51,811 nucleotides of DNA from Pseudomonadales bacterium. Its GTDB lineage: Bacteria > Pseudomonadota > Gammaproteobacteria > Pseudomonadales > Azotimanducaceae. Below the pieces are notes generated by a model. The model searched no databases. It was given only the letters and a program-made list of their open reading frames with translations, and had not been told where the DNA came from. A program made the translations under genes and the position numbers. The DNA is taken from the NCBI GenBank assembly GCA_028280225.1, contig JANQMF010000064.1:1-51811 (forward strand), in the 5' to 3' direction. Positions 1-51,811 of this stretch are shown piece by piece (within the stretch, counting starts at the first letter, position 1; each line of letters opens with the position of its first letter).

Positions 1-159
1 GAAGAAAATGTTCGGGAGCTAGTTGGCAGAGTGCATTCTTTGCAGAAGTTTCGAGCGCGGGCTACAGCGAATCCAAGTGACACACTGCTTGTTTGCTGCA
101 TAGATCGCAGGAAACGCCGCTCCACACCAGCATCAATACATCGGGTTCGTTTACTATGA
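1..159 (+). CDS. possible C-terminal end of an upstream gene (partial)
   Basis: Frame 1 is open from the left edge to a TGA at 157-159 and gives about 52 residues beginning EENVRELVGRVHSLQKF. The stop overlaps the preferred ATG of the transporter at 156 as ATGA, a common sign of translational coupling. The first 30 residues look protein-like. The arginine-rich tail is less convincing, and frame 3 also reads open up to a TGA at 78-80. I do not recognise a family, so this is a weak call. Confidence 0.28.
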   Translation, partial: EENVRELVGRVHSLQKFRARATANPSDTLLVCCIDRRKRRSTPASIHRVRLL

Positions 160-1508
160 AATTGACCAATCTCAAGCTGGCCGCTTACTCTGCACCGGCA
201 CTACCGATCGCTGCGCTTGCGACGCCGCTTACTTTTTATGGTCCCCCGTTCTTCGCCACGGAAATGGGTCTTGGCTTAACGGCCGTCGGAACGATATTCA
301 TGTTTGCTCGGTTTTGGGACTTGATCACTGACCCACTGATGGGTGTTATTTCTGACAAGTTCCCCTCACGATTCGGCCGGCGGCGACATTGGTTAGTGCT
401 GAGCATACCGATTCTTGTGGTTGCCGTTGTGCTGGTGATGTTCCCAAACTACGTGACCGGCGCAAGTGTCACGAAGGGCTACCTGCTCACGTCTCTCTTT
501 GCTCTATATATTGGTTTTACGATGCTGACCATTTCGCACATGGCGTGGGGGGCCGAGTTGACCGATGACTATCACGAACGATCACGAGTGCAAGGATGGA
601 GAGAGTTTGCGTACTTGAGCTCGATGGTATTGGTGCTCCTAATTCCCGCATTGCTCGAACAAACTGGAAACGCGTTATCTAACACCCTCAAGATGAATGC
701 GATGGGGGGGTATGTCCTGCTTCTATTACCCTTTGCGGTTCTGATTGCCGTTCGTTCTGTCGATGAGCGGCCAATTGAGCGATCAAATTCAATCGGATTT
801 AAGCAGAGCGTCCGCATTCTTTTGGGCAACCGCTACATCATGCGAATTTTAGTTGCGGATCTGTTGATTCATACTCCCGGCGCGATCCGAGGATCCATGT
901 ACGTATTTTATGTCACGGCTGTCATCGGGATGCCGGAATGGGCAGCGATCATTTTGCTGTCGTATTTTGTTGCTGGGCCCATAGCGGTTCCGCTTTGGAT
1001 TTGGATAGCTAAACGTACGAGTAAGCACAAGGCCTGTGCGGCAGGGGTTTTTCTACATGTTGCTGTCACCGCAGCTTATCTAATCCCTGGCCAAGGGGAT
1101 GCTGCACTATTTGCGTTCCTGTTTTTCCTTTCGGGCATTGTGTACGCAGGGGTGCCCTTTCTCATTCGATCGATGGTCGCAGATATTGTGGATGTCGATC
1201 GATTGGAGACCGGACAAGACCGTACGGCACTTTATTATTCGACGGTCACGACGACAATGAAAGTGGGTGGTGCGTTGGGGATAGGTTTGGGTTATCCACT
1301 ACTCGCGCTAGTAGGCTTTAATCCATCAGGTCCTAACGATGCAGACGCACTGGACGGATTGCGTTACATCTATGCGTTTCTCCCTGCTGTCACAGAGCTC
1401 CTTGTTGTTTATTTACTCTATAAATATCCGCTGAATGAGACGAAGCTTGCTGAGATACAAACGAAGCTAGGTACCAAGGAAGTACACGTAAAAGTGGTTG
1501 GTCCGTAA
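156..1508 (+). CDS. MFS transporter, GPH/MFS_2 (glycoside-pentoside-hexuronide) type
   Basis: The product is an inner-membrane secondary carrier of about 450 residues with roughly twelve hydrophobic segments. The cytoplasmic loop after TM2 carries the MFS signature GVISDKFPSRFGRRRHW, typical of GPH/MFS_2 cation symporters. An in-frame start at 93 would add 21 polar residues. I prefer the ATG at 156 because the sequence MKLTNLKLAAYSAPALP is a typical start for this family and because it overlaps an upstream stop as ATGA. GPH-like carriers are often found in steroid, terpenoid and polyketide loci as well as sugar loci. With ligase and dehydrogenase genes downstream, I infer uptake of an organic acid rather than a sugar. 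The substrate is unknown. Confidence 0.85.
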   Translation: MKLTNLKLAAYSAPALPIAALATPLTFYGPPFFATEMGLGLTAVGTIFMFARFWDLITDPLMGVISDKFPSRFGRRRHWLVLSIPILVVAVVLVMFPNYVTGASVTKGYLLTSLFALYIGFTMLTISHMAWGAELTDDYHERSRVQGWREFAYLSSMVLVLLIPALLEQTGNALSNTLKMNAMGGYVLLLLPFAVLIAVRSVDERPIERSNSIGFKQSVRILLGNRYIMRILVADLLIHTPGAIRGSMYVFYVTAVIGMPEWAAIILLSYFVAGPIAVPLWIWIAKRTSKHKACAAGVFLHVAVTAAYLIPGQGDAALFAFLFFLSGIVYAGVPFLIRSMVADIVDVDRLETGQDRTALYYSTVTTTMKVGGALGIGLGYPLLALVGFNPSGPNDADALDGLRYIYAFLPAVTELLVVYLLYKYPLNETKLAEIQTKLGTKEVHVKVVGP

Positions 1509-1579
1509 TTCAACCAGATGGGGTGGGATTTGAAGAGGAGCGGTCACCAGTTTTGTTGTCGGAGTCTGTACAGTTTTAA

Positions 1580-1607
1580 AATATATTAATTATTTATATA
1601 ATATATT
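1580..1607. promoter_or_regulatory. AT-rich inverted repeat before the aldehyde dehydrogenase
   Basis: Two perfect 9-bp arms, AATATATTA (1580-1588) and TAATATATT (1599-1607), are separated by 10 bp of pure A/T. They end 27 bp before the ATG at 1635 in an otherwise mixed-composition region. This could be an operator or simply an AT-rich promoter, because palindromes arise easily in such sequence. Confidence 0.35.
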
Positions 1608-1634
1608 GCCTTTAGATTCGTATGGGAGTGGATA

Positions 1635-3155
1635 ATGTACGAGTATCAGCTTTATGTTAATGGAAAATGGTCTCAGGGGCAGGGTGAGGAGCCTATCTCG
1701 GTCATCAATCCTGCAACTGAGGTCGAAATAGGGAAAGTCGCTGGTGGTAATGTCGCAGATGCCCGCTCGGCGATTGCAGCGGCACGTCAAGCTTTTGATG
1801 AGGGTCCATGGCCGTTTATGAAACCGGCAGAGAGAGGGGCACTCCTGAAGAAGATGGCGGACATTCTGCAAGAACGCCACGGTGAACTGCGTGCGCTGGT
1901 ACAAGCACAGACAGGGGTAGCGGGTCCCACATTGGATATGGTCCAGTGTGGCGGCGCGATCGGGACCGGCCAATACAATGCTGAAGAAGTTCAAAGGGCG
2001 GTTGAGTGGGTAGAGGCTTCACCACCTACCGGGGGACCCCAAGGTATGGGGGGAAGCGCAATTGTGCGTGAACCCGTCGGGGTCGTTGCCGCGATCACGC
2101 CGTTTAATTTTCCATTCATGCTGAACATGGTAAAGGCCTTTCCGGCCATGGCGGTGGGTTGTAGTGTCATTTTGAAGCCGCACCCTTGGACCCCGCTAGA
2201 TGCATTTGAGATGGCGAGAGCGGCAGATGAAGCGGGTCTTCCACCCGGTGTCTTCAATGTAATCACTGGCCATGCGGAGGTGGGTGATGAGCTGACTGGG
2301 AACGCGGATGTAGACATGATCACGTTCACGGGGTCAACTAAGACAGGTCGTCACATCATGGCGAGAGCGGCGCAGCAGATTAAACGTGTCCAGCTTGAAC
2401 TGGGTGGGAAAAGCGCGCAGATTGTTTTAGATGATGTTTCAGAAGATGTGGTGAGAACCATTGGCTTTGGAATGGCGCTGGTCCATTGTGGCCAAGGTTG
2501 TGCGCTCACAACTCGGCTATTAATGCCAGAGCATCTCATGGGGGCCTACCTTGAAGGCGTCCATGCGATGAAAGCGCATATCAAGTGGGGGGACCCCGCC
2601 GTTGATGAGTCTGTAAACCTTGGACCTCTGATACGAGAACAACAGCGAGGGCGCGTGCATGGCTATGTGGAGTCCGGCTTAGAACAGGGTGCTGAGCTTA
2701 TTACTGGGGGACAGGTTGCAGATCACAATGGGAAAGGCTTTTTCTATGAGCCTACTGTATTCGTCGGATCCAACGACATGCGTATTGCTCAGGAGGAGAT
2801 TTTTGGCCCGGTGCTAACCGTCATCCCGTATTCTGGTCGAGACGACGACGCGATTCGTTTGGCAAACGATTCCATCTATGGCCTGGGTGGCTCGGTGATG
2901 GCGGCAAATACGGCACGTGCATTCAATGTTGCTCGCCGTGTGCGCGCAGGATCGGTGACTGCAACCGGGGTTGGTCAGCCTTCTGCGGGTGACGCGGGTT
3001 TAGGTGCGGGTCAAGGTCCCGGCTGGGGCGAACCCGTACGAGGGGTCGCGCAGGGGGGTGCGTTTGGCGGGTTTAAGCAGAGCGGCATCGGTCGGGAGTG
3101 GGGGCGTCATGGTCTTGAGGATTTCACTGAGGTGAAGTCGATTACTTGGTCTTGA
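1635..3155 (+). CDS. NAD(P)-dependent aldehyde dehydrogenase
   Basis: This 506-residue protein belongs to the ALDH superfamily and oxidises an aldehyde to a carboxylic acid, which the downstream ligase could then activate. The general-base Glu255 lies in QLELGGKSAQ and the catalytic Cys289 in VHCGQGC. Their 34-residue spacing matches classical ALDHs (268/302 in ALDH2). The cofactor motif FTGSTKTGRH is also present. A purine-rich GGGAGTGG about 6 nt before the ATG supports the start. Between VRAGSV (near residue 435) and GGFKQSGIGRE (near 476) there is a Gly/Ala/Pro-rich stretch longer than usual for this position, near the substrate and oligomerisation surface. Together with the ligase it could convert an aldehyde into an acyl-CoA. 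Confidence 0.93.
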   Translation: MYEYQLYVNGKWSQGQGEEPISVINPATEVEIGKVAGGNVADARSAIAAARQAFDEGPWPFMKPAERGALLKKMADILQERHGELRALVQAQTGVAGPTLDMVQCGGAIGTGQYNAEEVQRAVEWVEASPPTGGPQGMGGSAIVREPVGVVAAITPFNFPFMLNMVKAFPAMAVGCSVILKPHPWTPLDAFEMARAADEAGLPPGVFNVITGHAEVGDELTGNADVDMITFTGSTKTGRHIMARAAQQIKRVQLELGGKSAQIVLDDVSEDVVRTIGFGMALVHCGQGCALTTRLLMPEHLMGAYLEGVHAMKAHIKWGDPAVDESVNLGPLIREQQRGRVHGYVESGLEQGAELITGGQVADHNGKGFFYEPTVFVGSNDMRIAQEEIFGPVLTVIPYSGRDDDAIRLANDSIYGLGGSVMAANTARAFNVARRVRAGSVTATGVGQPSAGDAGLGAGQGPGWGEPVRGVAQGGAFGGFKQSGIGREWGRHGLEDFTEVKSITWS

Positions 3156-3520
3156 TTGCCTGACTGCAACTAGACGACTCTCCTTGTTCCGTTTGCCGAA
3201 TGTCCAAGCGACTTTCCGCATGAGCATACTGCTTTTCAACAACTCCAAGAATCTACTCGGTGTGCGTTAAAGCACGACACCTGGTGTGGCTTCTCAATCT
3301 AGCGGTGTCTGTGGCCTATGGCGCGATAAGACATGCTTCCAATCCGTGCAGAAATATACTATTGTATAAAATGGTAAACTTATCTATATAATTAAGCTCA
3401 AAGCGAAATTGACGTAACGCGCACTTAGTTGTGACGAGGGGGCATCAGACATGGGGGTGATTAAGTGAGGAAGCGCCAGCCTGCTCAAATACCGCCTATG
3501 TTCGCGGAGGTGCGCGACCC
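3156..3520 (+). promoter_or_regulatory. gene-free stretch with likely promoter for the ligase-dehydrogenase operon
   Basis: No convincing gene is visible in these 365 bp. An AT-rich island at 3345-3395 contains a consensus TATAAT at 3387-3392, with TTGTAT at 3362-3367 as a possible -35 at a long 19-bp spacing. This would give an untranslated leader of roughly 120 nt before the GTG at 3521. Confidence 0.35.
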
Positions 3521-5260
3521 GTGGGATTGTCCGATCTCACAGCGGCTGCTTGCCCCGACCACTGCATGAACGCTCTTTACGATCAGGACGGTAGCCGCGC
3601 GGCGTTGCGGGAGAAGTGGTACGAGGATCGCTTGTATGGCACGGAGACTTTGCCGTTGGCAATGTCGGCAGGTGTACAACAGTACGCAGACAAAACCTTA
3701 GTGTTTTATTCGGCAGGACGAACCCAGTCTTACCAGCTTGGGACCCTCTATCAACGTGGCGTCGAGTTGGCTGGGGCGATGTATCGATTAGGGCTCCGTC
3801 CAGGCGATGTGGCGGCAATTCAGGTCCCTAATTGGGTAGAAGGTTACTTGGTATTTCAGGCGGCAATGATTGCGGGGATTGTCGTGCTCCCCATCATCCA
3901 CATTTATGGCGCTTCTGAAGTCACCTACTTACTGAGGGAGAGTGGTGCACGCGTTTTATTTCTTCCCGATCGGTGGAGAGACATTGAATACCTTGAACGC
4001 TTGCGGGATATTCAGGATGTTCCTGACCTCGATCATACGGTTGTTTTAGGAAAGGAGGTGCCGGATGGTTGTCTCGGTTGGTCCGACTTTTGTGATTTAG
4101 TAACGGTTGAGTTTCCGCGACCTGAACTGGACCCTGACGATGTCGCGATGATTTTGTTTACGTCTGGTACAACGGCGAAACCTAAGGGTGTCCTGCATTC
4201 GCATAACTCGCTGCTCGCGGAGCTTCGAGCGGGCGATCGAGAGGGAGGTGTCAATCTATCACCTTGGCCAGCAGGTCACATCGCCGGTGTCCTGAGTATT
4301 TTGCGGCTGTACTTCTCGGGTACAGAGTCAGTGTTAATGGATGCCTGGGATCCGCAAGCCGGTGCAGAACTGGTTGAAATCTATGGTGTGACGAGTTCTT
4401 CCGGCACCCCATATCATGTCGGCTCGCTGCTGGAAGCTGCGGCAAGAGATGGGCGCGATATCTCCTCATTGACTCGGTACATGATTGGCGCCGCAGCCGT
4501 CCCGCCTGAGACGGTCGAGCGCTGTGAACGAGCAGGCATCACAACATATCGAGCATATGGATCATCGGAGCATCCGACAGTTACGTCTGGCTCGATTGAT
4601 GATTCCGTAACGCAGAGATCGCAAACCGATGGGACATTGAATGTCGGTTGTCGGGTGCGCGTTGTCGACGACTGTGGTCAAGATGTAGACGATGGCGAAG
4701 CAGGCGAGATTGTGTCCCAAGGCCCTGACCAATTCTTGGGCTATCAAAGACGAGAGCACAATGAGGGTGCGTTTTTTCCGGGCGGGTGGTTTAGGACAGG
4801 TGATATCGGACGAATAGACGCTGAGGGGTTCCTCACGATCACGGATCGTAAGAAAGACATCATTATTCGCGGTGGCGAGAACATTGCTTCAAAAGAAGTT
4901 GAAGACTACCTCGCCGCGCATCCCAGCATTGTGGAATCTGCGGTAGTGGGGGCGCCGGATGAGAAGTTCGGAGAGCGCGTTGTCGCCTATCTCATCCTGG
5001 CATCGGAACATGAGATCACGCTGGAGGCGATACAGCAGCATTTCGAAACCCTGAGGGTCGCGAAACAGAAAACCCCGGTCGAGATTGAAATCGTCGATTC
5101 GCTGCCGCGCACCCCAACCGGCAAAATCAAGAAGTTTCAGCTGAGAGAGAAACTATGGCCAAAGAGAAACTATGGGCCAAGTAGCAGTATCGAGCTTACA
5201 CATAACGGCGACTTTGTTCGCAACAGCATAAGGGCAAGGCATGGATTTCGTTCTCACTGA
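3521..5260 (+). CDS. AMP-dependent acyl-CoA synthetase/ligase
   Basis: This adenylate-forming enzyme of 579 residues activates a carboxylic acid through an acyl-AMP to the CoA thioester. The P-loop is MILFTSGTTAKPKGV, followed by YGSSEHPT (A5), TGDIGR (A7), DRKKDIIIRGGENI (A8) and PRTPTGKIKK, whose Lys535 is the expected A10 catalytic lysine. The start is a GTG preceded by CGGAGG about 10 nt upstream; the nearby ATG at 3498 is out of frame. The 3' end overlaps the next gene by 20 bp, so ligase and dehydrogenase are probably co-translated. Sequence alone does not distinguish fatty, steroid-side-chain, terpenoid or aryl acids. Confidence 0.93.
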   Translation: MGLSDLTAAACPDHCMNALYDQDGSRAALREKWYEDRLYGTETLPLAMSAGVQQYADKTLVFYSAGRTQSYQLGTLYQRGVELAGAMYRLGLRPGDVAAIQVPNWVEGYLVFQAAMIAGIVVLPIIHIYGASEVTYLLRESGARVLFLPDRWRDIEYLERLRDIQDVPDLDHTVVLGKEVPDGCLGWSDFCDLVTVEFPRPELDPDDVAMILFTSGTTAKPKGVLHSHNSLLAELRAGDREGGVNLSPWPAGHIAGVLSILRLYFSGTESVLMDAWDPQAGAELVEIYGVTSSSGTPYHVGSLLEAAARDGRDISSLTRYMIGAAAVPPETVERCERAGITTYRAYGSSEHPTVTSGSIDDSVTQRSQTDGTLNVGCRVRVVDDCGQDVDDGEAGEIVSQGPDQFLGYQRREHNEGAFFPGGWFRTGDIGRIDAEGFLTITDRKKDIIIRGGENIASKEVEDYLAAHPSIVESAVVGAPDEKFGERVVAYLILASEHEITLEAIQQHFETLRVAKQKTPVEIEIVDSLPRTPTGKIKKFQLREKLWPKRNYGPSSSIELTHNGDFVRNSIRARHGFRSH

Positions 5261-6377
5261 TGAGCAGAAGATGTTTGGAGAAAGCTTGAATAAGTTCTTC
5301 CAGTCGGAATACGCCTTTGCCGACAGGCAGGAGACGATTCAAGCAGGGAACGGATTCTCGCCTGAATTGTGGCGCTCGTTGGCTGACCTGGGGGTGTTGG
5401 CTTTGCCCTTCGACCCGGCATACGGCGGATTTGGCGGCACAGCGGTAGACAATTACATCGCATTTGAAGCCATGGGTAGAGCCCTCGCAGCGGAACCTGC
5501 GTTGTCAACATTGGTGCTGGCGGGCACCTTGTTGAATCAGGCTTCGAATCAGGCACAGAAAGAAGAATTGATCCCCGCAATCGTCGCTGGTGAGCTGATT
5601 GTTGGTGTTGGTTTCTATGAGCCACAGGGGCGATTTAATCTCAACAATTGCGCGACCACGGCGGTGAAATCCCAAGGTCATTACCTGATCTCAGGCACCA
5701 AATCGGTGGTCTATGCCGCAGACACGGCAGACAAGTTTGTGATTTCCGCGCGCACAACGGGCGACCCGTTGCATGAGGAGGGTATCAGTCTGTTTTTTGT
5801 GGATGCGGATGCTTATGGCTTGACACGCAAAAGCTATCCGACAGTGGACGGCTTTATGGCATCCGAACTCTACTTCGATGAGGTTTGCGTTCCAACGACA
5901 TCGTTAACCGGCGAAGTAGACAAAGGCCTTCCGTTGATCGAGGAGGCGGTGGATGCCGCCATTGTGGCCAGCTGTGCAGAAGCCGTTGGCAATATGAGCG
6001 CACTGATTGAGCGCACGCTTGAACACTGCAAAACTCGCGAAGCCTTTGGCCAACCCATTTCTAGTTTCCAGGTCATCCAGCATCGCCTCGTGGATATGAC
6101 GGTGGCGTGTGAACATGCCGCCGCGATCACCATGCGTGCGGCAAAGTTGTTTGACAGCGGCGAAAACGAGCGCAGTGCGGCAGCGGCAGCAGCAAAGGTC
6201 CAAGTCAACAAGGAAGCAGAGTTTGTAGGTCCCAATGCCGTGCAACTACACGGTGCCATGGGGATGACTGAGGAACTCGATGTAGGGCACTACTTTAAGC
6301 GGCTCGTTGTTCTCGGATCATCTTTCGGCGATACCCACTACAGCGTGCGTCGATACATGAATAAAGCTGGTCTTTAA
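5241..6377 (+). CDS. acyl-CoA dehydrogenase, first of an adjacent pair
   Basis: This FAD-dependent acyl-CoA dehydrogenase of 378 residues performs alpha,beta-dehydrogenation of an acyl-CoA. The N-terminal helical domain begins MDFVLTDEQKMFGESL. The C-terminal helical domain carries AVQLHGAMGMTEELDV, where the Glu lies near the site of the MCAD-type catalytic base. It overlaps the ligase by 20 bp and is followed after 10 bp by a second, dissimilar dehydrogenase. Side-by-side dissimilar subunits of this kind form alpha2beta2 enzymes in steroid side-chain degradation (for example ChsE1-ChsE2). A similar heteromer is inferred here, not shown. Confidence 0.9.
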   Translation: MDFVLTDEQKMFGESLNKFFQSEYAFADRQETIQAGNGFSPELWRSLADLGVLALPFDPAYGGFGGTAVDNYIAFEAMGRALAAEPALSTLVLAGTLLNQASNQAQKEELIPAIVAGELIVGVGFYEPQGRFNLNNCATTAVKSQGHYLISGTKSVVYAADTADKFVISARTTGDPLHEEGISLFFVDADAYGLTRKSYPTVDGFMASELYFDEVCVPTTSLTGEVDKGLPLIEEAVDAAIVASCAEAVGNMSALIERTLEHCKTREAFGQPISSFQVIQHRLVDMTVACEHAAAITMRAAKLFDSGENERSAAAAAAKVQVNKEAEFVGPNAVQLHGAMGMTEELDVGHYFKRLVVLGSSFGDTHYSVRRYMNKAGL

Positions 6378-6387
6378 GGAGAAGTCG

Positions 6388-7611
6388 ATGGCAGATTTGC
6401 TGGATGACCTAAATTTGACTTCTGAGGAACAGATGTTCCGTGAGGAGGTGCGCGAGTTTTTAGCGGAGAATATGACGGACGAGCTGCGCCGGGCCAGCCA
6501 TTTCACCATGTGGGCATTGTCAGAGTTTGAGTATGGCAAGCGATGGCAAAAAATATTGCATCAAAGAGGGTGGGGGGCAGTGCATTGGCCGAAAGAATAT
6601 GGTGGTGCAGGATGGACGCGTATGCAGAAAATGATCTGGCACATTGAATGTATCCAGGCAGAAACACCCTCGGTCATGAGCATGGGCAGAGATCTCTGTG
6701 CGCCTTGTATCATGAAATTTGGAACTGAAGAGCAGAAGGCCTTCTTCCTGCCTCGTATCTTATCCGGTGAAGATTGGTGGGCGCAGGGCTTTTCAGAGCC
6801 TGGAGTAGGCTCTGATCTTCGCGCGCTGCAAATGCGTGCGGAGAGCGATGGCGATGAGTTTGTGCTCAATGGATCAAAAATTTGGACCTCCTTTGCGGAT
6901 CATGCCAACCGCATATTTTGTTTGGTTCGATCGGGAAGTGGCCCGAAAAAGCACGACGGTATTTCGTTTTTATTGGTAGATATGGACTCACCAGGCATCG
7001 AAGTGCACCCCATTACCACTATTGCCGGTGATCCAGAGTTTTGCCAGGTCTTCTTCAATGACGTACGGGTGTCGAAGTCGCGATTGCTTGGAAAGGAAAA
7101 TGAAGGCTGGGACGTCGTCCGGCATCTGTTGGCCTATGAGCACGGGGGTGGCGGTGGCCGGTCCGTCTCACTGTTTGGCAGGTACAACTGGCTGCGGGAA
7201 GTGGCGACGTTGGAAAGTGACGGGGCCGGTGGCCGTTTGATTGACGATGTCGACTTTGGTCGACAGTTGGCAGAAATGCGGATCGAGTTAGAAGCGGTCA
7301 GTTTTGCGTCAGATGAACTCTCTAAGCGCGCTCGTGCCGGTGAACCTCCGTCAAGGGTATCCGAATTACTTGCCATTCGGTCGCGTTTGGTCAGCCAAAA
7401 AATGACCGAGTTGGCAATGAGAGCTGTTGGACGCTATGGCATTCCGCTACAACAAGGTGCGAGAAAGGTCATCCCGGAGGTCGACCCTATCGGCCCAGAA
7501 CATGTGCTCAAGCCGATGCCGTTCTATCTTGGGCAGCGTGCTGGAACGATCGCAGGAGGTACCGACGAAATTCACCACAACAACGTAGCACGACACGTAC
7601 TTGGGCTTTAG
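6388..7611 (+). CDS. acyl-CoA dehydrogenase, second of the pair
   Basis: This 407-residue acyl-CoA dehydrogenase carries the middle beta-domain motif QGFSEPGVGSDL and the C-terminal signature GGTDEIHHNNVARHVLG. LLAYEHGGGG may carry a helix-G Glu like that of isovaleryl/long-chain enzymes, so catalytic and structural duties may be split between the two subunits. A strong AAGGAGAA precedes the ATG by 5 nt, and the gene follows its partner by 10 bp, which fits stoichiometric expression. It probably passes electrons to ETF. No etf gene is in the window. Confidence 0.9.
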   Translation: MADLLDDLNLTSEEQMFREEVREFLAENMTDELRRASHFTMWALSEFEYGKRWQKILHQRGWGAVHWPKEYGGAGWTRMQKMIWHIECIQAETPSVMSMGRDLCAPCIMKFGTEEQKAFFLPRILSGEDWWAQGFSEPGVGSDLRALQMRAESDGDEFVLNGSKIWTSFADHANRIFCLVRSGSGPKKHDGISFLLVDMDSPGIEVHPITTIAGDPEFCQVFFNDVRVSKSRLLGKENEGWDVVRHLLAYEHGGGGGRSVSLFGRYNWLREVATLESDGAGGRLIDDVDFGRQLAEMRIELEAVSFASDELSKRARAGEPPSRVSELLAIRSRLVSQKMTELAMRAVGRYGIPLQQGARKVIPEVDPIGPEHVLKPMPFYLGQRAGTIAGGTDEIHHNNVARHVLGL

Positions 7612-7676
7612 CGCGGGAATATGAGCGCGACTACCTATTTGAAAGACTTATAGAACAGGAACAGTGAGAAGGGACT

Positions 7677-8522
7677 ATGAATACGGCAATTATTACCGGG
7701 GCAGCAAGTGGCATTGGGCTCGCGTGCGCACATCGATTTGCGAACAGTCATGACCTCGTATTGGGTGACGTTTCTGAAGAAAAATTAGCCGTCGTATTGG
7801 AATCACTTACGAGCGATGGCCATCAAGTGAAGTCCGTTTGTGGAGACATTGCTGATGAGGCGTATGTAGATGCGTTGGTTAGCGCGGCGGTGGAGGACGC
7901 TACCACGTTCGCCCTGGTCCATTGTGCTGGGCTGTCACCAAAAATGGCTGAAGCGAAGCGAATCTACGAAGTAAATCTACTCGGCACGGCGCGCCTGTTG
8001 ACATGCATGTCTCCGCACATGGGAGACGGTTCGGTTGCTGTTTGTATTGCTTCCCAAGCCGGGACGTTTGCGAAAGTTGGCTGCACGCCAGCTGTTGAAG
8101 GTGTGCTCGCTGCCCCTTTAGAGGACAGCTTCTTTGACGCACTGGAACAGCATGAAGTCACGGCGGATTTGGTCAATGCCTACGCAAATAGCAAACGTGG
8201 TGTTCAGTTGCTGGTAGAAAAGCACGCCACCAGTTGGGGTGAGCGCAACGCGCGCATTGTGTCCATCTCCCCAGGCATGATTGATACTCCGATGGGGCAA
8301 TTTGAAGCAGAACGTCAACCGCTCATGGCAACACTGCTTGAAGCGACTCCCTTGGGCCGCATGGGACGTGCGGAAGAGATAGCGGAGGTGGTTCACTTTA
8401 TGTGTTCACCCGCAGCGTCGTTTGTCACCGGCGTAGATTTGTTGGTAGATGGCGGCACAACAAACGTCATGTTGAGTGCGGTAAACAGCGGTGCAGCAAC
8501 AATTTCGCATGCCGAAACCTAG
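7677..8522 (+). CDS. short-chain dehydrogenase/reductase (SDR)
   Basis: This 281-residue classical SDR has the cofactor motif TGAASGIG at residues 7-14, the active-site YANSK, and the following SPGMIDTPMG. Family members interconvert alcohols and ketones with NAD(P)H. It is somewhat longer than the usual 250 residues because of an insertion between the NNAG-equivalent region (VHCAGLSP) and the catalytic Tyr, a feature seen in 3-alpha-hydroxysteroid and coniferyl-alcohol dehydrogenase-like SDRs. It follows the dehydrogenase pair by 65 bp and probably belongs to the same pathway as a hydroxyacyl or ring-hydroxyl oxidoreductase. The substrate is unknown. Confidence 0.88.
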   Translation: MNTAIITGAASGIGLACAHRFANSHDLVLGDVSEEKLAVVLESLTSDGHQVKSVCGDIADEAYVDALVSAAVEDATTFALVHCAGLSPKMAEAKRIYEVNLLGTARLLTCMSPHMGDGSVAVCIASQAGTFAKVGCTPAVEGVLAAPLEDSFFDALEQHEVTADLVNAYANSKRGVQLLVEKHATSWGERNARIVSISPGMIDTPMGQFEAERQPLMATLLEATPLGRMGRAEEIAEVVHFMCSPAASFVTGVDLLVDGGTTNVMLSAVNSGAATISHAET

Positions 8523-8765
8523 TCGGCACGCAAGGAGTGTTCTGTGTCGCGCTGAGAGCTTATTTCGGATAGATCAGTTCGCACGATATTGCTGTGCCTA
8601 TAGGCTCGGGTGTTGCATGAAGGCGATCGCGCTGGCCCATGTATGGGTAGTTCGATACCTCTGAATCAGCGGTACTGATGATCTTACCTTCAGGAGACAG
8701 ACTAAGTATGGTAAGCCGGTACTAGTATTTGCGGATACAACGGAAATTCTAGAGTCTTTGACGAT

Positions 8766-9395
8766 ATGAAGGAGACCTCGGCACAAGCAACTTCAACTCG
8801 AAAACGAGATCCTAAGCAGGAACGATCGAAGCAGATGGTCGCGAAGATTCGGGCAGCGACGGAGCGCATCATCGTGACCAAGGGGCTTGGTGCAGTTACT
8901 ACGAATCGTATTGCTGAGTTTGCAGAGATCAGTGTGGGTTCCATCTACCAGTACTATCCAAACAAACAAGCAATTCTTTCGGAAGTAGAGAAGGCTTTCT
9001 TTCGGGACATCCTTGAACACTTGATCGCTCAGATGGATCGTCAATCAGAGTTGGTGCCCGCGAGACGAGTAATCTATGACTTGTTGTACGCATTTACGAG
9101 TTATGTGCTTGAGCGTGAAGTGCTATACACCGGCTTAAGTGAAGTAGCTCGCAAACGGGATACAGAGTCTTTATTTGAAACCGCACTCATGAATGCCGGA
9201 TGGGCATTTGTGAACGGTTTGGGTGTTAAGTTTAAACACAAGCATCCGGAGGAGTCACAACGAATCGTCATCACAAGCTTGTCACATCTAGTTTCACGCT
9301 ACGTCGTGGAAGCCGAAAGTCGTATCCCATTAGATCGCTTTGTCGACTTGATAACCGATCTCACGTTCGACTTTCTCTTTGTTGAGCAGGTCTAG
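8766..9395 (+). CDS. TetR family transcriptional regulator
   Basis: This 209-residue regulator has an N-terminal TetR helix-turn-helix at about residues 25-70 (TNRIAEFAEISVGSIYQYYPNK, split across the two HTH helices). The C-terminal ligand-binding half shows no close family signature. TetR regulators in acyl-CoA loci usually repress the operon and release DNA on binding an acyl-CoA or the free substrate. Plausible targets are the ligase operon at 3521, the aldehyde dehydrogenase at 1635 and the oxygenase at 9752, which has a clean palindrome at its promoter. The ribosome-binding site before 8766 is weak. Confidence 0.88.
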   Translation: MKETSAQATSTRKRDPKQERSKQMVAKIRAATERIIVTKGLGAVTTNRIAEFAEISVGSIYQYYPNKQAILSEVEKAFFRDILEHLIAQMDRQSELVPARRVIYDLLYAFTSYVLEREVLYTGLSEVARKRDTESLFETALMNAGWAFVNGLGVKFKHKHPEESQRIVITSLSHLVSRYVVEAESRIPLDRFVDLITDLTFDFLFVEQV

Positions 9396-9751
9396 CGTAT
9401 CCTCCTAGGCTGTCTTTGAGCTTAGTCAGCCGTATCTAATCGTTGTGTTTATAGCGGATCACCGTTGGTGGAAGCTGGCAATCGGCCTGTGTAGAAGGGA
9501 TCGGTGGCTTCGACGTTTTGAGTTTACGCGAGTGTTTTTTGACGTTTTTTGGCTTTTAGGTGTAAACGGACAATAAGTTCAATTATCTCAATAAGTTAGT
9601 CTTTTTTGGTGAAAAGCAAAAAGCGAGTATTTTAGAAATAATACTCGCATTATAATGTTGCGCTGTTTGCGAGAAACGTCCTCGCAAAAGCAAGCGTGTG
9701 TCGGTTTTTAACTGAATAGACGTTTAGGAAGATGGTAAACCGAGACTAACG
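9396..9751 (+). other. gene-free regulatory stretch before the DUF2236 oxygenase
   Basis: No gene is visible in these 356 bp. The stretch becomes strongly AT-rich from about 9530 and contains several T-runs, then the inverted repeat and -10 element listed separately. The leader between the -10 and the ATG at 9752 is about 95 nt. Confidence 0.5.
9623..9656 (+). promoter_or_regulatory. operator-like inverted repeat overlapping a sigma-70 promoter
   Basis: Perfect 9-bp arms GCGAGTATT (9623-9631) and AATACTCGC (9640-9648) are separated by 8 bp and followed immediately by a consensus TATAAT at 9651-9656. The repeat occupies the -35 and spacer region, the position expected for a repressor. Arm length and spacing suit a TetR-type dimer, and the TetR gene ends only about 230 bp upstream. 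Binding by that regulator is inferred. Confidence 0.55.
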
Positions 9752-11101
9752 ATGAGTTATCAAACCTACGATTTCATGGACTGCATTACGGCCCAGAAAG
9801 AGATTGCCCCTACGGTTTATGGCAACCTTGACCTGGATTTTATACCCGAGCGTTTTTACGACCCGCTGACCGCAGGTTCGCTTTTGGATTCAGATCTTAA
9901 GCGGCAATCACCACACAACACTGAAGATGAGATCTTGGCGCTGTTCGATGAAGAACTTGTAGAATTTTATCGACAGCAATGTCTCATGGGTGACCCGTTT
10001 GCGGATGAACTGGCTGCTGTCATGATGGATGAGATGGGTATGCAGGAAGGCAAAGCGCTCTTTCACGAGGCCAGTATGCATGGCGTTGACAGAGTGAAGG
10101 GTGCGCCGCAAGCGATGGTTGATTTCTTCCGCCACCAGGAACGTACCCCGGAATGGCTCGATCACGATGTCATCGAAGGTCGTAACGATCGCCAACGGTT
10201 GGTCATTGCCTGCTTGTTCCAGGTAATTTTGCGTGGCGGCTTTCTTGGCGTCTATGAGAATGACTATGCTTCTATGCCAATGGCCATCACCGGCGGGCTT
10301 TCTGAAAAAGGTGCTGCGAAACGAATCAAGGATACGACCAGCATGGTTCGCGCCACGGTATTTCCAGGGGCGATGCGCCATGGTGCAGTTGGTTACCGCA
10401 TGGCCTGTCGCGTCCGGCTTATGCATGCCATGGTGCGTGTAAATCTACTACGTAAGCCCGACGTTTGGGACATTCATAAATATGGCGTGCCGTTACCACA
10501 AGCAGACACACCAGGTCCGGTCCAGTATCAAACCTATCCGAGCGCCCTCAAATGCCTTCGAGAAGGGCGGGAGTATAATGAACAAGAGCTTGCGGACAAT
10601 CTCTACCACCGTTATTTGACCCATTTGATGGGGGTACACGATTTCTATGCGCCAATAAACTCACCGCAAAAAATTGTCGATAAATGGGAAATGCGCTTTG
10701 CGACACATCGCGCAAAGCGAGATCCTGAACGGTATCGTCCCATGGTCAAAGCAGCGCTGAATTGTTATCTGCAGCCGAATGAGTCTGCGTGGAGTCAGTT
10801 GGTAGATCACTTGGATCGATCTGGGGCAAAACACTACTATGTCAACACGGTTGGGGAGAAACCAGCAGCTGAATATGGCGTTCGGTCAAATGTGCTCAAC
10901 CGCCTAGCATTCTACGCGCATGCCGGTCTTAAATTTGCCGAGTACGCCTTTGTAGAGTTGGTTGGAAATATCCCCGGTGGGCGAAACTTCCGTGAGCGAT
11001 ATGCGGATAAGAAGCTGAAGTCTTACTTAAGCGATGGAGCGTTTGATTCCATGAACACGGACACAGATGCATCGAACTATCGAGTTCAGGAGCAAACATA
11101 G
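9752..11101 (+). CDS. DUF2236/MpaB-like haem oxygenase related to latex clearing protein
   Basis: This 449-residue protein resembles the ER-bound oxygenase mpaB/DUF2236 family, which includes the rubber oxygenase Lcp and fungal MpaB. Arg191, Thr195 and the His225 in VRLMHAMVR have the same spacing (4 and 34 residues) as Arg164, Thr168 and the haem ligand His198 recalled for Lcp of Streptomyces K30. This supports a haem b enzyme. The distal Lys167 of Lcp corresponds to Asp194 here, with Lys193 next to it. Family members cleave isoprenoid double bonds, so oxidation of an isoprenoid or terpenoid feeding the neighbouring aldehyde dehydrogenase and ligase is an attractive inference. There is no signal peptide, so action is intracellular. 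The gene is monocistronic with its own promoter. Confidence 0.75.
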   Translation: MSYQTYDFMDCITAQKEIAPTVYGNLDLDFIPERFYDPLTAGSLLDSDLKRQSPHNTEDEILALFDEELVEFYRQQCLMGDPFADELAAVMMDEMGMQEGKALFHEASMHGVDRVKGAPQAMVDFFRHQERTPEWLDHDVIEGRNDRQRLVIACLFQVILRGGFLGVYENDYASMPMAITGGLSEKGAAKRIKDTTSMVRATVFPGAMRHGAVGYRMACRVRLMHAMVRVNLLRKPDVWDIHKYGVPLPQADTPGPVQYQTYPSALKCLREGREYNEQELADNLYHRYLTHLMGVHDFYAPINSPQKIVDKWEMRFATHRAKRDPERYRPMVKAALNCYLQPNESAWSQLVDHLDRSGAKHYYVNTVGEKPAAEYGVRSNVLNRLAFYAHAGLKFAEYAFVELVGNIPGGRNFRERYADKKLKSYLSDGAFDSMNTDTDASNYRVQEQT

Positions 11102-11284
11102 AGATCGTTCTTCGACGATTCACTGACTACCCTGAAGTCCGCCTTGCTAACTAAACGGGGCAATTTAGGTAGTCTACAAATGTCTGCTGATGACTCAAAA
11201 GCATACATAACCTGAGTTGTAGGGTGTTTTGCTCGAATGCCCGCGAACGAGCGCGCGCAAATTGATTTGAGGAGGTAGAAAAAC

Positions 11285-13069
11285 ATGATCCAGAAAGCCA
11301 AAAAGAGACTGCCGATTGGTTTAGTTGCCCTACTGTTCCTCGGAGAAGCCATCGCGCAAGATGTCCCTTTCTACCGTGGCGGACTCGATCATAAGAAAGT
11401 TGAATCGGCAAACGGCGCTATCCTAAACGCAGACCATCACCAGAGAGTATTGCTTGCGGCGCAGGGCGCGAACGTAGTGCAAGTCAACGACCGGGTGCAC
11501 ACCATAACGGGCCTGAGCATTTCGAACTACTCCTTTGTTGAAGGCGAAAACGGTCTAATCGCATTCGATACAGGTAATAATATTGGCATGGGGCAATCCG
11601 CGATCGAAATGATCCGGAGGGTCACCGACAAGCCAGTCATTGCAATCATTTATTCCCATCATCATTACACTGGCGGAGCATCCGCCTATCTAGAAGGGCG
11701 CAACAGGGATGAAATAGAAATATATGCCCACCCTGACGTTGAGCAGAATTTGCTTTCGACGATTTCAAGTCTGGGTCCGATGCAGGTACGCCGGACCGGC
11801 ACTCAGTTTGGTTTTTATCTGCCGCATGAAGGACCCGATGCAATGCCCATGATTGCCGAGCCTACGTTCAAGGACCCTGCTTTGCGAGCAAACGGGCACC
11901 TGCCGGTGACATATAACGTCGCTGATGGAGAAAGCGTTGAAATCGACGGTCTTAAGGTGGTGTTTCACCACATTCAGTCTGACACCGCAGACAGTCTAGC
12001 CGTCCATATTCCGTCGCTGGATTTGGTTTTGCATAACTCGATGATCGCACCTTCGCTGTTTCCAATGTATACATTAAGAGGAGACTACCATCGCGATCCC
12101 GTGGGGCTAATTGCTGGCGTCGACAAGATAAGAGCCATTCGCCCTCAATACTTGGTTGGAGCACATGGACCCCCGCTGACCGATCGCGAACAAGCGTACA
12201 ACGTTGCCACTGCTCATCGCGATGCGGCCTCATTTACTTACAATCAGGCGATACGAGCCATCAATCAGGGAAAGACCCCCGATGATATGGTCGCAGAGAT
12301 AAAACTGCCTCGACACCTTGCTGCGCACCCCTGGTTGTTTCCTGGTTATGTGGACCACGAGTACAATCTTAGAGCTCAATATCGTGGTCTTGTAGGTTGG
12401 TTTGCGGAGGATTCGGCGGACTTACATCCTCCGCGGCCGGAAGAGCTTGGTGCTGTGATGATTGAGGGATTTGGCGGTGAGGACAAAATTGTTCGTCGGG
12501 CTCAGCAGGCCTTTGATGAAAAAAAGTACAATCTAACAGCTAAGCTCTTAAGCTTCGTTTTGGCATCGAATCCTGGCAATAGAGACGCTGCGCAACTCAA
12601 AGCAGACGCCCTCAGAGCGATGGCGCAAACCACTCCTTCTCTGCAGACGCGAAACTTCATGCTTACTCATGCGCGCGATCTGGAAGAAAAGATTGATCGG
12701 ATGGCGCCGTTGTCAGCGGCGTTCTTTGGCGAGGTGGATACAAAGAGCTTGCTCGCAACGCCACCTGGAACAACGATCAGGCTTCTTGAAACGAAATTGG
12801 ATGCGACAACGTGCAGAGGTGTTCGTTCGGCGGTAGCGATAAGATTTTCAGATCTCGATATGTCATGGAACATCCTCCTGAGACCTGGCGTTGCCGAAGT
12901 CGTGCGGTCGGGTGGCGAGCTAGTCAATGCAACGCTCTCCATTGACCGAAAAGACTGGGTGGAAATGGTGCTCCGGATCGAAGACTTAAATTTGCTGTTG
13001 TCCACCGGGAAAGCGTCGATCGATGGTGATGCTGAAGTCGCAAAAAGAACGTTACATTGTTTTGATTGA
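11285..13069 (+). CDS. exported MBL-fold alkylsulfatase homologue with altered metal site
   Basis: This 594-residue protein starts with a signal peptide (KKRLPIGLVALLFLGEAIAQ). An MBL domain, an alkylsulfatase dimerisation region (HPWLFPGYVDHEYNLRAQY, then GWF and DLHP) and a C-terminal SCP2-like domain follow, the order found in SdsA1 and BDS1. The canonical HxHxDH is replaced by SHHHYTGG at residues 124-131, so the Asp and following His are absent. The Glu ligands expected before and within the LHN...YTLRG region are also not evident; His294 in GAHGPP remains. It may bind one metal, use a different set of ligands, or not be a sulfatase. GAGGAGGT before the ATG is a strong ribosome-binding site. 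Confidence 0.8.
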   Translation: MIQKAKKRLPIGLVALLFLGEAIAQDVPFYRGGLDHKKVESANGAILNADHHQRVLLAAQGANVVQVNDRVHTITGLSISNYSFVEGENGLIAFDTGNNIGMGQSAIEMIRRVTDKPVIAIIYSHHHYTGGASAYLEGRNRDEIEIYAHPDVEQNLLSTISSLGPMQVRRTGTQFGFYLPHEGPDAMPMIAEPTFKDPALRANGHLPVTYNVADGESVEIDGLKVVFHHIQSDTADSLAVHIPSLDLVLHNSMIAPSLFPMYTLRGDYHRDPVGLIAGVDKIRAIRPQYLVGAHGPPLTDREQAYNVATAHRDAASFTYNQAIRAINQGKTPDDMVAEIKLPRHLAAHPWLFPGYVDHEYNLRAQYRGLVGWFAEDSADLHPPRPEELGAVMIEGFGGEDKIVRRAQQAFDEKKYNLTAKLLSFVLASNPGNRDAAQLKADALRAMAQTTPSLQTRNFMLTHARDLEEKIDRMAPLSAAFFGEVDTKSLLATPPGTTIRLLETKLDATTCRGVRSAVAIRFSDLDMSWNILLRPGVAEVVRSGGELVNATLSIDRKDWVEMVLRIEDLNLLLSTGKASIDGDAEVAKRTLHCFD

Positions 13070-13160
13070 ACCTATACGTGGCGTGTGGGCTCTGGGTGGA
13101 TAGTCAGATAACTATCGAGACCGAGAAGGTGGTTGACACGCTGTTCAAACCTGACCATGC

Positions 13161-13352
13161 CTACTTTGTTTGCTTGGATGCCAGTTCCTGACTAAGCATG
13201 CAAGCTACCTGTCGCGGGGTCGATCCGCCAGTTTGGGTGCTCTTTGTGCTTGCAAATGGTATCTCGAACACCGTCACACTATCGTCTTCATTGTGGGTCG
13301 CTAAGTGAAATATCCCATTGTCTTCGTCTATATGTTGCACCCATGCTTCCAT
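13161..13352 (-). CDS. possible small acidic protein, unknown
   Basis: A 63-codon frame on the minus strand begins MEAWVQHIDEDNGIFHLATH, with GGAG 8 nt before its ATG. The composition is ordinary and not the low-complexity pattern of a shadow frame, and no other gene occupies the stretch. It has no membrane segment or recognised motif. It lies at the boundary between the acyl-CoA locus and the composition shift, so it could be a remnant. Confidence 0.4.
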   Translation of the reverse strand: MEAWVQHIDEDNGIFHLATHNEDDSVTVFEIPFASTKSTQTGGSTPRQVACMLSQELASKQTK

Positions 13353-13509
13353 CGCTTCTGCTCCGTTGATTATTTAGCGTATGGAGAATATCCAACAATC
13401 AGGAATAAGGGATGGACACGAGTCACGAATTGGTGGTGAATTCTGAAAGGCTTTATGCCCCCCGTGCGCAACATCGTTCAAACCAGATAGTCTTCACGCC
13501 GAATCAAAG

Positions 13510-14120
13510 CTAGGATTTTGCCACGATGTTCTTAACCAGTTCGTCGATGTACTGGGGCGAAAAACAGGGCAGTACATGTATTTCTCCGGAGACGTACTCT
13601 TTCTTGGTCTTTAAGATCTCCCCTGAAGAAAGGATCAGGATAAAGTCCTTATCCGTTAATGGTTTATACGAATTCAACAGGTTTACCAGAGGTTGCATAG
13701 ATTTGCGCTTCAGATACTGCTGCGGATCAAAATTCCGAATGACCCGGGACGCTAATTGAATCTGTAACCAACCGTTGTACTGTAACCCTCTGTTTTTGTT
13801 GAAGGCGCTGTTGTAAATTCTGAACTTTTCAGGAATATCCACGTATGAGTCTTTTGTTTGTCGATGTAATAGCTACTGAACTGCTTAAGCAAGTTGGCCA
13901 GGGGGTTCTTAAGCTCGTGAATGAAATAGTATCCTCCTTCATCGTCCGGCTTTCTATTCATATCCTGGACTACCAGGCCGTAGTATTTAGGACTCACCTC
14001 TGTCTCGGTATTAATGTCTTCTTTCTCATCGTCAAGGCTCTGCATAGAAAGCACTTCCTGGGCAATTTGTTTCCTGTCTTCCTCGTTAATTGTGCTAAGG
14101 GTAGCCAACTGACTGCGACC
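13510..14120 (-). pseudogene. frameshifted gene remnant, unknown family
   Basis: Two overlapping minus-strand frames read as one protein interrupted by a frameshift. The upstream part runs from about 14120 through NEEDRKQIAQEVLSMQ and FIHELKNPLANLLKQF. The downstream part continues in another frame as VDIPEKFRIYNSAFNKNRG to a stop at 13510. The shift lies near the four-base homopolymer at 13852-13855, where the upstream frame turns into KTHTWIFLKSSEF and loses protein character. Joined, they give about 200 residues. HELKNPL recalls a histidine-kinase H-box, but no ATPase domain follows. The upstream frame runs into the palindrome at 14127-14157, so the true N-terminus may be missing. A sequencing error is the alternative. 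Confidence 0.5.
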
Positions 14121-14126
14121 TAATCT

Positions 14127-14157
14127 GCTTACGCTGGGGTCTGACCCCAACGTAAGC
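14127..14157. repeat. GGGGTC-N-GACCCC palindrome, copy 1
   Basis: A 31-nt near-perfect palindrome is centred on T14142, with arms GCTTACGCTGGGGTC and GACCCCAACGTAAGC (one mismatch). Two close relatives lie at 29368-29449. Short repeats with this core are scattered between genes in many gammaproteobacteria, and some are linked to REP-associated transposases. No transposase is present here. Confidence 0.8.
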
Positions 14158-14206
14158 GGTTTTATGTGTGTGTGGGATGTTGTAACGTGCGGATTTTGGT
14201 TGGGGG

Positions 14207-15250
14207 ATGTTTGTGACTGCTGATCAGCCCGATGTGCGTTTTATTCGAGCACAAGCTCATCTGCACCATGCCTATCTGTTGGGATTGCAATTGATGATCG
14301 CCACCCGCAAAGGGCCGGAGGTGATGGGTGATTGGATGTTCCGGTTGTTCCGGCGTCAGCACTTGGACAAGTTCTTATCCAGTTTTCAAAAGTTGGGTCT
14401 TGGCGATCTTCCGGATGCGGTGGCGTGTGCAAAATACCATGTCCTGTCAAACGGTATCGGCGGGGTGGCGGTGGAGTATCTGCCGGAAAATGATCGCAAG
14501 GCATGGGTCAGGTTCCGTTATCCCAGGTGGATGTATCACGGGCCAACCGTGTGCGGAATTCCGGTGGAGGTAAGCCGTGGGTTTTTGCGTGGCTGGTATG
14601 CCCACAATGGGGTGTCCCTGGGTAACCCCAGGCTTGGCTATGTTTGTGTATCAGAGGACATGACCGGTGAATTTGGTCTGTGTGGCTATTTCAAAGAGTA
14701 TGATCACGACCTCACCCCGGAGGAGCGGTTACAGTTTGCCAAGGGGGAACAACCGCCGGCCTTTGACCCGGCCCAGCAGCCAGCCCCACCCAGTGACCAA
14801 TGGGACAGTTTACGCCTGGAAAAAGCCGCCAGAAATTATGCACTGGACTATATTCGCAATGGACTGAGTGAATTGGCCCAGGTCATTGGCGGGGAAGAAA
14901 CTCAGGAACTGGCAGGTTTGGCGGCCCGGTTGATTGGCCTGCAATATTTTGGCGAAACCGCAGCCCAGGTTGGTTGTGTGGACGGAGATGTCAGCGACGC
15001 GGCCCGTTATATGGCCCGTATGTTTGAGGGTATGGGCGATAAGGTTGAGGTAGATGTTGATGGCCAGGCGGCCTTGGTCCGGCAATCCGGGTTGAGGGTG
15101 GTTCGAGGGCTGGCGGAAGACGAAGGTTCGTTGTTGCTGGCTTGTTGGGCACAACTTTGGGTGGGCAGCATGGCATCTCAACAAGTGCGCAAAAACCTTG
15201 AGTGGCATGCGCAAGATCAGACGGTAAACTGGACAATTACCCCTGCCTGA
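14207..15250 (+). CDS. conserved-looking protein of unknown function
   Basis: I do not recognise this 347-residue protein. The N-terminal half has an Arg/Trp-rich segment (WVRFRYPRWMYHGPTVCGI) and VSRGFLRGWYAHNG, which recall enzymes or ligand-binding domains of the hydrocarbon-binding or thiazoline-carboxylate hydrolase type, but the resemblance is weak. The C-terminal half is predominantly helical and acidic. It has no signal peptide or transmembrane segment. The start may be the ATG at 14207 or the GTG at 14213, which sits better behind GGGGGA. It ends 2 bp before the convergent Crp-type regulator. This is the first gene of the composition typical of the rest of the window. Confidence 0.75.
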   Translation: MFVTADQPDVRFIRAQAHLHHAYLLGLQLMIATRKGPEVMGDWMFRLFRRQHLDKFLSSFQKLGLGDLPDAVACAKYHVLSNGIGGVAVEYLPENDRKAWVRFRYPRWMYHGPTVCGIPVEVSRGFLRGWYAHNGVSLGNPRLGYVCVSEDMTGEFGLCGYFKEYDHDLTPEERLQFAKGEQPPAFDPAQQPAPPSDQWDSLRLEKAARNYALDYIRNGLSELAQVIGGEETQELAGLAARLIGLQYFGETAAQVGCVDGDVSDAARYMARMFEGMGDKVEVDVDGQAALVRQSGLRVVRGLAEDEGSLLLACWAQLWVGSMASQQVRKNLEWHAQDQTVNWTITPA

Positions 15251-15252
15251 CC

Positions 15253-15939
15253 TCAGCGCGGCGACAAAGGCGGTACAACCTGGCGTTTGGCCACCCACTC
15301 GGCGAGGCGGTCAACGTCCACCAGGCTTACCTTGCCGTAGCCGCGTTGCACAAAACCGTCCTCTTCCAGTTGTTTTAGAATTTTACCCATGGAAACTCTG
15401 GATACACCGAAGGTATAAGCCAAATCCTCTTGGCGGGTGTGTAAGTCCCGGTTGTGTGCGGCAGCATTGAGCAATACCTTGGCAACCCTCACTGGTAGCG
15501 GCAGGCGGCGCAGATCGTCCATGAACTCCAACAACGCGTGGCTGCGAACCAGTGAAATCGTTAGTAGGGCGTGGGCCAGAGCAGGCTCAGCGTTGAACAA
15601 GCGCATAAAGGCCCGGCCGGGAATCTGGTCGATGGCACAATCACCCAAGGCGACAATGCTGTGGGTTCTTGGCAGGCCGGCAAACAATGTATGTTCACCA
15701 AAACAGTCACCGGCGCTGAGGGTTGAGGTGGAGACATAAGAACCATCACTGCCAAAATTCCCCACTTTGACCCGCCCGCTATGCACAATCGACAACCCGG
15801 GTTTGTCATCCCCACGATGATGAACAATCTGATCGTGCCGATAGTTGACGGTTGTAGCGATGTCTTTGAGTGCATCCGATAAACGTGTTGGCAACAAGTC
15901 GCTTAACATCGGTGCCTGAGATTGCAGTAGGTCGTGCAT
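15253..15939 (-). CDS. Crp/Fnr family transcriptional regulator
   Basis: This 228-residue regulator has an N-terminal cyclic-nucleotide-binding-like beta-barrel (GLSIVHSGRVKVGNFGSDG, then GDCFGEHTLFAG) and a C-terminal winged HTH (LAYTFGVSRVSMGKILKQL at about 175-195). It lacks the cluster cysteines of FNR. Its effector could be a nucleotide or another small molecule; the barrel sequence does not decide. It is divergent from a sterol-desaturase-like gene, with a symmetric site between the two starts that suggests autoregulation and control of that neighbour. Confidence 0.9.
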   Translation of the reverse strand: MHDLLQSQAPMLSDLLPTRLSDALKDIATTVNYRHDQIVHHRGDDKPGLSIVHSGRVKVGNFGSDGSYVSTSTLSAGDCFGEHTLFAGLPRTHSIVALGDCAIDQIPGRAFMRLFNAEPALAHALLTISLVRSHALLEFMDDLRRLPLPVRVAKVLLNAAAHNRDLHTRQEDLAYTFGVSRVSMGKILKQLEEDGFVQRGYGKVSLVDVDRLAEWVAKRQVVPPLSPR

Positions 15940-15999
15940 AGATCATTTCCCATGGATGTCGGCCCCGGCGGGAGGTGTATTCTCTCAAATTAACGGCAA

Positions 16000-16019
16000 A
16001 ATGCTAAGAATTTAGCATT
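16000..16019. promoter_or_regulatory. Crp/Fnr-geometry palindrome between divergent genes
   Basis: AATGCTAA (16000-16007) and TTAGCATT (16012-16019) form a perfect inverted repeat with 4 bp between the arms, the geometry of Crp/Fnr-dimer sites (five-base half sites GCTAA and TTAGC separated by 4). It lies 61 bp from the regulator ATG and 54 bp from the desaturase ATG. Binding by the regulator at 15253-15939 is inferred. Confidence 0.6.
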
Positions 16020-16072
16020 CTCTTCCGGTTAGCAGGGCTAAATTGACCACCCTCACCAACAGGAGCGTGGAT

Positions 16073-16915
16073 ATGACTTACCCGGAATCAGGTATTGCCC
16101 CGGAAATTATTGTGGTCTTCAGCCTATTTGCGGGCTTTATTCTATTGGAAATCCTATTCACCAAATTTTTTGCCAAAAATGGCCAAACCAGGGAAGACGC
16201 CACGGTTGAGCTGATCAGTACCGCCACCCTGTCTCTGTTCACACAACCTTTTGCCGTTGCCGGAGGGATGTATCTGGGGTCCCTGCTGTTTCCGGGTGCC
16301 CAGGGCTTACTGGAGCAATGGCACTTTGTGATGGTATTTGGATTGTTCCTGATATTTGATGATCTTACCCAGTACTGGTGGCACCGGCTGTCTCACACGG
16401 TACCGTGGTTGTACAAATTACATCGGCCGCATCACAACGCCCCGTATCTGTCTATCCGGGTGGTCTACCGCAACAATTTGTTTTACTACTTGTTAATGCC
16501 CGGTTTGTGGCTGTCCGGGGTGCTTCTTTATTTAGGGGGTGGATGGGTCTATGCGGTATACATCGTGATCAAAATGGCGGTGATATTTGGTGCACATTCG
16601 GATGTGCGCTGGGATGCGCCACTGTACCGGGTTAAGGCACTTCATCCACTGATGTGGCTGGTTGAGCGGCTGATTTCTACACCGGCAACACACAGCGCCC
16701 ATCATGGTAAACACAGCGCTGACGGGGTGACTCATTACAAAGGAAACTATGGCAATCTGTTGTTTTTCTGGGATGTATTGTTTGGCACAGCCAAAATCAC
16801 GCGTCGCTATCCGGCGGAATTTGGTGTGGAAAACCTGCCGGAAACCTCTGCCGCTGAACAGCTGTTTTGGCCTCTGATCCAACTGCCCCAAGAAGATGTG
16901 GAACAAACCGCCTAG
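16073..16915 (+). CDS. sterol desaturase/fatty acid hydroxylase family membrane protein
   Basis: This 280-residue integral membrane di-iron enzyme carries the histidine boxes HRLSH, HRPHH and a final HSAHHGKH, which in this family bind two irons and use O2 to hydroxylate or desaturate a lipid. Four to five hydrophobic segments surround them. A TTG further upstream at 16043 is possible, but AGGAG lies 8 nt before the ATG at 16073 and decides the start. Control by the divergent Crp-type regulator is likely. The substrate may be a membrane lipid, hopanoid or carotenoid-like compound. A 10-bp-stem hairpin follows the gene. Confidence 0.88.
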   Translation: MTYPESGIAPEIIVVFSLFAGFILLEILFTKFFAKNGQTREDATVELISTATLSLFTQPFAVAGGMYLGSLLFPGAQGLLEQWHFVMVFGLFLIFDDLTQYWWHRLSHTVPWLYKLHRPHHNAPYLSIRVVYRNNLFYYLLMPGLWLSGVLLYLGGGWVYAVYIVIKMAVIFGAHSDVRWDAPLYRVKALHPLMWLVERLISTPATHSAHHGKHSADGVTHYKGNYGNLLFFWDVLFGTAKITRRYPAEFGVENLPETSAAEQLFWPLIQLPQEDVEQTA

Positions 16916-16930
16916 GTTTTACCGATCAAC

Positions 16931-16960
16931 GACAGGTACCTGTGATCGATGGTACCTGTC
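16931..16960 (+). repeat. 10-bp-stem hairpin downstream of the desaturase
   Basis: GACAGGTACC (16931-16940) and GGTACCTGTC (16951-16960) are perfect complements around a 10-nt loop. No T-run follows, so it is not a standard intrinsic terminator. It may stabilise the mRNA 3' end or assist termination. Confidence 0.5.
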
Positions 16961-17074
16961 CTCAACCGAACCGGCTTGCTCCTTGCCATATCCGTAGTTC
17001 ACCCTAGCTCACCACCTGATCTTAAGTAGATTCCCATATAGGTTCCGCATAGATGGCCGGGGTACGGTGACGCC

Positions 17075-17503
17075 ATGACCCCCATTGCAGAATTTGATGC
17101 AAGCTTTGAGCGCCTGTTCGGTACTGATGACAGTGAACTGGCGGAACATTTTTTTGCGTCTTTCTATCAACGTTTTACCCAGCATCCACAAGTCAGCCGG
17201 CTTTTTGCGCATACAGATATGGCCAAGCAGATCAGTATGTTAAAGCGCTCAATTTATGACCTGGTGGGATTTTATGTCACCGGCATCCCTTCTGCGGAAC
17301 TTGCCCGGATCAGTCAGATACACGCGACCCTGGGAATCGATGCTAATCTTCTAGATACTTGGCTTGAAGCGCTTTTAAAAACCGTTGCCGAGTATGATGA
17401 AGCTAGTGACGACAAGGTTCAACTTGCCTGGATAGCCGCGTTATCTCCGGGGTTAACCTATATACGTCTGCAACTGCTCGGTAACAAAGCAACAGGGAGT
17501 TAA
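17075..17503 (+). CDS. single-domain globin
   Basis: This 142-residue globin-fold protein has His83 in SQIHATLGI at the position expected for the proximal haem ligand. The N-terminal helices (LAEHFFASFYQRFTQHPQVS) resemble other bacterial globins. There is no flavin-reductase domain as in Hmp, so it could bind or sense O2 or NO, or need a separate reductase. It is followed after 1 bp by a universal stress protein. Together with OmpW and FNR nearby, this suggests a role under low oxygen or nitrosative stress. It is the first of three globins in the window. Confidence 0.82.
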   Translation: MTPIAEFDASFERLFGTDDSELAEHFFASFYQRFTQHPQVSRLFAHTDMAKQISMLKRSIYDLVGFYVTGIPSAELARISQIHATLGIDANLLDTWLEALLKTVAEYDEASDDKVQLAWIAALSPGLTYIRLQLLGNKATGS

Positions 17504-17504
17504 T

Positions 17505-18410
17505 ATGCATTTTTCGTCGATCCTCACCGTTTTGGATAAACCCAAACATCGCCAAACTGCGTTAAACAAGACTTTGTGGTTACAGCAGCATGGTGCGGGC
17601 TCGGCGGAGCTAGTCAGTTTCTACTGGAATGCCATGCTGGATAGCGCAACCACTTTCAGCGCGGATCAGCGCCGCAAAATGCGCCACGAGATGCTGACCA
17701 GCGTTAAAGCGTGGCAGGAAGACCTGTTACACAGCAAGATCAGTACCCGGCACCGGGAAGACCATAACCTGAAATTTCGCTCCATATGGTCCAACGATAT
17801 TGCCCAGTGGTTGAGTGAGCAAACGCAAAAGCGGCGATACGATTTGATTGTGAAATCGATTCACAAGAACAAGACACTGCTCTACACCCCCACAGACTGG
17901 AAGATTCTGCGTTCGGTAAAGGTACCGGTGCTGTTGACCGGCGGTAAGGCGCTCAAAGCAGCCAAGAAGAAAGGGCCGGTATTGGCGGCGCTGGACTTTA
18001 AAACCGCGGATGCAAAACACCGCCACTTAAATGCCAGAGTACTCCAAGCCGGCGCGGACTATGCTGAACTGTTGGGCACGGACCTGCATGTGGTCTTTGC
18101 GGTGGAAATCTCCCAGGTGCTGCGTGACTTGGATCTGGTGGATGCCAAGGTAAGCCGCAAGAAGATCCTGGAGAAAATAGCACCGCTGGTTGATCGTACG
18201 GTCCGGGCTTACGGTTTACCCAAAAACCGGTTGCACTTCCCTGTGGGCAAGGCTGGCCAGGTCATCAACCAACAAGCTTATGACCTGAAGGCCAGCACCG
18301 TGGTGGTGGGGTCTTGTGCGCACAAGGTGCAGCAGAGCATGGGGCTGGGTAATACGGCTGAAAGAATCTTATGGAAAGCCCGCTCGGATGTGCTGGTAGT
18401 CAGCCCCTAG
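17505..18410 (+). CDS. tandem universal stress protein (UspE-like)
   Basis: This 301-residue protein contains two Usp-type domains. The second is the better conserved, with VLAALDFKT near residue 165 and the ATP-binding-like end VVVGSCAHKVQQSMGLGNTAE then ILWKARSDVLVVSP. Length and layout match UspE. Usp tandems in proteobacteria are often induced on oxygen limitation. The ATG begins 1 bp after the globin stop, so the two are almost certainly co-translated. A hairpin with T-run follows. Confidence 0.85.
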   Translation: MHFSSILTVLDKPKHRQTALNKTLWLQQHGAGSAELVSFYWNAMLDSATTFSADQRRKMRHEMLTSVKAWQEDLLHSKISTRHREDHNLKFRSIWSNDIAQWLSEQTQKRRYDLIVKSIHKNKTLLYTPTDWKILRSVKVPVLLTGGKALKAAKKKGPVLAALDFKTADAKHRHLNARVLQAGADYAELLGTDLHVVFAVEISQVLRDLDLVDAKVSRKKILEKIAPLVDRTVRAYGLPKNRLHFPVGKAGQVINQQAYDLKASTVVVGSCAHKVQQSMGLGNTAERILWKARSDVLVVSP

Positions 18411-18436
18411 ACCCCGCCTGTTTCCTGCGAAAAGTT

Positions 18437-18465
18437 GCGAGCCCTGTCCCGGGGCTCGCTGTTTT
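18437..18465 (+). terminator. intrinsic terminator of the globin-usp operon
   Basis: GCGAGCCC (18437-18444) pairs with GGGCTCGC (18452-18459), with a 7-nt loop, then TGTTTT. It lies 27 bp after the usp stop and before the convergent ompW end. Confidence 0.7.
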
Positions 18466-18497
18466 GGTGCAAATGTGACGTTCCGGGTGCGAACTCG

Positions 18498-19088
18498 CTA
18501 AATGCGAAATCCCAGATTTATCCCGTAAACAAAGGGGTCTATCTCAACACGCCCCAAGCTTGTGCCATCCACCTTTGCCTTGGGTCCAATGTCTATCCAG
18601 CGTACTTCTGCGTTAACAAACCACTTATCACTGATATCCAGATCTACACCAATTTGAGCCGCCAGGCCAACGGAATCCTCCAACTCCAGGCGGGTGCCGT
18701 CCAGCGGTCCCCTGGTGTCTTCTTGAAAAAACAACGTGTAGTTTACGCCAACACCCAGATAGGGACGCAGGCTGTGTCCGGGCCGAAAGTGATATTGAGC
18801 GCTCAAAGTGGGGGGCAGATGTTTGACCTGGGCAACCTCCGGGCCGTTGACCAGATTAACGTCATGTTCAAAGGGTAACGCCGCCAGCAACTCCACCGCC
18901 CAGTGAGTGTTGACAAAGTAGGTGACGTTAAAGGTGGCCATGGTGCCGGCGTCGACCTCAACAATATCGCTGTTGTCAGATTTTGGATCCACGGTGTGCG
19001 CGCCTACCCGAACCAGCCAGTCACCGGCTTCTGCCAGCACCAGACCCGGACTTAACAACAAACAGAAAATCACGGAAAAGAACTTCAT
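18498..19088 (-). CDS. ompW: OmpW family outer membrane protein
   Basis: This 196-residue precursor has a signal peptide (MKFFSVIFCLLLSPGLVLA) and an eight-stranded barrel pattern. It shows the OmpW-type segments GDWLVRVGAHTVDPKSDNS, PTLSAQYHF, LRPYLGVGVNYTLFF and FVNAEVRWIDIG, ending with the aromatic-rich Phe-Arg-Ile tail typical of barrels. GGAG sits 8 nt before the ATG at 19088; an in-frame GTG at 19094 is less likely. OmpW forms a narrow hydrophobic channel and is activated by FNR in Escherichia coli. Here a perfect FNR box lies 63-76 bp upstream, so oxygen-responsive control is a good inference. Confidence 0.9.
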   Translation of the reverse strand: MKFFSVIFCLLLSPGLVLAEAGDWLVRVGAHTVDPKSDNSDIVEVDAGTMATFNVTYFVNTHWAVELLAALPFEHDVNLVNGPEVAQVKHLPPTLSAQYHFRPGHSLRPYLGVGVNYTLFFQEDTRGPLDGTRLELEDSVGLAAQIGVDLDISDKWFVNAEVRWIDIGPKAKVDGTSLGRVEIDPFVYGINLGFRI

Positions 19089-19150
19089 GAACACGCTCCA
19101 AAGACAAAAAATGACGGTGCGTACTTTGAACGCTTTTGGGTGTTATGGAT

Positions 19151-19164
19151 TTGATAACAATCAA
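19151..19164. promoter_or_regulatory. perfect FNR box between ompW and the fnr-like gene
   Basis: TTGATAACAATCAA matches the consensus TTGAT-N4-ATCAA exactly. Its centre is about 69 bp from the ompW ATG and about 84 bp from the GTG of the fnr-like gene. A class II position (-41.5) fits a start point near 19116 for ompW. The same site could also serve autoregulation of the regulator. Confidence 0.85.
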
Positions 19165-19240
19165 ATTAGGTACTATCCCGGATACGTTCTTAAGGTTGAT
19201 GTTGTCAAGCTTTGCACATGGAAGAACTTGATGTGGTTGT

Positions 19241-20047
19241 GTGAATACTGCGCTTATGAATACCGCAATAATAAGGAATAACAGTCAGCCTGAACGGCGG
19301 TTCGGGGGCTGCGCGGGTAAAGAAAAATATTTATCGTTAGACGCCGTGCAGCCGGCGATAGCGTGTAAGAACTGTCAGGCTCGCGCGGCGTGTGTGGCTT
19401 CGAAGTTTGCGGTGGAGGAATTTACCTTTCCGCCGGGGATGCGTACCAGCGGCGCGCTGTGTCAGGGTACGGTTTTGTACCGTATGGGAGAACCCGCTAA
19501 ACGGCTGTTTCATGTGCGTTCCGGGATGTTCAAGACCATCACGCTCAAAGCCAGTGGTGATGAATTTGTCACCGGCTTTCATCTGCCCGGAGAAGTTATC
19601 GGCCGTGCCGGGGCTGATGGTTGTTATACGGAGAGTGCTGTTGCTTTAGATGCATCAACCGTATGTCGCTTGGATCTGGACACATTTTTGCGTAACCAGG
19701 GAGCCCACGGCGATTTTGTCGGGGCAATTGTTCAACAGCTTGGCGAACAGTCCCAAGCGGATTTACAGCATCGTTTACTGTTGAGCCAGACAGCGGCAGG
19801 GAGCCGTTTTGCCGCCTTCTGCCTCAACTATGCACAGCGCTTGTCCACCATAGGACGTTGCAAACACTTTCTGCCTACCCCCATGAGCCGCACGGATATG
19901 GCTAATCATTTGGGTATGACTCTGGAAAGCTTGTCACGGGTTGTTTCAAAACTGCAGGCGAGGGGGGTGATCCTGGCCAGGCGGGATCACATTAATATCA
20001 GGAACTTCTCAGCGCTGCAGCAACTGGCCGCCGACGCAACCTTATGA
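19241..20047 (+). CDS. fnr: FNR-type oxygen-sensing transcriptional regulator
   Basis: This 268-residue Crp/Fnr protein has an N-terminal CX2CX5C (Cys42, Cys45, Cys51) and a fourth cysteine, Cys142 in ASTVCRLD, matching the four ligands (20, 23, 29, 122) of the oxygen-labile 4Fe-4S cluster of E. coli FNR. The recognition helix SRTDMANHLGMTLESLSRVV keeps the E-S-x-SR pattern (Glu, Ser, Arg) that reads TTGAT half sites. The GTG at 19241 or the ATG at 19256 could be the start; neither has a strong ribosome-binding site. A perfect FNR box lies upstream. Its stop overlaps the next ATG as ATGA. Confidence 0.92.
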   Translation: MNTALMNTAIIRNNSQPERRFGGCAGKEKYLSLDAVQPAIACKNCQARAACVASKFAVEEFTFPPGMRTSGALCQGTVLYRMGEPAKRLFHVRSGMFKTITLKASGDEFVTGFHLPGEVIGRAGADGCYTESAVALDASTVCRLDLDTFLRNQGAHGDFVGAIVQQLGEQSQADLQHRLLLSQTAAGSRFAAFCLNYAQRLSTIGRCKHFLPTPMSRTDMANHLGMTLESLSRVVSKLQARGVILARRDHINIRNFSALQQLAADATL

Positions 20048-21225
20048 CCGCTGACTCGGGTCTGCTTACCCCGTACAAAGCGCCGCCGGACTCTCAGGAA
20101 TCCTGGTCAGACGCCTATTTGCGTGCTTTGCATAGGGCTGGACAGCGCTTTCACCAACCCAAGCTGGCCCTTTCCCTGCACACGCCCCCGGCATGGGCTG
20201 GGATAGATCCCGGTGAAAGGGCCGTTTATGCAGGCGCCTTGGGTCGTGAACTATCCATATTAGCCGCCCATTTGTCCCCGCAATGTGTATTACAGCAATT
20301 GTCGGTTGGTGCCGGTGAAATCGCCTACCTGCAGCAGGATCACCTGCAGCGGATTGTTGGCCAGATCCTGACCGCCTTTCGCGTGGCACCGGTCTGGGGC
20401 CGGGAATTCTGGGTGACGCAAGGCCCTGAAGACGCCGGCCAGTCAGATGATCACCGGGATCAACCGGTGGACTATGATTTTTTGGCCGGATTGGGTTTTG
20501 GCCACGTGCAGTTGGACAACGGGGACGGCGCCGGCCTTGAAGCGGCCGGGGTACAGATACAAGCCTGCCGGTATGCCGGCTTTCAATGTGTTGACTTACG
20601 CTGCTCGGCTCCCGTAGCCAACCGGCTGGCGTGGAAACCGGAGAAAATAACCTTTCGGCAAGACTGCACTTGGCAGAGTTGGGCGGAACTCGACGACTAC
20701 AGGCACGTGGCTGCCAAGGAATTTGTCCGCAAAGACAGTAGCTTTGGCCGCGCCTTGCAAAAAGGTGCGCTCAGCCCCAACCGCCTTGGCTATACCACAT
20801 GTAACCCTGAGATAACCCTGGCGGTCGGAGTAGGGGGGGTGAGTGAACTGGGTGCAATGCGTGTGGTCAACCATGTTGACCCGGACCCGTACACGGCCAG
20901 TCTTGAGCTTCACCAGATGCCCGTGGCAAGCGGCACAACGCTGAGCGTGGACCATCAATTGCGGCGCTTTGTTAAACGCATGCTGGGGAGCCGCTTTTGC
21001 CTTGATCTGCAAGAGTTCAGCAAGCTCAGTGGACAGCACTTTGCCGATTATTTTGTGCCCGAATGGGCCGTGCTGGATGAGCTCAGCCGGCAGGATCTGG
21101 TAGTCATTGATGATCGGCAAATCACCGTAACGCCCTTGGGTAAATATTGGGTGCGCGACATCGAGGCACTTTTTGACGGCTGCCTGCCCACTGTCAGTCT
21201 GTCCCAACAGGCCAGGCTGGCTTAG
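20044..21225 (+). CDS. HemN-like protein lacking the radical-SAM cysteines
   Basis: The C-terminal half matches oxygen-independent coproporphyrinogen III oxidase (HemN) closely: NRLGYTT, GVGGVSELGAM, LRRFVKRMLGSRFCLDL, QHFADYF, LGKYWVRDIEALFD. At the N-terminus, KLALSLHTPPAWAG (residues 40-53) stands where HemN has YVHIPFC followed by the CX3CX2C cluster motif, and no cysteines are present there. VGAGEIAYL replaces the SAM-binding GGGTPTYL. At 393 residues it is shorter than the usual 450-460. It is therefore probably not a radical-SAM enzyme. It may bind tetrapyrrole, act as a chaperone, or regulate. ATGA overlap with fnr indicates co-translation. Its 3' end overlaps the convergent gene. Confidence 0.85.
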   Translation: MTADSGLLTPYKAPPDSQESWSDAYLRALHRAGQRFHQPKLALSLHTPPAWAGIDPGERAVYAGALGRELSILAAHLSPQCVLQQLSVGAGEIAYLQQDHLQRIVGQILTAFRVAPVWGREFWVTQGPEDAGQSDDHRDQPVDYDFLAGLGFGHVQLDNGDGAGLEAAGVQIQACRYAGFQCVDLRCSAPVANRLAWKPEKITFRQDCTWQSWAELDDYRHVAAKEFVRKDSSFGRALQKGALSPNRLGYTTCNPEITLAVGVGGVSELGAMRVVNHVDPDPYTASLELHQMPVASGTTLSVDHQLRRFVKRMLGSRFCLDLQEFSKLSGQHFADYFVPEWAVLDELSRQDLVVIDDRQITVTPLGKYWVRDIEALFDGCLPTVSLSQQARLA

Positions 21226-21989
21226 CTGATGCTTGACGTATCAAGGTCCACCACCAGAGCAGCATGATCGCTGAGTCCGTCACGACGCTGAGGTTGTCCG
21301 GGGTGGGCGAGCCAAAGATGTCTGACGGCGGTAATCTGCTGTTTTAGATGAGGCGAAACAAACGCCTGGTCCAGGCGGAATCCGTTGTTGTGGCCGGGGG
21401 AATACCAGGTGTACTCCCGCCGGTCACCGTGCAAATGCCTGAAACTATCCGCCCAACCATTGTTTTCGAGTTGCTGAAACCACCGGTGAGTTTTTTGATT
21501 AAATACCGGACGTTCCTCATCTTCGCCAATTTTGCCGGAATTGGTATCCCCGGCCAGAATTGCCGGTCCTCCGCGCCACCGGCGGGTAAGATCAACAACT
21601 GCCTCATGAAAGGCGGGTTTGCGGCCGGTGTGCTGATTGGGGATGTGCATGCCGCCCAGGACTAATTTTGGCCGGGTCAGACGCACCATCAACCACCGGC
21701 CCGCTTCCCTGGGTTTGCTGCGCAAGGCCACCCGATTAATCGGCGTGCGGGCGGCAATCAGCAGAGCGTTTACTTTCGGTGCAACCTCGCTGAGTGTATC
21801 CGCCTGGTGACCCAACCCGGCGCTTGCCAGAGCCCGGGCGATACTCTGGCTGGCCGGGGTGGAGCGAAATTCGGACAAGATGATGGCGTCGGGTTGCTGG
21901 CTTAACAAGGCCTTGACAATTTCTCCGGCACGCGTGCCGCCCCCGGCGCGGATATTCCAGGCGATCAGGCGAAATGGCCCCTCAGTCAT
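21222..21989 (-). CDS. endonuclease/exonuclease/phosphatase (EEP) family protein
   Basis: This 255-residue protein has the EEP fold signatures: LIAWNIRAGG (metal-binding Asn), ILSEFRS (Glu), AGDTNSG (D-x-N), RLDQAFVS and a terminal GLSDHAALVVDL (catalytic DH). Relatives hydrolyse phosphodiester or phosphomonoester bonds in nucleic acids, lipids or small molecules, so the substrate cannot be assigned. There is no signal peptide. A TTG at 22022 would add 11 residues. The ATG at 21989 is preferred, though no clear Shine-Dalgarno precedes either. It is convergent with the HemN-like gene, with overlapping stops. Confidence 0.85.
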   Translation of the reverse strand: MTEGPFRLIAWNIRAGGGTRAGEIVKALLSQQPDAIILSEFRSTPASQSIARALASAGLGHQADTLSEVAPKVNALLIAARTPINRVALRSKPREAGRWLMVRLTRPKLVLGGMHIPNQHTGRKPAFHEAVVDLTRRWRGGPAILAGDTNSGKIGEDEERPVFNQKTHRWFQQLENNGWADSFRHLHGDRREYTWYSPGHNNGFRLDQAFVSPHLKQQITAVRHLWLAHPGQPQRRDGLSDHAALVVDLDTSSIS

Positions 21990-22097
21990 GGGGTTTGGCC
22001 AAGATGACAAATCACCGGTCAAGCATGCAGAAACTCGGCTGGATGCTCAAATGGAAATGTTGTAGCGTGGCGTGTTTCGAGATAGGGAATACAACAG

Positions 22098-22853
22098 ATG
22101 GACTACCTGGATCCGGTGGAAGCCCGCGACTTACCCGGACTGCGCCTGGCACTGACGGCGGGCGCCCCGGCGCCCTATTCGATGTCTGCCCGGGCCATAT
22201 TGGATATCAAGGAAGTTGAATATGTCCCCGTCTTGCAGCAGGGGGCGGGGCGTAATGAGGCTTTGGTTGAGTGGACCGGACATAGGAACGCACCCGTAGC
22301 CGTTTATGAAGACGAAGCCCCTCGAGCAGGTTGGTTGGAGATTCTGAACCTGGCGGAGCGTTTGGGTAGAGGGCCGGGGTTATTGCCGGAGGATATTGAC
22401 TTACGCATGTTAATGGTGGCGTGGACCAATGAATTAATCGGCGAGGGGGGCTGGGTTTGGCAAATGCGCCTGGTCATGCTGGGTCTTGCCGGGCCGGAAA
22501 AAGCGGCACAAGCAGCCACCAGGAACCCCATGTACGCCCAGTACGGGTATAGCGAAGCCGCCCGGGAAACGGCTGCGGACAAAGCCAAATTAATTATGGA
22601 CAAATTTTCGGCTTTTGCCGCTCAGCGCAAATCCCATTATTTAATTGGTGATTCCTTGTCCGCGCTGGACATCTACTGGGCTTTTTTTTCCCAGATACTA
22701 AAGACGTTACCGGATGATCAGTGTCCCATGCCCGCGGGTTTGCGTAAGTCTTATGACTACAGCAGCGCCGTTCTGGGTGGAGGGGATGCAGGCTTGATTG
22801 AGCAGCGGGATTGGATATTGCAAAACCATCTCCGGCTGCCTCTCAAGTTTTGA
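22098..22853 (+). CDS. glutathione S-transferase-like protein
   Basis: This 251-residue protein has a GST-like layout: an N-terminal thioredoxin-like part (LRLALTAGAPAPYSMSARAI, VEYVPVLQQG, NAPVAVYEDEAPR) and an all-helical C-terminal domain with HYLIGDSLSALDIYWAFF, the conserved N-cap-box region. The usual Ser/Tyr/Cys position near the first helix is occupied by the APYSMSAR segment, so Ser is a candidate. It may detoxify electrophiles produced by the surrounding oxygenases. It precedes an LLM flavoenzyme by 48 bp on the same strand. Confidence 0.8.
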   Translation: MDYLDPVEARDLPGLRLALTAGAPAPYSMSARAILDIKEVEYVPVLQQGAGRNEALVEWTGHRNAPVAVYEDEAPRAGWLEILNLAERLGRGPGLLPEDIDLRMLMVAWTNELIGEGGWVWQMRLVMLGLAGPEKAAQAATRNPMYAQYGYSEAARETAADKAKLIMDKFSAFAAQRKSHYLIGDSLSALDIYWAFFSQILKTLPDDQCPMPAGLRKSYDYSSAVLGGGDAGLIEQRDWILQNHLRLPLKF

Positions 22854-22901
22854 GCAAAGTGTACAAGAAACAGTGGACCTGTTAACTAAGGAAAATCATA
22901 A

Positions 22902-23894
22902 ATGACAAAGACACGCACCCCCTTGGGGGTCACATTTGGCAGCCTCGGTGTACTTGGCCCCCGGGCGGTATTAGAAGTGGCGGAACAGGCCCGGACCATG
23001 GGTTATCGGTCGTTGTGGACGGTGGAGGCCACGGGTACCGATGCCTTCAGCTTGTTGGGAGGTGTCTCAGCGGTTGCACCGGAACTGGATCTGGCTACCG
23101 GGATTATACCCATCCAACTGCGCACCCCGCCCCTGGTCGCCATGAGTGCCGCAACCCTGCAAGCCATGAGCCCGGATGCTGATGTGTGGCTGGGGGTTGG
23201 TGTCTCCGCACCGGCAATATTACGCCAGCATGGCAAAGCGGTTGCCGAGCGGCCCATTGCCATGATGCGTGAATACGTTGCCTTGTTACGGGAGTGCTTG
23301 TCCGGCGAGGCGGTCACTTTTGCGGGGGACTTCTGGCAGGTTAAGCGTTTCAGACTGGGGATACGCCTGGGAGATAGGCGTCCCAAGATCGTGATGGCCG
23401 CCCTGAACCCCCAGATGCTTAAGTTGGCGGGTGAAATTGCGGATGGAGTGTTGCTTAACTACATTCCGGTCAGCCATGTCCCGGTATCGGTACAACAAGT
23501 CCGTAAAGGCGGGAACGCGAAGATTTTTGCCTACGTTCATGCAGCGGTGGGTGAGTTGGAACAATCCGCAACCTCGGCGCGGAAGGACCTGTTTAACTAC
23601 GCCATGGCGGACGGTTATGCCAACATGTTTCGCGCAGCCGGATTTGCGGATGATGTGAATACCTTGCGCGAGCGTCAGGCCCAGCGCGACCGGGATGGTG
23701 CCGTTGCGGCAATCTCCGAAGAGATGATTCAGGCAATCAATTTTATCGGCAGCGGAGAAGACGTGACCCAATTTGTCAAAAGTTATGTTGACGCCGGTAT
23801 TGAACATCCGGTACTGATGCCCATGCCGTGGGGTACGGATCGCCGGCAGGTAGCTTACGCGACCATGGCGGCCGCCGCTGAGGCGGTCAAGTAG
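22902..23894 (+). CDS. LLM-class (luciferase-like) flavin/F420-dependent oxidoreductase
   Basis: This 330-residue TIM-barrel protein belongs to the bacterial luciferase-like monooxygenase superfamily. Typical segments are YRSLWTVEATGTDAF, LATGIIPIQLRTPPLVAMSA, WLGVGVSAP, KIVMAALNPQMLKLAGEIAD split over two strands, and a C-terminal PVLMPMPWG. Members use FMN or F420. In a gammaproteobacterium FMN or a rarely occurring F420 would be needed, and no F420 biosynthesis gene is in the window. The GST upstream is probably co-transcribed. Confidence 0.85.
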   Translation: MTKTRTPLGVTFGSLGVLGPRAVLEVAEQARTMGYRSLWTVEATGTDAFSLLGGVSAVAPELDLATGIIPIQLRTPPLVAMSAATLQAMSPDADVWLGVGVSAPAILRQHGKAVAERPIAMMREYVALLRECLSGEAVTFAGDFWQVKRFRLGIRLGDRRPKIVMAALNPQMLKLAGEIADGVLLNYIPVSHVPVSVQQVRKGGNAKIFAYVHAAVGELEQSATSARKDLFNYAMADGYANMFRAAGFADDVNTLRERQAQRDRDGAVAAISEEMIQAINFIGSGEDVTQFVKSYVDAGIEHPVLMPMPWGTDRRQVAYATMAAAAEAVK

Positions 23895-23935
23895 TGGCCT
23901 TTGCAAGGCACTGTAGGTAAAGGCGCAGGAAGCGC

Positions 23936-24721
23936 TTAACTTGCGACATTGCGCACGGCGTTAATTTTCAACATGGGCTTGTCCGCGGGCTGGTAGGTAA
24001 AGATGAGTGCACGGCGCGCCCGGTTGGAGTGATTAGGTTGTGATCCATGCACCGAATGGGGACTGAAGAAAAAGAGGGAACCCGCCGGGCCGGTTAACGG
24101 TTGACGTTGGGTGAGATCAAATGTCTTTGGGTCGGTAAAAAATCCCCCAAGCCGGCTGCCGTCAACGGTTCCGGGCAGTATACCGTGCCGGTGGCTGCCC
24201 CGGATCACCTCAAAACACCCGTTGTCCGGGGTTTGTTCATCAATGGCAATCATCACATTGGGTAAAAGGTCTACATGGTTACAGTTGTGCATCCAATAGG
24301 GTGAATCCTGGTGCCACCCGAATCCGGAGCCGGCTTCCGCTCGCTTAAGGTTTAGTTTGGCGGTCCACAGGGCAAGCCGTGGCTGACCAACAATTGCACA
24401 CATGGGTTCGGTAATTTTGGGGTCGTCTACAAGTGCGTTGATGGCGGCGTGTAAATGGTGAATGGGTTCGATCACCCGAATCTCGTCGGAGTCCGCAGTA
24501 TGTTCAAATTGAACGGTGCAACTTGTAGTGTCGACAAAACGTTTACCGTCCAGATAGTAGGTATGCCCGTGGGGCACTTCCGCCCGGGCGCGCAAAACAC
24601 TTTCTTCCACGGCGTCTGCGAGGGCCGTCATGGCTGTGTGACTGAACACTCCCGGACGCACAACATACCCATCTTCGTGATAAGCCTTTAACTCCGGTGC
24701 GGAGAGTGTGTTGGTGCTCAT
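23936..24721 (-). CDS. phytanoyl-CoA dioxygenase (PhyH) family protein
   Basis: This 261-residue Fe(II)/2-oxoglutarate oxygenase has the metal triad visible as WHQDSPYW (H-x-D) and the distal His in SPHSVHGSQPNHS, followed by the Arg-rich SNRARRALIFTYQP that binds 2-oxoglutarate. Family members hydroxylate phytanoyl-CoA, ectoine or small amino-acid derivatives. It starts 5 bp after the stop of the upstream amine oxidase, so the two form an operon. A shared substrate such as an N-methylated amino acid is plausible. Confidence 0.88.
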   Translation of the reverse strand: MSTNTLSAPELKAYHEDGYVVRPGVFSHTAMTALADAVEESVLRARAEVPHGHTYYLDGKRFVDTTSCTVQFEHTADSDEIRVIEPIHHLHAAINALVDDPKITEPMCAIVGQPRLALWTAKLNLKRAEAGSGFGWHQDSPYWMHNCNHVDLLPNVMIAIDEQTPDNGCFEVIRGSHRHGILPGTVDGSRLGGFFTDPKTFDLTQRQPLTGPAGSLFFFSPHSVHGSQPNHSNRARRALIFTYQPADKPMLKINAVRNVAS

Positions 24722-24726
24722 AACCG

Positions 24727-25848
24727 TCAGAACAGGCGCTTTGCAGACAGAAAATCTATCGGGTGGGGTGTTTTGTTATCCAAGGCCAATTGAGCCAGAA
24801 TTTCACCCAGCACCGGCGCAAACTTATAACCGTGGCCGGACAAGCCGGCGGTGAAGAATACGTTGTCATACTCCGGGTGGCGGTCCACGACAAAGTGTCC
24901 GTCCGGTGACTGAGTGTACATGCACACCTCATGGCGTTGCTGGCCACCCAGGGTAGGCAGGTGCTCAGCGCAGAAGCTGCGGACTGTAGCCAGGTCGTTA
25001 GAATCAGGTGCGGGACTGATCTTTAAAGGATTGGCAATGCTTTCCCCGCCCGCGTGGTTTGCAACCTTTACACCCCACTGATCAATTTGAGGAAAACCAT
25101 AAAATAAACCGTCAGGCAAGGCAAAGAAAAAAATCGGCAGATCAGACATTTGACGATCTTCACTGCCAAACCAGTGCAGGTGCTTGCGCAGGATCTTAAA
25201 TTTGGATTGCAAGTGCGTGAGGAAATCACCGGCCCAAGCTCCGGCAGTGATAATAAGTTGAGCGGTCTCGAAGGTACCCTGGGAGGTATGCACCGTAATA
25301 TTGTGACCGGCTTTAGCGTTCCAGGATTCAACCCGGGTATTGGTTAAACACCTGGCGCCCAATCTAAGCGCTTCTTTGACCTGGAAGCGGATAGCGTCTT
25401 CCACCATCAAATAACCGCCATCACTTTCAAGCAAGCCAACGTGGTCGGGGTGGGGCACGAGCCCCGGGTACCTGGCCTTGATATCCGTGGGGCTGAGGAC
25501 CTCGATGGGTAAATGATGCATCCGGGCGGCAGTCTGGATGCCGCTGATAATCTCGCTTTTGGGAGATCCCATGCTTAACACCCCACAGGGGTGAAATAGG
25601 GGTTGGGGCGCATCCAGGGTTTGCCACAGTTGGTAAGCGCGTTCCAGCAAGGGAACGTAGTCGGGATGTTCAAAATAGGCTTTGCGAATTACCCGGGTGT
25701 CGCCATGTGAACTGCCGCGGCTGTGGGCAACATCAAAGCGCTCGATGCCCAAAACCGACGCCCCGCGCAGGGCAAGCTGATACAGGGCAGCACTGCCGAT
25801 ACCACCCACACCCAGGACAATTGCGTCATATGGTTGTTTATCCGGCAT
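24727..25848 (-). CDS. N-methyl-L-tryptophan/sarcosine oxidase-like flavoprotein
   Basis: This 373-residue monomeric sarcosine oxidase-family protein begins with the FAD-binding LGVGGIGSAALYQLALRGASV and ERFDVAHSRGSSHGDTR, a hallmark of MSOX/SolA. HEVCMYTQSPDGHF contains the cysteine that covalently binds FAD in this family. It oxidatively demethylates N-methyl amino acids to formaldehyde, H2O2 and the amino acid, or oxidises a related amine. It is first in an operon with a PhyH dioxygenase. Confidence 0.88.
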   Translation of the reverse strand: MPDKQPYDAIVLGVGGIGSAALYQLALRGASVLGIERFDVAHSRGSSHGDTRVIRKAYFEHPDYVPLLERAYQLWQTLDAPQPLFHPCGVLSMGSPKSEIISGIQTAARMHHLPIEVLSPTDIKARYPGLVPHPDHVGLLESDGGYLMVEDAIRFQVKEALRLGARCLTNTRVESWNAKAGHNITVHTSQGTFETAQLIITAGAWAGDFLTHLQSKFKILRKHLHWFGSEDRQMSDLPIFFFALPDGLFYGFPQIDQWGVKVANHAGGESIANPLKISPAPDSNDLATVRSFCAEHLPTLGGQQRHEVCMYTQSPDGHFVVDRHPEYDNVFFTAGLSGHGYKFAPVLGEILAQLALDNKTPHPIDFLSAKRLF

Positions 25849-25970
25849 CAGTATATAGTGCTTGGTTTGTGGATGGTTAAAAACCTTAACACGAATCTAA
25901 TGATTGAGTTTAAGCGGCAAGCAGGCTTTGTCCAAACCGGTGAACACAGGCAGCTAGAGGAAAATACGGC

Positions 25971-26378
25971 ATGAGCAGTGCAGAGGATATTCTGCCGTCC
26001 CTGGAAATATGCGCAGAACGATGTGGAGATATTGTACCCGACGTATATCAGCGCTTTTTTGCGTTGGACAAAGGTGCCGCGGAATTAATGGCACACTCTG
26101 ATGACCATATGCGCGGCCGCATGTTTGAACAAACCCTGGAATTGCTGATGTCCGACCAGCACTTTGGTGAAGATGGTTACCTTAATTGGGAACTGGACAA
26201 CCACCTGATGGCGTACCAGGTTAACAAGGAAATGTACACGGCGTTTTTTCAAGCCATTATTGAGGTGGTTCGCGAAGGGGCAGGAGAACACTGGAAGCCT
26301 GCTGATGCCCAGGCTTGGCAGGATCGCGTTAACTATATTCTTGACTTTGTTTACAGGCACCCGGCGGTGCAGACATGA
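25971..26378 (+). CDS. single-domain globin coupled to a tyrosine phosphatase
   Basis: This 135-residue globin-fold protein has VPDVYQRFFALDKGAAELM as the A-B helix region, His78 in ELDNHLMAYQV as likely proximal haem ligand, and a C-terminal helix WQDRVNYILDFVYRH. It is distantly similar to the globin at 17075 (DVYQRFF versus FFASFYQRF). The stop overlaps the next ATG as ATGA. A globin translationally coupled to a protein phosphatase suggests gas-responsive signalling, but this is inference from arrangement only. Confidence 0.75.
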   Translation: MSSAEDILPSLEICAERCGDIVPDVYQRFFALDKGAAELMAHSDDHMRGRMFEQTLELLMSDQHFGEDGYLNWELDNHLMAYQVNKEMYTAFFQAIIEVVREGAGEHWKPADAQAWQDRVNYILDFVYRHPAVQT

Positions 26379-27166
26379 CGGCAGCCCAGCGGGTGATCAA
26401 CATTCCCGGAGCGGTTAATCTGCGGGAGTTAGGAGGATACCGGACCGAGTCCGGGCGTGTTGTTCGCAGCGGTGTACTTTTCCGTTCGGGCACCCTGACT
26501 CATCTAACGGCTGAGGGGCAACAGGCTTTTGCCGATCTGGGTGTTGCCTTGATCTGCGACTTGCGCCGGCCGGATGAAAAGACGGAGGAGCCCACGCCCT
26601 TGCCTTCAGATCAGCCCACCCGGCTGGAAATACCTATTGATCCGGGCAGTGCCGTGGAGTTGCGCAAACGCCTGCGGGATACCGGCCTCACCCTTGCCGA
26701 ACGGGTGGATTATATGACCAGCCTTACCGGTGAGTTAACCCGTGATCATGCACCCGACTATGTCAGCATGTTTGATGGCTTGTTAAGCATGGATGATGGC
26801 GGCTTTCTGGTGCATTGCTCGGCCGGTAAAGACCGTACCGGCGTTGCTGTTGCGTTGATTTTACATGCCCTGGGTGTGCCGCGGCATACGATTGTTGAAG
26901 ACTACCTGTTTACCAACAACTGCATGGACTACGAAGGATATATTCTACCCAAGTGGGTGGCCCGGTTTTCCGAAGAGAATGGCAATGCTGAGCAACTGCC
27001 TGATAAAGAATCTGTCATGGCCCTGTTTGGCGTCAGGGAAGAATATCTCCAGGCCGCCTATGCGGGCATGGAGGCTGAGTTTGAAGGTGTGGAACACTAT
27101 ATCACCGATGCCTTGGGGTTGAGCCAGGGGGACCGGCAGGCACTTCAAGCACGATTTCTGTTGTAG
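26375..27166 (+). CDS. tyrosine-protein phosphatase (Y_phosphatase3 type)
   Basis: This 263-residue phosphatase opens with the family signature NLRELGGYRTESGRVVRSG and has the catalytic loop VHCSAGKDRTG with nucleophile Cys148 and Arg154 (CX5R). Related bacterial enzymes dephosphorylate phosphotyrosine or phosphoinositides. It starts inside the stop of the globin gene and ends 6 bp before the convergent methyltransferase. No tyrosine kinase is nearby. Confidence 0.9.
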   Translation: MTAAQRVINIPGAVNLRELGGYRTESGRVVRSGVLFRSGTLTHLTAEGQQAFADLGVALICDLRRPDEKTEEPTPLPSDQPTRLEIPIDPGSAVELRKRLRDTGLTLAERVDYMTSLTGELTRDHAPDYVSMFDGLLSMDDGGFLVHCSAGKDRTGVAVALILHALGVPRHTIVEDYLFTNNCMDYEGYILPKWVARFSEENGNAEQLPDKESVMALFGVREEYLQAAYAGMEAEFEGVEHYITDALGLSQGDRQALQARFLL

Positions 27167-27172
27167 AATTCC

Positions 27173-27889
27173 TTACGTTGGGTTCAATCTCAGCAGATCT
27201 ACCCGGTTAGGTGTTTTGAATTGAAAGGGTGGGTCGTTGTCCTGCCGGTGGCTTTCGAACTTTTCCCGTATCAGGGCCAACAGTTCGCCATCGACATTGT
27301 GATCTGTGTGGGTGGCGTTGATGATGCCGGCTTCAAACTGGTCAAATGAAGTTAACTTGACGTCGGCGTAAAAAAAGTGCTGATGCTGCAGGCGAAAGCG
27401 GCCCGAGTCCACGGCTTCAACGGTGGCGGCAAAGGCCGCCTGGCGGACAGCCTGTTCGTCATGGAACAGACGTATCACTTCGTTAAGGTCACCGGCAAAT
27501 ACCGGCTCGGAGATATACAACCAACCATTGGGTTTAAGCGCCCGGGCTATTTCGGCGAAGGCCCGGTTGAGCAAGTCTGCCGGCACGTGGTGTAGCGACT
27601 TCATCATAATCACGATGTCAAAACTGGCGTCGGGTGCCGGAATATCTTCCGCGCCGAAGTGGGCAAACTCTACCCGTGGTATGTCTTGTTGAAGGTTGTG
27701 TTGATGGGCGATTGGGTCAACTTCAGCCGCCACAGCCTTGGTGAGCTGACTGGCCAGGGCAAGCTGACGGATTTTTTCTCCGCGTCCACATCCCAGTTCC
27801 AGAACATGGGCATTTTCCAGCGGCAACAGCTCACACATGAAATGTATTTCATCTCTTGTTGGCTGGGGGTTATTGGTACAGATTTCCAT
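27173..27889 (-). CDS. class I SAM-dependent methyltransferase
   Basis: This 238-residue protein has motif I VLELGCGRGEKIRQLAL, the acidic loop EVDPIAH, motif III SFDIVIMMKSLHHVP and motif IV ALKPNGWLYISEP, as in Methyltransf_11 enzymes acting on small molecules. The ATG at 27889 is chosen over the adjacent upstream TTG. It lies 6 bp downstream of the FAD-dependent monooxygenase-like gene, so the two are an operon, and oxidation followed by methylation of one compound is a reasonable inference. Confidence 0.87.
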   Translation of the reverse strand: MEICTNNPQPTRDEIHFMCELLPLENAHVLELGCGRGEKIRQLALASQLTKAVAAEVDPIAHQHNLQQDIPRVEFAHFGAEDIPAPDASFDIVIMMKSLHHVPADLLNRAFAEIARALKPNGWLYISEPVFAGDLNEVIRLFHDEQAVRQAAFAATVEAVDSGRFRLQHQHFFYADVKLTSFDQFEAGIINATHTDHNVDGELLALIREKFESHRQDNDPPFQFKTPNRVDLLRLNPT

Positions 27890-27895
27890 CAAGTG

Positions 27896-29302
27896 TCAGG
27901 CTCCATCAAGTTCTTCTAACATACGCTCTAAATTGGCAATGGAGCGTTTGCTGTCTTGTTGCATCCGACTCAGCATGGTGGCTTGTTCGGCTGATATTTC
28001 ATTGGGTTCGCCGGGCATGCTGAAGCCGTCAAGGCGTGCATTGCGTAACCACGCCTGCAGATCCGCATCTTGAGACCAGCGCAGGGTGTTCAGATTGTTG
28101 GCCAAAGTTGTGCGCAAAAAATCGATATCTGAATCTGGATGAGGTACCGGGGTACACAGGAGGTTTTTGTCCTGTATGGGTAGATGGGTATATGCGGCCT
28201 CGATGTGGCCGATAAACGCCGCGCTAAATACTTGTTGGCATGTGCGCACGGATTGCAGGGTGATTTTTCCGTTTTCGAATACAGGCTGTTGGGGTCTGCG
28301 CTCCAGGCCGTCTGCGCTGCAGTCGATGTGGAGGGTGTGTAAGTCAGTGGGTATTTCACCCTGGTCCAGGTGGATTTTTGTTTTATCGATTTGTTGCACG
28401 CGCCCCATGCGAATAATGTTGGGGATCTTGCGGAGCTGCTCAAGTTCCGCCTGGGTGACGGTGGCGCACCGGTACATGGTGGGTATAACTTCGGGATCAA
28501 AGCGGATAAGTTGCCCGGTTGCCGCTACTTTTTCAAAAACTTCCTCTATATTCCCGGATTCTGCAATGGCCCGGGTTTGCAGGGCAAAACCCTTGCCCAC
28601 GGATTCGCCGAAAAGATCACCGGGTTGAATGTTGGCGCGGTCCAGCATCCAGGAGTCCCGGGGCATGATCCAAAAGATATGTTCCGGGTTGACCTCATTC
28701 TTCAGCAGGAACAGGCAGGCATCCATGCCGGTTTTACCGGCACCGACAACAACGTAACGCTGGTACTGTCCCGTGAGCCGGGGCAGGGCATTAGGAGGTT
28801 CACAATGTACGCCGTCAGCAACCTGGTATTGGGGAGGGCGCATGGATGGCACGGTGACATTCATGTAGGTGGCATCCACCACAGTGGCGGCCTCAACCTT
28901 GTACTTGGCTGCGGAAACCAGCGAATGGAATTCGCCGTTGCCGGTGTATTCGCACATGGGAAAGTAGTTCACGCGCCCGGAGGGAAGAAATTGCTGCTGC
29001 ATCACTTGATCGAAGTAAGCACAAACCTCGCTGTTGGTGGCCAGTTCGTACAACCCTTTGTTCCACCCGGTCTGGTCGATGGCATCGCTGCCCAGATGTT
29101 TGCTGTTTACCCCGTAGAAAGCGGAAGGCTGGTGCAGGCGTACGTAGGGATAGGCATCGTTCCAATGTCCCCCGGGCTGGTGGTGGCGGTCAACCATAAC
29201 CACGCGGGCCTGGGTTTCTTCCATTAACACATCGGTAAACGCCATCCCCATGGCGCCGCTGCCGATAACGAGATAGTCAGCGTCAAGTTCATGTATAGCC
29301 AT
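27896..29302 (-). CDS. FAD/NAD(P)-binding monooxygenase-like protein
   Basis: This 468-residue flavoprotein has an N-terminal FAD fold (YLVIGSGAMGMAFTDVLM, then VDRHHQPGGHW) and a second dinucleotide fold (YVVVGAGKTGMDACLFLL), the two-Rossmann layout of flavin monooxygenases. The exact Baeyer-Villiger/FMO fingerprint (FxGxxxHxxxW) is not evident, so the reaction is unassigned. It heads an operon with a methyltransferase. Two palindromic repeats lie between it and the FAH gene upstream. Confidence 0.82.
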   Translation of the reverse strand: MAIHELDADYLVIGSGAMGMAFTDVLMEETQARVVMVDRHHQPGGHWNDAYPYVRLHQPSAFYGVNSKHLGSDAIDQTGWNKGLYELATNSEVCAYFDQVMQQQFLPSGRVNYFPMCEYTGNGEFHSLVSAAKYKVEAATVVDATYMNVTVPSMRPPQYQVADGVHCEPPNALPRLTGQYQRYVVVGAGKTGMDACLFLLKNEVNPEHIFWIMPRDSWMLDRANIQPGDLFGESVGKGFALQTRAIAESGNIEEVFEKVAATGQLIRFDPEVIPTMYRCATVTQAELEQLRKIPNIIRMGRVQQIDKTKIHLDQGEIPTDLHTLHIDCSADGLERRPQQPVFENGKITLQSVRTCQQVFSAAFIGHIEAAYTHLPIQDKNLLCTPVPHPDSDIDFLRTTLANNLNTLRWSQDADLQAWLRNARLDGFSMPGEPNEISAEQATMLSRMQQDSKRSIANLERMLEELDGA

Positions 29303-29367
29303 CGTTTAACCCCTCAGGTTTGTGAATAATCTAACAAACCTCAGTAGGCTGCGACAAACCCTGCCGC

Positions 29368-29412
29368 CGAATTCGCTAACGTTGGGGTCAGACCCCAGCG
29401 TAAGCGAATTCG
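29368..29412. repeat. GGGGTC-N-GACCCC palindrome, copy 2 (extended)
   Basis: A 45-nt palindrome is centred on A29390. Its inner arms are ATTCGCTAACGTTGGGGTC and GACCCCAGCGTAAGCGAAT (two mismatches), and the symmetry extends three more bases each side. It lies just beyond the 3' end of the FAH gene, 6 bp from copy 3. Confidence 0.85.
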
Positions 29413-29418
29413 AAAACT

Positions 29419-29449
29419 GCTAACGCGGGGGTCTGACCCCAACGTTAGC
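29419..29449. repeat. GGGGTC-N-GACCCC palindrome, copy 3
   Basis: A 31-nt palindrome is centred on T29434, with arms GCTAACGCGGGGGTC and GACCCCAACGTTAGC. Its core is the reverse orientation of copy 2 and matches copy 1. It may fold in RNA as a bidirectional 3'-end structure for the FAH gene, which ends at 29460. Confidence 0.85.
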
Positions 29450-29459
29450 GGTTTGGGTG

Positions 29460-30332
29460 TTAGAACAAGGTGGTGTCAGCTGGCTCGTCGATGATTTCGT
29501 TTTCTATGTAGCCAAGCTGGTCAAGTTCAACACGCACTTTATCACCGGGGGATAGGGCGCTGGGTGGTTTCATAGCCATGCCCACACCGGCAGGGGTGCC
29601 GGTGACGACAACATCACCGGGCAGCAGGGTGAAGGCGGTGGACAGGTACGCCAGAATTTCATAACAGTTAAAAATCAGGTCGTTGGTATTGGTATCCTGA
29701 CGCACTTCGCCGTTTACCAGGGTGCGCAGCTGTAAGCGATGTGGGTCCAATCCCTCGTCGACGACCAGGGCCGGTCCCAGCGGGCAGTGTGTATCCCAGG
29801 ATTTGCCCATCGTAAACTGGGGTGGGGTGCCACGCAGTTGCCAGTCGCGCACGCTTACATCGTTGTTGATGGTGTAACCGGCAATTACCTCAGGTGCTTT
29901 GTCAGCGGGAACACGGCGGCACTTTTTACCTATCACAAAGGCCAGTTCACCTTCATAGTCCAGCATTTTGGTTTCTGCGGGTTTGTGCACGGGATCGTAA
30001 GGCCCGGTTATGGAAGTATTCTGTTTGGTAAAAATCACCGGGTGTTCGGGAATTGGCATGCCGCTTTCTACTGCGTGCGCGCGATAATTAAGGCCCACGG
30101 CCAGAATTTTCCCGGGTTGGGGAACGGGGCTTTCCAGTTTCACATCGGCCAGGTCAAAATGGGGTGCACTGCGGCTTGAGGCAGCAGCCTGTAAGGCATC
30201 TTCGCCACCGTTCAGCAGGTCGACCAGGCTGGTGGGCAGTTTTGGGTTGGCCTTACTCAAGTCAATAATCCGGGTGCCCTCCAGCCGGCCAATGCGCGTT
30301 AGGTTGCCTTCGGTAAAAGAGATCAGGTGCAT
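29460..30332 (-). CDS. fumarylacetoacetate hydrolase (FAH) family protein
   Basis: This 290-residue protein has the FAH catalytic core: GKILAVGLNYRAHA, MLDYEGELAFVIGK (acidic metal ligands), GYTINNDVSVRDWQ, GKSWDTHCPLGPALV and VVTGTPAGVG. Members hydrolyse C-C bonds of acylpyruvates, decarboxylate, or hydrate products of extradiol ring cleavage. GGGAGGA before the ATG is a strong ribosome-binding site. Divergence from an extradiol dioxygenase at 30501 makes processing of its ring-cleavage product the most likely role. Confidence 0.9.
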   Translation of the reverse strand: MHLISFTEGNLTRIGRLEGTRIIDLSKANPKLPTSLVDLLNGGEDALQAAASSRSAPHFDLADVKLESPVPQPGKILAVGLNYRAHAVESGMPIPEHPVIFTKQNTSITGPYDPVHKPAETKMLDYEGELAFVIGKKCRRVPADKAPEVIAGYTINNDVSVRDWQLRGTPPQFTMGKSWDTHCPLGPALVVDEGLDPHRLQLRTLVNGEVRQDTNTNDLIFNCYEILAYLSTAFTLLPGDVVVTGTPAGVGMAMKPPSALSPGDKVRVELDQLGYIENEIIDEPADTTLF

Positions 30333-30438
30333 GGTAGTCCTCCCGGATTGGATTGATACGCAACTGTTTGTGTGTAGGCAGTGCCATCCACATGTAACGG
30401 TTCAAACAGGGGTCAAGATCAGCAAGGTTAGCTTTAAA

Positions 30439-30459
30439 CTTGTAATACTACAAGTATTA
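30439..30459. promoter_or_regulatory. overlapping palindromes between FAH and extradiol dioxygenase
   Basis: TAATACT-ACA-AGTATTA (30443-30459) is a perfect 17-bp palindrome. It overlaps a second one, CTTGTA-ATAC-TACAAG (30439-30454). They are about 107 bp from the FAH ATG and 42 bp from the GTG of the dioxygenase, an operator position. A MarR- or GntR-type repressor would suit the size. No such regulator gene is in the window. Confidence 0.55.
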
Positions 30460-30500
30460 ATATAAATTATTTGCTATATGACAAAATAAGGACTGCGACG

Positions 30501-31445
30501 GTGCGTGAGCAAACAACCCCACTTGACACGACTGTGCCTAATCAGGGTATAGCGGATATTCTGTACGTGCGCTTTCAAGTTGAAGATTTGGCCAAACAAC
30601 AAGTCTTTCTGGAGCACTTTGGCTTTGCGGTGGAGCGGGTAGACGGTTATCTGCTGGCCCGGGGCACCGACGCTAACCGATACTGTTATATCGCGGAGGA
30701 AGGGCCCGCTAAGTTCCTAGAGGTGGGATTTGAAGCACTCAGCCACCAGAAAATGCTGGAGATTGCTGCCCTGGAACAAGCGCAAGTATCTGCCCTGGAG
30801 TTTCCGGGTGGCGGTTCCGGGGTACTTTTACACGATCCTGACGGTGTAGCGGTCCGTATTGTCCACGGTATGGAACAGCCCCAGCCCATCACCCCGCCAA
30901 GACGTGCTCCGCTGAATACGGGTGAAGTTAAGCAACGCCTGGGTGAAAGGGTCAGTTTCCCTCACCAGGGACCCATAGTAAAACGGTTAGGCCACTGTGT
31001 ACTATTTGTTAACGACTTTCGAACCTCCGAAGCCTGGTACAAAAGCCGGTTGAGCATGTTAACCAGTGATGAAATCACCGGCGCCAGCGAAGATAAGCCC
31101 ACCGGGGCATTTCTGCGCTGTAACCGGGGAGAGGTTTATGTTGATCACCATACACTCTTTCTAATCAACGCCGGTAAAAGTGATTTTAATCATGCCGCAT
31201 TTGAAGTTGCGGATTGGGACAGCTTGCTGCTGGGCCATGACAGCTTGCGCGAACAAGGATACGAACACGCCATGGGCATTGGTAAACATGTTTTGGGCAG
31301 CCAGGTATTTGACTATTGGAAAGACCCCCAGGGGTTTATGCTGGAACACTTTACCGATGGTGACCTCTTCAACGAAGCCAACGGATCAAGTATAAAGTCT
31401 CCGGAAGTAGCTCTGGCCTCGCATTGGGGAGCAGGTGTGGCTTAA
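30501..31445 (+). CDS. extradiol (meta-cleavage) dioxygenase, VOC superfamily
   Basis: This protein of about 314 residues has two VOC modules. In the C-terminal module His165 (RLGHCVLFV), His231 (FNHAAFEV) and Glu282 (FMLEHFTDG) form the two-His-one-Glu iron site, at spacings (66 and 51) close to BphC (146, 210, 260). It is therefore likely an active type I extradiol dioxygenase cleaving a catechol. A TTG at 30471 would lengthen it, but AAGGA 8 nt before the GTG at 30501 favours the latter. It heads a run with sulfotransferase, Rieske oxygenase and SDR. Confidence 0.9.
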   Translation: MREQTTPLDTTVPNQGIADILYVRFQVEDLAKQQVFLEHFGFAVERVDGYLLARGTDANRYCYIAEEGPAKFLEVGFEALSHQKMLEIAALEQAQVSALEFPGGGSGVLLHDPDGVAVRIVHGMEQPQPITPPRRAPLNTGEVKQRLGERVSFPHQGPIVKRLGHCVLFVNDFRTSEAWYKSRLSMLTSDEITGASEDKPTGAFLRCNRGEVYVDHHTLFLINAGKSDFNHAAFEVADWDSLLLGHDSLREQGYEHAMGIGKHVLGSQVFDYWKDPQGFMLEHFTDGDLFNEANGSSIKSPEVALASHWGAGVA

Positions 31446-31503
31446 TACCTGCCGGCTCCCGGTGTTTAAGAGTTGTTTTAACCACTGTCTTAAGGAGCAT
31501 AAT

Positions 31504-32379
31504 TTGACCCAGGCATCCCGACCGCGTTCTCTAGAAGAAATGCGCCAGCGGTTAAAACACTTAATTACGGAACGAAGTGTCAAACAGGGTATGGCCATGC
31601 AGCTGCGGCCCACGGACGTGGTCATCACCCCCTACGGCAAAAGCGGCACCACTTGGACCCAACAGATTGTTCATACCCTGCGCACCCGGGGTGATATGGA
31701 TTTTGACGACATTTCCCGGGTTGTCCCCTGGTTGGAAACCAGCGCGGACCTGGGCCTGGACTTGCAGGCTGAGCAAAAAGCAATTCCCCGGGCGTTCAAA
31801 AGCCACCTGGGTTGGGGACAGGTGCCTCACGGTGGACGTTACATCAACGTGGTGCGTGATCCCGGTGATGCCGCGGTATCCATGTTCAAGTTCCAGGAAG
31901 GTTGGTTTTTGGAACCCGGCGCGGTTACCGTGGACGAATTTATCAAAGAAGAATTCTTGCGGACACGCAACTACTACAAACACCTGCGTTCCTGGTGGCC
32001 GCGGCGTCACGACGATGATGTGCTCTTTCTCGCCTACGAACACATGCTGGCGGACCCGGAAAAAACCATTACGCGCATTGCGGAATTTATTGGTGTGACC
32101 CTGGATGACAATTTGTTGGCCATGACCCTGGAGCACTCGTCCATCGAATTCATGTTGCAGCACAAGGATCGCTTTGACGATGCCCTGTTGCGCGCGCGTA
32201 GCGAGGTTGTCTGCGACCTGCCGCCAGGCAGCGACAGTGCTAAAGTTCGTGTGGGTAAGGCCGGCGCAAAGGTGACCCTTGCATCCGCCACCCGGCAAAT
32301 GATGGTGGACGCCTGGCAGGAAGAAATTGGCGAAACACTGGGTTTTTTGGACTATCCCGCGTTGGTATCCGCCCTGTAA
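31504..32379 (+). CDS. PAPS-dependent sulfotransferase
   Basis: This 291-residue protein has the cytosolic sulfotransferase signatures: VITPYGKSGTTWTQQIVH (5'-phosphosulfate loop; Lys, Ser, Thr) and NVVRDPGDAAVSMFKF (3'-phosphate binding Arg and Ser). It would transfer sulfate from PAPS to a hydroxyl or phenol. A perfect AAGGAG lies 6 nt before a TTG at 31504. A GTG at 31435 overlapping the dioxygenase stop is possible but poorly placed. It is unusual between an extradiol dioxygenase and a Rieske oxygenase. Sulfation could protect or tag a phenolic intermediate. Confidence 0.9.
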   Translation: MTQASRPRSLEEMRQRLKHLITERSVKQGMAMQLRPTDVVITPYGKSGTTWTQQIVHTLRTRGDMDFDDISRVVPWLETSADLGLDLQAEQKAIPRAFKSHLGWGQVPHGGRYINVVRDPGDAAVSMFKFQEGWFLEPGAVTVDEFIKEEFLRTRNYYKHLRSWWPRRHDDDVLFLAYEHMLADPEKTITRIAEFIGVTLDDNLLAMTLEHSSIEFMLQHKDRFDDALLRARSEVVCDLPPGSDSAKVRVGKAGAKVTLASATRQMMVDAWQEEIGETLGFLDYPALVSAL

Positions 32380-32472
32380 GCGCCTTGCTCAAGCCAGCCG
32401 CGGCGATATAAACCCTTGAATAAATTTAGTACACGTTCCAAGATAAGTTGTTGAGGCTTGTTTGAGGACACG

Positions 32473-34053
32473 ATGAGTAGCACACAAAATAATGGTGTTC
32501 GCACCATGGATGACGCTTTTGCGGACATGCTGGCGGCAGATTCAAATCCGGACTATATCACCGACGCACTGCGCCGCAATGCGCCCCTGCCTGCGGGACC
32601 CACCCTGGTGCCGGTGGCCCGGTATATCGATCGAAAGTACCACGAGCTGGAGAAGGAAAATTTATGGAGCCGTGTGTGGCAAATGGCCGCCCACGAGGAC
32701 GACTTTGTTGAAGTGGGGGATGTAGTCCCTTATGACATCGCCACTCGCTCTTACCTCATTGTGAAAACCGCCGAAAATGAATACAAGGCTTATTATAATG
32801 CCTGCCTGCACCGTGGGCGAAAGCTGCGCGAAGTCAGAGCCAAGGGGTTGGATGAAATACGTTGTCCCTTTCATGGCTGGGCATGGAATCTTGATGGTTC
32901 GCTGAAGCAGGTGCCCTGTGCTTACGATTTTTCGGATCTGGACCGCGACAAAGAGTCTCTGCCCGAGGTCAAACTCAGTCGTTGGGGTCGTTTCCTGTTT
33001 ATAAATCCCGATCCGGATTGTGCACCCTTGGAAGCGCATTTGGGTGACCTGGCTGATCACTTTGAGGTGCTGCCTTATGAGCGCCGTTTTAAACAAGCCC
33101 ATGTGGCTAAGATTATTCGCGCCAACTGGAAGGTGGTCCAGGAAGCCTTTATGGAGTCTTACCATGTGCTGATGACCCACCCCCAGATCCTCACCGGTGG
33201 CGCCCACGATTTGTGTACCAAGTACGACGCTTTTGGCAATTATTCCAGAGCCATACGTTGTGGCGCCCTGGAAACTGAAGGCTTGCCGAGTTGGGAGCCG
33301 TTGACCAGCGAAAATGGCACTACCTGTCTGCGCCATCCTCTCAACGGCTGGGTCTATGAGCATCTGGGAGATGGGGTGGTCCAGGTCAGCACACCCAAGG
33401 GGCTAAGCGGAAAGTTCACCACCAACGCTGAGTGGCTGGAGGGGGAGTTGAAAGACGCCAATCCACACCTTTGTCTGTGGGCGGGGGGATGCCAGTTACC
33501 CGCGTCCGCCCCGGCACCCAGGGCCCGGGACATGGCATTGTCGGATGAGGCCAAGGCGGAAATGGACAAAGTACCTCTGCGGCAATTGCAGGCCCGCATG
33601 CAGCGCCTCATGCTCAAAGATGTGGTGCCCTCCATTGCCGACAATATCCCGGATGTGGAGCTGCACTCTTCAATGTATTTCACTGTCTTCCCAAACTGGC
33701 ATCCCTGGGGTTCGTTTAACTTGATCAACTACCGGTTCAGGCCCAATGGGGACAATCACGAAGAGTGCATTATGGAGTGTATGTACATGGCGCCCATTCC
33801 GGAAAACGGCGAGTACACTCCCGTGGGTGAAATTCACTGGCTGGGCCCGGACGACGATTGGACCGAAGCTGCTGAATTGGGCATGTTGACCAAAATCTTT
33901 AACCAGGATTTGCGTAATTTGCCTCATGTCTATGCCGGCATGAAGGCAACCGCCCGGGAACATTTGCGTCTGGGCGACTACAACGAGCTGAAGTTACGCC
34001 ATTTCCATAACCTGTATACGGAATGGGTGGATGGCGAACCCCGGCAACGCTGA
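32473..34053 (+). CDS. Rieske non-haem iron oxygenase, large subunit
   Basis: This 526-residue aromatic-ring-hydroxylating oxygenase alpha subunit binds its Rieske cluster through Cys111-X-His113 and Cys131-X2-His134 (NACLHRG, RCPFHGW). The catalytic iron site is in NWKVVQEAFMESYHVLMTH, with His231 and His236. At the position of the bridging Asp205 of naphthalene dioxygenase there is Glu228. The third iron ligand is an Asp or Glu in the C-terminal part. It lacks a beta subunit and reductase nearby, so electrons must come from elsewhere. GAGGA before the ATG at 32473 sets the start. It is longer than the usual 430-460 residues because of an insertion near 290-400. Confidence 0.92.
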   Translation: MSSTQNNGVRTMDDAFADMLAADSNPDYITDALRRNAPLPAGPTLVPVARYIDRKYHELEKENLWSRVWQMAAHEDDFVEVGDVVPYDIATRSYLIVKTAENEYKAYYNACLHRGRKLREVRAKGLDEIRCPFHGWAWNLDGSLKQVPCAYDFSDLDRDKESLPEVKLSRWGRFLFINPDPDCAPLEAHLGDLADHFEVLPYERRFKQAHVAKIIRANWKVVQEAFMESYHVLMTHPQILTGGAHDLCTKYDAFGNYSRAIRCGALETEGLPSWEPLTSENGTTCLRHPLNGWVYEHLGDGVVQVSTPKGLSGKFTTNAEWLEGELKDANPHLCLWAGGCQLPASAPAPRARDMALSDEAKAEMDKVPLRQLQARMQRLMLKDVVPSIADNIPDVELHSSMYFTVFPNWHPWGSFNLINYRFRPNGDNHEECIMECMYMAPIPENGEYTPVGEIHWLGPDDDWTEAAELGMLTKIFNQDLRNLPHVYAGMKATAREHLRLGDYNELKLRHFHNLYTEWVDGEPRQR

Positions 34054-34064
34054 GAGAATTTAGC

Positions 34065-34793
34065 ATGAGTGAACAGAATATTGCCCTGATTACCGGTGGG
34101 GCTACGGGCATCGGTGCCGCCACAGCTCAGCTGCTGTCGCAACAGGGGGCCCGGGTGGCCATTCTGGATGTGAACGAAAGCCAGGGTGAGGCCCTGGCGG
34201 CAGACATTGGGGGGCGGTTTTACCACTGTAATGTGACGGATTTCGAATCCGTGACGGCGGCGGTGGCACAATGCCGGCATGACCTGGGCACACCCACCTA
34301 TGCGCACTTGAATGCCGGCATTATGACCGTGCCCACGGGAAGTGATTTCCTGGCCATCGAAACGGTCAGTGTGGAGCAGTATCAGCGGATTGTCGGGGTT
34401 AACCTCAATGGGGTATTTTATGGGGTAAAAGCCCTGTTGCCGGAAATGCGGGCCAGGGGTGGGGCGATCACCATCACCGCATCGGTTGCGGCATTTGGCT
34501 CATTGCCCATCGATCCCATGTACTCTGCCACCAAACACGCGCTCATTGGATTTGCCCGCAGTGTGGCCGGTGCCAACGAGGGCGGGCCGGTGCGGATTAA
34601 TGTCATCTGTCCCGGCGTTGTGGACACCGCCATTGTTCCGGATGCTTTCCGGGACCCCGCCACCATCATGCCTGCGTCAGAACTGGCTGCGGAGGTGGTG
34701 GATCTGCTGACACAGGGCAAAAACGGAGAAGTGCGCGCTAAAATTGCCGGCCGGGCAGCTTTTGAGGTGCCTCCGATTGATGTAAGTGCTTAA
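34065..34793 (+). CDS. short-chain dehydrogenase/reductase
   Basis: This 242-residue classical SDR has TGGATGIGAA (cofactor glycine motif), LNAGIM (NNAG variant), Ser in TASVAAFG, and the catalytic YSATK. Eleven base pairs separate it from the Rieske oxygenase stop. Oxidation of a cis-dihydrodiol or hydroxyl product of that enzyme is the obvious inference. An open frame begins upstream inside the Rieske gene at 34023, but the ATG at 34065 aligns with SDR N-termini. Confidence 0.9.
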   Translation: MSEQNIALITGGATGIGAATAQLLSQQGARVAILDVNESQGEALAADIGGRFYHCNVTDFESVTAAVAQCRHDLGTPTYAHLNAGIMTVPTGSDFLAIETVSVEQYQRIVGVNLNGVFYGVKALLPEMRARGGAITITASVAAFGSLPIDPMYSATKHALIGFARSVAGANEGGPVRINVICPGVVDTAIVPDAFRDPATIMPASELAAEVVDLLTQGKNGEVRAKIAGRAAFEVPPIDVSA

Positions 34794-34822
34794 GTTATAT
34801 AAGACAAATTGATTATAACTTA
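34791..34822. promoter_or_regulatory. inverted repeat between SDR and cysH
   Basis: Perfect 9-bp arms TAAGTTATA (34791-34799) and TATAACTTA (34814-34822) are separated by 14 bp. The left arm contains the SDR stop. It could be an AT-rich 3' hairpin or an operator/promoter element for cysH, whose ATG is 64 bp further on. Confidence 0.4.
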
Positions 34823-34885
34823 TGCTTATTTGAGTATGGCAATTGATTCTTTTTGTTTCGGCCTGGGTGCCCCTACAGTGTGCGT

Positions 34886-35605
34886 ATGCCAGCATCAAAC
34901 GCCATTTCTCAAGCTGTATTCGACCAGGATCAACTGGCCGATTGGAATGATCATTTTACCGGGTTAGACGCCATCGCCCGGGTAAGGCTTGCGCTGGAAG
35001 AATTTCCCGGTGCACATGTGCTCAGCTCAAGTTTTGGTGCCCAGGCCGCGGTTAGCCTGCACATGCTCAGTCAGGCCCGGCCGGACATCCCGGTCATTCT
35101 GCTGGATACCGGGTATCTTTTCCCGGAAACCTATGACTTTGTCGAAGAACTGACCCAGCAGCTGTCGCTGAACCTGCATGTGTATCGAAACGAGATGACA
35201 CCGGCCCAGCAGGAGCTGAAGTATGGTAAACGCTGGCTGCAAGGCCAGGCCGGTATTGATCAGTACAATTTTGATAACAAAGTTGAGCCCATGCAGCGGG
35301 CCTTGGAAGAACTGCAGGTAGGAACCTGGTTTTCCGGTATTCGCCGGACCCAATCCACCAGCCGGGAAGAGACCCCCTTTGTACAGTTTAAAGACGGGTG
35401 TTATAAGGTGTCGCCAATTGCAGATTGGACGGACAAGGATGTTTATGACTATCTGTCTGCCCACAACCTGCCGTACCATCCGCTGTGGCACAAGGGTTAC
35501 ATTTCCATTGGTGACGTACATACCACTAAGGCACTGCACGAGGTGGAAGACCCCAGCGAAGTGCGTTTTTTTGGTCTAAAACGCGAATGTGGACTGCACG
35601 CCTGA
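34886..35605 (+). CDS. cysH: phosphoadenosine phosphosulfate (PAPS) reductase
   Basis: This 239-residue protein reduces PAPS to sulfite and PAP using thioredoxin. It has the PP-loop-like SSSFGAQAAVSLHM, VILLDTGYLFPET, the binding segment GIRRTQSTSREETPF and a C-terminal catalytic KRECGLHA. The two CC pairs of 4Fe-4S APS reductases are absent, so PAPS is the expected substrate. It lies at the end of the operon that contains a PAPS-using sulfotransferase. CysH is normally grouped with cysJI, which are not present here. Confidence 0.93.
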   Translation: MPASNAISQAVFDQDQLADWNDHFTGLDAIARVRLALEEFPGAHVLSSSFGAQAAVSLHMLSQARPDIPVILLDTGYLFPETYDFVEELTQQLSLNLHVYRNEMTPAQQELKYGKRWLQGQAGIDQYNFDNKVEPMQRALEELQVGTWFSGIRRTQSTSREETPFVQFKDGCYKVSPIADWTDKDVYDYLSAHNLPYHPLWHKGYISIGDVHTTKALHEVEDPSEVRFFGLKRECGLHA

Positions 35606-35681
35606 GCAGCATACCTCTCCAGTAGCCTGGCTCCCGGGTTACATCTCCTCAGTTACATATCCCCGGTTAAATAAGGGGACG

Positions 35682-36500
35682 CTACAGGCTCAGCGCGCTG
35701 TAAACCATGCGGCCGGCAACAAAAACCAGCAACACACCAAAACACCGTTTTAATAGATCTGCAGGTACCCGATGGGCAAATTTCACCCCCAGTGGCGCGC
35801 ACAGAACCGCTGCTGCCGTGATGACCACAAAACTCGAAACATCCACATAGCCAAGCTGCCAGGCGGAAACGCCAGCAAGGGTGTTGCCTGACAGGATATA
35901 GCTGAGCGCGCCCGCGGCGGCAATGGGTACGCCCAGGGCACTGGAAGTGGCGGTGGCGTTGTGGATTGGCGTGTTGAAGTACACCAGGGTGGGCACAATC
36001 ACGTTACCGCCGGCAATACCGGCAATGCCGGACATCAAGCCACCGGCAAAGCCGATGCCTTGTCCATACGGCGCCTTGGGTAACTCCCGATGCGCTGCCG
36101 GCCGCCAATTAGTCAACATGACCAAGGCCACAAATGCCAAAAACAAGCCGATCACCACGCGCAAGGCCTGGGCCGGCAGTTGCGGGCTGAGTACCCCGGC
36201 ACAAAAACTGCCTAATACAAAAAACACCATCAAGCGGCGGAACAACGGCCAAAGTACCTTGCCCGACCGGTATTGGGTATACGCTGCAGAGGCAGAGGTA
36301 AAGACGATACAGGACAAGGAGGTAGCCACTGCGATCAGAGTAATTTCTTCAGCCGGAGAGTGGCCGGTACCCTCAAGCAATAAGATCAGTGCAGGGACAA
36401 TGACAACTCCGCCGCCAATACCCAGCATGCCGCCCAGAAAACCGCTGGTGGTGCCGATCAGTAAGAGGCTTGCCAGTAGCGGCAGCGAGATTTCAGTCAT
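35682..36500 (-). CDS. TauE/SafE family sulfite or sulfonate exporter
   Basis: This 272-residue membrane protein has about eight hydrophobic segments and the duplicated TauE motif GGMLGIGGGVVIVPALIL near residue 22 and LMSGIAGIAGGNVIVPTLVY near 154. Family members export sulfite, sulfoacetate and related anions. It is convergent with cysH across 76 bp. With a sulfotransferase and a PAPS reductase nearby, removal of excess sulfite is a plausible role, although the family is broad. Confidence 0.87.
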   Translation of the reverse strand: MTEISLPLLASLLLIGTTSGFLGGMLGIGGGVVIVPALILLLEGTGHSPAEEITLIAVATSLSCIVFTSASAAYTQYRSGKVLWPLFRRLMVFFVLGSFCAGVLSPQLPAQALRVVIGLFLAFVALVMLTNWRPAAHRELPKAPYGQGIGFAGGLMSGIAGIAGGNVIVPTLVYFNTPIHNATATSSALGVPIAAAGALSYILSGNTLAGVSAWQLGYVDVSSFVVITAAAVLCAPLGVKFAHRVPADLLKRCFGVLLVFVAGRMVYSALSL

Positions 36501-36550
36501 ATTTCAATTATCGGGCAATTATCCGGGCCGTATGATCAATAACCGGCGGA

Positions 36551-38005
36551 TTACAAACCCTTAAGGGTTTCGTTAACCCGGTCAATCATCTCATCCTTGT
36601 TGTACAGATCATAGTATATCGAGGCCATGACATTTTGTGGCCCAAAAAAGAAGCGCTCATACAGCACCTGGCGGTTGCCAAAGCCGGATACGGCCACGTC
36701 GTGGGCAAGGCGGAACAGGGCCACCCGGTCTCTGCTGTGCATATTGGTGAGCTGAAAATACCGTTCCACATCCTGGGCAATGTCGCCGTTGAAGTCGGCT
36801 TCACAAGGGGTAGCCATCAGTGAACTTGAGCCCAGCATATGGACCGTTTCAATCAGTTTGGGGTACAGCCGGGGGAATAGATTGCGCGCGGTATCCAGGG
36901 GTCTTCTGGCGGCATGGAACAGGCCCCACTTGTCCTGTTCAGCATGGGCTTCGGCACTGAACAACAATGCCCGGACGGTTTCGGCCACCCACATGGTTTC
37001 AGCAATCTGGCCCTTAACCGCCATATCCTTGTCCTTGCCGGATGCGTGGGCCATGGCGCATAACAGACCCACAATAAACTCTACCTTGGCCAGCTTGCCG
37101 CAGGCCACCTGGTGCATCATATGCACCACGGCATTGGTTTCCGCAAAAGCCCGGTTACACAGCAAAGGATCCTTGTACATAAATACCCGCTCCCAGGGGA
37201 CCTCAACCCGGTCAAATATCACCACCGCATCCATCTCCTCAAAGCGGGCGGCCAGAGGGGCATCAAAGGTCGACTTGCCGTGCTCGTAGCTGTCGCGGCA
37301 AATCATGCGCAGGCCCGGCGTGGCAATCGGGATGGAGAATGCAAAGGCGTAGGGAATATTTTCTTCAGAAGCCTTGAGCAATGTGGATGGAAAAACCTCA
37401 ATTTCGTTGGCGCTTGGGCCCAGGGTTGCCAGCAGGCGGGCACCGCTGACCACAATCCCCCGGCTATTTTCCCCAATCAAACGCAGGGCTACTTCCGGAC
37501 TGGATAGCCCTTCCTTGGCCAGGGCAGCATTAAACTGGGGGTTAACCAAGGTGTGGGTCAGTACATAGTCGTTTCCTCTGGCTTCTTCGTAGTAACTTTC
37601 CATATTGCGGGCAAAATTGGTGGGCGCCTGGTTATCCCGATTTTCGTTTAGAAATTCCGCGGCACCGGCAAAGGCCATCACCGACGCGTTTTTATAATCC
37701 GGTGTCCGGCCGAACATACCGTTGGACCACTTAGCCCATGCATAATAAGCCGCACCCCGGCGCTGCACATCTTCCACGGACCTGGGTTTTAAAAAAGACA
37801 TGGAGAAAGTTTCACCATCCTCCTGATAAGTCAGGGAATTTTTATACTCCGGGGATTGTTGCCGGTCTAAAAAACCTGCCAGGGTCCGCACGCCATTGGC
37901 AATGCCGGGTTCTGTGGTGACGTCCTCAACTTGTTTACCCCGCAGCCATACCGAACGGCTGTCCTGGAGTGATGCCAGGTACTGTGCCCCGGTTTTAATA
38001 CCCAT
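36551..38005 (-). CDS. HpaB-type FADH2-dependent phenol hydroxylase
   Basis: This 484-residue protein belongs to the 4-hydroxyphenylacetate 3-monooxygenase large-subunit family. Typical segments are GIKTGAQYLASLQDSRSVW, RTPDYKNASVMAF, NPQFN and the FAD/substrate region AARFEEMDAVVIFDRVEVPW. Members hydroxylate phenols to catechols with FADH2 supplied by a separate HpaC reductase; none is visible here. It could make the catechol cut by the extradiol dioxygenase. GGGAGAA lies 5 nt before the ATG at 38005; a TTG-initiated longer frame is unlikely. A large palindrome lies immediately upstream. Confidence 0.9.
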   Translation of the reverse strand: MGIKTGAQYLASLQDSRSVWLRGKQVEDVTTEPGIANGVRTLAGFLDRQQSPEYKNSLTYQEDGETFSMSFLKPRSVEDVQRRGAAYYAWAKWSNGMFGRTPDYKNASVMAFAGAAEFLNENRDNQAPTNFARNMESYYEEARGNDYVLTHTLVNPQFNAALAKEGLSSPEVALRLIGENSRGIVVSGARLLATLGPSANEIEVFPSTLLKASEENIPYAFAFSIPIATPGLRMICRDSYEHGKSTFDAPLAARFEEMDAVVIFDRVEVPWERVFMYKDPLLCNRAFAETNAVVHMMHQVACGKLAKVEFIVGLLCAMAHASGKDKDMAVKGQIAETMWVAETVRALLFSAEAHAEQDKWGLFHAARRPLDTARNLFPRLYPKLIETVHMLGSSSLMATPCEADFNGDIAQDVERYFQLTNMHSRDRVALFRLAHDVAVSGFGNRQVLYERFFFGPQNVMASIYYDLYNKDEMIDRVNETLKGL

Positions 38006-38022
38006 AACGTTCTCCCGGAATA

Positions 38023-38055
38023 TAATTAATATGTTAATGTTTAACATATTAATTA
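38023..38055. promoter_or_regulatory. 33-bp perfect palindrome upstream of the HpaB-type gene
   Basis: Perfect 15-bp arms (left 38023-38037, right 38041-38055, core TTAATATGTTAA / TTAACATATTAA) flank a 3-nt centre. It lies 18-50 bp before the ATG at 38005, covering the probable promoter. The length and exact symmetry indicate an operator for a dimeric repressor of MarR or similar type; no such gene is adjacent. Confidence 0.65.
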
Positions 38056-38260
38056 ATTAAGTCAATAGCGGCACCTCACCTGGGGTATCCGGGGGTAACT
38101 GTGCCTATTCGCCGTTTATTTTCGATGCGCGGAGTTGGCCGTACACTTGGACGGTTTAGGTGAGGCGTTTGCTTTTCAGTGGACTGCCGGATTGTTCTTA
38201 TCCGGAAAAAGGACTTCCCGGTCTTTGTGCCCGGGCCGGCATACCCGGGTTATTTGCGCT

Positions 38261-38293
38261 AAAACTAAAAAGGGCCGGTTTGCACCGACCCTT
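38261..38293 (-). terminator. intrinsic terminator of the tiny minus-strand unit
   Basis: Read on the minus strand, AAGGGTCGGTG then CAAACCGGCCCTT (38293-38270) folds into a ten-pair stem with one mismatch. TTTTAGTTTT follows at 38270-38261. The T-run is on the minus side only, which sets the direction. Confidence 0.65.
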
Positions 38294-38314
38294 CTTTGCT
38301 CGTTGTAGGACCAA

Positions 38315-38353
38315 CTACGTGAGCTGACCCTCGAAACTCGCAATAGATATCAC
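38315..38353 (-). CDS. candidate 12-codon micro-ORF with perfect Shine-Dalgarno
   Basis: On the minus strand AAGGAGGTGATC (38366-38355), a full complement of the 16S rRNA 3' tail, precedes a GTG at 38353 with 6 nt after the AAGGAGG core. The frame encodes (V/M)ISIASFEGQLT and stops at 38315. A terminator follows 22 nt later and a good promoter precedes it. Such a strong ribosome-binding site is rare and suggests a translated peptide or an RNA that engages ribosomes. A GTG inside the Shine-Dalgarno would open a 31-codon frame, but is poorly placed. The function is unknown. Confidence 0.45.
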   Translation of the reverse strand: MISIASFEGQLT

Positions 38354-38390
38354 TGATCACCTCCTTTAGTTGTTGCCCAAGATGCGGTGG

Positions 38391-38418
38391 ATTATGTCTT
38401 GCCCGGTGTCATTTGCAA
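38391..38418 (-). promoter_or_regulatory. sigma-70-like promoter for the micro-ORF
   Basis: On the minus strand TTGCAA (38418-38413) and CATAAT (38396-38391) are separated by 16 bp, close to consensus TTGACA-17-TATAAT. The start point would be near 38384, giving a transcript of about 120 nt ending at the terminator. Confidence 0.5.
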
Positions 38419-38489
38419 GCTAAATTGCAAGGAAATATCCATGTAAACTTTATCGCCACAAACAGGATAATGAACAGGGTGGGCAAAGT

Positions 38490-39269
38490 ATGGCTGAATT
38501 GGCGGGAAAGGTAGCAGCAATTACCGGTGGCACGGCGGGGATAGGTCTTGGCATTGCCGAAGCCTTCTTGTCTGCCGGCGCCCGGGTCATGTTGATGGCG
38601 CGAAATGCGGCAAAGGCGGAAAAGGTCATCGCGGGACTGGCGGCGCATGACCGGATTGGATTTTATTCCGGTGATGTGATGCGGCAGGAGGACGTAGAGG
38701 GATTTGTTGATGCCACCGTAGAGCAATATGGTGCGCTGGACATTCTGGTCAACAATGCCGGTGGGGCCGGTGATCTGCTTCCCCTGGTGGAACTCAGCGA
38801 TAAGACCTTTGATGAAACGATGAAGTGGAATGTCTACTCCACCTTCTGGGCCACCCGCAAAGCTTTACCGGGTATGCTCGAAAAACAGTGGGGCCGGGTC
38901 ATCAACATATCATCCACTGAAGGCAAGGTTGGTAAACCGGTCTTTACCGCCTATTCAACCGCCAAGCATGCCATTAACGGCATGACCAAGGCTTTGGCGC
39001 AAGAAGTGGGTCCGCAAGGGGTGACGGTAAATGCCATCTGTCCGGGTTTGATCGTGACCGATATTGTCAAAAGCAACGGGCCGGCCACGGCCCAGGCCAT
39101 GGGATTGACCTTTGAGCAAATGATAGACTTATTTGCGCAGGAATCAGCGCTGAAGCGACCCAATACCGTTGAGGAGGTGGCGGCCCTGGCGCTGCTGCTG
39201 GCAGGTGAATCGGGTGGGGGAATCACCGGGGCAGCACTCAGCGTTGATGGCGGAACGGCACCCTACTAA
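38490..39269 (+). CDS. short-chain dehydrogenase/reductase
   Basis: This 259-residue classical SDR has TGGTAGIGLGIAEAF, LVNNAGGAGD, INISSTEGKVG and YSTAKHAINGM, followed by CPGLIVTDI and a C-terminal GGITGAALSVDGGTAPY. This places it with FabG-like/3-hydroxyacyl or cyclohexanol-type dehydrogenases. It stands 123 bp before the methylmalonyl-CoA mutase on the same strand, and could supply acyl-CoA intermediates, but the substrate is unassigned. Confidence 0.9.
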   Translation: MAELAGKVAAITGGTAGIGLGIAEAFLSAGARVMLMARNAAKAEKVIAGLAAHDRIGFYSGDVMRQEDVEGFVDATVEQYGALDILVNNAGGAGDLLPLVELSDKTFDETMKWNVYSTFWATRKALPGMLEKQWGRVINISSTEGKVGKPVFTAYSTAKHAINGMTKALAQEVGPQGVTVNAICPGLIVTDIVKSNGPATAQAMGLTFEQMIDLFAQESALKRPNTVEEVAALALLLAGESGGGITGAALSVDGGTAPY

Positions 39270-39392
39270 GCCCTGTGAAGCGGTATCAAATTATCGACGG
39301 TACGGGACAGCCGGTATAGGGTAATCACGGCGCGCGGCGCAAATGCCGCTAAGACTGTATAATGCGCAAGTTTGCATGGTGGGAAAAAATAC

Positions 39393-41522
39393 ATGAATAA
39401 AAAGGAATGGCAGGCGCTTGCAGAAAAGGAACTGCGGGGTAAAAGCCTGGATGAGCTGACGTGGCAGAGCCCCGAGGGGATTCCCATCAAGCCGCTTTAC
39501 AGCGTACAAGACTTGGAAGACATAGCGCATCTGGATTCTTTTCCGGGATTTGCTCCCTTTTTGCGTGGCCCCCGGGGCACCATGTACACCAATCGGCCGT
39601 GGACCATCCGCCAGTACGCGGGTTTCTCCACGGCGGAAGAGTCAAATGCCTTTTACCGGCAAAATCTGGCTGCAGGCCAGAAGGGATTGTCCGTGGCCTT
39701 TGATCTGGCCACCCATCGCGGTTTTGATTCAGACCACCCCCGGGTGGCCGGTGACGTCGGCATGGCCGGCGTGGCGGTGGATTCGGTGGAGGATATGAAA
39801 ATCCTCTTTGACGGTATTCCGCTGGATGAAATGTCCGTGTCCATGACCATGAACGGGGCGGTCTTGCCGGTCCTGGCCGGCTATGTGGTGGCCGGAGAAG
39901 AACAGGGGGTGGCGCAAAAGGAACTGGCCGGCACCATTCAGAACGATATTCTGAAAGAGTTTATGGTACGTAATACCTTTATCTATCCGCCTGAACCCAG
40001 CATGCGCATCGTGGCGGATATTATCGGTTATACCGCTGAACATATGCCGCGCTTCAACTCCATCTCCATCTCCGGTTACCACATGCAGGAAGCCGGCGCC
40101 AACGCGGTGCAGGAAGTGGCCTTTACCCTGGCGGACGGCATTGAGTATGTTAAGGCGGCGCTGGCCACGGGGCAGGAGATTGACAAGTTTGCCGGGCGGT
40201 TATCCTTTTTCTTCTGTATCGGCATGAATTTTTTCATGGAGGTGGCCAAGTTGCGCGCGGCGCGAATTTTGTGGCACGAACTGATGAGTCAATTCAACCC
40301 TCAGAACCCGGCTTCGTTGATGTTGCGCACCCATTGTCAGACCTCCGGGGTATCGCTGCAGGAGCAGGATCCTTACAACAACGTGATCCGTACCACCATT
40401 GAAGCCATGGCGGCGGTGATGGGAGGCACCCAGAGTTTACATACCAATGCCCTGGATGAAGCCATTGCACTGCCCACCCCGTTTTCTGCACGAATTGCCC
40501 GCAACACCCAGATCATTCTGGCTGAAGAGAGCCAGATTACCCGCACGGTGGACCCTCTGGGGGGCAGCTACTATGTGGAGAGCCTGACCAACTCCATAGT
40601 CACCCATGCCCGGGCACTGATTCAGGAAGTGGATGACCTGGGCGGCATGACCAAGGCAGTGGTTGCCGGCATGCCCAAACAGCGTATCGAAGAGGCGGCA
40701 GCCCAGCGCCAGGCGCGTATCGAGCGCGGTGAGGATGTCATTGTGGGTGTCAATAAGTATCAGGTTGAGGAGGAAATGGGTGACCTGGAGGTCTTGTCCG
40801 TGGACAACACCAAGGTCCGGGAGGCACAGGTGCGGCGTCTGGCGGAAATTCGCAACACCAGAAATGAAGATAACGTAAAAGCTTCCGTGGATGCGCTGAC
40901 CAAAGCGGCGAAGGAAAATTCCGGTAATTTGCTGGACCTGGCCATAGAAGCCACCCGGCACCGAGCCACGGTTGGGGAAATATCCGACGCGCTGGAGCGG
41001 GTCTATGCCCGTCACGAACCCAAGGCCAAAATGACCCCGGGGGTTTATGCCCAGAGTTACGGAGACGACCCGGCCTTTGGCAAGGTCCACGATGAAATTA
41101 GGGTATTTACCGACTTGGAGGGCCGTGCCCCAAGTATACTGGTGGTCAAGATGGGTCAGGACGGCCACGACCGGGGGGCCAAGGTGATCTCCAACGCCTT
41201 TGGAGACTTTGGTTTTGAAGTCACCATGGGCCCACTCTTTCAAACCCCAACGGAGGCGGTCAAACAAGCCAAGGGGGAAGGTGTGGACGTGATTGGTGTA
41301 TCCACCCTGGCCGGTGGTCATAAGTCCCTGGTGCCGGAAATGATAGCGCTGTTGCAGGCGGAAGGCCTGGAGGATGTGGTGATTGTTGCCGGCGGGGTCA
41401 TTCCCCAACAGGATTATCAAGCGCTGTATGATGCCGGTGTGCATGCCATATTTGGTCCCGGCAGCAATATCCCTGAAGCGGCAAGTCAAATCCTCAAGCT
41501 TATCCCGGGCAAAAACCGCTAG
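39393..41522 (+). CDS. methylmalonyl-CoA mutase, full-length subunit
   Basis: This 709-residue protein isomerises (R)-methylmalonyl-CoA to succinyl-CoA with adenosylcobalamin. The substrate barrel carries [18 protein letters not shown] and [19 protein letters not shown]. The C-terminal B12 domain has DGHDRGAKV (axial His592), [12 protein letters not shown] and VAGGVIP. It is the complete single-gene catalytic type with both barrel and B12 domain. The ATG at 39393 follows GTGGGA by about 8 nt; an earlier in-frame ATG adds 7 residues. No MeaB G-protein chaperone gene is adjacent. Confidence 0.96.
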
Positions 41523-41562
41523 TGCGGGACATTTACATAACTTTATCCAGCGTAGGAAAAAA

Positions 41563-41976
41563 ATGATTGGAAAACTGAACCATGTGGCCATTGTGGTCCC
41601 GGATCTGGCAGCCGCTGCTGCCATGTACAAGCAAACCCTTGGCGGCAATGTGACCGAACCCGTTGATTTGCCGGACCATGGGGTGACCACGGTATTTGTT
41701 GAACTGCCTAACACAAAGATTGAGCTGCTGCACCCGCTGGGTGAGGCTTCGCCGGTGCAGAAGTTTCTGGACAACAACCCGACTGGCGGCATGCACCACG
41801 TGTGCTACGAAGTGGAAGATATTCATGCTGCCATTGCACATCTGGAAAAGGAGGGTGCCCGGGTGCTGGGAGATGGCAAGCCGTCCATAGGTGCCCACGG
41901 GCTGCCGGTAGTCTTTTTACATCCCAAGGACTTTTGCGGCACCCTGGTTGAGTTGGAAGAGGTGAAAGCGGCCTGA
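41563..41976 (+). CDS. mce: methylmalonyl-CoA epimerase
   Basis: This 137-residue VOC-fold protein interconverts the (S) and (R) epimers of methylmalonyl-CoA. The family start KLNHVAIVVPDL, TKIELLHPLGEASPVQKFL, GGMHHVCYEVEDI (metal-binding His) and a terminal GTLVELEEV are all present. AGGAAA lies about 6 nt before the ATG; the open frame continues upstream into the mutase gene but without a usable start. It sits 40 bp after the mutase and convergent with the carboxylase that makes its substrate. Confidence 0.95.
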   Translation: MIGKLNHVAIVVPDLAAAAAMYKQTLGGNVTEPVDLPDHGVTTVFVELPNTKIELLHPLGEASPVQKFLDNNPTGGMHHVCYEVEDIHAAIAHLEKEGARVLGDGKPSIGAHGLPVVFLHPKDFCGTLVELEEVKAA

Positions 41977-42044
41977 ATTTCAGACCGCCTGGTTGGCAGG
42001 CAGGCCGGTTGCCTCAGGCCCGAACGGCCAAAAGCGGTTGCGGG

Positions 42045-44030
42045 CTACTCAAACTCCAGGATCGGCTGGTCCACCATCAGGCTGTCACCCTGTTCAGCCA
42101 TTACCTTGGCGATCACCACGTCTTCTTCAGCCCGCAGACTGTTTTCCATTTTCATCGCTTCAACCACCGCCAGTTCTTCGCCGGCCTTAATTTCGTCACC
42201 GGGCTGGACACTCAAACGCACCAGCAACCCGGGCATGGGCGACAGCAGAAACTTTGACAGATCCGGCGGCTGTTTTTCGAGCATATGGGTGGTCAGCGCC
42301 GCAGTGGAGGGATTGAGAATGGTCAGATCTATCTCACTGCCGCGGAAGAACATCTTGTAGCCGGCGCGGTACGGATCCAATTGGATACTCACGGGCACGT
42401 TGTTGACCTCAGCCTCAACCACGTTTTCGCCCAGTTGCCAGGTGGTATGCACCTTGTACACCTTGCCCTTGTGTTCGATCTGGTATTCCTGCTCGTTGTG
42501 GCTTACGCAGACCGGGTACTGGGTTTTATTGGCCACCACCACCCATTCATCACGCTGGGCGGGTTCAAACCGATGCGTCTGACCACTGATCTGGTGAGTA
42601 CGGCGTTCGCGGACGGTATGTACAACCGCAGCCACCGCCACGGGAATTAAGGGGTCGCTTTGGGGAACGTCCGAGGCGTGGAAACCGTCGGGATATTCCT
42701 CTGCAATAAAGTTGGTGGTTAACCGGCCTTCAGCAAAACGCGGATGCATGATCAGGGCGTTCAAAAAACTGATATTGTGGCTGACGCCGCGAATATAGTA
42801 AGCGTCCAACGCATCCGCCATGTGTGCAATGGCTTGTTCGCGGGTTGCACCGTACGTCACCAGCTTTGCAATCATGGGGTCATAGAACATCGAAACTTCG
42901 CTGCCTTCTTCGATACCGGTGTCCACGCGCACGGTATCGGACTCGTCCGGTGCCTGGTATTTAACCAGGCGGCCAATGGAGGGCAGAAAGTTCCGGAACG
43001 GGTCTTCAGCGTAGACCCGGGATTCCATGGCCCAGCCGGTAAGTTTGACATCATCCTGAGTAATGGACAGCGTTTCGTTGTTGGCTACCCGGATCATATG
43101 CTCAACCAGATCCTGGCCGGTGATATATTCGGTGACCGGATGCTCCACCTGCAAACGGGTATTCATCTCCAGGAAGTAAAAGTTCTTGTCGGCGTCAACA
43201 ATGAACTCCACGGTTCCCGCGGAACAATAGTCCACCGCCTCAGCCAGAGCGATGGCCTGCTGGCCCATGGCCTGGCGGGTGGCCTCGTCCAGGAAGGGTG
43301 ACGGTGCTTCTTCGATCACCTTCTGATGACGGCGCTGAATGGAACATTCACGCTCGCCCAGAAAAACGGTATTACCGTGTTTGTCCGCTAACACCTGGAT
43401 TTCGATATGGCGGGGTTCTTCGATAAACTTTTCCGCAAAAACCCGGTCGTCACCAAAACTGCTGCGTGCCTCGTTGGCCGCGCGCTCAAAACCGTCGCGA
43501 CACTCGTCGTCGTCCCAGACCACGCGCATACCCTTGCCGCCGCCACCGGCGCTGGCTTTTAACATCACCGGATAACCAATTTCCTTGGCGATCTGCACCG
43601 CATGTTCACCATCGTTGATGATGTCGGTATAACCGGGAATGGTATTTACACCGGCTTCCTGGGCGAGTTTTTTTGAGGTGATCTTGTCTCCCATGCTGGT
43701 GATCGCCTTCACCCCGGGACCAATAAAGGCAATCCCCGCTGTATCCAGAGCTTCGCAAAACTCCGCATTTTCGGACAAAAAGCCATAACCGGGATGGACC
43801 GCTTCGGCACCGGTGGACTGACAGGCGTTGATAATTTTGTCGATCCGCAGGTAGCTTTCCGCTGAGGCCGAGGGACCAATATGCACCGCTTCGTCCGCCA
43901 TCCGGGCGTGCAGGGCATTGGCGTCTGCATCGGAATAAACGGCAACCGTTCTTATGCCCATGCGTTTCGCTGTTTTTATCACTCTGCAGGCAATCTCGCC
44001 GCGGTTTGCTATTAGAATTTTTTTAAACAT
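42045..44030 (-). CDS. pccA: propionyl-CoA (acyl-CoA) carboxylase, biotin carboxylase/biotin carrier subunit
   Basis: This 661-residue alpha subunit has the biotin carboxylase domain (MFKKILIANRGEIACRVI, ATP-grasp loop ASAGGGGKGMRVV, ECSIQRRHQKVIEEAPSP, EFIVDADKNFYFLEMNTRLQ shared over two strands). A linker/BT region and a biotinyl domain with VVEAMKMEN follow; Lys627 is the biotin attachment site. Position next to the mutase and epimerase indicates propionyl-CoA as the substrate. Acetyl- or methylcrotonyl-type use cannot be excluded from the alpha subunit alone. It follows pccB by 21 bp. Confidence 0.94.
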   Translation of the reverse strand: MFKKILIANRGEIACRVIKTAKRMGIRTVAVYSDADANALHARMADEAVHIGPSASAESYLRIDKIINACQSTGAEAVHPGYGFLSENAEFCEALDTAGIAFIGPGVKAITSMGDKITSKKLAQEAGVNTIPGYTDIINDGEHAVQIAKEIGYPVMLKASAGGGGKGMRVVWDDDECRDGFERAANEARSSFGDDRVFAEKFIEEPRHIEIQVLADKHGNTVFLGERECSIQRRHQKVIEEAPSPFLDEATRQAMGQQAIALAEAVDYCSAGTVEFIVDADKNFYFLEMNTRLQVEHPVTEYITGQDLVEHMIRVANNETLSITQDDVKLTGWAMESRVYAEDPFRNFLPSIGRLVKYQAPDESDTVRVDTGIEEGSEVSMFYDPMIAKLVTYGATREQAIAHMADALDAYYIRGVSHNISFLNALIMHPRFAEGRLTTNFIAEEYPDGFHASDVPQSDPLIPVAVAAVVHTVRERRTHQISGQTHRFEPAQRDEWVVVANKTQYPVCVSHNEQEYQIEHKGKVYKVHTTWQLGENVVEAEVNNVPVSIQLDPYRAGYKMFFRGSEIDLTILNPSTAALTTHMLEKQPPDLSKFLLSPMPGLLVRLSVQPGDEIKAGEELAVVEAMKMENSLRAEEDVVIAKVMAEQGDSLMVDQPILEFE

Positions 44031-44051
44031 TATTATCTTCTCGTAGAGCCG

Positions 44052-45626
44052 TTAGAGCGGGATGTTGCCGTGTTTGCGCCAGGGATTTTCCAGATTTTTA
44101 TCGCGTAACATGGCAAAGGACCGGCAGATGCGCTCGCGGGTTTCGTGGGGTGCAATCACATCGTCGATATAGCCACGGCTTGCCGCCACAAAGGGATTGG
44201 CAAACTTATCCTCATATTCAGCGGTACGTTTGGCAATGGCTTCAGCGTCGCCAATGTCCTTGCGGAAGATAATTTCCACCGCACCCTTGGCGCCCATCAC
44301 CGCAATTTCCGCTGTGGGCCAAGCCAGGTTGACGTCCCCGCGCAAATGTTTGGAGGCCATCACGTCGTAAGCCCCGCCGTACGCCTTGCGGGTAATCAGG
44401 GTCACCTTGGGCACCGTGCATTCGGCAAAGGCGTACAACAGCTTGGCGCCGTTTTTGATAATGCCGCCATACTCCTGGGCGGTACCGGGCATAAAACCGG
44501 TTACATCCACCAGGGTCAGAATTGGAATATTAAAGGCATCACAGAAGCGGACAAATCGCCCGCCTTTCTTCGAGGAATTAATGTCCAGGCAGCCGGCCAT
44601 CACCATGGGCTGGTTGGCCACCACACCCACCGTAGAACCCTGCAAGCGAATAAACCCAATCACCATGTTCTGGGCATAGTCCGGCTGCAGTTCAAAAAAT
44701 TCACCCTCGTCAGCCACCTTGTGAATGACTTCCTTAATGTCATAAGGTTTGGTCGAGTCTGCGGGGATTAATGTATCCAGGGAAAAGTCCTGACGCTTAC
44801 TTGAATCGTCAGTTGGCCAGCGGGGCGGCTTTTCACGGTTGTTGGCGGGCAAATAGTCAAAGAATTTTCGGGTCAGCAACAACGCCTCAATATCGTTTTC
44901 GAAAGACAGGTCAGCCACGCCCGACTTTTTGGTGTGCACGCTGGCACCGCCCAGATCTTCCGGGGTGACTTCTTCGTGGGTCACGGTCTTGACCACGTCG
45001 GGTCCGGTGACAAACATGTAAGAAGAATCTTCCACCATGAAGATAAAGTCGGTCATGGCGGGTGAATAAACCGCACCCCCGGCGCAGGGCCCCATGATGA
45101 CGGAAAGTTGCGGCACCACACCGGAAGCCATGACGTTGCGTTGAAAAATTTCTGCATAACCTCCCAGGGAGGCCACCCCTTCCTGGATGCGGGCACCCCC
45201 GGAGTCGTTTAAGCCGATCACCGGTGCCCCTACCTTCATGGCCTGATCCATGATTTTGCAGATCTTTTCTGCAAAAGCTTCGGACAACGCCCCGCCGAAT
45301 ACGGTGAAATCCTGGCTGAAGACAAAAACCAGACGGCCGTTGATGGTACCGTATCCGGTGACAACACCGTCCCCGGGAATCTTTTGTTCTTCCATGCCAA
45401 AATCGTGGGAACGGTGCTCTACAAATTTATCCCATTCTTCGAAACTACCTTCGTCCAGCAGTACCTCTATCCGCTCTCTGGCGGTGAGTTTTCCCTTCAG
45501 ATGCTGCTGTTTAATGCGATGCTCACCACCACCCAGCATTGCGGCTTGCACTTTTTCTTGTAGCATTTTTTCCTGGGGTGACCCAGGCAGCTCAGCTTCG
45601 TTGAGCTTGGCGTTATTATCCTGCAT
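44052..45626 (-). CDS. pccB: propionyl-CoA carboxylase, carboxyltransferase subunit
   Basis: This 524-residue beta subunit transfers carboxyl from biotin to propionyl-CoA, giving (S)-methylmalonyl-CoA. It shows [19 protein letters not shown], the crotonase-fold oxyanion region [49 protein letters not shown] and [10 protein letters not shown]. The ATG at 45626 has GAGG 7-8 nt upstream; the longer frame to 45725 adds an unlikely N-terminus. It is first in the pccB-pccA operon. Confidence 0.95.
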
Positions 45627-45879
45627 CTGCTGGCCTCGTAATAATATGTAGTTATAAAGCGGCGGGGAATTATAGCTTTTTCTTAGCCCCCCTACCACAT
45701 GACCGGGGTTGGTCTGGGTGGTCATTGCCGTGGATGCAGTTGATCATAGCCTCCCCACCAGACGCAGCAATATTATATCCTTAACCAGCGAATATGATTA
45801 ATCCGCAGGTATCGGGCAGGGGCCAGCCGGTGGGGTGTAGAGCATACCGAGGGTGAATTCGGGGAGGACACGGACAACC

Positions 45880-47100
45880 ATGGCTGAGACAAGTTCGCCG
45901 GGTATAACAGAGCAACCCACGACAGGGGAGCCGGGGCCGGGAGAGGATCAGATCCTTGCCCAGGGCAGCGGGGCGGAAGAACCCCCCCAGGTATTTGGAC
46001 CGGACCTGGCTGAATTCCTTGATCAGGGGTGGCTACCGCAAGCCTGGCAGCCGATGTGGGATCTGATTGCCGCGTATCCGCTGTTGGGGGCGCTGTTATT
46101 GATTCTCCTGGCTTATCTGCTTGCCCTGGGGACCCGTCTTGTTTTTAACTTTGTTTTGCATATCTGGGCTGACCGGCCTGGAAATATCCTGGGTGGTGCT
46201 GTCCTGGCGCACATTGGGCGGCCGGTTTTTGTCACCACCTTTGCCTTGGGGTTGATTCTGGCTATCCAGATTTCCGCCCTGGGCTTTGGCCGTGGGGTTT
46301 TGGTTAACCTGTTGAGTTCAGTGGTGGTGATTTCCTGGATGCTCGCGGGCTTTCGCCTGTCCACCGCGCTGTTGTCAGCCGCCACACAAAGCAGCAAATT
46401 TGCCATGGTGGAAGCACGGACAACACCGCTGTTTGATCTGGCGGCAAAGCTGACCTTATTACTGGTATCCAGCTATGCCTTGTTGTTGATCTGGGGTATC
46501 AACCCCGTGGGTTGGCTTGCTTCCGCGGGTATTGTGGGTATTGCCATTGGTTTTGCGGCCAAAGACACCCTGGCCAACCTGTTTTCGGGTTTGTTCATTT
46601 TGGCGGATGCACCTTACAAAATTGGGGATTACATTAATCTGGACAGCGGTGAGCGCGGCCAGGTGACGGCCATAGGCATGCGCAGTACTCGCCTGCTGAC
46701 CCGGGCTGATGTCGAAATTACGGTCCCCAATGCGGTTATCGCAAACGCCAAAATTACCAATGAGAGCGGGGGGCCTTATCAGAAAATGCGTATAGAGATA
46801 CCCGTTGGCGTGGCTTATGGATCTGATGTGGATCGGGTTGGGGATTTATTGCTGCAACTGGGGGCAGGCCATGCAGACACCTGCGCTGAGCCCGGACCCA
46901 GGGTTCGGATCCGCGGCTTTGGGGCGTCGGGCATAGACTTTGAATTGCTCGCATGGATAGATGATCCTGCCGAGCGTGGCCGGATCGCCCACGAGCTGTT
47001 TGCCGATGTCTATAAAACCTTTGCCAGCGAAGGCATTGAAATTCCCTACACCAAGCAGGACATTCACATTAAGGAGCTGCCGGCGGGCTCCGGTAATTAA
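45880..47100 (+). CDS. small-conductance mechanosensitive channel (MscS family)
   Basis: This 406-residue inner-membrane protein has an N-terminal acidic, proline-rich tail, about five hydrophobic segments, and the MscS pore/beta region IGFAAKDTLANLFSGLFIL followed by YKIGDYINLDSGERGQV and VTAIGMRSTRLLTRADVEI. It opens on hypo-osmotic shock to release solutes. GGGGAGG lies 12 nt before the ATG at 45880. An in-frame GTG at 45853 would place that element inside the gene. It is followed by a small SnoaL-like gene. Confidence 0.9.
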   Translation: MAETSSPGITEQPTTGEPGPGEDQILAQGSGAEEPPQVFGPDLAEFLDQGWLPQAWQPMWDLIAAYPLLGALLLILLAYLLALGTRLVFNFVLHIWADRPGNILGGAVLAHIGRPVFVTTFALGLILAIQISALGFGRGVLVNLLSSVVVISWMLAGFRLSTALLSAATQSSKFAMVEARTTPLFDLAAKLTLLLVSSYALLLIWGINPVGWLASAGIVGIAIGFAAKDTLANLFSGLFILADAPYKIGDYINLDSGERGQVTAIGMRSTRLLTRADVEITVPNAVIANAKITNESGGPYQKMRIEIPVGVAYGSDVDRVGDLLLQLGAGHADTCAEPGPRVRIRGFGASGIDFELLAWIDDPAERGRIAHELFADVYKTFASEGIEIPYTKQDIHIKELPAGSGN

Positions 47101-47124
47101 AGCAAGCCTCGAGGGGGTAAACCA

Positions 47125-47631
47125 ATGAATAGCATGGCCAGGGCGGCTGCGGCCCACGAAATAGAATTGTTAAGGCGGCGGTATGCCCTGGCAACGGACC
47201 TGATCGGCAAGGGGGGTGAGGCGGAGATTGCTGCCGGAACACAGATATATGAAGCCATATTCAGCGCCGATGTGGCGATCAGAACGGTATCGCCGGACGG
47301 GCAAGGCTACCAGGCCACGGGGCCGGTGGAATGGGCTGGCGTGGTGTCCGGTGCTTTGGATGAATACTGTGCCACCCAACACTTGATCGGCACCCAGCTG
47401 GTCGACTTTCAGCAGCTTGACGTTGACGGCCAAGGTGGCGTGGTGGGTGGCGAGGCCACCCTGCTGAGCTATTTGCACGCCTGGCATGCCCGTCCGGATG
47501 GGGTGACCTATGTATTTATCGGCACCTATGAAGACCGGGTGGAATTTTTTCCGGAGCGGGGTTGGCGGATTGTCAACATGGTGTTAACTGAAACCTCCTC
47601 GGAGAAACGCCGGATGGGCACCCTGGAGTAG
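47125..47631 (+). CDS. NTF2/SnoaL-like protein, unknown function
   Basis: This 168-residue protein has the layout of SnoaL/NTF2-like cone domains: an N-terminal helix (HEIELLRRRYALATDLIG), FSADVAIRTVSPDG, and the C-terminal strands LLSYLHAWH, TYVFIGTYEDRVEFF and WRIVNMVLTETS. Members include isomerases, dehydratases and ligand-binding proteins; the catalytic residues are not identifiable by eye. It is 24 bp after the MscS gene and probably co-transcribed. Confidence 0.7.
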   Translation: MNSMARAAAAHEIELLRRRYALATDLIGKGGEAEIAAGTQIYEAIFSADVAIRTVSPDGQGYQATGPVEWAGVVSGALDEYCATQHLIGTQLVDFQQLDVDGQGGVVGGEATLLSYLHAWHARPDGVTYVFIGTYEDRVEFFPERGWRIVNMVLTETSSEKRRMGTLE

Positions 47632-47653
47632 CCAGGGACCGCCGTTTGCAGGC

Positions 47654-48856
47654 TCAGGGCTCAAGCTGGGTAACAACCCCGTCGTCAATCAATTTTTTGA
47701 TCTCTTCCGGGCTGAAACCATAGTTGTTCAATACCTGCCGGCTTTGTTCACCTACCCGGGGTGCGCGCTGAGGAGGCATCTGGCTTTCGTTGCTGACCTG
47801 AAACGGCGTGGCCAGGGTTTGCTCAATGCCCGGGATGCCACTTTCGGACGGCACAATTAAATCGTTTTCCAAAAGCTGGGGGTCACGGATCACCTCGGCA
47901 AGTTGGGCTACCTTACTGTAAACGATACCTTGCTGTTCCAGGCGCCGGCACATTTCCGGAGTGTCAAATTTCAGCATCGCCTGGGCAATCAGTTCCCGGG
48001 CCTTAAACCGGTTGCGGAACAGGGGTTTGATCGGTTGCAGATTTTCGTCCGCCAGCCATTCAGGCTCTTCCAGACATTCCACCAGTTTGGGCCAATCCCT
48101 AAAGATGTTCTGAATAACCACTAAAATGTGGCGCCCGTCACGCATGGTGTAGACATTTTGCAATGGGTTGGACCAGCCTTCCTTGTCCCGGCGCTCGGCA
48201 GCATCAATACCGGCCATAGCCGCTTGAAGATTCAGGCCGTTTGCCCAGGCACCGTTGGCCACCAGGGATGTCGAGACCATGCTGCCGACACCGGTACGAT
48301 CACGTTTGTATAGGGCCAGCATGATGGCGCCAAAAAGTGTCATGGCTGTTGCATGATCACCCACGCCACCCACTGGGAAGGAGGGTGGAATATCCTTTTC
48401 GCGCAATAGGTCCATAATACCGGTGCGGGCAAACCAACCGGTTAGGTCATAAGCCCGGCGATTAGCATCAGCACCTTTTAAACCGTATGCCGTTATCTGG
48501 GCAAATATCAGGCGGGGGTTGATTGCCTCCAGGGTTGGCCAGTCGAGTTTGTACTTTTCCATCTGCTCTGTATTGAAATTGACCAGGAATATGTCAGCCT
48601 GACTGACCATTTTGAGCAGCGCGGCATACCCCTCGGGTTGGGTAATGTCCAGGGCCAGGCAGCGCTTGCTCCGGTTGGTGAGCTGCCAGGTAAAATCGCT
48701 GGGGTGACCACCAGCAGTGGTACGGAACCGATCGCCGTTCAGGGGTTCTACTTTGACGACGTCGGCGCCGTAGTCGGCAAAAATGGTTGCAGCACCGGGG
48801 CCGGCCAGGAAAGATGCGGCGTCGATTACTTTCAGATCATGGAAAACCGCTGTCAT
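47654..48856 (-). CDS. CaiB/BaiF (family III) CoA-transferase
   Basis: This 400-residue protein has the family III signatures: VIDAASFLAGPGAATIFADYGADVVKVE (split over strand and helix), TWQLTNRSKRCLALDI, NPRLIFAQITAYGLKGA, and the catalytic Asp candidate in RRAYDLTGWFARTG. It moves CoA between acyl-CoA and free acid. Its ATG overlaps the LLM stop as ATGA, so it is the last gene of a four-gene minus-strand operon. Confidence 0.9.
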   Translation of the reverse strand: MTAVFHDLKVIDAASFLAGPGAATIFADYGADVVKVEPLNGDRFRTTAGGHPSDFTWQLTNRSKRCLALDITQPEGYAALLKMVSQADIFLVNFNTEQMEKYKLDWPTLEAINPRLIFAQITAYGLKGADANRRAYDLTGWFARTGIMDLLREKDIPPSFPVGGVGDHATAMTLFGAIMLALYKRDRTGVGSMVSTSLVANGAWANGLNLQAAMAGIDAAERRDKEGWSNPLQNVYTMRDGRHILVVIQNIFRDWPKLVECLEEPEWLADENLQPIKPLFRNRFKARELIAQAMLKFDTPEMCRRLEQQGIVYSKVAQLAEVIRDPQLLENDLIVPSESGIPGIEQTLATPFQVSNESQMPPQRAPRVGEQSRQVLNNYGFSPEEIKKLIDDGVVTQLEP

Positions 48857-49782
48857 TGTGAGTCCTCAATTTTTAGTTGTTTAATTTTGGGAACAACCTC
48901 GTCTGCCATAAGTTGCTCGTTGGTCCCGGTGTAGGCACCGGGGCAGGCGGATGCCAGCATCACTGTACGGCTGCCGGCAGCCACGTACTCCTTGATGCGT
49001 GCTACACAGTCATCAGGATCTCCGGCCAGGGCGTATTTGTGCACCAGCGTTGAAAAATCCTGTTGATATTGCTTGGAAAGACGCTCGGCGGCCATGTTGA
49101 TGGCAAGTTGCCGGTCTTCATGCACGGCAAAAAAGATAAATTGGCCGGGTTTGGGCTTGTTGCGTCCCATATCCTGAGCGTAGTGATTAATTTTGTCGAC
49201 GCTGATGCGAAGTTGTTCCGGCGTGTACATGTAGGGTAGCCAACCGGTACCAAATTTGGCACACCGTCTAAGGGCAGCCTCGCTGCGGCCGGAAATCCAG
49301 ATGGGCAGAGGTTTTTGCCGGGGTTGGGGTGCCAGGGTGACCTGGTCGAGGGTGTTGAATTTACCAGAAAACGTGACGTTGTCCTCGGTGAAGAGTTTGT
49401 GCAGCACCTCAAGTGTTTCGTTGGTTCTGGCGCCGCGCTGGTTGACCGGCACACCCACGGCGCTAAATTCTTTTTTGTACTCCCCGCCTACACCCACGCC
49501 AAGATTAAAACGGCCGCCGGAGATGATATCCAGGGTGGCCACCTGCTTGGCCAACAAGGCTGCGGGATACAGCGGCACCAGGGTGATGGTGCTCATCAGC
49601 TTAATGGATCGGGTAGCCCCGGCGGCGGCAGCCAAGGTAATCAGCCCGTTGCCGATGGGGCCGTGGAAAAAGACGTGTTCACCTACACCCACAAAGTCAT
49701 AACCCTGCTGTTCAGCGCGCTGAGCGTTGGCTGCAATATCGTCCAGACGCCCTAAGTTAATGCCGAGTTCCATGGTAGCCAT
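48853..49782 (-). CDS. LLM-class F420/flavin-dependent oxidoreductase
   Basis: This 309-residue luciferase-like protein has GYDFVGVGEHVFFHG, LMSTITLVPLYPAALLAKQ, GRFNLGVGVGGEYKKEF, the family W/P-rich LPIWISGRSEAALRRCAKFG and LAGDPDDCVARIKEY. It is typical of F420-linked or FMN monooxygenases in acyl-CoA gene neighbourhoods. It begins 21 bp after the nitroreductase stop and overlaps the CoA-transferase start. The reaction is unassigned. Confidence 0.88.
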   Translation of the reverse strand: MATMELGINLGRLDDIAANAQRAEQQGYDFVGVGEHVFFHGPIGNGLITLAAAAGATRSIKLMSTITLVPLYPAALLAKQVATLDIISGGRFNLGVGVGGEYKKEFSAVGVPVNQRGARTNETLEVLHKLFTEDNVTFSGKFNTLDQVTLAPQPRQKPLPIWISGRSEAALRRCAKFGTGWLPYMYTPEQLRISVDKINHYAQDMGRNKPKPGQFIFFAVHEDRQLAINMAAERLSKQYQQDFSTLVHKYALAGDPDDCVARIKEYVAAGSRTVMLASACPGAYTGTNEQLMADEVVPKIKQLKIEDSQ

Positions 49783-49803
49783 AAATTATCCGCTGTTGTG
49801 ACC

Positions 49804-50484
49804 TTACCAATTGTTGATGTGCATGACGGTTTCAACCGGCGGGCGGTAGGCGGGTTTAAATTCAGTACCCAAGGTATAGGCAATAGGAATAAGGGCCACC
49901 TGCATGTAGTTGTCATAGGGGATACCCAGCAGGTCGGCAATCTCCTTTTCATGCATCAGGTGCAGGGTTGTCCAGGCTGTGCCCAGACCTCTTGCCCTGG
50001 CGGCTAACATGAAGCTCCACGCGGCTGGAATAATAGAACCAAAGGTTGAAGCCTGGCCCAGCAGGTTGTTGGTTTGCGGCTGATCCGTGCGTCCGGCAAT
50101 ACAGGGGATAAGCATGGCCGGCGCACGGCCCATGTTCTCCGCCAGAAAATCCGCGGACGAAGCGGAACGGCTTTGGCTGGAGGTCAGCTGTGTGTCCTGA
50201 CTGTTTGCGTGGAGTTTGTGAATGGCCACCGGCATGTCCCGGTACAGGGCAAACGCCTGCCGGTACAAGTCGCCGATCTGCCGGCGTTTATCTTCATCGG
50301 TAACAAATACAAATTGCCAGCCCTGGGCATTAGAACCGGTAGGCGCCTGCACAGCCAGTGACATACATTCGGCCAGGACATCAGCAGATACGGGCCGGTC
50401 GAAGTCCAGGCGCTTGCGCACCGCGCGGGTAGTGCTGAGCAACTCATCGTTGTCGAGATTAAGCCGTGGATGGGCATTCGACAT
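49804..50484 (-). CDS. nitroreductase family FMN oxidoreductase
   Basis: This 226-residue protein has the nitroreductase fold: an N-terminal TRAVRKRLDFDRPV (FMN phosphate-binding Arg residues), LAVQAPTGSNAQGWQFVFV, a central helix pair with AWSFMLAARARGLGTAWTT and C-terminal ALIPIAYTLGTEFKPAYRPP. Family members reduce nitro-compounds, flavins, quinones or double bonds with NAD(P)H. It follows the truncated haemoglobin by 24 bp, so an electron-supply role to that globin is possible as well as metabolism of a nitro or enone substrate. Confidence 0.9.
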   Translation of the reverse strand: MSNAHPRLNLDNDELLSTTRAVRKRLDFDRPVSADVLAECMSLAVQAPTGSNAQGWQFVFVTDEDKRRQIGDLYRQAFALYRDMPVAIHKLHANSQDTQLTSSQSRSASSADFLAENMGRAPAMLIPCIAGRTDQPQTNNLLGQASTFGSIIPAAWSFMLAARARGLGTAWTTLHLMHEKEIADLLGIPYDNYMQVALIPIAYTLGTEFKPAYRPPVETVMHINNW

Positions 50485-50508
50485 GTGGTCCCCCTATGCC
50501 AGGTGTTA

Positions 50509-50913
50509 TTATTTTGCCGATTGTTGCTGAATCATATCCGCTGGTCTAGACAATTGTTCACCCAGATAGCGGATTAAGGCTGGAGGTAAATCCTGCTGGT
50601 TCATGGCTTCGGTCATACAGTCGAGCCACATCTGCTTTTCCACTTCGCCCACGGCCAGATGAGCATGTACCCCGGGGATGCTGATTGAGCCGTATTTTTC
50701 CTGGTATAAACGTGGTCCCCCCATCCAACCGCACAAAAAGCGGCTCAGTTTATCCCGGGACAGGGTCAGATCTTCGGGATGCCAGTTGCGTATGGTCTGA
50801 TATGCGGCATGGGTATCCATCAGATCATAAAAGCTGTCCACCAGCTTTCTTACCCCGGCTTCTCCGCCCACCGCCTGGAAAGTGGCATCAGCCTGCCCAT
50901 AGTTTTGTGTCAT
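50509..50913 (-). CDS. truncated haemoglobin (group II-like)
   Basis: This 134-residue protein has the trHb start FQAVGGEAGVRKLVDSFYDL, SRFLCGWMGGPRLYQEKYG and the haem region PGVHAHLAVGEVEKQMWLDC. His85 is the likely proximal ligand (His83 is the alternative) and Trp96 corresponds to the conserved G8 Trp of group II. It probably binds O2 or NO. It is first of an operon with nitroreductase, LLM oxidoreductase and CoA-transferase, and divergent from an acyl-CoA dehydrogenase. It is the third globin in the window and from a different lineage than the other two. Confidence 0.88.
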   Translation of the reverse strand: MTQNYGQADATFQAVGGEAGVRKLVDSFYDLMDTHAAYQTIRNWHPEDLTLSRDKLSRFLCGWMGGPRLYQEKYGSISIPGVHAHLAVGEVEKQMWLDCMTEAMNQQDLPPALIRYLGEQLSRPADMIQQQSAK

Positions 50914-51040
50914 GGTCCTTTAGCCGGTCCGGTTTTCCCGAGTATACGATGATTGCCAACAGAGACTCACCAGTCCCTTGCTGGCACTTTAAGATCATTA
51001 TGTGCAAAATGCTGGGCTAACAAAATATTAAGGGAAAGGC

Positions 51041-51811
51041 ATGAACTTCGAATTTGGGGATGACCAAAATCTTGTGCGTGATCAGGCGCGGGGATTTTTG
51101 GCTGAACATTGTCCACCGGCAGTAGTACGGCGGGTGCTTGAGGGTGAAGAGCTCTACGCTGCTGATCTATGGCAGAAAATTGTTGAAATGGGCTGGACGG
51201 CAACGATTATTCCGGAAGAATTTGGCGGCTTGGGCATGTCCTATCTGGAACTGGTGGTCATTGCTGAAGAACTGGGTAGAGCCTGTGCTCCCGTACCCTT
51301 TGGTTCTTCGGTTTTCCTGGCCACGGAAGCCATTCTGGCTGCCGGGTCTCAGGCGCAAAAAGAACAGTGGTTGCCAAAACTGGCAGCAGGGGAGGCCGTG
51401 GGCACCCTGGCTTATGCCGAGGGCGCGGGTGAAACTGATCCCCAGGGTCTGAACACTCAGGCCAGCAACGGTAAACTCACCGGCACCAAGGTGGTAGTTG
51501 CGGATGCGCAAATTGCCAACGTCATTGTGGTTGCCGCCGCGAGCGGTAGCGGTGATGGCTGCTCCCTGTACCTGGTTGACATGAATCAGGATGGGGTCTC
51601 TTGCGAAGGGGTTAAGACCTTGGATCCGGCCACCAATCATGCCAACGTAACCTTTAACGGCGCGGATGCTGAGCTTCTGGGTGCGGATGGCCAGGGCTGG
51701 GCATTGCTGCAAAATATATTGAATCGTGCCGCGGTTTTATTCGCCTGGGAACAACTGGGTGGTGCCGAGAGCTGTCTGGAAATGGCTAAAGAATATGCCA
51801 TGGGCCGAAGT
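51041..51811 (+). CDS. acyl-CoA dehydrogenase (3' end beyond the window)
   Basis: The first 257 residues are present. They begin MNFEFGDDQNLVRDQARGFL, then WQKIVEMGWTATIIPEEFGG, LAYAEGAGETD (variant of the flavin-loop motif) and the start of the C-terminal helical domain NRAAVLFAWEQLGGAESCL. AAGGGAAAGG precedes the ATG by 1-10 nt. The second beta-domain segment GTKVVVADAQIANVIVV is standard. It is divergent from the truncated haemoglobin operon, which contains a CoA-transferase, so both sides may serve one acyl-CoA pathway. The sequence runs off the window edge. Confidence 0.9.
   Translation, partial: MNFEFGDDQNLVRDQARGFLAEHCPPAVVRRVLEGEELYAADLWQKIVEMGWTATIIPEEFGGLGMSYLELVVIAEELGRACAPVPFGSSVFLATEAILAAGSQAQKEQWLPKLAAGEAVGTLAYAEGAGETDPQGLNTQASNGKLTGTKVVVADAQIANVIVVAAASGSGDGCSLYLVDMNQDGVSCEGVKTLDPATNHANVTFNGADAELLGADGQGWALLQNILNRAAVLFAWEQLGGAESCLEMAKEYAMGRS

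Follow-up and report, generated by a model that had tools for sequence, protein, structure and literature searches.

The gene for a sulfotransferase is located between those for an extradiol ring-cleavage dioxygenase and a Rieske oxygenase in contig JANQMF010000064.1 of a Pseudomonadales bacterium, raising the questions of whether this enzyme is a genuine part of a ring-cleavage operon and what it might sulfonate there. The window, which here denotes the whole stretch of DNA analysed, comprises 51,811 nucleotides.

Organisation of the ring-cleavage locus

ORF calls and domain searches place four genes head to tail on the forward strand, the set named in the original prediction. The first (30501..31445, +; GTG start; PF00903) codes for an extradiol ring-cleavage dioxygenase (EDO) of the VOC type (type I) and is followed, after 58 bp, by the gene for a PAPS-type small-molecule sulfotransferase (ST; 31504..32379, +; PF00685), which has a TTG start with AGGAG upstream. 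A gap of 93 bp separates the latter from the gene for a Rieske non-haem iron oxygenase of the alpha-subunit type (32473..34053, +; PF00355, PF00848), while only 11 bp lie between this gene and that of a short-chain dehydrogenase (SDR; 34065..34793, +; PF00106, E 3e-40). Also as predicted from the ORF coordinates, cysH (34886..35605, +; NF002537, above its cut-off) is located on the same strand 92 bp downstream of the SDR gene, and a TauE gene (35682..36500, -; PF01925) is convergent to it. Genes for a FAH-family hydrolase divergent from the EDO (29460..30332, -; PF01557), a flavin monooxygenase-like protein (27896..29302, -; PF13450, 25.6 bits, cut-off 21.9) and a class I methyltransferase (27173..27892, -; PF08241) occupy the other flank. 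The FAH hydrolase likely acts on the ring-fission product.

The EDO residues His165, His231 and Glu282, which we take to form the 2-His-1-Glu iron site, are intact at the positions originally assigned to them. Both histidines occur in all 34 rows of the EDO alignment (the window row counted in and the sequence of genome G030 entered twice), and Glu282 in 33/34, the remaining row being gapped. His216, His217 and Tyr272, presumably the catalytic His and Tyr, are present in 34/34 rows. The protein falls outside the named equivalogs BphC (59 bits, cut-off 366), catechol 2,3-dioxygenase (57, cut-off 320), HpaD (57, cut-off 321) and HsaC (28, cut-off 450), and its AlphaFold model (3 sequences) has a pLDDT of 45. 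EDO genes were found in 13 of the 398 genomes in a sample of the phylum, the window's genome counted in. A FAH homologue is encoded in 11 of 12 EDO loci from this sample and also adjoins the EDO on a Burkholderia multivorans plasmid (NZ_CP143553.1); neither an ST nor a sulfatase was among the best query matches in those 12 loci. The Rieske oxygenase retains the CxH-x17-CxxH motif and, within ESYH-x4-H, the mononuclear-iron His pair (sequence, alignments and PF00355), and a domain search of the four operon genes identified no beta subunit, ferredoxin or reductase among them.

Conservation of the operon in a second species

The complete EDO-ST-Rieske-SDR set was seen in two genomes only, that of the window and G030, which is taken to be JANQOA010000072.1 of the Pseudomonadales MAG IP29b_bin.118 (100% identical neighbours). 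In the latter, which represents another species, the four genes occur in the same order, with identities of 75, 76, 86 and 76%, respectively, and the arrangement in the window is thus not due to chance. Counterparts of the FAH hydrolase (78%; same place), the flavin monooxygenase-like protein (74%) and the methyltransferase (61%; both in the same order) are also encoded there. The conserved order and identities, a 4-bp overlap (ATGA) of the EDO and ST genes in G030 and a dN/dS of ~0.08 for the two ST genes, indicative of purifying selection, together show that the ST belongs to the operon in both species. The original prediction is therefore borne out in placing the ST within a ring-cleavage operon, of which it is a true part and no peculiarity of one strain. 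A TetR gene sits between the EDO and FAH genes of G030; none occurs there in the window, and the TetR at 8766-9395 of the window is unrelated to that of G030 by BLASTP.

The flank carrying cysH and TauE is arranged differently. An amidase gene follows the operon in G030, with cysH (77%) and TauE (69%) together on another contig, so that their linkage to the four genes is not conserved in the one other operon-bearing genome. A TauE homologue was not seen within roughly 1.4 kb on each side of cysH in seven of nine genomes examined. By sequence, the cysH of the window seems to be the sole CysH gene of its genome, the only other PF01507 match probably representing a CysD-type gene.

The sulfotransferase and its subfamily

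The ST lies well over the curated cut-off of PF00685 (E 3.2e-35; 122 bits against 22) and conforms to the SULT fold. K46, R118, S126 and H101 are invariant in 23/23 aligned sequences, and by analogy with SULT1A1 we take the first three to be the Lys/Arg/Ser of the PAPS site and H101 the catalytic His. The subfamily is widespread and its neighbours vary among loci. An EDO occurs near the ST in only 2 of 80 subfamily loci (up to 10 kb per side) and in none of 20 loci from the family, several of which are the same contigs again, making a ring-cleavage operon an unusual setting for this subfamily. Only L077 among the 80 has EDO, ST and Rieske genes side by side. In L140, from a Caulobacteraceae MAG (G826), an EDO (46%) lies 4.4 kb from an ST of the same subfamily, with a second ST, apparently split over frames, nearby; given the 17 PF00685 matches in this genome, the proximity may be due to chance. 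A Rieske gene (60-64%) about 9 kb from the ST in L110 (G427) makes a weak case for linkage. Sulfatases around the ST amount to six ORFs in 5/80 loci and are directly upstream of it only in L081 and L100, from which no association is claimed; a plasmid search with the ST returned five records, all distant. The largest neighbour groups, judged by eye to be SDRs, TonB-dependent receptors and acyl-CoA enzymes, are too general to serve as clues to the acceptor.

Sulfatases in the vicinity of related dioxygenase genes

A sulfatase is encoded within 5 kb of 15 of the 34 EDO-family genes in the bacterial family, against an expectation of 0.97 derived from PF00884 counts that include non-sulfatase members. 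The count of 15/34 takes no account of relatedness (L218, L220, L223, L224 and L226 share one arrangement) and retains as misses L281 (sulfatase at 7.2 kb), L290 (weak EDO match) and the short contigs L210, L219, L288 and L289, while EDO places in G025, G027, G056, G065 and G088, as well as G079 (L280, from another family), stand outside it. By EDO identity, the sulfatase-bearing loci make up 10/13 at 31-38%, 5/19 at 51-61% and 0/2 above 70%; the two loci above 70% are of the window's own type. In an EDO tree of 32 of the 34 rows (the short L289 and L331 omitted), which carries a long-branch warning, above all for L290, the sulfatase label needs seven changes, three of them forced by well-supported branches. 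A sulfatase also occurs in 2/16 of the Rieske-orthologue loci fetched (G010 and G019), again with no association claimed.

Two proteins of the window's genome match PF00884 above its cut-off (E values of 3e-29 and 3e-28), both of them long and without the CxPxR sulfatase motif, and an alkylsulfatase-type gene lies 17 kb away. Between 4 and 22 PF00884 matches were found in each of the 32 other genomes searched, including eight in G030, one of which adjoins a second EDO. The sulfatases beside related EDO genes in some relatives hint that sulfated phenols matter to these bacteria, an unexpected and indirect point in favour of the sulfation half of the original prediction.

Proposed role of the sulfotransferase

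The gene content is best explained, with a probability of roughly 0.4, by a ring-cleavage module of known kind which may have recruited a small-molecule ST for the reversible masking of a phenolic substrate or intermediate. The Rieske oxygenase and SDR would yield a diol or catechol, whose ring would be opened by the VOC extradiol dioxygenase, and the FAH hydrolase encoded divergently would split the product. The PAPS-dependent, SULT-fold enzyme, recruited into one operon with the dioxygenase, would sulfonate a phenol that serves this pathway as substrate or intermediate, providing a reversible mask (lower toxicity, storage or export) while ring cleavage lags. We infer the pathway steps, PAPS as donor, a pathway phenol as acceptor and the protective role. 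For a sterol acceptor, also raised in the original prediction, nothing specific speaks other than the SULT fold. Since the subfamily is widespread with changing neighbours, the acceptor need not be aromatic at all. Against masking, the full set is restricted to two species, the relatives' sulfatases would act in the opposite direction and lie mostly beside distant EDO members, and a reversible mask calls for a matching desulfating enzyme, while both PF00884 proteins of the genome lack CxPxR.

It is rather unlikely that the ST is instead a passenger, a promiscuous enzyme or one of unrelated function whose gene came to lie in the operon by chance and whose acceptor is a lipid, sugar or alcohol. 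The lack of a constant partner in the subfamily, the solitary case of L077 and the absence of any same-subfamily ST call beside the EDO and Rieske genes in the loci fetched from relatives (G030 excepted) would fit such an origin, but the ST has been kept in the operon under purifying selection since the two species diverged (24% difference at the protein level), its gene overlaps that of the EDO in G030, and sulfatases recur beside genes of the EDO family.

An improbable alternative is that the ST works in reverse in place of the relatives' sulfatase, taking sulfate off an aryl sulfate with PAP as recipient, so that the phenol becomes available for cleavage and PAPS for assimilation. With activated aryl sulfates, SULTs can catalyse the reverse reaction, although PAP is scarce and the formation of PAPS from ordinary phenol sulfates is uphill. 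Solved SULT complexes with p-nitrophenyl sulfate or 'PNPS' (2zyu, 8xjq) and the frequency of sulfatases near EDO relatives, set beside the motif-less pair in the window's genome, are consistent with reversal, but G030 holds both the ST operon and eight PF00884 matches, and the adjacency of cysH is not conserved. If reversal were true, aryl sulfate and PAP would give phenol and PAPS, a single step which opens a carbon route and spares the ATP of sulfate activation. Similarly improbable is the wider notion that this marine Pseudomonadales family routinely uses phenolic sulfate esters as a currency of catabolism, handled by modules with a sulfatase or an ST, the latter run in reverse in the window's lineage. 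Seagrass, seaweeds and marine invertebrates are reported sources of sulfated phenolics. A module coupling sulfate-ester enzymes with extradiol cleavage would link organic sulfur to aromatic carbon turnover and would supply testable candidates for the use of sulfated phenolics by marine bacteria.

Sulfation as activation, in which a hydroxyl would be turned into a leaving group for elimination while the ring is processed, on the model of retinol dehydratase, is very improbable, as that enzyme is no closer to the ST than ordinary SULTs and no elimination partner is evident. Finally, the original suggestion that cysH and TauE tune PAPS level and sulfite export locally is scarcely credible despite their strand and position in the window, as the G030 arrangement and the apparently single cysH, a circumstance named beforehand as refuting, tell against them as parts of the module, and they look like ordinary bystanders.

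Comparison with known systems

Among the matches listed in the open-licence PMC literature, as far as their available text extends, no description of an extradiol cluster bearing a sulfatase or sulfotransferase was found; in PMC5770400, sulfatase and extradiol genes are mentioned separately. Among the nearest counterparts are clusters of TetR, MhpA-like hydroxylase, VOC dioxygenase and FAH genes (e.g. NZ_CP143553.1), which share the EDO family and the FAH partner, whereas in the window a Rieske oxygenase and SDR replace the MhpA-like hydroxylase, an ST is gained and no TetR gene lies between EDO and FAH. The sulfatase-bearing clusters G033:C11, G014:C145 and G008:C2 similarly encode a homologous EDO (53, 52 and 36%, respectively) with a sulfate-ester enzyme nearby, but have a PF00884 sulfatase where the window has an ST and an MhpA-like hydroxylase (with a GST in G033 and G014) where it has the Rieske oxygenase and SDR. 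The Rieske protein resembles the carnitine and glycine betaine monooxygenase group in its alignable N-terminal half and in the Glu preceding the iron histidines, where naphthalene dioxygenase has Asp, but is longer and falls well below the NCBIfam equivalog cut-offs (GbcA 85 against 670 bits). The ST shares the fold, the Lys/Arg/Ser and the catalytic His of the cytosolic SULTs (PF00685; SULT1E1, SULT1A1 and SULT1C2), and partly keeps their C-terminal motif, the consensus of which is of the RKGxxGxWK type, but is only 21-28% identical to them among the matches listed and is encoded in a bacterial ring-cleavage operon.

Organization and conservation of the ring-cleavage operon

The assembly holding the window comprises 4.4 Mb in 242 contigs, one of which is represented in its entirety by the window. 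The predicted gene set was confirmed throughout by open reading frame and domain searches, with genes on the plus strand coding for a VOC-type extradiol dioxygenase (EDO; 30501-31445), a PAPS-type sulfotransferase (ST; 31504-32379), a Rieske oxygenase (32473-34053), a short-chain dehydrogenase (SDR; 34065-34793) and CysH (cysH; 34886-35605), while TauE is encoded on the minus strand (35682-36500). Gaps of 58, 93 and 11 bp separate the EDO, ST, Rieske and SDR genes, and a further 92 bp lie between the SDR gene and cysH. Scanning for promoters and terminators gave no excess over shuffled sequence (3 versus 4.5 and 8 versus 7.5). The metal ligands of the EDO occur at residues 165, 231 and 282, as originally predicted, and are conserved in all 34 rows of an alignment in which the sequence from genome G030, of a second species, was entered twice, aside from a single gap at Glu282. 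His216-217 and Tyr272 are likewise retained in 34/34 rows. Directly past TauE, an HpaB-type flavin-dependent phenol monooxygenase is encoded on the minus strand (36551-38047; TIGR02309, above cut-off).

Genome G030 retains the EDO-ST-Rieske-SDR gene order, with the products sharing 75, 76, 86 and 76% identity with those of the window, respectively, and the EDO and ST genes overlapping through ATGA. The divergent genes coding for an FAH-family hydrolase (FAH), an FMO-like protein and a methyltransferase are also retained in the order of the window, with tetR and amidohydrolase genes added in G030.

In G030 the four-gene operon is followed by an amidase gene, and its cysH (77%) and tauE (69%) orthologs adjoin each other on a different contig. 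A TauE homologue adjoining cysH was found only in the genome of the window and in G030 among the nine genomes examined. Two PF01507 matches, this being the family of CysH and CysD-type proteins, are encoded in the genome of the window: cysH itself and a second gene, directly followed by another long frame, which we infer to represent cysD-cysN. Because this other match reads as cysD, the cysH in the window is apparently the only CysH gene of the genome. The original prediction had proposed that cysH and TauE adjust PAPS levels and sulfite export locally, and had itself named a sole cysH copy as evidence to the contrary; this part of the prediction is thus not upheld.

Proposed pathway and role of the sulfotransferase

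The chemistries of Rieske, SDR, extradiol and FAH-type enzymes are established at the family level. On this basis, the Rieske oxygenase and SDR would generate a diol or catechol, the ring of which would be opened by the EDO, and FAH would split the ring-fission product. The most likely role predicted for ST is the sulfonation of a phenolic substrate or intermediate, where the sulfate group would serve as a reversible mask. Genes coding for a beta subunit, ferredoxin or reductase are absent among the operon genes, and alignments show that the Rieske protein carries a Glu where naphthalene dioxygenase has an Asp, a feature shared with carnitine monooxygenase. The Rieske protein may therefore be a monooxygenase or demethylase.

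The dN/dS values between the window and G030 are 0.076 for ST and 0.088 for EDO, with synonymous sites close to saturation. It is rather unlikely, if still a serious alternative, that ST is a plain passenger gene in the operon. Use of ST in the reverse direction is improbable, and sulfation by ST as an activation for elimination is more improbable still.

Sulfatases in the vicinity of EDO genes

Sulfatases of the PF00884 type are encoded within 5 kb of 15 of the 34 EDO loci in the family to which the window belongs, against 0.97 expected from the PF00884 count of each genome (naive P ~4e-15, ignoring the kinship of the loci). They accompany 10/13 loci where the EDO shares 31-38% identity with that in the window, 5/19 at 51-61% and 0/2 at >70%, and in the tree the sulfatase-bearing loci are scattered across several EDO clades. 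The sulfatase motif CxPxR is present in 14 of these 15 sulfatases, the remaining one (L287) being cut off by a contig end. Five loci (L218, L220, L223, L224 and L226) share a common arrangement of sulfatase, GST, EDO, TetR, FAH and MhpA-like hydroxylase genes. The combination of sulfatase, EDO-family, FAH and MhpA-like genes in the relatives is a candidate aryl-sulfate catabolic module. This sulfatase-EDO association is a broader result, outside the original finding.

Such sulfatase neighbours of EDO-family, FAH and MhpA-like genes recur in L218, L220, L223, L224, L226, L277-L279, L282-L287 and L331. In G457:C32 (L330 5619-13667), MhpA-like, EDO and FAH genes occur together with a sulfatase and a different, distant PF00685 sulfotransferase. 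Two sulfotransferase genes, one apparently split over frames, flank genes for an EDO, a ferredoxin reductase-like protein and an alpha/beta hydrolase-like protein in a Caulobacteraceae locus (L329 962-12266; G826:C203).

The genome of the window is an outlier among 33, with two PF00884 matches (best E 3e-29, above the family cut-off) versus 4-22 in the others; both are long proteins in which CxPxR is absent. G030 combines the ST operon with eight PF00884 matches, one of which adjoins a second EDO gene. Elsewhere in the window, an alkylsulfatase-type metallo-beta-lactamase (11285-13069, plus strand; PF14863, PF14864 and PF00753) is encoded ~17 kb from the operon, and the protein encoded at 9752-11101 (plus strand) narrowly misses the cut-off for the MpaB/rubber oxygenase family.

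Comparison with known ring-cleavage clusters

Counting the genome of the window, EDO relatives are encoded in 36/146 related genomes (E 1e-10) and in 13/398 genomes of a phylum sample (E 1e-20), while Rieske relatives are found in 30/146 related genomes (E 1e-60). FAH and MhpA-like homologues are present in 11 and nine, respectively, of the 12 EDO loci fetched from the phylum sample, and a Burkholderia multivorans plasmid is annotated with TetR, a 3-(3-hydroxyphenyl)propionate-type hydroxylase, a VOC protein and FAH. The grouping of EDO, FAH and hydroxylase genes therefore constitutes an already known kind of cluster. Every single enzyme of the operon is likewise of a known kind, and it is the combination of EDO, ST, Rieske oxygenase and SDR that represents a new form of ring-cleavage module.
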